Below the pieces are notes generated by a model that saw nothing but the letters and a program-made list of their open reading frames with translations, ran no database searches and had not been told where the DNA came from. A DNA stretch of 64,000 nt from Ulva prolifera (Eukaryota > Chlorophyta > Ulvophyceae > Ulvales > Ulvaceae): assembly GCA_023078555.1 (NCBI GenBank), contig CM041202.1, positions 3,034,022 through 3,098,021 on the forward strand, given 5' to 3'. Below, in pieces: positions 1 through 64,000 of this stretch (positions within the stretch are counted from its first letter, which is position 1; every line of letters begins with the position of its first letter). Both the position numbers and the translations under genes were made by a program.

Positions 1-650
1 CTTCCCAAAGAGTACAGGCAATGGCAGGTGGTGACTACACGAATTTGAGCATTTTCTGAACTAGCGGGAAGGAGGGCACTTCGGATGCAAACGAGGGTCG
101 CGAGCATCTAGTAGGCTAGCGGCTCTAGACATGCTGCATCTATGGACCGTCCCTTGAGGGCTGATGTATGGCGACCAAATGAATGAGTTCCAAACTATTG
201 GACTGTGGCCCAGCTCAGCGCAGCATGCTGTCAACGCAGTGCTGTTGCACTCCGACAGCCAATAATGTTTGTTTATGCATCGGCGTCACTCTCAGCCGGC
301 TGTCTCGCTCCTGATTTTTGCTCTTGATCGGGGTTCGTGCGAGCCAGAGCGGAATGGCTTGGGTGTGCACATCCTGCTGTTCAATAGTCACAATGGGTGG
401 GTGCAGCAGAAATCATCAGCAGGTGATAGACGGTGCCACATCAGTTTGTGTACTTACCACACCCCTGGCATATGCTTCCAAATCGTCCACAGCCATTGCC
501 GGATAGATTGTTGACGGACTGAGTGTACATGTCTTGACATGCACGGCCTTGCCGTTTATGCAAGATCCATCATCAAACGCTGAGGTTATGTCCAGCATGT
601 TGAGTGCAACTTGAACTCGTGTCGCCTAACATCCAAATCCGACCGACACG
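1..650. other. Upstream region of cycloartenol synthase
   Basis: No gene is supported here. The stretch ends at the start codon at 651 and should hold the promoter and 5' untranslated region of the sterol gene. I see no clear TATA box. Short open frames at 269-514 and on the minus strand overlap one another and have no protein-like composition. Confidence 0.5.
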
Positions 651-3600
651 ATGTGGCGATTGACAACGTGCTACGACAGCGAGGGGCACCCCTTCCTGCG
701 ATCGACCAACGGGCATCAAGGCAGGCAGGTGTGGGTGTATGATGAAGACGCAGGCACGGACGCAGACAGGCAGGAAGTGGAACGCTTGCGCGAGGCTTTC
801 ACGGACACGCGACTGAAGCAGAAGCACAGCAGCGATGAACTACTACGCCTCCAGAAGATCAATAAACACCAGGTCAGCCTCTCATACATGCACATGCAAG
901 TCAACCTGCGGCATTCACTGCGGGCCTGCGAGCATGGCTCGCAGCTAGCACACAGTGGAACCATCCATGACTCCGCATCTGATCCAGGCCACTGAGCCGC
1001 CCGCACCTCCTGCATCCGGACAGACGCCCAGTGCCGAAGCAGTCAAGGGGCATCTGGAGGCAGGCATGGGGTTTCACTCCATGCTGCAGATGGACGACGG
1101 TCACTTCCCGGGTGACTATGGTGGGCCCATGTTCCTGCTGCCTGGGCTGATCATCGCATGCTACGTCACAGGCAGCCTGGACACCGTCTTCAGCCCGCAG
1201 CACAAGCACGAGATGCTGCGCTACTTCCGGAACCATCAGAACGAGGACGGCGGCTTTGGGTTGCACATCGAGGGAGCATCCACGATGTTTGGGACTGGCC
1301 TGTGGTATGCCACCTGGGTCCTCGCATGGGGCTGCCGCTGCTGGCAAGCTATGCTCAGAATCAGGCTTCTTACTTACATGGCACGGCAACAGCGTCAGCC
1401 GCCACGATGCATGTCAAGCGCAGCCGTGCTGGCGATCGTCTTGCCGCCTCTGCCTCCGCCTCACCCTGCCAGCCGCGGTCAGTGCATCTGCCATTGCCAT
1501 GATCGGCGCCACTCTGCCCTCACGCATGCATGCGCCGCAGCTGCGCCCAGCTGTGAAACCCCCCTCGCCATCGCTGCACCTCCTGGTTTCAAACAGCTGG
1601 CTACAGCCAAGGCGGCCCCGTCTCCGTACCAGGTACATGCATGCATGCACTCATGCGGTGTGAATTCGTTGGGCCGCCACCGCCTTAACGACCATGCGTG
1701 TGCAGTTACGTGTCCATGAGGCTGCTGGGTGTGGGCCCTGATGACGCAAGCACATCCCGGGCTCGGTCGTGGGTGCGTCTCTCCCGCTCACCCAGCCATC
1801 GCCACTGCCGCTGCCAGCCACAACCTGCAAGGCACTCCCACAGCCTGCGCTCCACAGCGGCGCCAGCTGCCACATCACCCCGTGTACCCCCCCCCCCCCC
1901 CCCCCCCCCTGCTTGCCCAGTCCCTCCTCATGTTCTCTCTGCAGCGTGACCCGGCAGTGGAGCGCAATCCCCAGCAAGCGCGCAGCTGCAGCTGCACGGG
2001 CGAACGAGCGGGCGACAGGCAGCTCACCGTTCCTGCAGGATCACTGGTGCCCCAGCAGCGGGCCAGCTGTTTGTGGACACGGAGGCTCCACTCCCCCGCA
2101 GCTACACGTCACGCGAAGCTGCAGCTCGGAGGGGGGTGTGCCTGCATGCAGATTCTCGCACGGGGGGACGTGACGTATATCACCTCCTGGGGCAAGTTCT
2201 GGCTTGCGGTGCTCGGGTGCTTCAGCTGGGACGGCATGAACCCGATCACGCCGGAGATGTGGCTTCTGCCGTACAGCGCGTGGACGGGCATCGGCTGGGC
2301 GCACCCCGGCCGCTACTGGTGCCACTGCCGCATGGTGTACCTCCCGATGTCGTATCTCTACGGCATCCGCGCCACGGGCACCAGCACGCCACTCGTCGCC
2401 GCTCTGCGGTGCGCCCTCCCCCCTGCTGCGCCTCCCGCCCCCCGCTGCCACTGCTACATAGTATGAAGCCGCCGCGTAGCACACAGAGCAGGCTCTTCAC
2501 TCACGGGTCCTCACGCGGACAGCCCACCCGCCGTGCTCTCGGTGTAGTATAGCTGTGTGCACTGGGAGCGTGTCCTCACACTGCGCTGTGGAGGCGGATC
2601 CTGTGGTAGCTGACACGACCGTGACCACGCGGTTGTGCACAACCCAGCCACAGGAATCACGCAGAAGCAGTCGTACAATCATGACTGAGGTCTGGCGCAG
2701 ATTGTCGGCCATCAGGGCCGCTGCATCTGCGCGCGTAATCGACGCCGCCCGCCGTAGGCGACTCTGCCGCCTCCACTGCAACTCGTGGATCTGCGCAACC
2801 GTGTGTGCATGGAACGACCCGGCCCGCGCCCACGCGCTGGGTGCAGCATCTCCGGTCCCCTGGGCGCGTGCCTGCACGCGCAATCGCACGCATGAGCGGT
2901 CCGCGCAGCATGCATGCAGGGAGGAGCTGTTTGAGCGGGACTACACGACGGTCGACTGGAACGCAGCGCGCAACCGCTGCGCGCGCGAAGACCTGTACTA
3001 CCCGCACCCCTGGCTGCAGGACGCCATCTGGTGGGTGCTCTACAAGGCTGAGAGCCTGCTGCTCGGCAGCGCGCTGCGGCGTGCTGCGCTGCGCGAGGTC
3101 ATGACCCTCGTGCACTACGAGGACGAGAACACGCGCTACATCGACATTGGGCCCGTGAACAAGGCCCTGAACCTCGTGTGCTGCTGGTTCGAGGACCGTG
3201 AAGGCGAGCCGTTCAAGAGGTGCGGCGCGCGCCGGCCGCCACGGCACCGCGGCAGCGGATCACCTTGTGGACAGACTGCTTGTCAACTCCGCCATGCACC
3301 CCGGCATGCCGTTGTATGCGTGGGGCTCTGCGTCACCCCGCAATTGCTGTGCTGGTACTGGTTGAAGGCTAGGATCTCACCATGCGTGTGGCGAGAATGG
3401 AGGGGGCCTGCATGAGCGGGCGCGGCTGCTGACGGGGACTTGAGTGGTGCCGGGCGGGCGTGGCGCTGACCAGGCCTCGATTCGTCAGGCCTACGCACAG
3501 GTGCCACAGGTGCCGATCAGGATGTCGCCAAGGTACAACCGGGTTGCCGCCTGGCAGCACACACGCGCGCTCCATCGCGCTGGCGCATCCCGGCGAGGTC

Positions 3601-6600
3601 TTGCCGGTACCAAGCTCGACCAGCGGTGTGCAGGCACCTGGCGCGCGTGGCGGACTACCTCTGGGTGGCGGAGGACGGCCTCAAGATGCAGGGCTACAAC
3701 GGCTCGCAGCTGTGGGACACCGCCTTCACGGTGCAGGCGTACGCCGCGAGCGGCCTCCTGAACGACACCGTCGCGGCAGCCCTGACGCGCGCGCACGCAT
3801 ACATCAAGAACACGCAGGCGCGGCCCTCCCCCTCCCGCCCCTCCCCGGCCCCTCTCCCCAGCAGCGGCTGCATGCGGTTGCACCGCTGACCGTGTGGCAG
3901 AGCGCTCGTGCATGGCGGCTTCGCCGTGGCCGCGATCGGTCGAAGTTGCCGGTGCAGGCCGCGGCACGTGTGGCTACAGGCGCTACAGGAGGGCCTGCGG
4001 GGGCTGATGCCGGTCAGCACCGCAGCCGTGATCGCGGCATGACCGGCACAGCCGTGCGAACCGTGTCTGAGGGGGTGCCTGCGCATGCATAGTGGCCACA
4101 CGTGCCGCCGCGGTTGCTGAACTGGATGAGTGGCTGCAGGAGCTCTGCTGCGCCTTGTTTCTGTGTACGTGTGTGTCGTAGCTGCGAGTGGCTGTGGTGC
4201 GCAAACGGCATGTGACATCGTGTCGGCGGCGGTGCAGGTGGTGCAGGAGGCCGAGCAGCCTCTGACGCGGTACTACCGCCACATCTCCCAGGGTGCTTGG
4301 CCGTTCAGCACGCGTGACCACGGCTGGCCAATCTCTGACTGCACCTCCGAGGTGTGTTCCCCTCCCTCTGCAACCCCTCTCTGCTGTGCTCCGATGCACC
4401 CATTTTTGCTGTGAGCATCGGCGCCTGCATTTGCAAGCACACTCGGACGCATGCGCACGCCTCAGCACGACTGGTTGGTGGGCGTGAGCCTGTGGGCTCG
4501 GCTTGGTAGGGGAGGGGCGTGCAGGCACCCTGTGCCCTGCCTCTCGCGATGCCAGTTTTCCGGGAGCCAAAGTTCGGGCACATGGCAATAGGCGTCCCTG
4601 CAGGCGTCCCTACTTGCCGCCAGCCAAGTGTGACGACAGTTACTTTACTTTACAGTTGGAGGCTTGTGGGACGTGTGCCTGTGGCTCCTGACACTGCACT
4701 CGAGCTGTAAATAGTCAGGCATTGAAAGCTTCCTAACGCTTTCCTCTGTTACGCATGAATGTGTGACGTAATCATGCTTATTGGCCACTGCAGTAGTCTG
4801 GTGTGGGTGTCAATGGCTGGTATGGGGCCCCAAGCAACAAGTGGTTCTGGCAGCTTGCCATGCAGTTGCACAGGCGTAGATTGTCTCTGCATGGCCGTCA
4901 TTCACTTGTTTTCGCGAATTTGCATGACAGGCTGAGCCGATGTGACACCGGGCGCGGGTTAGGGCGACCCTTCTGTGGGGCTCTTGGCATTGCTCGGACG
5001 TTAACAGCGACCTTGACGCCAATCATGCATTCGTGAAACACATCGATATTCAGATCAAGGTCAGATCTGGCTAGCGGAAGTCATATCGCGGATTCGTGGC
5101 CCTCGCTGCTGCTTGCCGCGGATGACGCTGGCCAGGCGCGCATGGTTGGTGCGGCGCTGCCACACACAGTACACGCATATCTCATATCCGATCCGATATA
5201 TCCGTAAATCCGAATTTCGCCGCCATCGATTGAGGGCGTCACGTTGCCGATTGGTGCTCAGCTGAGCCGATCTTGCACGGAGTCGCTGCATTCTGGTGTG
5301 CTGCAGCGTCAGCCAGCTCGCGACTTCAAACACCTCCAGGAGTTTTTCGACTGCGTGTGTTGGCTGAACAAATCTGTTGTACCTGAGACTTGACGATGAT
5401 CGAGCAACGAGGCCATCTCGCGCACTCTGGGCGTCCGACTCTTTGGCCACCTTCCGCTGACACCTGCCTTGACTGAGCGGTTTGGCGTGCCTGCACACAG
5501 GACTGTAACGAACCTGCATCCATGCCATGGATCCCATGGAACATTCCTCATCCGCTGCGAACCCGTGAACGCCTACGTAATCGCATTTATAATTCACACC
5601 ACTCGCGATGCATCGGTCAAGCTTGACCAAGTGGACCACAACACTTGCACCACGTTGACCTCCTAGCGCTGTCGGAGCCGCAAGCCTGGCCACGCCCCGA
5701 CTTCATGGTGTCTGCCTGTGAGCCTGGCGGAGATGCATGCCGTCGAGGTAGCCGTGCCCGCGGAGATCCGTGAGCGGCACAGGAGGTACGGCCGCAGGCA
5801 GCTGCCCGCACTAACCGAGCCTGCGAAAGCTGAGGCTGCAGTGCAAGCCGCACTTACAACCCTGCATCGCGCTGCACGCCCGCGCTGAAGCGCATTCATG
5901 ACACCTCGAGAAGCCCCAACCCGGACAATCTGCCAGGGTTGTGGGATGTCGCCAATTGTGGGCCACGTGTAAACTCCAGCCTGTGCTTACAGTTCAGCAC
6001 AGCCATTCTGCTACTGACTCCTGTAGGCAAGCTGTTTTCTCCTTGTGAGACCTGGATCCATTGACAGCAAAGGTTCATGAGGCCCTGCCCTGACACACAC
6101 ACTGCCGGCAACCACAGAGGGGAGCACAGCTATGCCACTGTCGCCAGGACTGGTGTGATTCCCGGCAGTGCTACCAGCCTTTCCCAACTTGTTTGCATGC
6201 GTAACACACACTGCTGGACACGGTGACCCCTGACAAGTGGCATGGCTCCTACATCCACCCAGACCCCACCAAGACTGCTGCCGCTGGGCCTGCCTCACCT
6301 CTCGAGACACCTCCTGTTTCACAATGTGCATGCGTGCCTGTATTTGCTTCTTCCTTGCACACCACATACAATCTGAGGTAAAAGGTTCACAGATTGAACC
6401 TACATCACATGATGATCACGTGTCCTCTTCGCACCCCATGTACACATGCCTCAGTGTCCCACAGCTCTCGCACACCAACCCCCTCCCCCTCCCCAGTACT
6501 CCGATTTCGTCCTCTACCAGGCAATGTCTCGCGCTCTCAACGTTTCAAATGACTCATTTGTGACCTGCTTCAGGGCCTCAAGGCGGCGCTGGCGCTTGCA

Positions 6601-7793
6601 GCGCTCCCGGTGGCCACCGTCGGCGAGCCCCTCCCGGAGCCCGCCCTCTGTGCCGCCGTCAACGTCATCCTCTCCTACCAGAACGCCAACGGCGGCTGGC
6701 CGACGTACGAGCTGCAGCGGTCCTTCGCCGCGATCGAGCTCCTCAACCCTGCCGAGACCTTCGGCGACATCATGGTCGACTACTCCTACGTCGAGTGCTC
6801 GTCCGCATGCATCACAGCGCTGACGGCGTTCCGCGCGCGTGTGCCGGGCCACCGCGAGGGCGAGATCGCCGCCGCGCTGCGCCGTGGCCGGGCGTGGGTG
6901 GAGGGCGCGCAGCGGCCGGACGGCTCGTGGTACGGCAGCTGGGCGGTGTGCTTCACGTACGGCTGCTGGTTCGGCGCAAAGGCGCTGCGCGCGCTGGGGC
7001 TGACGGTGGACTCGTGCGACGCGCAGCGGCGGGTCGCCGCGTTTCTCGTGCAGCGGCAGCGGCCGGACGGCGGCTGGGGGGAGTCGTATCTGTCGTGCCA
7101 GGATAAGGTGTACTCGCAGCTCTCGGGTCCGCCCCTGCTGCTCTCTTACCTGCTCCGCCGCATGCCAGTTTTCAGCCTGCCCATGCACGTATCGAGTCTT
7201 GATATGCGCTGCAAGGTCAAAGTTGGAGAGGCAGGTAGCACCGCAGGACACACACACACGCATCGATATCCGACGTATCTGCTCCTGATGACCAGGAACC
7301 TGGAAGTTGTGGCGTGGGGGTGCCTTTGCCGTGGTTGTAGCCTGGTGGCAGCACACGCTATCATGCATCCATGCATACGTACATGCGACCACCCTGCTCT
7401 GCATCGCAGCCGCGGCCGCCATGCACAGCGTGAGAGCGCCGTGCCAGTGCCCCACACACTGAGCGGCTACCCTTACCGCCGTTTTTTTTTAAATGAGGCC
7501 CCGCCACCCGCCGTGCAGGGCAGTCACACGTCGTCAACACCGGTTGGGCAATGCTCACGTTGGTCGCGACCGGCATGCATGAGGCGGACCCCGCGCCGCT
7601 GCACCGTGGCGCCGCGTTCCTCATGCGTGCGCAGCAGCGCAACGGCGACTGGCCGCAGCAGCACATCAGCGGCGTCTTCAACCGCAATTGCATGATCACC
7701 TATGCCAACTACCGCAACATCTTCCCCGTCTGGGCCCTGGGGGTGTATCGCCGTTGCGTACTGCTCGGCGAACCCTATTCTACCGGCATGTAG
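651..7793 (+). CDS. CAS1: Cycloartenol synthase (oxidosqualene cyclase)
   Basis: Cyclises 2,3-oxidosqualene to cycloartenol, the first committed step of sterol synthesis in green plants, at the ER membrane. Exons: 651-872, 988-1304, 1706-1772, 2152-2408, 2920-3219, 3634-3817, 4238-4351, 6574-7126, 7519-7793. All phases join, giving 762 residues, the usual size. Family signatures run in order: MWRL N-terminus, [49 protein letters not shown] and repeated QW-type motifs ([19 protein letters not shown]). The proton-donor Asp falls at residue 483. Residues known to favour cycloartenol over lanosterol are kept: Tyr in [11 protein letters not shown], and His477 and Ile481 in [14 protein letters not shown] replaces the common DCTAE. 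Intron 6 is best read with a GC donor at 3818. Intron 7 (4352-6573) is by far the longest. The start is the first ATG of the conserved N-terminus. Confidence 0.95.
1887..1909 (+). repeat. 23-base C homopolymer in CAS intron 3
   Basis: An uninterrupted C run lies in the intron at 1773-2151, on the sense strand of the gene. It is one of eight intronic C/G homopolymers in the window. Confidence 0.9.
3818..4237 (+). other. Probable GC-AG intron of CAS
   Basis: The reading frame and the family alignment end the upstream exon at Asn-Thr-Gln (3817) and resume at Val-Val-Gln (4238). The first intron bases are GCGCGG. No GT donor nearby keeps the frame and the expected spacing to the YRHIS motif. Confidence 0.65.
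7160..7265 (+). repeat. Dispersed repeat family 2, copy 1 (CAS intron 8)
   Basis: The core AAAGTTGGAGAGGCAGGTAG followed by GCAGGACACAC matches 18579-18610 on the same strand and, reversed, 25268-25320. A short CA run follows. A weaker fourth match may lie at 4530-4585 in CAS intron 7, sharing the block ATGCCAGTTTTC. Confidence 0.55.
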
Positions 7794-9796
7794 GGCTCCA
7801 CGTGCTGCCGCGAGGGGGCGGGGCGGGGGGGCGTGAAAGGGGCACGCCGCAATCGCCCTGTGCGTGGTGGGGTGCGGGGTGCGTGTGCATGGCGCTGTAG
7901 TGCACCGTGGCACGTGGCTGTTGTGGTGTGTCGGGCCTGCGTTGTATGCGGTCGGGAATGGCTACAGGGGCAGAAGGGGCGGCGACCGGTAGCAGGCATG
8001 GGGTGCCGTCCGGAGTGAACGTGAGGCAGAGCAACAATAAGCTGTGCGGGCCAGTGCTGTGGCAGGACTGTGGGGTGGCGTGACCGGCGCGGCCATGCCC
8101 CTCCGGCGCTCGATGATTTCGGAGGCTGTTTTCGTCAGCACAATGCAAGGTATACAGTTTACAACCATGAGGATGTGTGTGCGCGTGGAAAGGTGGCTCG
8201 CAGTGCGGGCCTAGCGAATGGCAGCACGTGGCCGCTGCGGTGGCATTGTGTGCGCGCTTTGATTACGGTTTGTGGGGCAAGGATGCATGGGTGATGTTGC
8301 AGCCAGGATTGTCCTGGCGCATGGCAGCCGTTGCAGGCCATTCGGGCCCTTTAGGTTGTTGGCAGGACGCATAATTGTCGCGAGATGCCACTGCGGTGTT
8401 GGTGCGAGATGTGTGGCCTTCCGGGTTGCAGCTTGGCACTCATTGTTACCCTTCTTGAAGTGTGGGAAAGAACTGGGCTTTGGTGACGGCTAGGTCCACA
8501 CACATTGACATGGTACATGGCTCGGACGGAGTGCGCCTGCAATGCCATACATTTATGCTTGTGACGCGCTTAGCGGCAACAGAACGGAGCATTTTTATGT
8601 AGGTGGCATACATTGTGTTTTGCAGTTCCATCATAATTATGGTGAGGGCCTACAAATAGGTGTGTCAAGTGACTCCCAGCACACGCTTACCAAAGTAAAT
8701 GTTGAATGGCCATTTAGCATGTATATGCAGTTCCTGTTCAGTTGCATACTAGGCAGGGTTGCATCAACAGTGGACATCATGCTGACATCAGTCCACTAGT
8801 AAATGGACTGAGCTGTGCTGGCCTGGAGAATCCATCAGTCCACAATCAAGCCAGACAGTGTGTTATGAGTGTCATGAGCCTGCTCATGCGCTCCACATCA
8901 TGCAGCCTTCGATAGCCTTGTACACCTTATGTGTTTGATCAGCATGTCGACTCTGCTTTGGGTAGTGAAGCTGGTGCAAATAACCCAGGAAGTAGCAATA
9001 CTGATGCATGCGTTGAGATTCTGGACAGTGCAAAGAGTCTGCTGTACACTGACAATATCGTTCATTTTCATCGGCCATACAGTCACTACTGATACCATAC
9101 TGGCGCCAGACTGCAACATACTATTCTCAACCGAATTACCGAGGCAACAACTGATACTCTTGCACACTATATGTCTGCTCACCTTGGCCCATTCCCCATC
9201 GATCTCGATTCCTGTCTGTAGAACCACTCATCACCACCTACACTCAAACACGCAAGTACACTCTGACAGAGCATAGTTGCCTGCATTCCACTACGAAGCA
9301 TTTCAGCTCTGCCTGTTGTGTACTTGCTGAATGCTACAGAAAAAAAAGACATGTCAGCCTGGGTTCAGGACAAGAGACACAATGAAGCAACACTGTGGCA
9401 ACTCCACCATTTGTTGTCCAGTGCTATCTTGACCCACGCTTTGCTAAATTCAAAACTCCTGAAATGTTGACTGACATGCTTTCCAGCGTGTCTGCTGGGT
9501 GTGCTTAAGCATATGGACGGCAGCATGGGCAAGTGTTGCCAGCTGCGCTTGCAAAATGCACAGTATTGACTGGCCTCTCAACCAAACCACCAATGACAGC
9601 AGTGCCTCTGCCCCGCTGATGCCTGTTTTGACCACAAGGTCCACTGTACTCCATTTGACTGACCCCAGTCGCAATGTGAGCCGCTCTCTCTCCCCATCCC
9701 GGCCCAATATCCCCCCCCTCCCCAATCACACATTCTGGGTATGCAAGAGCACACATACACATACAAAGAAACATGCAACCGTTTCACACACAACCA
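7794..9796. other. Intergenic region between convergent genes
   Basis: This is the convergent gap between the CAS stop and the kinase stop, so it must hold both 3' untranslated regions. 7794-8300 is GC-rich and the rest is AT-richer. No ORF with protein-like composition is seen. A 7-base-arm inverted repeat (CAGTCCA / TGGACTG, 8-base spacer) lies near 8790-8811. Confidence 0.6.
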
Positions 9797-11809
9797 TTAC
9801 TGACCTGTATGGGCATGCCGTGATGGATCCAACGACAATCCTCCAGCTATCGCCACATCCTTGGGAGCAGCAGCTACCGCACCAGGAGACGCTGGCACCG
9901 CCATGCGCATGCAGTGCATGCCTGCGCATGCTGCGGTGCAGTCCTCGTGCACCGAGGCTCCAGGCACAGATGCGCATGCAGCCTGCTCCTCAGAGGTGCA
10001 AGGCATCTCGTCGACTCGCATGTGCCAAGCCAGGATCTTTGAGCTGTCGGCTGGCTCCGTTGCAGCGGCAATCGCTGTAGTTCCAACCGCGGCTGTAGAT
10101 GCAACAGACATGGTCGACTCCAGGGACCGCGACTCCTCCAGTTCTGGGCCCGCCGCGTTGGCCATGCGCTTTTCAGCAGCTGTAAAATGGGCCACATTGG
10201 CGCGTGCAGCTTGGGGAAAAGCACTTTGATGGATGGCTTCAGATGCAAGCCGCACCGAGGCGGCACAGTCACGCACAACATCCTGGATGCAGCGGTCAGG
10301 CGATCTCAGTAGTGCAGGCCCGTGAGCCGGAGCAGCCATCGTGGCTGCAGGCCTTGGGCTGTTGTGGAAGACACTCTGGCCATGTGTGAAGCGGGCGACC
10401 CAGGGGTGATTGTAAAGCTGTTCTGCATTCGGTCGCAACGAGGCATCCTTGCGCAGGCACTGCCGAATGAAGTCTGCGCACTGTTCAGGTAACTGGCTTG
10501 GCATATGCGGCTCTTTGCTGACAATTGCTCTATTCACTTCGTCCTTTGTCACCTGGATTTGTCACTTTGGTGAGGACACCGAAAGGTAGGTGATGCATTT
10601 GAGCCAGAATGGAATGTGTAACAAGCGCCAGGTTGTGGGGATTTGTTGTTCCACAACCTGCTTGCACGTGCGCAGACGCCATCACACGGCATCAGCTCAC
10701 ATCCACGACACCTATTGGGGACATGGGGGCAGGGGTCACACCGACGCAAACGGCGGAGAGCCAACAGTGAGCTCATATGCAAGCACCCCCAATGCCCAGA
10801 TGTCCACAGATGAGCCATATGCCAGATCGGCACGCTCTTTCCACTGCTCGGGGTGGCTTTTGCGCGGGCATCGCACGACCTCGGGTGCCATATAGTCTAG
10901 CGTGCCCACACGGGTGACTGGCCGGTCCTCACGGGCACGAATGCTGAGACCGAAGTCCGCCAGAAGCAGCGTTCCAGCGTCAGACACCAAAATATTCTCA
11001 GGCTTGATGTCCCGATGTACAATACCATTGGCATGGAGGTGTGCAAGCGTTTCGAGGAATGGTTTGATCACATGCTTTGCTACCTACACAGGCACAACAA
11101 GTGGGTGTCGACAGTATTCGTGCAACCTGACCCCCATGAAACACGTCAAGCAGATATTGGTCTTTGTGAGATTGAAAGCAAGGCTGACATGAGGCCACGA
11201 CGTGAGAATGATGCTGGATTGTCGCTAGAGTGGTTGCATCTCAAAGCACCGAAAGTAAAGCGTCCCAGATTTTGCATCATGCATGACCCATCCTGGCATC
11301 AGCCCTATCCCCATGATGAGAAGACGGACCACAGGCACTGTAACATCAGAGCCATGCCACAACAGTAACCAACATCCGCTGTTGGAAAAAGTGGAAGACC
11401 ATACCTGGCTGTCGGTCAGAGAGCGGCGTTTGGCACGCAAATAATTGTAAAGGTCTCCCTTTGCACAGTAATCCAGTATCATGTAAACATGATCCACGTC
11501 TGAAAAGCTGCCAAAGAACGGAAGAACACATGGATGCGCGATGCTGCTGTGGATGAGAGCTTCCCTTTGTATTTGGTGACGATTGAGAGAACACAGATTT
11601 CCCTTGCGGTAAACCTTGACAGCTCTGCGTGCTCCATTGACATTGTCAACACACTCCCACACACGGCTTGCGTACCCTCGGCCAATCAAGCGCTTGAAAG
11701 CGAGCCGCTCAACACACCTGCATTGGCGCTGCCCATGGTGAGCTGACGAAATGTGAGGAGATTTCGTAATCGAAAACGGCCCAGTGCGGCTCCTTCGAGC
11801 ATCTAGCAT
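9797..11809 (-). CDS. Aurora-like serine/threonine protein kinase
   Basis: Three exons read down the minus strand: 11809-11405, 11083-10742 and 10552-9797, all phase 0, giving 500 residues. The kinase domain covers about residues 36-310. It has a glycine loop GRGYAS (43-48), the ATP lysine in RAVKVY (Lys65), HRDIKPEN (Asp160), DFG (Asp178), the activation segment [10 protein letters not shown] and [12 protein letters not shown]. The order and wording ([26 protein letters not shown]) are closest to Aurora and green-algal Aurora-like kinases, which control mitosis and, in Chlamydomonas, flagella. About ten extra residues precede DIWALG. The last 190 residues are Ala/Ser-rich with no known domain. 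Introns start GTATGG and GTGTGA. An AT-rich stretch near 11990-12003 may be promoter. The kinase assignment is firm; the subfamily is inferred. Confidence 0.88.
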
Positions 11810-14800
11810 GTCCCGCGTCGGTCAAGCAACACGGCAACGGGCACAGCGAAACGAGCAGACCGAGTTTCCGCGGCAATGCATTACATGCGCACTCGGCGCA
11901 CTCGGCGGTGCGGCAAGTGTAAGAGACGTATGCAATTGCGACCTTTCCGAGATTGCGACCGCGAGGGCGCGGCGAGCTGGGCCGCATTGCATTATACTAT
12001 ACCAATTGCGGTGTCCAGTCGCAACCACGCTTGTTGGCAAAGCTTAAAGACGTTGTCGCCAATTGTTGCAATTGAGTTTGCGAAACTTGTTTCTGCCTGC
12101 AAAAATGAAGTTATTCGCACCATGGCATAGTCCCTGAAAGCCCTGGTGACGCCGCGCTCTGCTGGTGCATGTTCAGGCCTTCCGTGCTTGCCTCGAATGG
12201 GATCCAGAATTCTCGCTCCTGCATATCAGCTCAACTTGCACCTTGGGATGTCGCTACCACATCTCGATCGTCTGGAATTCTTTGAAGCTGCGTTGTCAAC
12301 CAAGGTCACCCGACGCGACGGCAGCTTCAAACGGTGAAACACGCAACAACGGTACCCTCTTGACCTCAAGCAATAACACATTGTGGCAACTTGTGGTTGG
12401 GCTGTTTTGGGTCGACATCACCAAGAACTGCCGCAACTTTGGATGGAAATCAAATGCACAAAGTCTTGGCGACAGTTTGGTCGAACCGCTACCCGCTCTG
12501 GAGTTCACACCCAGATTTCGACTGCAGGGCCACAAGGCTTGAGATAATAGGTTCAGAATCACAGGTGTATAGATCAATATTGCACAAAGTAGCGTCTCCG
12601 CAGAGCATGCGCGCGAAGGCAGGTGATTGCATTGAACAAGGTTCGGGCATTGCCCAGTTCTGGGCAACAACGCACGTTACAACGACGTCGAGGCCTATCT
12701 TACTAGACGCAAGAAGCAACGAAGGACCTTTTGCAGCAGATATGAAGAGCCTCCAATGACGTCGACGTTGTGTTGTGCGCTGGGATGATGCACTTCTGCG
12801 GCTTGAACCACTACACACAGACAAACGACTGCATCGCTCACTGTCTCCCACGCAAGCAAGTGACCTGGGACAAGCAAATAAAAATCAAGCATCAACCGGT
12901 GCGAGAGCAGACGGCATCATGCAGATTGAGGCCAGCGGTAGGTGGCGCAGGTGTGGCTTCGACATGTGGCGTGATGCACAGGAACTTTCCGAACGAACTC
13001 CGAACACCCGTTCAAAAACCACCAAGTCTTGTATATGTACACATATGCGGACGACTTTGAGCAAGATGTGGCAGCCTCATCAGAAGTTTGATTTGTTTTA
13101 ACATGTTACGCCATCTACACTGCTGATGCTTTAGCTGTGTACATGTTTGACACGACGCGGTGGAAGAGCAGGCGCAAGCGATTTCATCCTGCAGATTTGG
13201 CTCTGAATTCTTTTGTTGTACTCGTTGAGGTACCTGGCACGTGCCAAGCTTGTGAGCAATTCAGGTGGGCAAGAGCCGACCTTCGGCGTGAAGATGCATT
13301 GCGCAAGACAGAAATGCCACAGTGGTTGTGAAATAATACATCGTTACGTGCTTGCAATAAGTTTGTTTAGCCATGGTGGGCTTCCACTGTGGTAAGAAGT
13401 GTCCTTGCGACATCCGAAGTGAGGCAGGTACAGGGCCACAGGACAAGGTGGCCTGATCGGTGCACACTACGAGCAAGCAATGTCGTGTCCATGCGCTCGA
13501 CTATTCCGCACTGCTCCTGCGACACAAAGTGCTTTTGTTAGACTGCTGCTCTAGCATGAAAAGAAGAACGCGAACTCTGAAACGTTACGAGGCGATCGAG
13601 CGTAACAGGTGCGGATGGACGGTCGCTTGGTAAGCAGAATGTCCTTGGTGATGCCATCACCTGCGTATCGTGCTTTTGTATAGCCAGACTAGTTTAGGAA
13701 CAGTGCGACCGTGTCCCGCATGATGGTTCACTGCGGGCACCCGCACACCAGTCGGCCTTCACGTTCATGTTTTCAATCGCCTGACTGCAATACCACTGCG
13801 ATTCATCTCATTTCGCTGTTGGAACGGGAGCACGGGCGTTTTGTGCAGCCCCATTAACGAAGCTGGACCATTTGATAGCACGGACGTTCGCCAAACCTGG
13901 AACAGAAGACACACCACACCAAGGCTGACAACGGGCGCGCATGTGAGGAATTATCGGAGTTGGAGCCAGTTCGCATCCTGTTGTCTAGAAAGGACCAGGC
14001 CTGTGCATCAGTGCCAACGGATGCATACCTCTGCTGAGGTCAGACTAGGCCTTGACCGCCACCAAACACGACGTGAGGCACCTGCAAAGCTTCACCTCGT
14101 ACGTGACGTGTCATATGATCTTGCCAGATCACAATTTTTAGTTTCCTGTACACCACACCATGGCATGTTCTGATACATCCAGGCCAGGTGTCTGCCTCTG
14201 CACAGCACATTGTCCATCACATGCATGCACAGCCCTTTTAACGCTTGTCCCTCAGATGTTCTACACCGCCTCTTGCACCAAGCATTGTATATAACCAACA
14301 CAGTACACAGCTTGAGTGTACACCTATGCACCTGGTCGCCGGCTTGAAACAGATATCAGAGCTGTCCAACTCAGAACTTACCACAGCTATGCAAAGGTGC
14401 AGACGCACAGTGTCCAGCAGCAACCACACATGGTAGATCACAGCAGAGGAATAGTCCACTGCTTGCACAGTTGCTGGAGTCGTTGTCGGTATGCTGTTGT
14501 CCAGACACGGCAAAGCACATACATCATCGGTGTGTGCAAAGTCCATGGAGCACAACATGATGTAAGTGCCGTTGAGCAGGGCCTGCGGGAACATAGGCCG
14601 ACAGATCCACTTGGCACATGTCCAATGATTCCACATGCTTGCTTGCTTTTGTTTGATCTGGAGCTGCACGATTCGGTCACAAGCAGGCACCAACAACACA
14701 CTACATGCAGCTTTGGAAGCCACATGAGAGCTGCTGCAAAATTGCGGGGCACTTGCGCATGACTGAGCATACTTCAGTTGGGCTGTGAATCAGTGGGGCT

Positions 14801-17800
14801 TGTGGAATTCTGATCGTAGACTGTCTGGCAATGGATGGTGTGTTTGCATTGTGTGAGAAATGTCCTTTGACTGACATGGGTTGCGCCATCCTCTGTAGCT
14901 GCAACTTTCAACGCAAAGGGAGATCCAAGCAATTGTTTGGGTTTGATGTAACGTGTCTACATCTGCATGGACACATGGCTGAGCTCAATGCACAAAGTTG
15001 ATGACTTGAAGAGCGCAGTGTCATTCTTGCCCAACAGCCAAAAGACCAGCCACGTTGGTCGACGGCACAGTGGCGCGTCTCGATGACACCGCAGAGCTGC
15101 CGAATTGATCATGTGAACTGCTTTCTTACAGGCCCAGTTTTGTACCTGAAGATTTATGGTGTCAAAATTTTCTCTTAGGAACACTGGTTCCGTATGTCAA
15201 GCAGGCAAATATCAGGCCCACCACAACCGATTGCAATGTGTGCTGACGGTCCTGCAATGGGAGAACAGTCAGACAGCATTTCCAATTCAACGATGGATCA
15301 TTCCCCGCGACAGGCATTTGGTGAGCTGAACTTACGCGCCGTGCATTGTCACGGCTGTATGTACCTTCGCCAGCTGTCCCCAGGTGTATCTCCTGAGATA
15401 CAGCTGTGGCTTGCTGAAACATCACGATGCATCGGGGCCACATCTCGTGCATGAATCTGCAGCAGCAAAACTCCGCAAATCTTTTACTGCGCTTTCGGCA
15501 CTCCACGTCACACCTCATTGATCAAGGACAAGAGTTCGGCAGAACGAAAGCCACCGGCCCAAGAGACACGTCGTGCACCTGCACGCGGCGAAGCACCACC
15601 CTGTTCACCGAGCATTCGCTGGTCCGTGTCTCAAAGATACACCTGAAAGTATATAAGCTTCATCACGCGGTTTGGGAGCAACGGCGCCATCGCGTCCCCA
15701 TGCGAATCATAGTTGTGGTCGACATCACGATGCTGCAACGCTAGCTGCAGTCAACGAACGCCATTCCAGAGACGCCCGATGTCACCGACAGCTTTTCAGC
15801 ATGCGAACACGCGAGCGCCTGCGACAGGAGTCAAACCAAACTGTAGCGCACGCCCGAGCGCCTGGCAACCATTGCGGCCTCTGCACCTCTTCGACTGGCA
15901 GCTTACGAGCTCCGTCCCGAGTCCAAGACACAAAATGCATTCGTTGATACATAATCCACATTGGTGGTGCCCCCGATGAGCTAGCGCACCTGAGCTAACT
16001 TACCCCAGATCGAGCCCAGTACTTCAACAAGCGCATGAGCTCTCAATGCGAAAGTCAGTTCATGTTGCACGCTGGTCAAATACTGCGGAACGTTGACCAG
16101 GCAGAAGCGGCCCTTTGGTGACAGGACGTCGACGTCCGCACGAGCGCTCTGGTCAAACATCGTGCCACCGACGATGTTCCTGTGGTGCTTCCTGCCTATA
16201 GAGATCTCCGTCTGTGTTCTGGTAGCAAACCGATAAGCTGGTCGGCATGCTGAGGTTTCAGAGACTACACATTAAGCGCGTATCGTATGGTATAGCGCAG
16301 ACGCAATGTTGGCCTTCAGTGACTATCACCAGTGGATGCTGACGGGTACTCATAATCCGAGAGTGTTTGAAGCATGCTAGATACATAGCTACGTGGCTCT
16401 TGAATGTTTACGCATTGCTGGGTGCACTTCAGGCATCGAGTAACGCTGGACGCTACGGCTTCATCTCATTTGTGGTCTCAGAGGCGCCACGAGCAGATGC
16501 ACCAAATGTGGCCCGAACATATCTGTAGTATCTGTGAGATATGATGTAGGCACGTGGGCTGTGCTGATCTCAGAGCCACAAGTTAGTCTGCCACGTAAGA
16601 TCGAGGCTGCACATCGAAGATCCAGAGCATCCTGTAGGAATGTATCTAATGTGTATCACACGAAGTGGCCATCCGATGCGGCTGGATACATGCGTTCGAC
16701 CAGGGGCCCCCCATGCGCCCGACTGCACACCAGGCGCGCAGCCATCTAAGCATGCAAGATCGACTCTTTTTTATCACATTAGCCAGTACAGGTCGCTGTG
16801 TGGCATCGTAGGTTGCATCCAACTTCAGCCTCTACAGACAACCACAGACACCGGCTGCAGCCATCGCCTCAGGCCCAGGAATATCATCAGCTATATCACG
16901 TAGTTGTATTGTTGCTGTTGCTGACAGCTGGACGTGAGTGTTGCTGCTATTCGGACGCAGCTTGCCGGCATCATGAAGCCGAGCGTGGACAGCGCGGGTG
17001 GACACCATCTGCTCAAGCATACAGCGCCATCGATAGAAAGAGTCGTTGAGTGCTTCGATGGGGCACCGGTGAAGGAGATATCCAAGCTTATTATGCGCAT
17101 GGGGCAGCGTGAGCTTCAGGTAGGCGTCTGCTCCCAGGTGCTTCAGTTTGGCTTGAGCGGCCGTATTGCCGACTTTGTTATCATGATTTTGGATTGACTG
17201 GTGACTCGCCTCTGTATTGCCCTTCCCGAGGCGTTTCTCCGTCACGGAGTCTCTCGCTGGTCCGCACTGGCATCACGCCCGCTTCCCTATGATCCCCCGC
17301 CCCCGCACAATTTTCAGCTCCGCACACTCGCTTATTTGACCTTTGCTTTGCTGCACAGCGACTGCTCATGATAGACGGAATGTTTCTTCTCAAAATCTGA
17401 TACTTCGAGCGACGCCTTGGTGGCGGATCCGTGTGATGTTGGTCCGAACTGCCGTTCCCACGTCAGCACCACGTCAGCATATCAGAAGGTTCTGTCATAC
17501 GCGAACGCCCTTTTCGCCGCGCGAGGAGTTTGCCCATTCATGCATATTTGTAAGAGTTATATGCACAATTCTTTCCGTCGTGTGCAATCAAAATGTCTTT
17601 GATAGATGGCCACGCTGTGTGTCATGCACTTGCCTCTTGAAGCCCACATTGCCGAGTGTCGGACCGTCCACCGCGAGGCGTTCGCCACCGAGCTCTCCTC
17701 GCGCGGCCGCGGAGCATCATGGCCCAGAATCTTCGTATCAGTGTATGCATGCATCGGCGCTCCGATTATTCATTGAATCACATGGAATCGCCTGCGACAC

Positions 17801-18193
17801 GTGCGGAAATCTTCTGTCACGCAGATTCAATCTCCCTGCGCCCCACAAGCATGAAGCAGTGTCGTGGTGGATGCCCTGGTGCGGCCATGCTGGTGTCGAT
17901 CGGCCGATGCGCTGTATCTCTCCTAGGCGAGCCGTGTGGACACGCCCGTTGTGTGAGAGCACAGGAGTGCCAGAGGCCTGCGGCTTGCTCGCATGTGCAA
18001 CTCGTACAAAAACAATACGTGTAACTGCAAGAAGCGCTCATCGGCATCGCAACGCCTTTCCAGACTCCACATGCAATCGCCGTCAGCGTATTGTGTTGTG
18101 TTCCGTGATCCGTTTTAAATGCTTCAAGCGGAATTAAAAAACACTATGTGCATCTCCAATTGTCAGCGCCGCCTCCGTGCGTGTGCGTGAAGC
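11810..18193. other. Long gene-poor region
   Basis: This stretch is AT-richer than the gene islands and has no gene I can support. Three places look weakly exon-like. First, minus 12489-12895 holds protein-like frames next to a good GTAAGA donor. Second, minus 14238-14723 is a 161-codon frame. Third, plus 16928-17119 is listed separately. The longest open frame (17343-18137, plus) is rich in Arg, Cys, His and Ser and looks like chance. No tRNA, rRNA or transposase gene is recognisable. Confidence 0.5.
16928..17119 (+). CDS. Possible internal exon of unknown gene
   Basis: A 64-codon phase-0 segment is bounded by a GACAG acceptor and a CAG/GTAGGC donor. It reads as a plausible helical peptide (for example SIERVVECFDGAPVKEISK) with GC-rich third positions. 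A 137-codon minus-strand frame (16832-17245) overlaps it and is also protein-like, so the strand is not settled. No partner exon was found. I do not recognise the sequence. Confidence 0.22.
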
Positions 18194-20704
18194 ATGCCGA
18201 CAGATCTGCGGCGATCTACGGCACGCTCGCGCGGCGCGGCCAGCGCATCCGTGCGCAGTACCATGACAGTCTGTAGCTGACAGAAATCTGCAGAGGCGTG
18301 GTTCAAGGTGTCTCTGCGCTCACAAGCTGCCGTCACGTTTGACGTCGTTTGGCTGCATGCAGGCGAAGTTCAACGCTGTATACGGGACTGTGACTCGTTC
18401 CAACAACAACGACTGGCTCCGTCGCAAGCTCTTCGAATGTGAGACTCCCTGACCCCTGACACATCATACAATCCCTGCTCCATGTCGAGACGCCGCGGTG
18501 CCCTGTCATCAATCGTTCACAGCTGATGCTGAAGCATCCAGTCTGCATGCTCCCCATGCTGGTTCTGCGTTACGAATACAAAGTCAGAGAGGCAGATAGC
18601 ATCACAGGGCACAAACACATCCATGCAACTGCCAGCACGCAACACAGGCCAGCACTTCTTCTCATGCTGGTTATTTGTTTCATACAGCGATTGGCGTCAA
18701 GTCCAGCAACAAGTCGAAGTCTGCTGCAAAGCGAGACAACAAGGTGGGGCCGGCCAAGGCCAACCGCGTCCTCAAGGTCACCAAGCCCACGACTTCCAGG
18801 AGCTCATGGTCCAGCCCGGGGTGTGCGCCTGCCACATCTCTCACGGCCCACCACAACCACCCACGTGTATGGCCGCCATCTGTGACGTAAATTATATCTG
18901 GCTATGTGGTGGAAGTATCGATGCAAACCAGTGTTCCATCCGTGCGCGCGGCCCAGCTTGGTCCACCGGTCAGCCACATTCCTGCACACGGGTGCTGCAA
19001 TAAAGTTCGCCAGGAAAAGCAGGCCGGGCTCATACCAGCACTCCAGCCAAGCTGCAGCAGCCTTGCTTCGTGCTCCCTCCTGCTCCTTCCGCACAAGTAG
19101 AACAGCTGTTTTGCAGACTCAGCCCTCCATACATCAACGGTAACTAGAACAACTTCTCGTACGAGCTGCCGGAAGCGCAGGAAGTGCATATCCTCTGCCG
19201 CCACTGCATCAGCTAAAGCTAACGTGTCTTCACACTGTACAGGGACTCCGCCGCCCCGTACAGCCTTGCTCCCCCCGAGTCGCCAGCCACCGTCACGCAT
19301 GGCGATGGCAGCCAAGCTCACACCCCCTTCGGCTCCCAGGTGTGGCCCTCCACGTCTTTGCAGGCACACATCTCCAACTGAACAGCTTCATGCACGCTGT
19401 GCCATGCTCTTGATAGCGTGGTCCATTGTCCACAATCAAGTTTTAATGCACCTCATCCATACACACAACCGTCCAGATGCACGCATGTGTGTGTGTGTGG
19501 TGTGGGATTTGCAGCGCCGTCTGCGTTGTTTTTGCATACTGTGAGCCAGGCCGTCCCACTTTTGTCGCGGGCTGGCGCACGCTCATGCGTGGACGTTGCT
19601 GGGCAGGTGTCGCCACTGATGACTGCGCAGCCGATGAGCGCCGCTTCTGCCGACTCTGGCTACATGAGCGGTGCCTCCACAATGCATGCGCGCCCCTATC
19701 CGCTGCAGCGGCTCGCGTCTGCGCCGACGCCGGCCGTCCCGGGCCCGCACCCGTCCGGCCCGATGGGCTGCGGCCCGGTGCGCATCATCTACGCGCCTTC
19801 CCACATGCCGATGCATGCCAGCATGCCGGCCCCCATCGTGCGCATGCCGTCCGGCAGCGGCGGCGTCGCACCCCCCGTCCCCCACTCCTTCCCGGCCACC
19901 TACTTTGTACACCACGCCGGCCCCGTCGCGCCGCCGACCCCGCCTCTATACAACCCCTCCACCCACCATTCCGGCACCCTATCCTCCATGATGTCTACAG
20001 ACACACCGCTGCCCTTCCTGGCGGCTTCCTACCCTACCGGCAGCATCCCCGCAGCACCCCAGAATGCTGGCCCGGTGCCATCAGGGGCCACGTCCCCGGG
20101 CCCGGTGTGGCTACCGGACGGCGCGCAGCCGCTACCGCCGCCTGCGGCAGCACCGCCGAGAGAAACCCAAAGAGCTGAAGACACGCTCGCGCACTCCTCT
20201 GACGAGGAGTTCACGCTCACATTCCTTCATCCCCGCAGCGGCAGCGAGGCAGCTGCGGCGCCCGGCGGCGCCAAGGCCACCGCCTGCGGCGCGCCCGCGC
20301 CCGCGCTTGAGCGCAACCCCTGGGAACCCGCGGCCCGTGACGCCCGGGACGTGCTCGTGAGCAACCCTGTATTTGACAGCGCGCCGCTGGAGGCGCTTGG
20401 GTGCAGCATGGCCGCCGCGGACTGCGAGATGTTCGGCGTGGCCATGGAGGAGGGTGCCGGCAGCGGCGGCGACATCGCGGCGTCGTCGTGTGATGAGGGT
20501 GGCTACTGGGCCGCGGCCGAGAGCAGCGAGTGTGCCGGAGCGGCCGTGGCGCCGCTGGAGAGCGCCGGCAGCGCACTGCTAGACAGCGCGCTCGGGTCCC
20601 TTGTGGAAGCCTCACACTCTGAGGGCTTCGGGTGCGACCCCCTCGCACTGCCGCCACGTGCCGTGCCCCTATTGCAGCTACTGTTGAGAGACCAACCCGT
20701 GTGA
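18194..20704 (+). CDS. Uncharacterised low-complexity protein with basic N-terminal module
   Basis: Five exons (18194-18268, 18363-18438, 18688-18820, 19243-19339, 19607-20704) join in phase to give 492 residues. I do not recognise the family. Exon 2 encodes a compact module around RSNNNDWLRRKLFE and runs into a Lys/Ser-rich stretch in exon 3 (SSNKSKSAAKRDNK). That suggests a small nucleic-acid or nuclear-targeting element. The large last exon is Pro/Ala/Ser/Gly-rich with acidic clusters (SSDEEFTLTF, SSCDEGG), like a disordered transcriptional regulator. GC-rich third positions end sharply at the stop at 20702-20704. The first exon is the least certain part, because its donor (GTCTGT) is weak. 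The function is not assigned; a regulatory role is inferred from composition only. Confidence 0.6.
18545..18612 (+). repeat. Dispersed repeat family 2, copy 2
   Basis: The core AAAGTCAGAGAGGCAGATAG lies in the second intron of the 18194-20704 gene. It differs from copy 1 at scattered positions. The flanking GTTACGAATAC matches copy 3 (GTTACAAGGAC in the same orientation). Confidence 0.55.
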
Positions 20705-23700
20705 AACTCTCTGTTTTGATATATATCGTGTCATCTGTGTATAACAATCTCTGCAAGCTATTTTTCCCCAAGTTGCGTACGCGTCGATACCGTTTGTACG
20801 CATGGGCGAGAGTTTCCAGCCCGGCACTGAATGCCTGCATCGTGGCGACGTTGGTGCTCGTGCACGAGGGTGGGGCTGACGCGCTGGTGTGCTGCTGCAG
20901 GGACAGGGTGATGCAGGTGACACGCACAATGACGCGGGTCGGGTGCTGCCTGGTTCAGTGGCACCACAAGCTGGAGAGTGCGACGTGAGCGCTGCCACGT
21001 GAGCGTGCAGGGCTCGCTGGCCTGTGAGCTCCCGCGCACCATTTCACATGGAGCGCGAGGATTTTTTGGCGCGCAGCGCACTGCTGCAGGTGTTGCTGCG
21101 TCCACGGTGCGGCACTGGCAGCGTGCGAGGGGAGAGCGGTGCTGGCGAGTCCGTGAGCGAAGGGACGGGCCAAGAGGTGGCCTGTCATCGCGATGGTCCC
21201 CACGACCGCGGCCCCGCATGCGCGCGGCTACCAGGCCGTGCCTGTTTTGAATGGAACGCGAGGCTTGTTTTCACGTGGAGGATGGTGTGAGGCTGAGACC
21301 TCTCGGGCGCCGGTTGCGCTCCGACAATCCTGCTGGTGGGCGTCATCGCACGCCTGCAGAGAGAGTGCCCTGATGTGTGTCGCGAGAAACGTTGTATGGG
21401 CGAATAAGTCCCGTGTCGCGGCCGAGCCGCCTCGAGTCATGGTGGCTTGGGTGCTGCGGCAGCGGAGACACCACCCAGTACGCCAGGCAGCAGTTGAATC
21501 GACTGCCTGGCTGCCCTGCAGAGGGCACAGTGCTTTGCACCATGGACGGTGCTGAGAGGGGTGAGTAGCGGGGATGCTGCTCCTGGGTTGGTATGTGTAC
21601 CGTGTGAGTGCGCTCGTGCGTGTTCCTGTGTGTTTATGTGCTCCACCGCAGCTGCGCCGCAGCGCCGAGTCAGCGGCTGCGAGCCACCGCCCCGTATTGC
21701 TGAGTGTGCGCAACCAGCCTGCGGCCGGGTTCGAGGTGGCTACCGGTGCAGTGTGAATAAGCCTGCGATGTGATGCATGGGGCTTGCCCGGTATCACACC
21801 ACTGCTGTGCGCTGTGGCGAGGCTGGGGGGGAGGGTGCCGAGGCGGGCCTTGGAGGAGGTGCAGGCAGAGCCGAGGAGGTCCTGGGTGGGCAGGCATGCT
21901 GAATGCAGTGCATGCGGTGCATGCAGGGCTGCCGGCTGCCGGCCGCGGCTACCAGCGAGTACTTGTATAGGCCACGGACGGCGGGTGCGAGGCCGAGGGG
22001 CTGTGAGATTGGTGTATTGTGTGAATTCCGGCAACAGGCCTGTGCGCGTGGGCTGTTCGCTCTGCTCTGACAGATGATGTGTGTATCGGAGTGTTGTGCG
22101 AGATGGAGCCCGGCTGCGGTCGGGCGCCCGGTGGGAGGCGGCCGCCGGTGTGTGCTTAACGGTCAAAGCCCGAGAGGCACGTTTGACCGCCGCTGTGTAA
22201 TGGCCTCTGGAGGTGGGGGCTGTTTGTCTAGGCGAGCTGCAGTGCTGGGCTTGAGGTGGGTGTGCAGTAATCAGGGACTAGTGCAGCAGGTGACCCGTAA
22301 AATGATGAGAATGGCGAGCAGCATTGGGATGCCCTCAGGTTGACAGAGTGCCAGCCAGGTGCCTCGGTGTACACCTGACGATTTGTAATGCTGTTTGATG
22401 GGGCCTGTGCGGGCGGTTGGTCTGCCTGTGTGAATCTCTGCTGCGCCGTTCCCAACGCAGTCCATGTGTTCCGCCGCTGCATGCAATTGTGTGTCAACAG
22501 CCAACAAACTCAGAGCACTTCCAGTGGGCAATCACATAATGCAGGCAACGTCAAAGGCTCTATAGATCTTGTACACGGCCTGCAGCAAACCAACTGGAAA
22601 GCCTGCGCAGCTGGAATACGCGCCCACAGGGAGGGCCGTCTGATCACAAATGCCAGTCAGGTGCCTGGGGGTGATGTGGACCAGATGTGGAATTGCAGTG
22701 GAATGTGGGTGCTGGTAGATGGGTTGCTCAAGGCCTCTGGTCGCCGTGCTTGCTCACTTGCTGCTGCTTGCTGTACTTGCTTGGAGTAGGATCAGGCATG
22801 TGTCATCTGCAAGTCTGCACAATGTCGCGCCTGCATGCATGGACAAGTTTCAAAAGTTTCACATGCTGTGTGGCATCACCATGCTGTGGACCGTGTGGCT
22901 GTTTCCACTGCCAATGAGTCATGTTGTTTATTTGCTGGGGATCTTACATTCGCATGATATGACCCTGCTCTCATGGATCCTGCAATACACTGACATGACT
23001 ACCTTGTGTGGAGTATAGATCAGTGTGTATGCATGTAGCTACAAAGAACAGAGCCCCGGGCATGGAGCCATTGCTACAAACCCACTGGCAAGTCCACTTA
23101 GTCATGGCACTAGGCCGGGTGTGTATGTACGATGACATATCTCGATTGATGAGATGGCCAAATTCATTTGGAAATTGAGTGTGCATGCACAGAATTGCCA
23201 GAAGGTTGGCGACATGCATTCTTGTGGAAAGCCTAGAAAGGTTGTGGTAGATCTAAATTCTCCAACCTACTACGCTGCATGCAGCATACCAGCACCCCGG
23301 GGGATTCATGTCAGGAGTTGTGAACTTCAATAAGCTAAGACCAGGAGGTGGGTTCAACTCACTGTGCTGATGAGTCACGAAGCAGCGACTGATTTGGTAT
23401 GCTGCCCAGGAGACTGCTGACTGGGCCAAGGATGTGATGCTCGTCCTTGATCTCGTTTGCTCGAGGTCAACGAGGGCTACTACAATGAAAAACCTGCAAA
23501 AAAAGATAACAGTAAATAACAACAAAGTGAATTCTGCCAGCTCCGCAGGCAGGCTGTGTCAGATTTCAGGCTCTCCAAGATACGCGAACCAACGGTGCTG
23601 GCAAAAATCTGGTTCAGGAAGGAAATGGGCATCGCATGAGTCAGGTACAAGCTGTGGATGTTTCGTTTTCATTTGAGCTTCTGATGGACACATCGCATGC

Positions 23701-24066
23701 GCAGGGCTACACTACAGTTCAAATTTAAAGGTTCTGTGGCTCATGTTCTGATAGCTGAGCAGCCCACAAGCAACTGCAGCTGTCAAGGCTAGACACATGT
23801 ACGTCAGCAATCAAAGAATTGGTGTGTAACGAAATGTGCTGGCAACACCTCAAATGAAGAACCTAGGTCAGGTGGTTTATTGGGAGCTGCAGTGACACAG
23901 TGTTTTTTTTGTGGTACAGCTCCTTGTGTCTGTATTAATCAAAAACAAATTTGTTTTTCTTTCGTTCTGACTCTGCTGCCCTGTTAACAGAGTCGCACCG
24001 ACATTTGCTTGAAACAGAAAATCTCCCACACCCATTGCTATCGCAGCACATTTTGCCGAAGTGATA
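20705..24066. other. Intergenic region
   Basis: 20.7-22.4 kb stays GC-rich after the stop at 20704 and may include a long 3' untranslated region. A 312-codon minus-strand frame (21228-22166) is Arg/His/Thr/Ser-rich and looks like a by-product of base composition. 22.4-24.0 kb is AT-richer, with no recognisable gene, repeat or RNA. Confidence 0.5.
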
Positions 24067-24597
24067 TCAGTGCCTGCTGCTCAGCAGCTCCGTTTGCAGT
24101 AATACTGATTCACGCGTCTGTGTGAGCTGCACGCTGTCGATGAGCAGTTCATGTCTTTCTTTCAACGCTGAAGGTGCCTCAAAAGAGCTGTAGCTGTTCA
24201 TGGCCTGCGGTTTGAGTTTGATGCATGTGCCGCAAAGTCGCCCCCTGCAGTTTCTGGAGGTATATCCGATCTGATAAACGGACGGCATGTTTGATTGCAT
24301 GTCCTCGTTTCACCTTTCTACAGCATCTCCTGACCATCTTGTCTGCGATGGTGCTTGGCTGTGTGGTACAACAATCAAAGAACGAGCCAAGAATAGCTGG
24401 CAAATACAAACTACAAGATCGCGGGAGGACTCGGTCACGGAAGCTGCGATGTCCGAGTTGAATTCGCCATGTGAGATGTTGCATACCTGAAGGGCAGTCG
24501 TGTCTAATGTCATATGAATGCCGCCAAGGAACAAATGTGTGACTGATGTGGCTTTGGTGATCGCATTGGACAGCATCACTGTTGTCCGCATCTCTGG
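24067..24597 (-). CDS. Candidate small protein, unknown function (partial)
   Basis: Two exons join in phase 0. The first, 24597-24487, lies between a TTCCTGCAG acceptor and a CAG/GTATGC donor. The second, 24204-24067, begins after an ACCGCAG acceptor and ends in TGA. The first reads PEMRTTVMLSNAITKATS and onward. The last is strongly helical, with ALKERHELLIDSVQ and ESVLLQTELLSSRH, and looks like a short coiled-coil tail. If the Met in the first exon starts translation, the protein has about 81 residues; otherwise upstream exons are missing. I do not recognise it. The support is splice consistency and protein-like composition, not homology. Confidence 0.4.
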
Positions 24598-25189
24598 CTG
24601 CAGGAACACTTGTCAAGTATTCCCGTGCGACATGCTGCACAGGAAGTGGGAAGTGAGGTCTGAGGAAGTGAGAGGGTGTTCCCCTGCTTCGCTGTTTCAG
24701 CTCTTAACTTGTTCAGCAACGAAGCAAATCCTCATCAGCAAAGCTGGTCAGGCTCAGCCACCTGGAATGTGCAATCGTATACTATCTGATGGGTTGCCAA
24801 GCGCTTCCAAGCGAGCCCCACCCATGCCAACGGCATGATGGCAGCAGATTGTTGCCTGTCCACAAGTGTGGCGTAACATCCATTGCAGGACTCAGGGTGC
24901 AAACCGGCTACCGTCCCCATCTCCTAGAGCCTGCAGTTGCACTCATGCGACGGTAACGGTGGCACACACGCACAGACATCATCCGCCGAGATGATGAATC
25001 CACGTTTTTGTTACAACCGCTGCAGCAAATGCTGACCTTTGCTGCTGGAGTGCTGTGGTGAGGCTGGCTGTGAATGCTGTGCATGGACCAGATGCTGCAA
25101 GCACATGCCTTCCCAGCCAGCTGATCCAGAGAACTGTGGGGCAGAGCTGTTCTGGAGGCATGCTGGCGGCACTGCGTCAAGTAAACTTA

Positions 25190-25254
25190 AGTAAATCTGA
25201 ATTTACTGAGCCGTATCCTGAAAGGACATTGACAACTCCGAATTAACGGGACCA
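25190..25254 (+). repeat. Dispersed repeat family 1, copy A
   Basis: About 65 bases running from AGTAAATCTGAATTTACTG to TCCGAATTAACGGGACC, with GAGCCGTATCCTG in between. This is the best-preserved of five copies in the window. Confidence 0.8.
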
Positions 25255-25264
25255 TGTATGCGTG

Positions 25265-25325
25265 CACGAGGCTGCCTCTGTGGCCTGCGGTGCTACCTGC
25301 CTCGCTGGCTTCGTCCTTGTAACAC
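25265..25325 (-). repeat. Dispersed repeat family 2, copy 3
   Basis: On the plus strand it reads CCTGCGGTGCTACCTGCCTC, an exact reverse match of that block in copy 1. It abuts copy A of repeat family 1. Confidence 0.55.
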
Positions 25326-26135
25326 TGTGTACATGAGCCTGCAGGTGTGCGGCCACTGTGCCCCTGTCACTGACGATGTGCAGGGGCTAGGTGGGTGTTG
25401 CCTGAAGGTCACGCAACAGTGAGGGCTGATACAGGCTGGCGCCATGTGAGGCGCCGAGGTCGCTACACATATGATGCGGGCTGCTTGGTAGCAATCGAGA
25501 GACAAGGTGATGGAAATCGAGTGTGGGCTGGAGTACCTGCATGTGTGGCCTGTGGAGGCTGCCAGTACCCCCGGACCATGCTGACGTGGCGTGTTCTAGA
25601 GTCTTCCGCGCCGACAGCGTTCGAGGATGTTGGAGTTTTTCGGCCGCATGCATATGAAAGGCGGCCGCATCTTCAGCGCCGCCGTCATGCATCCCTAACA
25701 AAGCAGTCAGTGTGCGGGGTGACCAGATAGGTCGTAGCACATTTTGTCCAGGGCACCGGTGGTGTCGAACAGCTGCGCCAGACCGCACACGATCGACCAT
25801 CACGAAAAGCCTATGCAAAAGCACCTACCAAGAGTCTGTCTATGCTGGATGCAAATGTTGGATGCGTAATACGTCCTGTTCACACAGTCGTGAAAGGACG
25901 CCGAGCAAGCGCTCCCGGGCAGGAACACCTTGAATTTCTGTCACATGCACAAAACTAGTATGAGCATGGATATCTAGGGCTCTATGCTGGCAGATTCTTC
26001 GTTATCTGCATGCTGGGGCCCGATACTTCCCTTGTCAACACGTCGACGCTCCTGCCGCGCCGAACGTGACATTCCTCCTAGCCCAGCAGATTCTGGTTTT
26101 CAGTCATAATTTGAACATTGTAAGCTTCTGCTTTC

Positions 26136-36889
<10,754 letters not shown>

Positions 36890-37978
36890 AAAGTGGGGCG
36901 GACGAAGAGGGCCACAGCGCAGGACTGATGGCGCCCATTCGTGTACTAGCTGAGCTGCCGATCGCTAGCAGATGTTGTACGCAGCGAATCGATGCGTTCT
37001 CACTTTCGAGTCATGAATGGGCACCAAAGCGCATGCATGCAGGCTTGCAGCAGCATGTGCTGCCTGCCACGAGCACTGGCCACATGACAGTTGTGCTGGA
37101 GGTGGAGCTGTTGTCTTCAAATGTGAGCGCACATGCTGACACAGGATTTGTGGTCGTTATGCGTATGTCGCAGTGAGGTGGTTGTGCAGCTATGTGGCCT
37201 CGCTCCACTGATGAACCGGTGCCAACATCCGGTGGGCAAGCAGCCTTGGCTGGGCCTGGCATTCGGATTGCTTTGCATGTGGCCTGTTTCATACCTGCTG
37301 TGTGTTCAAGCACCCACATTGAGGGACAGCTTAGCAGGTAAACCGAGCAGGTTGTCCAAATTTTGTAACCAGAATGATGCTGCGTGCCGACCTTGACAAA
37401 GACATCTGGTGCACAAGCATGAACCATCGGCCATGATGGCCAAGCATGATGTCCGATCGGACATCGCATCTGAAGGTAGATGTGTATTACAATTCGAAGG
37501 CTACCACTGTTCAAGGCGCTGCGACGGTAACCCACAGCCCTACTGGTGTAGTCTGCACATGTGAAGCATGGCAGCAGGTTCTCTGCTGGACAACATCATG
37601 CATATTACTGGCACCTACTGTTGACACATCGGACCCCGGGACAGTACGTGATCTGCATCCTCAAGCACTGACCATGGTGCTACACTGCACCAGGGCAAGC
37701 AGCGGCCATCACCGCGACGAGTGATGCTAGCTCAAACTTGCGAGCTGATGCAGTCAGTGAACAGGCAGCATTTCTGGCAATGCACCCCCCGGTCCCTGTA
37801 TTGGACAGCAAGTCCAACTTGCTAATGCGCTCTATTTAAGCGCGAAGAGCACATCCTGGCATTGGCCTACAGCATGCACCTGCTGAAGGTAAGGTAATGC
37901 AAAAATACTGCGGCTGGACCTCACAGTCTGCAGATCGTCAGCACACGTTATTATTGGGAGGCTGCACAAGCCTCCATC
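36890..37978. other. Intergenic region after CHD gene
   Basis: No gene is supported. It should include the CHD 3' untranslated region; a TGTAA hexamer-like signal, common before algal poly(A) sites, occurs near 37363. A TATA-like TCTATTTAAG at 37831-37840 precedes the small ORF at 37979. Confidence 0.45.
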
Positions 37979-38176
37979 ATGCTGTACCTTTCCCGAGCCC
38001 TTCGTTCAGCTGCACAGCGGAGCTTTGGGCTGACACCCTCCGGACCGAGAGTTTTGGGTGAAGCTGCTCTGGCTTGCGGCTTGCATGTGTGCACCTCACC
38101 ACGACGGGCCGAGCAGAGCAAGGACACCCCTGTGCCTAGCATGGCCAAGTACATGGCCATGCCTGACGACGCTTGA
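37979..38176 (+). CDS. Possible small mitochondrial protein
   Basis: A 65-codon frame starts MLYLSRALRSAAQRSFG. Arg, Ser, Ala and Leu without acids suggest an amphipathic mitochondrial presequence. A TATA-like TCTATTTAAG lies about 140 bases upstream. The body is short and I recognise no family. It is convergent with the E2 homologue that ends at 38344. It could instead be the first exon of a longer gene, or chance. Confidence 0.3.
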   Translation: MLYLSRALRSAAQRSFGLTPSGPRVLGEAALACGLHVCTSPRRAEQSKDTPVPSMAKYMAMPDDA

Positions 38177-38343
38177 ATACATGCGTGAAGGATTGTTCAA
38201 GAGGAGAAGCCAGATGAAGTTGTTCATGCTGGGTGTGTCAGCGGTGCTACGCTCATGGCGGCACGGCGTCCTCGTTGCTGAGACCGAGGAACAGGCAGGC
38301 ACGTTAAGCTCACGTGGCACATGCCGGTGTGCTGGCTGCTTGC

Positions 38344-39225
38344 TCAGAGCTTGGCAAACCTATGCGTCCAATCAGCCGCAACTTTGTCGTGTTGGGCACG
38401 ATCGCTGAGAAACTGTTGTGCGATGGAGCCGACCAGTGCATCCTCTGCACAGGCATGCAGTCACAGTCAAGAACAGCGCCAGTTCACAACAGCAAGTATA
38501 GGACGAAGGTGATAACGGTCGGCGATGTGTATACAACACTGCAATGTTGGTCTGCTGAAACGTAGACAGATGGAAGTCTGCGTCTATGTTTTACAGGCCA
38601 AGGAACGGCTGCCTACCTGGGCGAGGTTTTGCCAGGAGGTCATAGATGGTAATGAGAACGGTATGAATTGTAAGAGCTGGACGCCACGCTCCAAGCAGGA
38701 TATCAATTCCCACAGTGCCACCCTTGCGTATGTTGCAGTGATACACTGGTGTGCGAAAGGTGACCTGCATTCCGAGCGCGTGTTGAATGGGGTGACCGCA
38801 CCTGTGCGTATGCAGCAAATGCGAAATGGGATCCATCCAGTTACAGAGGGGGCAAAATGGATTCATCACAGCTTCAATGACTGTGGAATCACCGCTGGTA
38901 CCATTGCACTCCGGATCTTACCTTGGGGGGTGCTGATGGATACTCGAAGGGCAGATCAATGTCGAGGAAGAAAAGCCCGCCTTCATACGGAGAGCCTACA
39001 CAAAGCAAAAAGGTGACAGATCATTGTATTGAATCAGTGCTTGAAAACATTTCGATGCAAGATAGCCCGGCGAGCTTGAGCTGCGGACACACCTGGCGGT
39101 CCGGTGATGGCACACGACCACGCGTAAATATTTCCATTTTTCGGCCCCGCCGATATTCCCTTCGTCAGCTTACGACTCATTTCAGCAAGTTCATTTTGTA
39201 TGCGCTTCGAGCTGGAACTCATCAC
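38344..39225 (-). CDS. UBE2E-like E2 homologue lacking the catalytic cysteine
   Basis: Ubiquitin-conjugating (UBC) fold. Exons down the minus strand: 39225-39093, 38995-38922, 38764-38617, 38444-38344. All phases join to 151 residues, the normal length of a minimal E2. Motifs in order: SSKRIQNELAEMSR (helix 1), TGPPGSPYEGGLFFLDIDLP, YPSAPPKVTFRTPVYHCNI, LGAWRPALTIHTVL, PEDALVGSIAQQFL and DWTHRFAKL at the end. The closest class is UBE2E/UBE2D; HCN in place of HPN is normal for UBE2E. Where the family has its ubiquitin-accepting Cys (Gly-x-Ile-Cys-Leu-Asp-Ile-Leu), this protein has GTVGIDIL, with Gly88 encoded by GGA at 38710-38708. So it cannot form the thioester. Open frame and intact splice sites argue against a decayed pseudogene. 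An UEV-like partner role is inferred. Confidence 0.88.
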
Positions 39226-41629
39226 GTTTACAGGTGTTTCAGTGTGCCATCTCCGGGGTACACACTCACTTACTCCTGCACATTCGCGAAGTATTCATGG
39301 CGGGAAATTTGTAGCGAAGATGAATCTCACTTGGCTATGAGAGGGCGCTAGGTCTTGCATTCATCGGGTATGTAGGTGCTGTTCAACACATCACGCCAGG
39401 ATTGTGGGCATCGAGCAGTCATCAGCATGTGCGAGGGAAATTGCAATTGTACTCGTAAACGGCTTGCGAGGAACACTCAGCGCAAGTGATTGAACGTACC
39501 AGCTTCCATTCTTGAAGCGCGCGGTGTGGTCTGGCCGGACATTCCAGCAGCCACGAGTTCAACCTGCGCGATAAACCCGTCAAAATATGCTCCACAGCTT
39601 TCATTGCAAGCGACATGGTATACCGTCTCGGTCAGGCATGCTCGCCCAAAGCGGTCTGCAGGCAGTGGTCGGGAAAATCCGCGTATCAGATATCGGCCGC
39701 CACGTATCCACAATGTCGACAGGATCGGATGCGCCACACGGCTCACCAGTTACGAGTGGTGGTGGTGCAACCTTCTCCGAAGGCTTCCCGCAGGCGTGAC
39801 GTGGAGCGCACGTGGCGAGCGGGATTCAGAGAATTTGTCGGGGTGATCGCACACTCTCGCAAGCCTGCATCGGCAAGGCCACTGCCGATTGTGGCACTAG
39901 GCCTAGTGCTAGCTTGGCCAAGCTTCACAGGCACCACCATGGGCACGCTCACCATGGGTGCGCCACCTGGGGTGAGCCAGGGATCTGGTATCTGAAAGAA
40001 TGGACAGAGTGCACGATTTCGCCTGTTAGTGGTCTTGTAAGCAAGATAAAGTGATATTGGATGTGATGGAACTTATCCGGAGACTTAGAGATGCGTTGCC
40101 GTCCAACTATCTGCGGTTCCGTGGAACTCGTAGACACGACGTAATTCGTCGCCAGTTGTCGTCAGCAGCCACGATCGCAAAACCGCGTCCGTAATTGGAT
40201 CAATCATCAATGTATAATCGGTTTCGCGTGTTGAGGTCTCGCGATCTCGTCCATGAATCGGCGTGTTGTCTCTTGCAAGCTCTGCGTACATGTGCGCATG
40301 TCGCCATGGCAGCTTGTCTAGAGTCATATTTTCCCATAGTGGTCGGTCGAGAATAACTAGAATTATGCTCCTGAGACTGTATGCGGGCTGTACGGCTGTC
40401 TCAAGTCGCTGTGATGTTGTCGTCGATGGCTCTGTATCGTGCGTGTTCAGGACGGATACGTGGTGATGTAGTCGCCGCACAGCTTGCTGGGTACGATAGA
40501 CGCACTCATACATTTCGTTTATGATCTATGTGATCTGTCGTGTCTCTGCGTGTCCACGCAGATAAGGGCGGGCCTTGTTTGGGCGTCTTGGGTGATCTGT
40601 GCGTGACGGTTTAGACGTGTGCCCTTGGGTCTCCAGGGCAGCATCGGGCGCTAGCAATGGCGCCAATCGTGTCTCATGCAGTCTTTAGTACGTTACTTAA
40701 CGGTTTCAGCGGTGTCAAATCGGGATTGTGCTTGAAATAAGCTTGATGCGGTGGTCCTCCGACTGGGACGCCGGGCAGGCTTGCCAGGTTCAATGTGGAT
40801 GGCGGGCATAGTAGATGCATGCGATCCTATCTTAAACCATGTTTTCGTATCAGGTATTAATTAAAGGATGGTCCTTGTGTCCGCCCCGCCATCCGCAAGG
40901 CGTGTACCTGGTCCGTGTGTTGTAAGTCGGGCACAGACGGAGGTGATCATTGGGCTCTTGCTTCACTCAATGGCTCATCGGTATTACCTTTCGTCAAGGA
41001 TGTTCCGGGATGTCTGCTGTCCTTGTGCGGGGCGCCGTGCTAATTCGCTCACCCAACGTGCACACACCTTGCCTATGTGCCTTCCCCATTTTTTCGGGGT
41101 GTGTTGTGGGTGTGCCGCGTGTGGTGAGTCACTGCCAATCACGTGAGCAAGTACGGTGAGCAGTGTGGCATATGGAATTTGGAAGCAGGCGCATATAATG
41201 ATGTGCTATTAGATTGCATGTATACACTGCTGAAACGATTACTTACAATCAGTATGAGTGGTCCTTGCCACCCACCCGCATCACCTATTCTTCGTGGGGC
41301 AACCACCCCCACTCAACCCACTATAGGCCTGTATCAAACAATCTAAGATCTCATTATTAATAGATGAATAGAGTAAGTGGTGATCAACGTTCCTGGAGCC
41401 GGCTTCTTATAACATTCCAGTGCCTCTTCGTCAGTGGACCTGCATGTCGCCCTCCATATCAGTCACAGCCACAGGCCATGCTTGCTTTGCTGAACTCCAT
41501 CACCAGCATCATCAATCCATCTTAGTCATGGCAGCGTGCCGTTGCTGGCATGCTCACGGCGTGTACAACCAAACCTATTCTACAACCACAGATGTTCCAC
41601 GAATAAGTAAGTTTCGTACCGTGCGAAAC
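39226..41629. other. Gene-poor region with weak minus-strand ORFs
   Basis: Apart from the ORF at 40085-40513, minus frames at 39477-39746 and 39422-39616 have fairly protein-like composition but overlap in different frames, and no splice model was found. The DNA is AT-richer than the gene islands. No repeats of either family were seen. Confidence 0.4.
40085..40513 (-). CDS. Unrecognised ORF of 142 codons
   Basis: An uninterrupted minus-strand frame with balanced composition, for example RSIILVILDRPLWENM, DKLPWRHAHMYAELARDN and LLTTTGDELRRVYEFHG. It has no competing long frame on the plus strand. It could be a single-exon gene, the last exon of one, or a remnant of a mobile-element protein. 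No domain is recognised. Confidence 0.35.
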   Translation of the reverse strand: MYECVYRTQQAVRRLHHHVSVLNTHDTEPSTTTSQRLETAVQPAYSLRSIILVILDRPLWENMTLDKLPWRHAHMYAELARDNTPIHGRDRETSTRETDYTLMIDPITDAVLRSWLLTTTGDELRRVYEFHGTADSWTATHL

Positions 41630-43552
41630 TCAACTGCGTGTCTTCTTTGATCTCTTGGTCTGCTTTTTTGCTTGACTTCGGACTCGTTTGGGTCGTGTCG
41701 CTACTTCTGTGTTGGCAGCATCTGTCAAAGGCTGGGCTCCTCCACCAGCCTCGGGTTCCTCTGTGTCCTGCAAAAGTGAGTTCTTTACGCAATCTAGTCC
41801 AGGTCTGGACGGGCCATTGAACAAGTCCAGCGGTCAGTATGTCAAACCTGCTCATCAATGAGGGTCTCGGTTGCTGTCGGTGGTGTAGTGCTGGGCAATG
41901 TGGGAAGTGTAGGTTTAATGGGGTCCTCGGGTGCTTTCTCTCCACTGTCATGAGATGCGGAGGATGCCTGATCGAAACTTAGTCAATGTCAATATTGATC
42001 TGCAGTCGAGAGAGTTGCTGAGAGTTCTATAACATTGCATCAACTCAACGGCTCAACACAAATGCAACGGGCTCGGGTCTTACCAGCCAAGGACAGATGG
42101 AGTAGCCTTGGCCTCCATGGGCTGAAAATTGAAGGAGCGGCTACAGAAAGCAAGCTTCTCGCATAGCATTCGCAATGCGGACGCTGCTGACCTGCAAGCG
42201 GTTGATATGGTGAAAGCTCACGGATGAACAGCCACGCCAGACATTCAGGACATCAGCCAAGTGCACCAGCATCAGATATCGGATGAGGTAAATAGATATG
42301 GGCGCAGCAGTCGACTTACCAAACGATGGTGGACCATCAGTGAATATTGTCACCGTGGCTGTGAAGCTTTCAAAGTCAACTTGCTCTCTTTTTCTGATGC
42401 CTGCATATGTGGACCTTGCTCAAGTCATCGGTGTATGATCAGATCAGGACATTGCTAAATCATGACTATTGCTCCTCGAGCACAGCTCTTCTTTGGATGG
42501 GGAACTCTTTGAGACGACCATGGTGTGACACGTCCGGCGTAAGAGTCTAAGAAACGATTCACGTGTCTGCAGCATCACTAACTACTGACTTGCATTACCG
42601 CTGGCTTCGCGGCTGGAGCTGAAACAGTGACGCAAAACTCTGCACCAGCAGCCCTCGACAAAGTCCAACGATAACGTTTCCAGGCGTGCACACTCGCTGA
42701 AGCGTAATCTCTGTAATAATATCTATGATTTGTATACAAGCAAGTAGGCTATGGTCTTCGCCAGGCCCGGGGGCCTGATCGTCTGACACGCTGATCAACA
42801 ACGCGAGCTTGTATGTGGCGCGCTTCACTACATCAGGCATGAGGAGCATACCATGCACTAAGAGATTTTAATCGTTGCGTATTCAACAGCGAGAGTGCTA
42901 GATGAAGGTCCATTGTTTGCGTAGTGCCGAGAGTTGCAGGTACCGTTGCAGCATGCAAGAGCTAGCGAGTATTAAGAACGGTGACTATCAGGATGATATC
43001 ATATGAGCAGCGATGTGTATGAAAGCGATCAGAACTTGAGCGAAGGGAGGGCTGCCCGCATGCCAGGACCTCGCAAGTGCCAGAAATCGACAATGTCGCC
43101 AGAGAAATACGACATATTGCAGTCGGTGCAGTATTCAAGTTGGCGGACATTATCTGAACCCTGCTCATATTCTTCAGGAAAAAACATCAATTGCGCTTGC
43201 CTGGTGACCTGCGTCACATTGTCGAAGAGTGGCAACAAGGGGCCGCGGGTCAAAACCCCATGGCCAGCACATGTGCACACAGGGCTCCCCAATCATTGAC
43301 AGCTCCACAACAAGTTTCCGTGTACTGGACAGTGTGAAGGCAGCAGCAATGTATGTATTGTTTTATATGGCTGTGATCTACTGTGGCGAGATCGGCTAAG
43401 CCAGTAACGTAAAGCTTTGAGGGAACACAAGCAAGCTGCATGTCGCTGACAATCACGCAGCGTCCACGCATAGATATGTGACTGCGTATGAAAATTATTT
43501 GGCTACCCCATCCTAGTAATCGAACCGCAGACACGGGTGCTGGCACAACCAT
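41630..43552 (-). CDS. Unrecognised 219-residue protein with lysine-rich tail
   Basis: Six exons down the minus strand: 43552-43409, 43208-43070, 42400-42320, 42121-42084, 41967-41848, 41767-41630. Every phase joins, and the frame ends in TGA. The N-terminal half looks like a folded, beta-rich domain: GRCVIVSDMQLACVPSKLY, LMFFPEEYEQ, a CTDC pair, YFSGDIVDFWHLRG, VDFESFTATVTIFTDG. It is followed by a Pro/Thr/Glu-rich linker and a basic tail with RPKRVRSQ and KKQTKRSKKTRS, probably nuclear. An OB-fold or zinc-ribbon nucleic-acid-binding protein is possible, but that is a guess from pattern. The first donor (GTTACT) is weak; TGT/GTTCCC nearby is an alternative. I found no known family. Confidence 0.5.
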
Positions 43553-45466
43553 CGTTCAAAACGCAGCATGTGTGCATAGCGATGCGTCCCTCGCCAGTCT
43601 ACATATTCTACAAATGAAATGCAGTATAGGCTGCAAGTGCCACATGGTTGACGGAAATGGCGCAAGGCACACAACCGGAGAACTGAGTCTGTGCATACAT
43701 GGCGATCGAGGCGACAAGCACCTACATCGTTTATATTTTCCACCTTCTATGGCCAAATGTACAGAGAACATCATAGGGGCTCGAATGATATCTGAACGCA
43801 GGTCTTGCGTCAATTTGGCGCACCGCCTTGTTGCGCACCCAACTCGGTGGAGGACCTGCTCCGGTGCGCAGCTCTCAAGGCAGCACATCAACATCGAGTC
43901 TTTTGGCGATGGTATTGACATTCGCCTGCTTCACATACACAAATGTGCACGTTTTGAACAGCTTTGCGCTTGATTACATATCGAACGAGGCACGGACACA
44001 GGAAGCTCACCCACAATCCGCGCACCCAATGATGCCGCGCAGCCAATAGGTGCGCGGTCAGGTCTCCACATTTGGTCTGACAAGCGCTAGAGTGCACTAA
44101 ACTAATAACAAAATACATTTGGCAACTTAACACTCTTACTGAGTCAGTCTACATGCCTTAACATTGAATACTGAGCAATTCCCAGCATTCCAAATGTCCG
44201 CGCACCCCCATCTAGCGCACCTGGTTTCTTGGCGCACCCGGGTGGGCCAATCCTGCTGTAGCCTCTGTGTTGGTAGCATTGATGCGCCACCAAGCGTCGT
44301 GGCTGCCAATGGCTGCCAAATTTCTACCCTCCCATCGGAAACTTCTCTCGACTGTCCCGAGCTGCCCCGAGCTCCAAGAATCGGCGATGATGGCATGCAT
44401 ATGCTTCGTAAAGCACAAGGGGTGCCGTGCCCTCAGGGCTTCGGGGTTGAGGCTTCGCTGGCCCGGACTGAACCGAATGTTTTTTAGGTGCCCACGTGCA
44501 TAGGTGGTCTGACGCAGTGTGGACGTCAAGGTGAAATGTCGAGTTTGAGGCAATCGCCACCCACGCACGGTCCTTATCTCTAGAGAAAAACGTTCTTTAA
44601 AGATCGCGGCGAAAATGAAGGAGTTATTGAAAGCAAGGTCTCACACGCAGTCGACCACCGACGAGACAGGTCCATTACGTATACGCGCTATCGAAAGCTA
44701 ATGCAGCATGTGCACTTGCGTCAGGCGCATCGGGGGTCCGCTGCGGGGCACCTAGATACGCGTCCAGTCGGAACGAGAGCACGTCAGAAGCTTCGTGCGA
44801 AGCACTGTGAATGTCTATATGCAGGTCGCATACCATGCTGCTGCAACTGAACTTCACAGAAACCATGCATACATACAGTCTGCTCCGTGCGGGGCTTCAA
44901 TCTTTGGCTGGCATCACCGGAAGGGCTGCGGTACGTGCTCGTGCCCGGCCTAGTGCCATGACTGCGTGAGTGGATTTGCGTGTGAATTCCTAGCAATGGC
45001 TCGATGCCCGGCCTCTGTCCTTTGTAACTACATACAGTCTTGCGTCACCTGGAGCATTGGCCTTTCGCCTTGTGTGCCCCTCCACAGGCCGATGCATGCA
45101 GACGACGTGGCGAACTGTACATGTCAACGCTGCCACGGCGGAGCTGCTGCCCCTGGCCCGCGAGTCCGATCTCCAACCCCGCCTGATGCTCCACTGTCAT
45201 GCCGGCGGCGAGCTCAGGTCCAGGAGCACCAGCAAAGCACACATGTCGCGCTGCGCCACATCCGTGGGGGCCGTCGCCGACTCAGCGATCGACACCCAGT
45301 CTCAAGACACGCATGCAGCGATGCCTGCCTGCCCGCGGTAATGCTTGAGGTGTCTCCCCCTGCCCGCCCTTGTCCTTGTGACGCACATGGAGCGTACGGG
45401 GCTGCGCTGCGAACGGCCGCTGAAGCGACGCCGCGCAGGGTGGGGTCTCCACGTGGCGGGGACAGC
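43553..45466. other. Intergenic region
   Basis: No supported gene. Minus frames around 43556-43921 and 43888-44133 hold short protein-like pieces that could be 5' exons of the gene at 41630-43552, but no phase-consistent join was found. The last few hundred bases are the 3' side of the FAD oxidoreductase gene. Confidence 0.4.
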
Positions 45467-48400
45467 CTAGAGGATGTTGCGCTGCAGGCCGAACCCCTCG
45501 AAGGCCGTGCGCGCGGCGCGCACGGCGTCGCGGCCGGCGCGGATGTGCGGCTCGTCCGCCTCCACCGGCAGCACCGGCGCCTGCACCCCGCAGTCGAGGC
45601 GCTGGCAGATGAGGTTGGCCGCGATCAGGCCCGTCACGTACGCCCGCTCCTGCACACACGCTGTGCGCTGTGCGCTGTGGCTGCACGGCTGCTCCGCTGC
45701 GCGCGTCGCCGGTTGCCACCAGCACGCACGACCGCACTGGTGTGTGCAAGCATGCAGACCATGCAGGTGTGTGGCCATAGCACGCGGCAGCGGCGTCGGT
45801 CATGACAACGCAGAGCCCACAGCCACGTGCTGTGCGCACCAAGGGGAAGATCGACGTGGGCAGGCCATGGCACAGTACCCCACACTCCAGGCTCCGCTGG
45901 GTCTGCAGCAACACGCGCGTCTCTCTACGGACCGGGCCGGGCCCGGGCGGAGCTCCGCCCGAACCCGACCCAGCCACAGCGTTCTATACCTACACAGCCC
46001 TCTGGCAGCACCCGCGCTGCGGCGTGTGGTTCTTAGTTCTAACATGGACATGCCGTGTATGCCTTCACGTGCCAGCAGGCAGGTGCGGGGGGGAGGGGGG
46101 GGGGGGGGGGGGGGGCGTACCTGCGAGAGGCCGTTGGCGCCGTGTGGCACGCCCTTGACCCAGTCGCCGGCCATGAAGACGTTTGGGATGGACGTCGCCT
46201 GCTGCGGCCGGTGCCGGTACGAGCCCGGCGTGAAGTGCGTCACGGCCTTCGGGAAGCGCAGCACCGCCGAGTCGACGACGGACGCGGCGCGGAACGCCGG
46301 CTCGCACGCGTCGAGGTTCGCCTTGACCTTGGCCACGATCGCCTCGTCCGACAGCGGCATGATGGAGTTGCTGTGGTAGAAGTCGCTCGCAATGACGCTC
46401 TGCTCCGAGTCACGGTACTCGTCCTGCATGCATGCGCGACTGGAGCTGCCCCGGGGACTCCGGGGCATCGTTTGCAGATCATGACAGGCGCATACAGCCC
46501 GAGCCTCTTGCGTGTGCCAGCCCGACAGCGCCGTGCACGCCATGCACACGCATGCGCGCAAGGGGGACTGGGCGGGGGCTGGGTCGCTCTGCTGAGAGGG
46601 CAGCGGCGGACACGGGGGCGACGGTTTCAGGCTGAGGCAACATGGTGTAAGTTGCACCGGGCAACAGGGAGTCAAGATACAGAAAACTTTTCTTCTTTCC
46701 TCATTTGGGGTTCATATGGGGCTACACAGTTGAGGATTGGGGCGATTTGAGGGGGGGGGGGGGCGCACGTGGAGGTCGTTGAGGTTGAAGTAGGTTGAGC
46801 CCATGTCGTCATCGAAGCCCGCGAGCACGTTGGCCGGGAACTGCGTCTCGACGCGGCGGTCGAGCCAGAGGCGCGTCGACACGACGTCGAGGCCCTGGAG
46901 GTTCATGATGCGGCGGAAGTCGGCGCGCGCGCCGAGCGCCGGGTTCGCGGCCACGATCTTCTGCATCCCCGTCACGCCAACGGCAAACACCACCGCATCC
47001 ACCTCCCGCTCCTCCACCTCCCCCGTCTTCACGTCCCTGCACGCACGCCGCACGTCACGCCCAGCACGCAGCACAGGTAGCCGCGGTGTATTCCCGAGAT
47101 GCTAAGTAGAGTAGTTCGTGCAGAGGCACGCTGCGCGCAAGCCGCGCTCACCGCCCCCGCTACCAGCAAACACACAGCGCGCACAGCACGCGCAGCACGC
47201 ACCGCGCGATGACCTTGTTGACGAGGCCGTCGGCGTCGACGTCGAGGCGCTCGACGAGGCGGGAGCCGGTGACGGAGCCGCCGCGGGCGCGGATGCGGCC
47301 GATGAGGGGCGCGAAGATCTTCTCCGCCACGCTGCCGCGGCACCAGCACACGTCAAAGCTGTTCTGGTGCTGCAGCGCTGCATGCCGGGCCATGGCTTCA
47401 GTCCGTTGAGCGCAAACAGTGGGAGAATTGTCGTGACGATACGGGATGCTTTCGAAACAGTGGCGCAGGCCTGGCAGTGCACACGGGATGCACTATCGTC
47501 GCAGGTGATGCTGGGAAGCAAAGTAAAACCCGATTTAATCAGCCGTATCCTGAAGAGTACACTGACAACTCCGAATTAACGGGACCACATGCCACCTTGA
47601 AACCCCCCTCAGACGACCGGACGCAACTCACAGGGCCTCGTCCTGTGCTAAGCGAGGTCACGCACGGCCGCTTCGAGTCCCCAAAGCGCAGGCAGAATCG
47701 AACCCACGACTTCTCGAAATGGAGGGGGTAGCTTTTATACCGTCCTCACCCCATAGGACATTTTTCGGAGGTTCGGCTCAGTGCAAGCCATGGCGCGTGG
47801 ACATTCGCGGCAGCTGCACATTAAGCCCCAGTGTGCGTGAAGCAGCAGTGGCAGTAGGGGGGGGGGGGGTTCGTGAGCACCACCGGGGCTGGGAATTCCG
47901 CCTCGGGACCTCATCACTGCCCCTGTTCACCCGCTCTGCTTCACCCTCGGATCATCGAAATCTAGTCGGAGATGGCACAGCGTTGCACAGCGGCAACAAT
48001 CCCCCCCCCCCCCCCCCCGACGGCAGCTCGCATGCCGTATTCACACATGTACAAACCACAGTGCGGCCATGCACGGCCCAGCTGCGCCACAGCTTGCAGT
48101 GTCTGCCTCGCAACTACCACTGCCGCAGAGTCCGTCTTGCATGGTGGCACACATGCATGCATGCTTGGCTCACACGCATGTGGCCCTGCGCAGGTGGAGT
48201 GCGGTGGCGCACCGTAGAAGTAGAGGCAGCCCATGGTTGCGCCGGCGGAGAGGGTCTCGGGGGGCGCGAAGAGGGCGACGAGGAGCGTCGGTTTGATGAA
48301 GCCCTCGTACATGCGCTTGCTGACGCCGTACTTGCGGAACATGTCGAGCGCCGACATCGAGTCGTACGCCTCATACGCCTCCGGCGTGCTCTCAAAGTCG

Positions 48401-50034
48401 AGGCTCGCAAACAGCCACGGGATCATCGTGAAGCGGTCCGCCAGCGTCAGCGTCCTGCACCGCGGGAGGCATGCATGCATGCATGCGCGCACACGCCAGA
48501 GTCGCCGCCTGGGCACGCAGGGGTGTGGGCAGGAGCGGAGGCCCATGCGGGGGTCCTTCGTGTCACAGCAAGCGCGGCCACAACTTGACATAGGCGACGG
48601 CAGCCAACACAGCAACACAAAACGCGGCACGCACCTGCTCAGGCTCGCAGCGCGGGCTCCAAGGGACAGGTAGATGGCGGCTGGTGGGTGGAGGTGTGGG
48701 GGGCGCACCGGAAGAGGGGGTTAGTGTAGACGAACTGGCCGATGAGGGCGGGGAGGCGCTCCTCCTGCGAGAACACCGGCGCCGACGTCGAGAGGCCCTC
48801 CGGCGTCCAGAACCCCGACGTCGTGAATGGCGTGAAGGGGTTTTCGATGCCGAGCTCCTTGACGAGGTCGAAGATGTTGGGATACTGCAGCGCACCATCC
48901 GCCATCGGGACGCCAGGGGCGGGAGGAAACGGTGGTTTGATGCCGTTTTATTACGGGGGTCACACAGCCCAGACCGCAGCCGGAAAGGTGTGTTGGTTGT
49001 GATTGGGTCCAGGGCCACAACGGGGGTGGACGCGGGCGCTGAGTGCTGGTGCATGATTGCATTGGACAGATTGCGGGGTGAAGATGAGCTAGGCTTCGTC
49101 TGTGCGGTGATGATGCATGAGCTGTGAACTGCGCGCAGCCAAGCGTGGCAGGGTTGTCATGCATGTGCTGCGGAGAGGGCCGGGGGTAGCAGCTGCAAGC
49201 AGCTCAACTACAGATAACCAGGTGCATCTGTGAGTCTGCATGGTTGCAGTGGTGGTGCATAGATGGACTTTCGCAGGTGCGGCGATTGGGAGCGCAACCC
49301 GGCATCAGTAGTACGTGCTGGTGTGACAAGCAGATGCCGCTGCAGCAGCTGCCTGCAGGAAGTCGATCGTCAGACGAGGTGAGATCCCTCATGATGTTCA
49401 AGACGCTGTGGTGCCGTGTGAAATGCAGTATCCGGTGGTGGGCAGCCCAGCATGTGGTATTGGGAATGTTATAGCTTGGGTCGCAAGGCATTGCGATGCA
49501 CGGATCGCAATTCTGGGATCGATGCAGGGCTGCGAGGCATGTCACCAAAAGAAAGCCTGCAAGTGGTCAAGGTGATTGCACAGATGCTTGGTTTTTGATG
49601 CGCTGTGGAGCGATGCGCCACGCAATGTGCGGTAATGAGCCCGTACGTGGTACCAGAATCCCTTCATTCCTGCTTCAACCGGCTTCCCGTCCTTCGTGCG
49701 CCATCCGGCCGATAGACCGCCAGGATTCTCTGCTGCATCTAAAAGTTCTACGTCATAGCCTACACGTGCAGCAGCGTCGGGTTGTTTGGAGACTGGCGCT
49801 CTCTGTTTACGGCTGCAGCATAGACCACGCGCATCAGCGCAGCGACAGGATGCTGGCATCGGCTCCTTGCGGTAGTAGTCGGGTCAAACCTTGCTCTGCC
49901 AGATGCTTCGTAGCACCGAATCCTGCCCATCCAGCCCCGACGACCACCACTTTCTTGGGCACGGAAACATTCGACTCAGCAGCATGCGCGACCACACAGG
50001 CTCGGCCAGCCTTGCTGCAAGTATGCACGTCCAC
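45467..50034 (-). CDS. FAD-dependent oxidoreductase, carotene-desaturase/amine-oxidase superfamily
   Basis: Exons down the minus strand: 50034-49890, 49759-49647, 48884-48709, 48454-48213, 47377-47203, 47036-46769, 46423-46121, 45649-45467. All phases join to 534 residues. The N-terminus has the dinucleotide-binding loop VVVVGAGWAGFGAT and the following acidic strand end (VELLDAAENPGG). Later blocks are GMKGFWYHYPNIFDLVKELG, FIKPTLLVALFAPPE, FDVCWCRGSVAEKIF, VVFAVGVTGMQKIV, VTHFTPGSYRHRP, NVFMAGDWVKG and ERAYVTGLIAANL. These fit a cyanobacteria/plant clade related to, but distinct from, zeta-carotene and phytoene desaturases; its substrate is not established. It probably acts in the plastid, but the modelled N-terminus is short, so a transit-peptide exon may be missing upstream. 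Copy C of the 65-base repeat and several C tracts lie in its introns. Confidence 0.85.
46095..46115 (-). repeat. Sense-strand C tract at a donor (FAD intron 7)
   Basis: The G run on the plus strand is C on the coding strand. It starts directly after the donor GTACG at 46120-46116. Confidence 0.9.
46751..46763 (-). repeat. Sense-strand C tract at a donor (FAD intron 6)
   Basis: Thirteen C residues on the coding strand directly follow the donor GTGCG at 46768-46764. Confidence 0.9.
47521..47592 (+). repeat. Dispersed repeat family 1, copy C (FAD oxidoreductase intron)
   Basis: It contains CAGCCGTATCCTGAAG and TGACAACTCCGAATTAACGG. It lies in the intron at 47378-48212 of the minus-strand FAD gene. 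Confidence 0.8.
47691..47741 (-). promoter_or_regulatory. TATA-like element and tRNA B-box-like sequence in intron
   Basis: The minus strand carries GGTATAAAAGCT (47741-47730) and, 25 bases on, GGGTTCGATTC (within 47705-47691), which fits the RNA polymerase III B box. No cloverleaf can be drawn because the T-stem does not pair. It could be the head of a degenerate tRNA-derived short element in the same intron as repeat copy C, or a coincidence. Confidence 0.25.
47857..47869 (-). repeat. Sense-strand C tract inside FAD intron 4
   Basis: Thirteen G residues on the plus strand, read as C on the coding strand, within the intron at 47378-48212. Confidence 0.85.
48001..48018 (+). repeat. C homopolymer in FAD intron 4 (antisense orientation)
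   Basis: Eighteen C residues on the plus strand. For this minus-strand gene the sense strand is poly-G, the one exception to the C-on-sense pattern. Confidence 0.85.
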
Positions 50035-51571
50035 TCATGATACAGCCCATGCAGATAAAAATAATATCTAGTTCTCATAACGTCCATTGGCTTCGCGGAT
50101 CAATGGCTCACCTGCGTCGCGACGTGGGCAGCACTGGCCTTGCAGTGCTGGATCGCCCAGGCTTGTTGCTGTTCAGCCCAGCCAGCGCACATACCGAGAG
50201 TTGTGAGGCCATGAAGACTTCTAATGTCTAACTCGCTGTCCGAATTGCCCTGACTGATCCTCTGCACTATTTCCGGAGGGGCGTGCATTAATGGAGTATA
50301 GTGCCAACGGGTAGCTCAATTCCTTCGCAGATACAAACGGCGATCAGATGCATTGAAAGCTATGAGTGTTCCTTATAGCTTCACATGAAACCTCGCTTGC
50401 ATTGGGCTCACTGCGGAGCGGTCACTCCAACCACAGGCCGTGTGTATGCATGCAGTGAGCGAGCTCCTGGTTCAAGATACAAGGTAGGCCATCGCCTACG
50501 TATAGGTCCCATCTGCCTCGACGTCCCCAACACCAAATTACATTTGATGCACGCATATTGTAGGCCTTGACGACACATGTGCGACATGTTGTCTGCATGG
50601 CAGGCCAATGCTGTTGCTGACACCTACAATATATCACAACTGTCGGAACTTCAGAAATTCTGGCACATGTGACAAGACTCGTGGTACGCAGTCCGCCTGG
50701 CAGATCAAATAGGCACCTCTGCAGTGATTGATGCGGGGTATTATGCTTCTTAGCTGCACTGTGCAGACTGCGAGAAGCACATGCTGCAGCCTGTTGCTTG
50801 GATGCCTCGGTCCCGGATTTCGGAGTTGTCAATGTCCAAATGGATACGGCTATGTAATCGTGCATACATACATACATCTTACACAAACCAAATTCTCCAG
50901 ATCCACAAACCATTCGGTTCAATCTGGGCTGCTATGGACCCATCCATCATCATGGGGCTTTCACTTGACTTCCTCCTAGAGACATCAGCATTGGATTACA
51001 ACCAATCCTGAGTCCACGCGGCTTGAGACAGCCGCCCTGTGTACAAGTTGCATGTGTCTAGACTCCTACACAGAGGGCTGCCCCAGGTACCATCGCTGGG
51101 CCGCTGACGCGCAGAAGCGGCTGTTTCTGGCGGCTGACCGCATGCATGCGCCCGGTCGCTTATGTTCAGGCAGTTGAGAAAATCTCTGTTGCGAAGCTGG
51201 GCTTTTGGATTTGCACCACCAAAACACTAATCCAGATGCAATGCTGCACCGCCAACGGTCATGTCCAGCTATTCTCTAAGGCTACAAACTCGAAGCTGCG
51301 CCTGTCCACAGCCCTGTGGAGGTCTCAATGCTGTCGCAAGCACAAGCAGAGAGCGCGCTTGTGCACACCAGTTCCACGGAGTTCAGGTCCCACCACTCCT
51401 CTGCAGTCGCCATCGCCTGACCATTTTCGAGGGGCTATGAGAGGGTGGCCACGCGAGGACCAGAGAGTCAGCCGCCAAAAGTCCCCTATGCCCTGCGGCA
51501 GTGGCTGTCTCAGCGGTACAACACACCACGCCAGGTCTGCATCGCGGCCCAGGAGGCCACGCGGTCACAGG
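50035..51571. other. Intergenic region
   Basis: It holds repeat copy E. A minus frame at 50100-50288 ends in a good GTATGT donor but does not join the first FAD exon in phase, so I did not use it. No other feature is seen. Confidence 0.45.
50805..50858 (-). repeat. Dispersed repeat family 1, copy E
   Basis: This is a reverse copy with TCGGAGTTGTCAATGTCC and GGATACGGCTATGTAA. It lies in intergenic DNA upstream of the FAD gene. Confidence 0.7.
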
Positions 51572-53847
51572 TCAAGGCCAGTGGGCTACAGCGCGTACGC
51601 AACCGCCCGGCAAGCGCCCCTCTGCAACAGCCGCGCTGCCGAAACGGTCTGCCGCCTCCCCCGCCTCGACGACGCGGTGCTTGGAGCTGTTTGCATGCAT
51701 CAGGCCAAACGCAGCGACGGCGCTGCCGTCGCGGTCCCCCGCGTGCGGCACGGGCCGCTGTGCTGTTGCCGAAAGCGTGGAGCTCGACACATCGATGTGT
51801 CGCGCGGGCGCGGGAGGTCCAGGCACGGCCTCACCACACCCCAACGCGCCTGAAGGAGGTGCACTCGCTGTGCCAACGAGGGTGGGTCCCGGCAGTGTGC
51901 CAGGGCAGGACGCAGGCGACAGCTGCACAGAGTCCTGCTGCGCACACGAGTCTGAGAGGGAGTCTCGCGTGCACTCCTGGTCTGCCCACGTGATGTGGGC
52001 TGGGGGCGCGCTGGCAAGGACCGGGCGCTGCGGCGCCTCGCACTGCAGGCCCGCCATGCCTTCCCGGAAGCTCTCCTCATGCGATGTACCATCTGCATGC
52101 GTGTGACCGTCACCCCAGGGTTTCAGCATTGGCAGAAGGAGGCATGGGCGTTCAAGGCACTCATGTCTGCATCGCGTGGTGCACGGCAATGTCTGGTACC
52201 ATTTGCAAAACAGCGGACGAAGCGACCACTTAAAGCCGTAGCAGGGGAGGTGCAGTGCAGCAGGTGCTGCAGTCAGAGCAGCCCGTCACCATACCTTCAT
52301 GTGTGATGTGCCTGGTGCCAACAAGAGCAGGCCCGGTCGCTGGAGTTGACAGTACATCAGGCGCTGTGGGTGACACGATGTCAGCCACAGTGATGCCGCC
52401 TGGCAGCCCTTGCCGCGACGCTCGCGCCAGCCTAGCCCCAACAGATTCCTCCTCAATCTCACACTCTGCCTCAAGTTCTGCCTGGGTAGAAAGACTGTGT
52501 TCAAGCTTAGTCAGGCACTTGGAGAAGAGCTCGGAGGGGTTCTCCCTTGCTGGCACATAGCCTACCATGCTAGTGCGTGCAGAGCTGAAGCCTGCGACTC
52601 GTTCCCCAGCAAGGCTCAGGGGTCCAGCACCATCCGTTCCTACTGGCCGCAGACCCAGAGTCTGGCCCCGAACAGCCTTCGGGATGTTCTGGAGGCCACC
52701 ACCGGGGCTGATGATTCCTGATGCTAGCAGGTGCTGCCGCAGCAGCGCTGTTGCGATCGTGTCGCCCTGCTGCAGCACTCTCACATGTGGGTTGTACTGA
52801 GGGCGACCTCGGCGACCTGCAGCAAAGCAATTCCATCATGCCAAGAAGATTCAGCCACGGATATGAGGATGATGCATTATACATGGCAGCTTTGACAGGC
52901 ACGTTTCATTCTGTATTACCTTGACAAAAGCACAGCGACTGCAGTTCCTCTGGAACACGGCATTACTGGTTGTTAAGCATCAGCTGAAGCGGGTTCAATG
53001 ATTGAGAAAGAAATTGAGGGGCACCTGGCCTTGCTGCCGCATCCGGCTTCGCCTGATGCACGGCTCGCAGGGACCAGATAGGCACCTGGAAGCCTAGATT
53101 GGAGCTGCCTGTTCGTGCAGCCACGTAAGGCGCATTGGTGCCATGCGGAAGCTTGATATCTGGAATGCTGCGCACGCAGCGGCTCTTTGTGACCTGCTTC
53201 AGCAGCACCATGAGCTGCTGCATCACGGCTTCGGAGCCACCCCGAGCAAAGTCCGCATGGAGATCAATCGCTTCCACATCCAAGACGTTGGCGAGCTCCT
53301 CAAGCAGGCTGATATTTTGGATGGCCTGATAATTTATGATGTCATGAAGTTGCGGAGCTGCAGGAGCTTCCAAATTAGCAGGTGGTAGTAGTGTCACAGG
53401 CTGTATGACTTTGAGGACTGAGACCAGCTTTGGGAGTTTCACCACATTGTTTGAGGTGTCGAGTAGGGACAGCACGGACAGGGGTATAGAACTGTCGATG
53501 CCGAGGTTGTCAATGCAGAAATTGCAGAAATCATTGACTGACACAGTGTTCCTGGTGGAACTCATAGAGCTGAGGTAGTCAAATCCGCCACGATCATTGC
53601 ACGCCTGATACAAGGCCTGAATTGATGATGGCAGTGCTGAAATGGCCACAACACTTGATTTGTTCCTAGATCTGGCAGACTCCATCGAAGAATGCTGCCG
53701 TCCATCTGTGGGCGTGATCATTTTCTTGACGCAGGACGATCGTGGCCGTGAAGCACCAGAAGGCGATGCAGGCGAGATCTCTAGAAGCGGACTGACTGTG
53801 TCAACTACAGCAGTGGGACAGCAGCAGCACCACGATGCTAGCCTCAT
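51572..53847 (-). CDS. Unrecognised 621-residue protein
   Basis: Three exons down the minus strand (53847-53025, 52816-52295, 52092-51572) join in phase. The first exon reads as a folded, mainly helical domain: SSIQALYQACNDRGGFDYLS, VNDFCNFCIDNLGID, LSVLSLLDTSNNVVKLPKLV, and SLLEELANVLDVEAIDLHAD. It is followed by VMQQLMVLLKQVTKS. The second exon has YNPHVRVLQQGDTIATALLR and an acidic helix SELFSKCLTKLEHSLSTQAE. The third is Ala/Pro/Ser-rich and probably disordered. No family is recognised. Degenerate EF-hand-like or armadillo-like helices are possible but not shown. The start (53847) may be downstream of the true one or too far upstream; Met at the MITPTDG stretch is an alternative. The C-terminal end after GRLPGG may hide another intron. 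Confidence 0.6.
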
Positions 53848-55147
53848 TCCGGTTCACAAAGCGGGACTCTAGGCCTGCAACCTGTTTCAGTGCGTTACAT
53901 ACTGCAATCACTAGCCAGCACCGGGTTGCATCGAGATCTGGCAGCAGCTCATTCAATGGTGGCGTGCATGTCCCTTATGTTGATGATAACGCACGGCGAC
54001 ACGGTGCACAATTGTTGCACATGGTACCATAGATTATCATGATGAGACCTCATGCGGTGGTGGCAACGGACCTTCACCCGTTTGACACGCTGACGGAGTC
54101 CTCATCGACAGATACAGAGCATAGGCCTCTGTGGACGCCCGAGATCTGATCCACCCGTTCTAGTCCCCGAAGCAGTCAAAATGCATTGCGAGATGTGCAT
54201 ACGTGAGTTTAACGTACAGTCGTCCAGCCACTGGCAGTCGAGCTTTCCGGCGCAGCTTCGGGGCAGCCTGCGCAAACAAGGGGTGGCAACCGGCCGTCAA
54301 TTCTACCAGCGAATCTGGAAGCGAATATCAGTTAGCTGCCGATTCTGTAGAAGTACTAGCATTCAAGACTCCGATAACGTTCACAGTGGTCGTCTCGTTT
54401 CGTTGTTGTCAGCACTCTGGCCGAATCAGCACAATCAATACACGCTCGCAGTCACATCTCAAATCACAGGTTGTGTGCAAATGCTGACTAAAAGCAGCTT
54501 GACGTCGCAACGTTCCCTTGCGGTATTGTGGCACCACACCCAGCGAAAGCTCTCTCCCGATGTCTCCAGCCCAACTCAACAACAAGGCTTGCATCTGCCT
54601 CTGCGGTGGAGGCTCGACCGCAGGCTTTCTCGGCCCCCAGGCCTGGCTTCGCTACGCGATTAGCCATATACACATGATGCTTGTACTTTCGGCCCTTAGT
54701 CAGACGTGCACAAGCGGGTAGTACAGCAATACTTGTCTTGAAGTTCATCGACTGGAGATCTGAGCTGAGAATTTTCCTGCGAAATGGCAATGATCCGAAC
54801 CATAGCTGTCGATGTGCGAACCGGTGCGAAGATTTGTGGTGTGCACATGTGGCTGCGCGGAGTGCCGACCACCCTGTATGCTGCTGGTTGCTAGCGGCAA
54901 TGCAGTTGTGCTGCAACTGGGCAATTTGACGATATTAACCTTAGCACAGAGGCTGCTCCATCCTGTCACACCAAGCTAGCGGGTCCGACATACACTCAAC
55001 CGGATCTTTCTGTTCAAAACATCACAGATTCAAGCTGAGACAGAGAACAACCGCGGTGGGTGTCGATCACAACACACATCAGCAGATAATCCAGTCCGCA
55101 CAAACAGCATCCTGCAAAGACATCCAAGCAGCACGGCTTGCAATAGA
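53848..55147. other. Intergenic region
   Basis: A 160-codon plus frame at 54181-54663 overlaps other frames of similar length and looks like chance. The region includes the promoter of the gene ending at 51572 and the 3' end of the EH-domain gene. Confidence 0.5.
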
Positions 55148-58100
55148 CTAAAATGAGGTCCAATTGGCTTTGCCTGTGACACCTGACCCGAACGAGCCCT
55201 CCTGGCCTGCGCCACCTGACCCTTTCGGTTCCTGAACACCCCCAAACGCTGCACCTTGCCCCGGCGAGGTCTCCCAAGTCCCAGCTGGAGGCTCGCCCGG
55301 CACAAACACATTCCGTGCCTCAGCTGCAGCCGCCTGGATTGTCCCGCCCTGCACAGAAGGCATCGCAAACGGGTTTGCCGACCCTGCAAGAGGGTCGACG
55401 GCCGCAGGCCTAGTGCCCTGCGGCGCATCATGCATGCCCGGCGCACCCAGCCCACCGAGCTGTGCGCCGGGCTGCTGCAGCTGTGCCAGCGGCAGGGATG
55501 CACTGATGTCCAGAATCTCGATCGACTCCTCCGGAAAGTCCGACGGAAACTGCGCCGGCGGGGGCGGAGCCTTCTCGGCAACCCCGGGCTTGACCGGCAG
55601 AGACGGAGACACATGCTGGGGCAACTGCTGCGCCGGGACAGGCGCCGCGGGGGGTGCCGTCGTTTCTTGGTTGCCGAGCCTGAAGGCGACGTCCGAGACG
55701 GAGAAGCCTGGGTTGGCCGTTGGGAAAGCGGTGTTGGGCGGCGTGACTGTCGCATCCCCCTGCGGCGTCAGGATCCCAGAGCTGCTGCCAGCCAGCAGCG
55801 CCTCGGAATTGGCCGGTGTAGGTGGGAGCATGCCAGAGGACATGCCGGCGCCGAGGCCACCACGCGGGCTTGCAAACGGCAGCCCGCTAGCCCACGGCGG
55901 CGGCTGGCGGACAGGGGGCTGGGTGGTTGAGGGGGGTGTGGGGGGTACACCACGGGTGAGGTCCGCTGGTGTGAAGTCATCAGTGGGCGGCACGATCGGC
56001 GGCGGCATGCCGAGCGGTGGGCCGGGGGCGATCGCGTCCTCCGGAATCGTGTGGCTGGCGGCAAACGAGCCGCTTGTAGACCCCTGCGGCGCGATGCCGG
56101 GGGTCGGGGGCGCAAACGCCATCGGCGTTGCCAGAGAGCCTGATGACCCCGAAGCAGGTGCAAACTGCGCAGCGGCTGCGGCGAGCGATGGCGGCGGCGG
56201 GCCCATCGAGCTGCCGGCACTCGCACCAGGGAGTGGGTTTGAGAGCTCCGCCGTCGGGGCCGGGGTGGGGGCATCAGACAGGCCGGCCGTGTCGGCTGCA
56301 GCTGACGCCGCGGCGAGGGACGGGGGGGCCCGTGTGGGAAGTGTGTTGGAGAGCTCCGCCGTGGGGGCCGGAGTCAGCGCATTGGACAGGCCACGCGACT
56401 CCGCGGCCGCGGCAGCGTCCGCCAGCGACGGGAGGTGGATTTGGTTCAGCGGGACGGACAACTCGGTGGTCGGATGTGGCGTGGGCGCCGACGCGATGTG
56501 GCTGTCCTCTTGTGCATCAGACGCATTGGCCACTGCGGCGGCAGCCGCAAGGGATGGGGGCATGTGGGAGTTGATGGGGCTGGTGCCAAACGGCGCGGAG
56601 AGCTCGGCGGTGGGGTGTGGGGTCGGCGCGGCGGCGATGTGAGCCGAGTCGCCGGCAGGGGACGCCCGCTGCGACGGCAGTCGCTGCGCAAACGCGGCGA
56701 GCGGCAGGGACACGCTGTCCTGGTTGAGGGCGGCCGAGAAGTCGTTGCCGCCGGCATCGGGGGGCATGTCGACGTCCGTCGGGCCGGCGGCGGAGGGTGC
56801 GGACGAGGGGGCCGCTGACGGGGTCGCGGACGCGATCGCAGCGGGCAGGGCTGGCATTGCAGCAGGGTCGAGGGGGGGCGCGCCCGGCGCCGGCGCTGGC
56901 GCGGCAGAAGCCGAGAAGAGGTCGGCCGGGAGGATGCCGCCGCCGCCGCTGGTTGTCGGTGCGGCCGGCGGTACGACAGAGGGCGGGGGGCCCTTGGTGT
57001 CCGCAAGAGTCTCCGCGGCGGCGGCTGTTGCAGCGGCTGCATGCTCATCGGCCACGGCGGAGCCTGCTGCGTCAGCGGCGACGGTCGCGTCGATGGCGGC
57101 CGCGGCTGATGCGTCCACAGGGGGCGCTGCACGGCTGACAACCTCGGTCGTGGCTGAGCCCTCCGCAGCACCGTCCGCCTCTCCTTCCGCAGCGCCCTCT
57201 GCTGGATCTTCTGCTGGGGTCTCCTCCGCTGCAGTGTCCGCTGAAGGCTCGGGGGCGTCAGCGGTGTCCGCCGTGCCCTCCTCTTCGCCATCGTCGCCGT
57301 TGGCCTCCTCCGCCTCCTCAGGCTCCTTGAACGGATCCTCCTCCATGACTGCACACGCATGTCCACCCCGTCAGTCCCACCGTCCACTACACGCCACCAC
57401 GAGCAGCGCCCCGCTCACCTGCCCCAGACGCCAGGCGCACACCACACCCCGCAACGCAGGTGTTGCGTCTGATAGTTCCATGTGCCACACACGGCCTCAC
57501 CTCATCCCCACACAGCGCAGCACACAGCGCAACGGAGCAGGTCCCAGCACACAGCACGGAGGCGCACTGACGGGCACGATCGCGTCGGGGGGGTCGCCCT
57601 GGTCCTGCGCGAGGAAGAACGTGCGGTCAAAGATCTCGGGCACCTCGGGCAGGTCATCCATGACGACCCAGCCGGCGTCCTCGAAGCGCATCCAGTCGCG
57701 CGCGCCGATGAGGTCCTCCTTCGTCCACACCACCTCCGCATCGGCGAGGATCGAGGCGTCCCTCGGCACTGGCACGCCGGCGCCGCGCGCCTTGATGTGG
57801 AGCGCCTTGTACGCCGCCGCCGCCTCGCGCAGCGCCTCGCGCAGCGCCTCCGCGTCCTCGCCCGTCTTGGTGAAGTCGAGCTCCTGCTTGGCGCTGTTCA
57901 GGACCTCGATGGCCTGGTCGACCGTCTCCTGCACGCACGGGCACACACATGGCGGCGATGCGTTACGTGCCAGCCTGCGCTTGCCTCCCGTGGAAGGGAG
58001 CTGATTGACTGTGAACAGAACATGCGAACCGGCAGGCAAATTGAGTGCTGCGCCTCGGCACACACAGGGAAGAGCCTTGTTGCTCTGCAGCCGGGACATC

Positions 58101-61100
58101 ACTGGGACCGATGTGTCATATGAATCATCGTTCTGCGTCCCGGGTGGGGTGATTCTGCGCTGCTTCCATACCAAGCGCACAGATAGCTGTGCATGCGAGG
58201 CGGTGCGCAGCGTTGTCGACGCCTCACCCCCACGCACAAGGCTGTGCCTCCCGGCACAGAGAACGAACCTGTCTCACTGATGGACATGAAACTGTCTCAT
58301 TTCACACTCAACAACCACCGTTCACCACTCCACCACGCGACGTGGCCAGTAGGTGGCACTGGCGGCAGCAAGGGGTGCGCACCCGCGAGGAATCGAGGGC
58401 GGCCTTGACCTCGTCGAGGCGCTCGGTGAGCTGCGCCTTGGAGGCGCGCAGGCCGGCTGTCTGGTCCTCGAAGGCGCGCTTCTCGGCCTCCGCGGCCGCC
58501 GCGGCACCGCGCAGCTGCTCCGTCTCGTAGCGCAGCTGCTCGAGCAGCTCGGGCGTCGCGTTGGCGAGCGCCGCAAGCTCCTGCTGCAGCACGTGCACCT
58601 TGCTCTCCCACTCCGCCTTGTCGCCCATTGCGGCCGTGATGTGCTGCTGCAGCTCCTGGTGGCTGCTCGCTGACGCCCGCGCGTCTGCGTACATCTGCAC
58701 ACAACACCCTCGTCACTCCCTTGTCCTTGCAGGAGGAGTGTTGGGTCACCTTGCAGCAAATTTTAGGGCTGCCTTCCAGAAATGAGACCTGGATACTTGA
58801 AATTTTTCTAGGTGCCTGATGCCCCGACACAGCTCCGCAGGCGGAGCTCTGAGCCTGTGCATGCACGTGACCGCCCTCAGCAGCATCTGCGGGGAAGGCA
58901 CGTTCACCCCCAGCACACGCCGCTGTTGCAGGCCTTGCGGATTAGACGAGAGGGCAGACAGCACATGGAAAAGCGCCGCCACCAAGCGTCGCAAACGGGC
59001 AGCGCACAAGCACAAGCACCGGCAGTGCACACGAGGGGGCTGTCTTGGAAGTGTTCGCAGGTACAGACAAGGGGGGAGGTGGAGGGGGATAAAAAGGCGC
59101 ACCTTCTCGTAGCGGGCGCGCGCCTCCAGAGCCTCGCGGGCGGCGGACTCGGCTCGGCTCTGCGTGTCCAGCAGCGCGCGCTCACTGCGGCTCTTGAACA
59201 ACGTGAGCTGCTGAAGGCTCGCCATGTAGAAGTCGCTCTCCTCCTTCGCGTTTGCGAACTTCGCCTCGGCCGTGTACAGCTCGCGATCGCGGGCACCTGC
59301 GGCCAACCTCACCACGATTACGAAACGATGCCGGCACATGTGCAGCCGGGCTCTCTGGGTACGGACAGATCTGGACGACTGGGAGGAGCGTGTGGCATGG
59401 CGTGGCATGACGCTACGGGTGTGTGAGGGTTCTGCTCAGCTGATTCGTCAGCCTGGGAGTGCACTGGGTCTTGTGCACTGTTGCATCCCGTGCGGGGCTG
59501 GCATGCAAGACACGCTGCACTTCTACTGTTGCAGAGAAGAGCTGACAATCAGTGCGGCTGCACCATGACACAGAACAACTCCATAACACTGCTGAGGCTC
59601 TCAACCCATACGCAGACACACGATGAAAGTGTGCACATGCAGTACGTCCACGCAACTCAGCCCACACTGATGCCGTCCAAGACGGCAGGCCGTTCACTCA
59701 AGAACCGTAGAGAGGGAGATGTGGCACGGTGGTGCGGGATGCGCGCATCGCAGAGATGTGCGGGGCATCGGCGGAGGGCGGCCGGGGCGTACCGGCGGAC
59801 TTGAGGTTGCTCTGCAGCCGCTCCTTGTCGCCCTGGTTGCCCAGAGCCTCGACTTTGCTCTCGTCAACGGGCGGGAGCCTCTTGGCGGCATCGTATGGCT
59901 CCGGGTCCTGCCCCTCGAATGTGACCTTCGCTGGCACGGGTGGCATGGCAGCCAGAGGGTCTTGCTCTTCCTCCTTGTGGGCTGCCATGGACCAGCGCTG
60001 GTCTTTGTAATCTGCAGGGCCAGCAGCATCGCAAGGACTGAAGAGACTCCAATGCCTCTGGAGCTCATGTCCAGTACCAGCATACCAGATGGACATATCA
60101 CACGCGCCATTGCATGGCTACTGCCAGTACGAATTTCAACACAGGCGACCTCAGGATCGTCGTGGTGGGCTGGCGTCTGCTAGCAAACAGCGGCTGCCTG
60201 CACTTGCTATTTCTTTGGCTGCATCCCTGAGAAACATGGTGAATCAGAGCAGGTATCAGTAGAGAAGCTATTATCTCGCCGCGAAAGAGGTATGCGCTTG
60301 ATAGGGAGGACCGTTGGTGTGTCAGAGGGAATACGCACTTTCAGCTTCCAGCGCCAGATTCTCAATGGGGTTTTGATCTGCCAGGGGCACGTGGGCCACA
60401 GTGGAAGGCTGCAGTGACAGTGGCACGCCTATGCCTGCTGCCTGGTAACACTGATGCACGCCCGGGGGGAAGATGCCACCAGGCAGTGAATCAGGGACCT
60501 TTTGCTGAACGATGTAGACATCGAGCAGGTACAGCGTCGTGAAGAATTCGTGAACTGTCAGCGCCCCCTTGGTCCCTACAGGCAGTGAAATGTGCATGAT
60601 TGTCTTTGCAGTGGGGCAGTGCAAGCGCTGGTGGTGAACGTTAGCGAGGTTTGAGCAGCAGCAGAGGGTTGGGAGGTTCCCAAACAAAGATGGCCACACG
60701 TGAAGATTGGAGAAACCCACCTGCCACTAAGTCCCAGGTGGATTTCTTTGCACTGATGTCGACATTGACAGGCGCGAGCAAGCGCAGGACCTCCTGGCCA
60801 GAAACATTGCCTTGGGCATCCTTTTGAGCATGCTTGTACGTGTCACCGTACTTGGAAGCCAGGAAAGGTGTGATCGAAGGAAATTCGGGCAGACCAGTGG
60901 GCGCAGCGGCGAAGTTTGACGCTTTTGTGGGGTCACTCTGCGGAGTTGTGTACCCAGGCCTAGATCCGCCAGTAGCATCAGTGTTGAACTGGGCGCCTGG
61001 GGTCGCTTGTGAATGGGCTCTGCTGGCATAAGCTGGCGAAGAGCTTGCGACTGAATTCCCGGTCACGTGCGATGAAGCTGCAAAGATACTTCCATCAGCC

Positions 61101-61796
61101 AGCGGGTGGGGGGGGGGGGGGGGGGGGGGGGGATGCTGTTATGTGCAGCTGTTTGTTGCAGAGGTCTTTACAAAAGAGCGAACGGGAGAAAACAAACACT
61201 GAAACCGAATCTCACCCGAATCAACTGCAACATACACTCACACATTGTTGCAGAGGTCAATCACCTCCGGGCGGAATGCAGCAACCACAGGACATGATGC
61301 ATCATGTACAATACACGCCTCGACATGATCTTCGCGATTGCCTGAAGAAGCGGGGCACACCGAAGGCTGCAGCTTGGTTGGGAGCATATACTGGCTCGAG
61401 CTGTGGAGGAGGGCCAGGCATCTCAATGCCCACTGGACGCATTCCTTGAAGAGCATAAGGCAGATCGTCCCCCACAAGCTTTGGGGGTGGCAGTGTGGCC
61501 ATGCCTGAGATAATCTTCATCACCACGCCTTTCGAGTCCGCTGGGAGCTCGTTACCGTTCTGCTGAGCATACCACATGAGCTGGCACACGCGCCTAAATG
61601 AAGCGGGATCAAGCCACGGAGTTCCTTGAACAGCAATCTCCCATATCTTGGCTAGAGTCGGCTGTGGGAGCCCCGATCGCGACAAAAACATCACGGCTTC
61701 TTGACCCATTACGCGACCATCACGATCCATGTCAGCGGCTGCGAACCACCGGTTGTAAAGGGCATCAAGAGCCATGGTTACAGTCATGCTAGCCAT
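55148..61796 (-). CDS. EH-domain endocytic protein, EH1/Pan1-type TPLATE complex subunit
   Basis: Plant EH1/Pan1 proteins are membrane- and cargo-contact subunits of the TPLATE complex in clathrin-mediated endocytosis. Exons down the minus strand: 61796-61361, 61077-60721, 60575-60339, 60011-59793, 59296-59103, 58694-58383, 57928-57568, 57348-55148. All phases join to 1,438 residues. EH domain 1 (about 6-95) has the EF loop DMDRDGRVMGQEA and the core Trp in KIWEIA. EH domain 2 (about 200-310) has KYGDTYKHAQKDAQGNVSG, TWDLVAG and TVHEFFTTLYLLDVY. Residues about 418-620 are coiled coil (KFANAKEESDFYMASLQQL, ALDSSRETVDQAIEVLNSAK). A block ending WMRFEDAGWVVMDDLPEVP follows. The large last exon is Ala/Pro-rich and disordered. 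It carries EEDPFKEPEE (a DPF motif, as bound by AP-2 ears), SANPFAM (an NPF motif) and four degenerate repeats. The alternative Met at 61832 is less likely. Confidence 0.9.
56195..56645 (-). repeat. Four degenerate coding repeats in the EH-domain protein
   Basis: Four units of roughly 30-45 residues share a TPxPTxELS block followed by SLAAAAA- or SLADAAA-like runs: PTPHPTAELS, PTPHPTTELS, TPAPTAELSN and PTPAPTAELSN. They lie in the disordered tail. Confidence 0.8.
61108..61132 (-). repeat. 25-base C tract in EH-gene intron 1
   Basis: A G run on the plus strand, C on the coding strand, about 30 bases before the 3' splice site at 61078. It may serve as part of the polypyrimidine tract. Confidence 0.9.
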
Positions 61797-62270
61797 GTCT
61801 ATGTGTTTCCCGCTAGCCCACAGCAACCACAATCACGGACGCTAGTGCGTATTCCACTGAGATCGCCAACACAGGCGCAGCACAGGACGCGCACATACAC
61901 TCGGGTCATATACAGAAATGGAAGGTCAAGTATGTTGCGCAAGTCATGCTTAGCTGCTTCATGTTGTGCGTTTCAGAACGCATGCAGCCATGGTGCGTGC
62001 ACAACCATGGCGTTCCCAAAACTGTTATATTTCTGGGAACGCATATTGAAATTTTGCGCGCATCACTGCGGAAGCAGCAAATCTTTTATGAGGAGGTGTC
62101 TTGGATCAGAGAGCTGCGGCGCGCATCACGGTGCTTGTGGAAGAAGCGTGTGCTTGATGTTTGAGGGCACCACCCCAGATATTCCAGTTGCTTTGAAGAC
62201 AAGCTAAGGTACTGGCACAGCGATCGCCGAATTGCAGACACGCTTCTTGTAGAAAGAAGCACTTACAAAG
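61797..62270. other. Short intergenic region between two minus-strand genes
   Basis: It holds the 3' end of the UBE2J-type gene and the promoter of the EH-domain gene. No TATA box or other feature stands out. Confidence 0.5.
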
Positions 62271-63682
62271 CTATGTCAAATCGACGACACCAGCTGATGC
62301 ACTAGCTACCTGTGCCACCATACCCCCTTCCCCTGTTCCCGCCAGTGCAGCAGCTTGTACTCGTGCAGCTGCTCTTGCCCTTTTTATTGCACCGGGTGCT
62401 CCATGTGGCTGCAATGGCTGCCCTGACGTCAGATCAATTGTTCCACCCGCGCCATTACCATCGGCTGCCTTGGGCCCCATGACTGGAACACACGCGGAAA
62501 GATCCACAGGCTCAGCATGTCTCCGTCGTGGGGAGGGTTGAGATGGAGCAGCGTTCCCCTCTGAGTCTAGCCTGCTGCGCTTGCCACCCCGAGCCTCAGG
62601 TATGCTGCCTGCAGCATTGGGTGCCCGCGTTCCATTGAGCGCTGCAACTGCAGCATCTAGGCTAGCCTTGGTCTGCAGCCCAGGTAAAAGATGGTTGAAA
62701 ATCTTCAGATTTGATCTGTGACCTGATCTGGCACCCCATGCCGCAGATTTTTTGGCGAGGTCCTTGCGCTGTGCCACTGACATGTAAACCATGCCCTGTG
62801 CAGGCGAGTCCTCGTCTGTGAAGAATGAGATGAAGGAGAGCAGCAGAGTGGTCAGCGTGTAGGCTGGAGACCAGGTCTCAGGATGGAATGATGAAAATGA
62901 TGTGCAGATCTTTGCACCGACTTGGAACCGCCCGTTCGGTGTGAGCATCAAGAAGTCTGGTGGGCTATATGGATAGTCTTGTGGGAGTTGGATCTGCATG
63001 CACGCTCGCACATTGTTTTAAAAGGACAATTGATGTGTACAATCAGCACAGTTCATGCCCAGTGGTGGCTCGGCACAGGCCAGCTAGGCTTCTTCACTGC
63101 TGTTGCTGAAATAGAATGCAGCGGATCATTGCTTTGATTTGACATACATGCACATAATGATGTGAACAATACCTTCAGCACATAAACTCCTCCAGCAAAG
63201 GATGTATCTTCTGGCCCCGCGATGACAAAGTGCAAGCTGTGCATGTCAGAGTCCTTGTAGGCCATGTCGATGACACCGGGAGGGGGATTCTCTTGTATCA
63301 TCTGCAAGCCCGCTGAACCTCATGGACAAGCATGTGCTGATGCTCTTTGTCTACAAATGGAGCACCGCAGCGTCACCAAACTCCAATAGCACTGGAACGC
63401 TTGAGAATCACCTATTTTGCATCATGAACTGCATCATCACATCGGGCAAGCGGCGGAGCATCGGCCCGCGCGTATCGTAAGGTGACGATGCATCGAATTG
63501 CTGGGGCTCGAGAGAGTGCAGTGAACGCGAAAGACAAGGCAGCCACAGCTACAAAATGGTTGCAAGTGAAGCTTGCAAGGGACCCGGTGCACGCATTTGC
63601 GCTCTGGACAGCAGCATGAACAACGCACCTGCACCTCCTTAGCGAGCCGCGCGGTCGCCTTGCCTTTGGACTTTGCAGACAT
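62271..63682 (-). CDS. UBE2J-type ubiquitin-conjugating enzyme with SIM-like tail
   Basis: Exons down the minus strand: 63682-63629, 63301-63173, 62993-62271, all phase 0, 301 residues. The UBC domain covers about residues 10-150: RLAKEVQMIQENPPPG, FVIAGPEDTSFAGGVYVLK, DYPYSPPDFLMLTPNGRFQ, and the J-class active site KICTSFSSFHPETWSPAY with Cys91 in place. UBE2J/Ubc6 enzymes usually end in a membrane anchor and act in ER-associated degradation. Here no hydrophobic C-terminal segment exists. Instead the tail has a basic stretch (GGKRSRLD), TIDLT at residues 246-250, and ends in VVDLT at 297-301. Both fit the SUMO-interacting-motif pattern. A nuclear or cytosolic, SUMO-linked role is inferred. 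An ORF between exons 1 and 2 was left out because the two exons join directly into the expected helix 1. Confidence 0.9.
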
Positions 63683-64000
63683 GATGATAAACAAAATTAC
63701 AGAATGAATGGGTTGCAATGTTCTGCCCTGTCCAGCTCTTCTGCCCCAGGAGTTCAAAACAGTGAGTGCTATCTGAGATCTGGCCAGCGGGAAGCGATAT
63801 TGCCCCACGGCAGCTCGATGGGTCAATGAATTGACATCATCCTGTACAACTCACCTGTGGGTGGCGTTGCGTCAGTAGCATCGACTCACGTCTAAACTGT
63901 CGTTCAATGCCTTGTGAAGATGCCCAAACACGACGGTGACAGCTGTCGAATTAACGCCCATTCCGCTCCCAACTATGCGCCCGGCAGCGTGATTGCTATT
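63683..64000. other. Upstream region of the UBE2J-type gene
   Basis: This is the probable promoter and 5' untranslated region of the minus-strand E2 gene; the window ends here. No coding region is supported. Confidence 0.5.

What the first reader, a model, noticed from the sequence alone, without database searches (positions are those of the whole stretch)
38344..39225. An intact E2 fold with glycine at the catalytic-cysteine position
Four exons join perfectly into a normal-length UBE2E/UBE2D-like protein, but the thioester Cys is Gly88 (GTVGIDIL for the usual GxICLDIL). Everything else typical of an active E2 fold is kept, including the HCN motif and the C-terminal helix. Known cysteine-less E2s (UEV proteins such as MMS2 and TSG101) belong to other branches, so a pseudo-E2 derived from the UBE2E branch would be a separate invention, perhaps a non-catalytic partner or an inhibitor of E3 or E2 enzymes.
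Basis: partly seen in the sequence, partly recalled or inferred. Interest (0 to 1): 0.8.

Follow-up and report, generated by a model that had tools for sequence, protein, structure and literature searches.

The report
Dead ubiquitin E2 in green seaweed
A green alga related to sea lettuce carries an intact but apparently catalytically dead ubiquitin-conjugating enzyme, the only copy of that enzyme branch found in its genome, which seems to have lost its active site separately from COP10, the dead version of the same enzyme that flowering plants use in light signalling.

Summary
Confirmed. Four GT-AG exons on the minus strand (39222-38344) encode a 150-aa E2 with Gly87 (GGA) at the catalytic-cysteine position. 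It is not an error: the Ulva mutabilis orthologue (75% identical) also has Gly. But mosses, Ginkgo, Bryopsis and other green algae keep Cys; Ginkgo is sister to angiosperm COP10 (99/97); both trees need two losses, and no bootstrap tree of 200 had one. An AU test does not exclude one loss (p 0.23). No Cys-bearing UBE2E was found in the alga; DET1 and DDB1 are there, both divergent. The RING-docking Phe (Ser64), the S of S-P-A (Arg96) and gate residues are also changed; angiosperm COP10 keeps the first two. Best reading: a non-catalytic DET1-complex subunit, COP10-like in function, probably of independent origin and without RING docking. The DET1 partnership is inferred, not shown.

The parts
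39093..39222 (-). Exon 1: start codon, N-terminal helix, to GPP|G
   Evidence: this stretch is hit at 98% identity by the spliced protein; GT donor
38922..38995 (-). Exon 2: SPYEGG...PPK; holds Ser64 at the RING-docking Phe position
   Evidence: AG acceptor and GT donor
38617..38764 (-). Exon 3: HCN motif, Gly87, R-P-A loop
   Evidence: AG acceptor and GT donor
38344..38444 (-). Exon 4: C-terminal helices and TGA stop
   Evidence: 94% identity stretch; AG acceptor
38708..38710 (-). GGA codon: Gly87 in place of the catalytic Cys
   Evidence: Gly also in U. mutabilis P0001
38934..38936 (-). Ser64 codon, in place of the RING-docking Phe (UBE2D F62)
   Evidence: F in 28 of 28 Cys-bearing UBE2E rows and 18 of 18 COP10 rows, S in both Ulva-type rows
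38681..38683 (-). Arg96 codon, in place of the Ser of the S-P-A E3-binding motif
   Evidence: S in 28 of 28 and 18 of 18 rows, R in both Ulva-type rows

Best explanation
The gene encodes the only member of the UBE2E/COP10 branch of E2s that was found in this alga, and it has lost the catalytic residue. Shown here: intact gene, Gly in two Ulva-type algae, UBE2E-branch sequence, no Cys-bearing sister gene found, DET1 and DDB1 genes present. Inferred from trees and taxon sampling: the Cys was lost in the Ulva lineage separately from the loss in flowering-plant COP10. Inferred from homology: like animal UBE2E1-3 and plant COP10, it is held by DET1 in the DDB1-DET1 (CUL4) ligase and acts as a non-catalytic structural subunit that steadies DET1, while ubiquitin transfer is done by other E2s such as the alga's intact UBE2D. 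Because the RING-docking Phe and the S of S-P-A are gone too, it probably no longer docks RING proteins such as COP1.
For: Best PDB sequence matches are UBE2E1-3 (172.5-175.7 bits), ahead of UBE2D-type entries (at most 143.6 bits); it has the UBE2E-type HCN motif. U. mutabilis P0001 is 75% identical, same length, Gly. Selection: 38 differences between the two with no stop or indel (simulated neutral P 0.009 or less for 0.05 or more indels per substitution) and more conservative than neutral (mean BLOSUM62 0.21 against -0.64; 0 of 2000 runs). Cys kept in Bryopsis, Chlamydomonas, Volvox, Coccomyxa, Monoraphidium, Bathycoccus, mosses and Ginkgo; both trees need two losses, and none of 200 bootstrap trees had one. 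A Cys-bearing UBE2E query found the alga's UBE2D, UBC13 and other E2 genes and this locus, but no Cys-bearing UBE2E (UBE2D and UBC13 named). DET1 profile over cut-off in two open stretches; DDB1 by PDB match. Human DET1 binds UBE2E1-3 but not UBE2D3, its 'claw' holds the backside of UBE2E2, and COP1 makes no canonical RING-E2 contact with UBE2E2 (PMC12808801: section 8 and passages). Arabidopsis COP10 is in the DDB1-DET1-DDA1 complex and enhances true E2s (PMC6761389 passages).
Against: No binding or expression data. The AU test does not reject one Cys-less clade (p 0.226), Ulva with COP10 and Ginkgo (p 0.453), Ulva with the lone UBE2D row (p 0.385) or Ulva inside chlorophytes (p 0.281): 149 columns and a stem of 1.06-1.16 changes per site decide little. 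Its place moves: beside Monoraphidium in a group with a long-branched Blastocladiella (fungal) row, unresolved on the moss/COP10 side. Of five UBE2E2 residues that contact human DET1, R88 is Ser36, R126 is Pro74 and T201 is Lys149; only R124 is kept (Arg72), and T68 is Ser16. R88 is Val in 21 of 28 Cys-bearing rows too. The differences between the two Ulva-type proteins do not avoid UBE2E-invariant columns (14 seen, 16.7 expected, P 0.20). The human-complex authors propose that UBE2E2 starts ubiquitination with COP1 (PMC12808801), that is, a catalytic role for this position. DDA1 was not found, in a search whose controls were silent.
Confidence: 0.55

Rival explanations
1. A free-standing E2 variant that binds other E2s or ubiquitin (as MMS2 does for UBC13) and tunes them, without a DET1 role.
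For: COP10 enhances true E2s in vitro (PMC6761389 passage). DET1-contact positions R88, R126 and T201 are changed.
Against: The sequence is of the UBE2E branch, and a separate MMS2/UEV1-type gene exists at G000:C2:2668404 (UEV1/UEV2 are its best PDB matches). Human DET1 picks UBE2E, not UBE2D3 (PMC12808801).
Confidence: 0.2
2. True COP10: one Cys loss shared with flowering plants, by common descent or by gene transfer from an angiosperm.
For: AU test does not reject it (p 0.226). Altered invariant positions overlap with those altered in COP10: 6 of 9 counting either Ulva-type row (P 0.02), but 4 of 9 counting both (P 0.07); post hoc.
Against: Ginkgo (Cys) is sister to angiosperm COP10 at 99/97 and 99/96; mosses and other chlorophytes keep Cys; none of 200 bootstrap trees had one loss. 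At 26 positions where COP10 and UBE2E majorities differ, the window protein matches COP10 at 2 and UBE2E at 11; the U. mutabilis protein at 6 and 8.
Confidence: 0.1
3. A competitor that sequesters RING E3s by docking without ubiquitin.
For: K6, R7, E11, P63, W95, P97 and A98 of the E3-binding surface are kept.
Against: The F62 equivalent is Ser, K63 Ala and S94 Arg in both rows. UbcH5a does not tolerate even Met at F62, and E2s lacking S-P-A are not CHIP partners (PMC2396629 passages).
Confidence: 0.08
4. A decaying pseudogene.
For: Long branch; differences do not avoid UBE2E-invariant columns.
Against: Frame, stop and six splice dinucleotides intact; no indel or stop over 25% divergence between two species; conservative changes.
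Confidence: 0.04
5. Another residue carries ubiquitin, or the Gly is an assembly error.
For: Cys37 and Cys78 exist.
Against: Cys78 is the ordinary HCN Cys of 28 of 28 Cys-bearing UBE2E rows; Gly recurs in another species and needs two base changes.
Confidence: 0.03

Closest known systems
COP10 (CONSTITUTIVE PHOTOMORPHOGENIC 10) of flowering plants
   Same: UBE2E-branch E2 fold, HCN motif, catalytic Cys replaced (Ser, Asn, Gly and others; Gly in 9 of 120 hits), changed gate positions 114, 116 and 119; the organism has DET1 and DDB1.
   Different: The COP10-query hits keep the RING-docking Phe (120 of 120) and the S-P-A serine (119 of 120); the Ulva protein has lost both. It lacks an N-terminal extension and most COP10-derived residues. 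Trees place the Cys loss separately, AU test undecided.
UBE2E1-3 and green-algal UBE2E
   Same: Best PDB sequence match; VGSIA and HCN signatures; 52.7-58.0% identical to five green-algal rows.
   Different: No catalytic Cys; 21 of 66 UBE2E-invariant positions altered in one or both Ulva-type rows.
UEV proteins MMS2/UEV1 and TSG101
   Same: E2 fold without the Cys (recalled).
   Different: Other E2 branches; the alga has a separate MMS2/UEV1-type locus. TSG101 was not compared.

Membership tests
UBC fold (Pfam UQ_con) | Profile match over the whole domain | tested here: met
UBE2E branch | Closer to UBE2E than to UBE2D; HCN motif | tested here: met
   172.5-175.7 against at most 143.6 bits; Cys78 as in 28 of 28 UBE2E rows, Pro in the alga's UBE2D. 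The AU test with one UBE2D row is undecided (p 0.385)
Active E2 | Catalytic Cys | tested here: not met
   Gly87
COP10 by descent | Same Cys-less clade as angiosperm COP10 | tested here: inconclusive
   Not recovered in two trees, but AU p 0.226
COP10 by function | Stable complex with DET1, DDB1 and DDA1 | not testable with these tools
   DET1 and DDB1 genes present; DDA1 not found, controls silent
COP10 by function | RING-docking surface (F62, S-P-A) as kept in COP10 | tested here: not met
   Ser64 and Arg96
MMS2/UEV1 | Sequence of the UEV branch | tested here: not met
   Best matches are UBE2E; the alga's MMS2/UEV1-type gene is another locus. UBC13 pairing was not tested

The most novel reading that the evidence does not exclude
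The DET1-bound E2 of the UBE2E branch has been turned into a dead scaffold at least twice, once on the way to flowering plants and once in Ulva-type green seaweeds. In the seaweed the E3 face was dismantled as well, so this position in the DET1 ligase needs the E2 body but neither its catalysis nor its RING contact.
Probability: 0.5. Interest if true: 0.7.

Novelty: new variant of a known kind. Interest (0 to 1): 0.57.

Why it matters
Why plants use a dead E2 (COP10) where animals use live UBE2E in the DET1 ligase is open. A second, probably independent loss, together with mosses and Ginkgo that still have the Cys, gives a natural comparison: which surfaces stay when catalysis goes tells what the complex really needs. 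In this sampling it also dates the COP10 Cys loss to after the split from Ginkgo.

Tried and rejected
Base-call or assembly error: rejected, Gly recurs in U. mutabilis. Alternative exon restoring Cys: a motif search of 14 kb on both strands found none. Near-identical duplicate of the locus: DNA search found only itself. MMS2 type: rejected by sequence match. Viral contigs: 11 pattern matches, none a relative. dN/dS: not possible, no contig is listed for P0001; neutral simulation used instead. DDA1: no match, not evidence of absence. COP1 was not sought. First naming of DDB1: I had taken the 213-bit hit at C6:1594791 for DDB1; a check shows it is splicing factor SF3B3, and the DDB1 gene is the weaker one at C5:4133961-4136030 (49.4 bits to DDB1). 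AlphaFold of the U. mutabilis orthologue: mean pLDDT 83.7, under 50 at residues 84-86; a Cys-bearing Monoraphidium control 86.8; residues 81-90 average 52 against 69: a weak hint of a looser active-site loop, not used as proof. Rows: the tree used 49 rows (47 chosen by me from 329 proteins held, the window protein and one outgroup); one search used 97 rows, after 17 of 102 candidates were left out beforehand by my skip list (fragments, fusions, odd inserts). P0304 (Trp) is a UBE2D isoform with a repeated segment that also has a normal Cys motif, not a pseudo-E2. Promoter, tRNA and Rfam scans gave nothing.

Full report
WHAT IS THERE. The window lies in an 88.9-Mb, 44-contig genome (G000:C7:3034022-3098021). 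On the minus strand four exons with intact GT-AG borders join to a 150-aa protein that matches the E2 profile almost end to end. The catalytic position is Gly87 (GGA). The best protein match is a U. mutabilis gene model, 75% identical over its full length, of the same length and also with Gly. The source is therefore an Ulva-like alga; the species was not determined. U. mutabilis is in Ulvophyceae, Ulvales.

IS IT A REAL GENE. In 2000 neutral simulations from the window CDS, 17.8% reached 38 amino-acid differences without a stop; with 0.05 to 0.2 indels per substitution the chance of neither stop nor indel is 0.009 to 0.000002. The 38 observed differences are far more conservative than neutral (0 of 2000 runs as high). 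So the protein is probably under selection, although its differences do not avoid positions invariant in Cys-bearing UBE2E (14 against 16.7 expected, P 0.20). That fits a protein that keeps its fold but is freed from catalysis; there is no expression evidence.

WHICH BRANCH. PDB sequence matches put UBE2E1-3 first, about 30 bits above UBE2D-type entries. The HCN motif is the UBE2E form (28 of 28 UBE2E rows; the alga's own UBE2D has HPN). With a Cys-bearing UBE2E as query, the own genome gave a UBE2D gene (named), a UBC13 gene, other E2s and this locus, but no Cys-bearing UBE2E. An MMS2/UEV1-type gene is separate.

COP10. In the 120 listed hits of a Typha COP10 query (6146 in all) the Cys column reads S 73, N 19, G 9, W 6, I 5, H 4, R 2, Y 1, C 1. 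The organisms named in that list are flowering plants as far as I know them; some hits are unnamed. The one C is P0220, an unnamed EukProt transcript that falls with mosses in the trees. In 122 rows of the third set (the 120 listed hits plus the window protein and Typha COP10) the column reads C 118, G 2 (the two Ulva-type rows), N 1 (Typha) and W 1 (a UBE2D isoform artefact). Cys-bearing rows include Sphagnum, Physcomitrium, Bryopsis (an ulvophyte), Chlamydomonas, Volvox, Coccomyxa, Botryococcus, Trebouxia, Monoraphidium, Ostreococcus, Bathycoccus, and P0285, whose gene name has the form that I recall for Ginkgo. Both sets are capped lists, so rarer states may be missed.

ONE LOSS OR TWO. With the Cys column removed, Ginkgo is sister to angiosperm COP10 (99/97; 99/96). 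Both trees need two changes of the Cys state; the starred branches force two, and none of 200 bootstrap trees had one. Against this, the AU test rejects none of four groupings tried: one Cys-less clade 0.226, COP10 plus Ginkgo plus Ulva 0.453, Ulva with UBE2D 0.385, Ulva inside chlorophytes 0.281. The Ulva branch is long and unstable: it sits by Monoraphidium in a group with Bathycoccus and a long-branched Blastocladiella row, in an unresolved set with mosses, Galdieria and COP10. At 26 positions where COP10 and UBE2E majorities differ, the window protein has the COP10 state at 2, the UBE2E state at 11 and neither at 13; for U. mutabilis 6, 8 and 12. I hold independent loss at about 75%, resting mostly on the Cys-bearing Ginkgo, mosses and other green algae.

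WHAT CHANGED. The two Ulva-type proteins share 24 states found in none of 28 Cys-bearing rows (one is the extra last residue). They include the RING-docking Phe to Ser64, Lys to Ala65, S of S-P-A to Arg96, Lys to Thr103, gate Asn to Arg116 and Pro to Ala120. In UbcH5a, F62 sits in the U-box pocket and even Met there is not tolerated, and E2s without S-P-A are not CHIP partners (PMC2396629, passages). The gate and closed-state roles of positions 103-120 are recalled. The COP10-query hits keep Phe (120 of 120) and the serine (119 of 120), in line with reported binding of COP10 to the COP1 RING (PMC8024647, passages). Of the UBE2E2 residues that contact human DET1 (T68, R88, R124, R126, T201; PMC12808801 section 8) the Ulva protein has S, S, R, P, K, so the interface is not simply conserved; R88 is also absent from most Cys-bearing rows and from all 18 COP10 rows in that set.

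MECHANISM. In the human complex DET1 holds the UBE2E2 backside, UBE2E alone is not enough to drive COP1 substrates, UBE2D3 builds chains, and COP1 makes no canonical RING contact with UBE2E2; the authors do propose that UBE2E2 starts ubiquitination (PMC12808801, passages and section 8). COP10 sits with DDB1, DET1 and DDA1 (PMC6761389, passages), and DET1-DDB1-CUL4 represses photoprotection genes in Chlamydomonas (PMC12445801, passages). The alga has DET1 (two open stretches over the Pfam cut-off, 48 and 28 bits) and DDB1 (C5:4133961-4136030, best PDB matches DDB1 at 49.4 bits), both divergent. The simplest reading is that the seaweed's DET1-bound E2 became a scaffold. The DET1 step is inference.

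LITERATURE. Searches for COP10 with green algae, UBE2E, chlorophyte, Ulva, Physcomitrella and gymnosperm terms (listings) showed no title or abstract start that describes a cysteine-less COP10 or UBE2E in an alga, or an angiosperm-only Cys loss. Most listed papers were not opened and most subscription papers are not held. The Ulva compressa genome paper has no mention of COP1, DET1 or ubiquitin in its main text (PMC9266709, term search). The key COP10 papers (Suzuki 2002, Yanagawa 2004, Lau and Deng 2009) were seen only as citations.

Noticed in passing
P0285, P0246, P0262: COP10-type proteins of Ginkgo (by gene-name form) and of two mosses keep the catalytic Cys, so the Cys-less state called typical of plant COP10 looks angiosperm-specific in this sampling.
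   Followed up: partly
window 62274-63017, minus strand: Exon of a second E2 (UBC6/UBE2J-like by eye, Cys kept) about 24 kb from the pseudo-E2.
   Followed up: partly
P0076 (unnamed protein of 176 aa on a 1242-base contig): UBE2E-like protein with Trp at the Cys position; P0053, similar by eye, has Cys. May be another pseudo-E2 or an error.
   Followed up: no
window 29355-33984, plus strand: SNF2 helicase, helicase C and DUF1087 matches: a CHD-type chromatin remodeller.
   Followed up: no
window 1720-7692, plus strand: Squalene-hopene-cyclase-type exons, probably an oxidosqualene cyclase.
   Followed up: no
L049 (G000:C6:4254000-4262500) and L044 (G000:C5:4135563-4136030): The alga's DET1 (48 and 28 bits) and DDB1 (49 bits) are only weakly similar to their families, whereas its SF3B3 (297 bits) and UBC13 (258 bits) are not; DET1, DDB1 and the E2 may have diverged together.
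   Followed up: no
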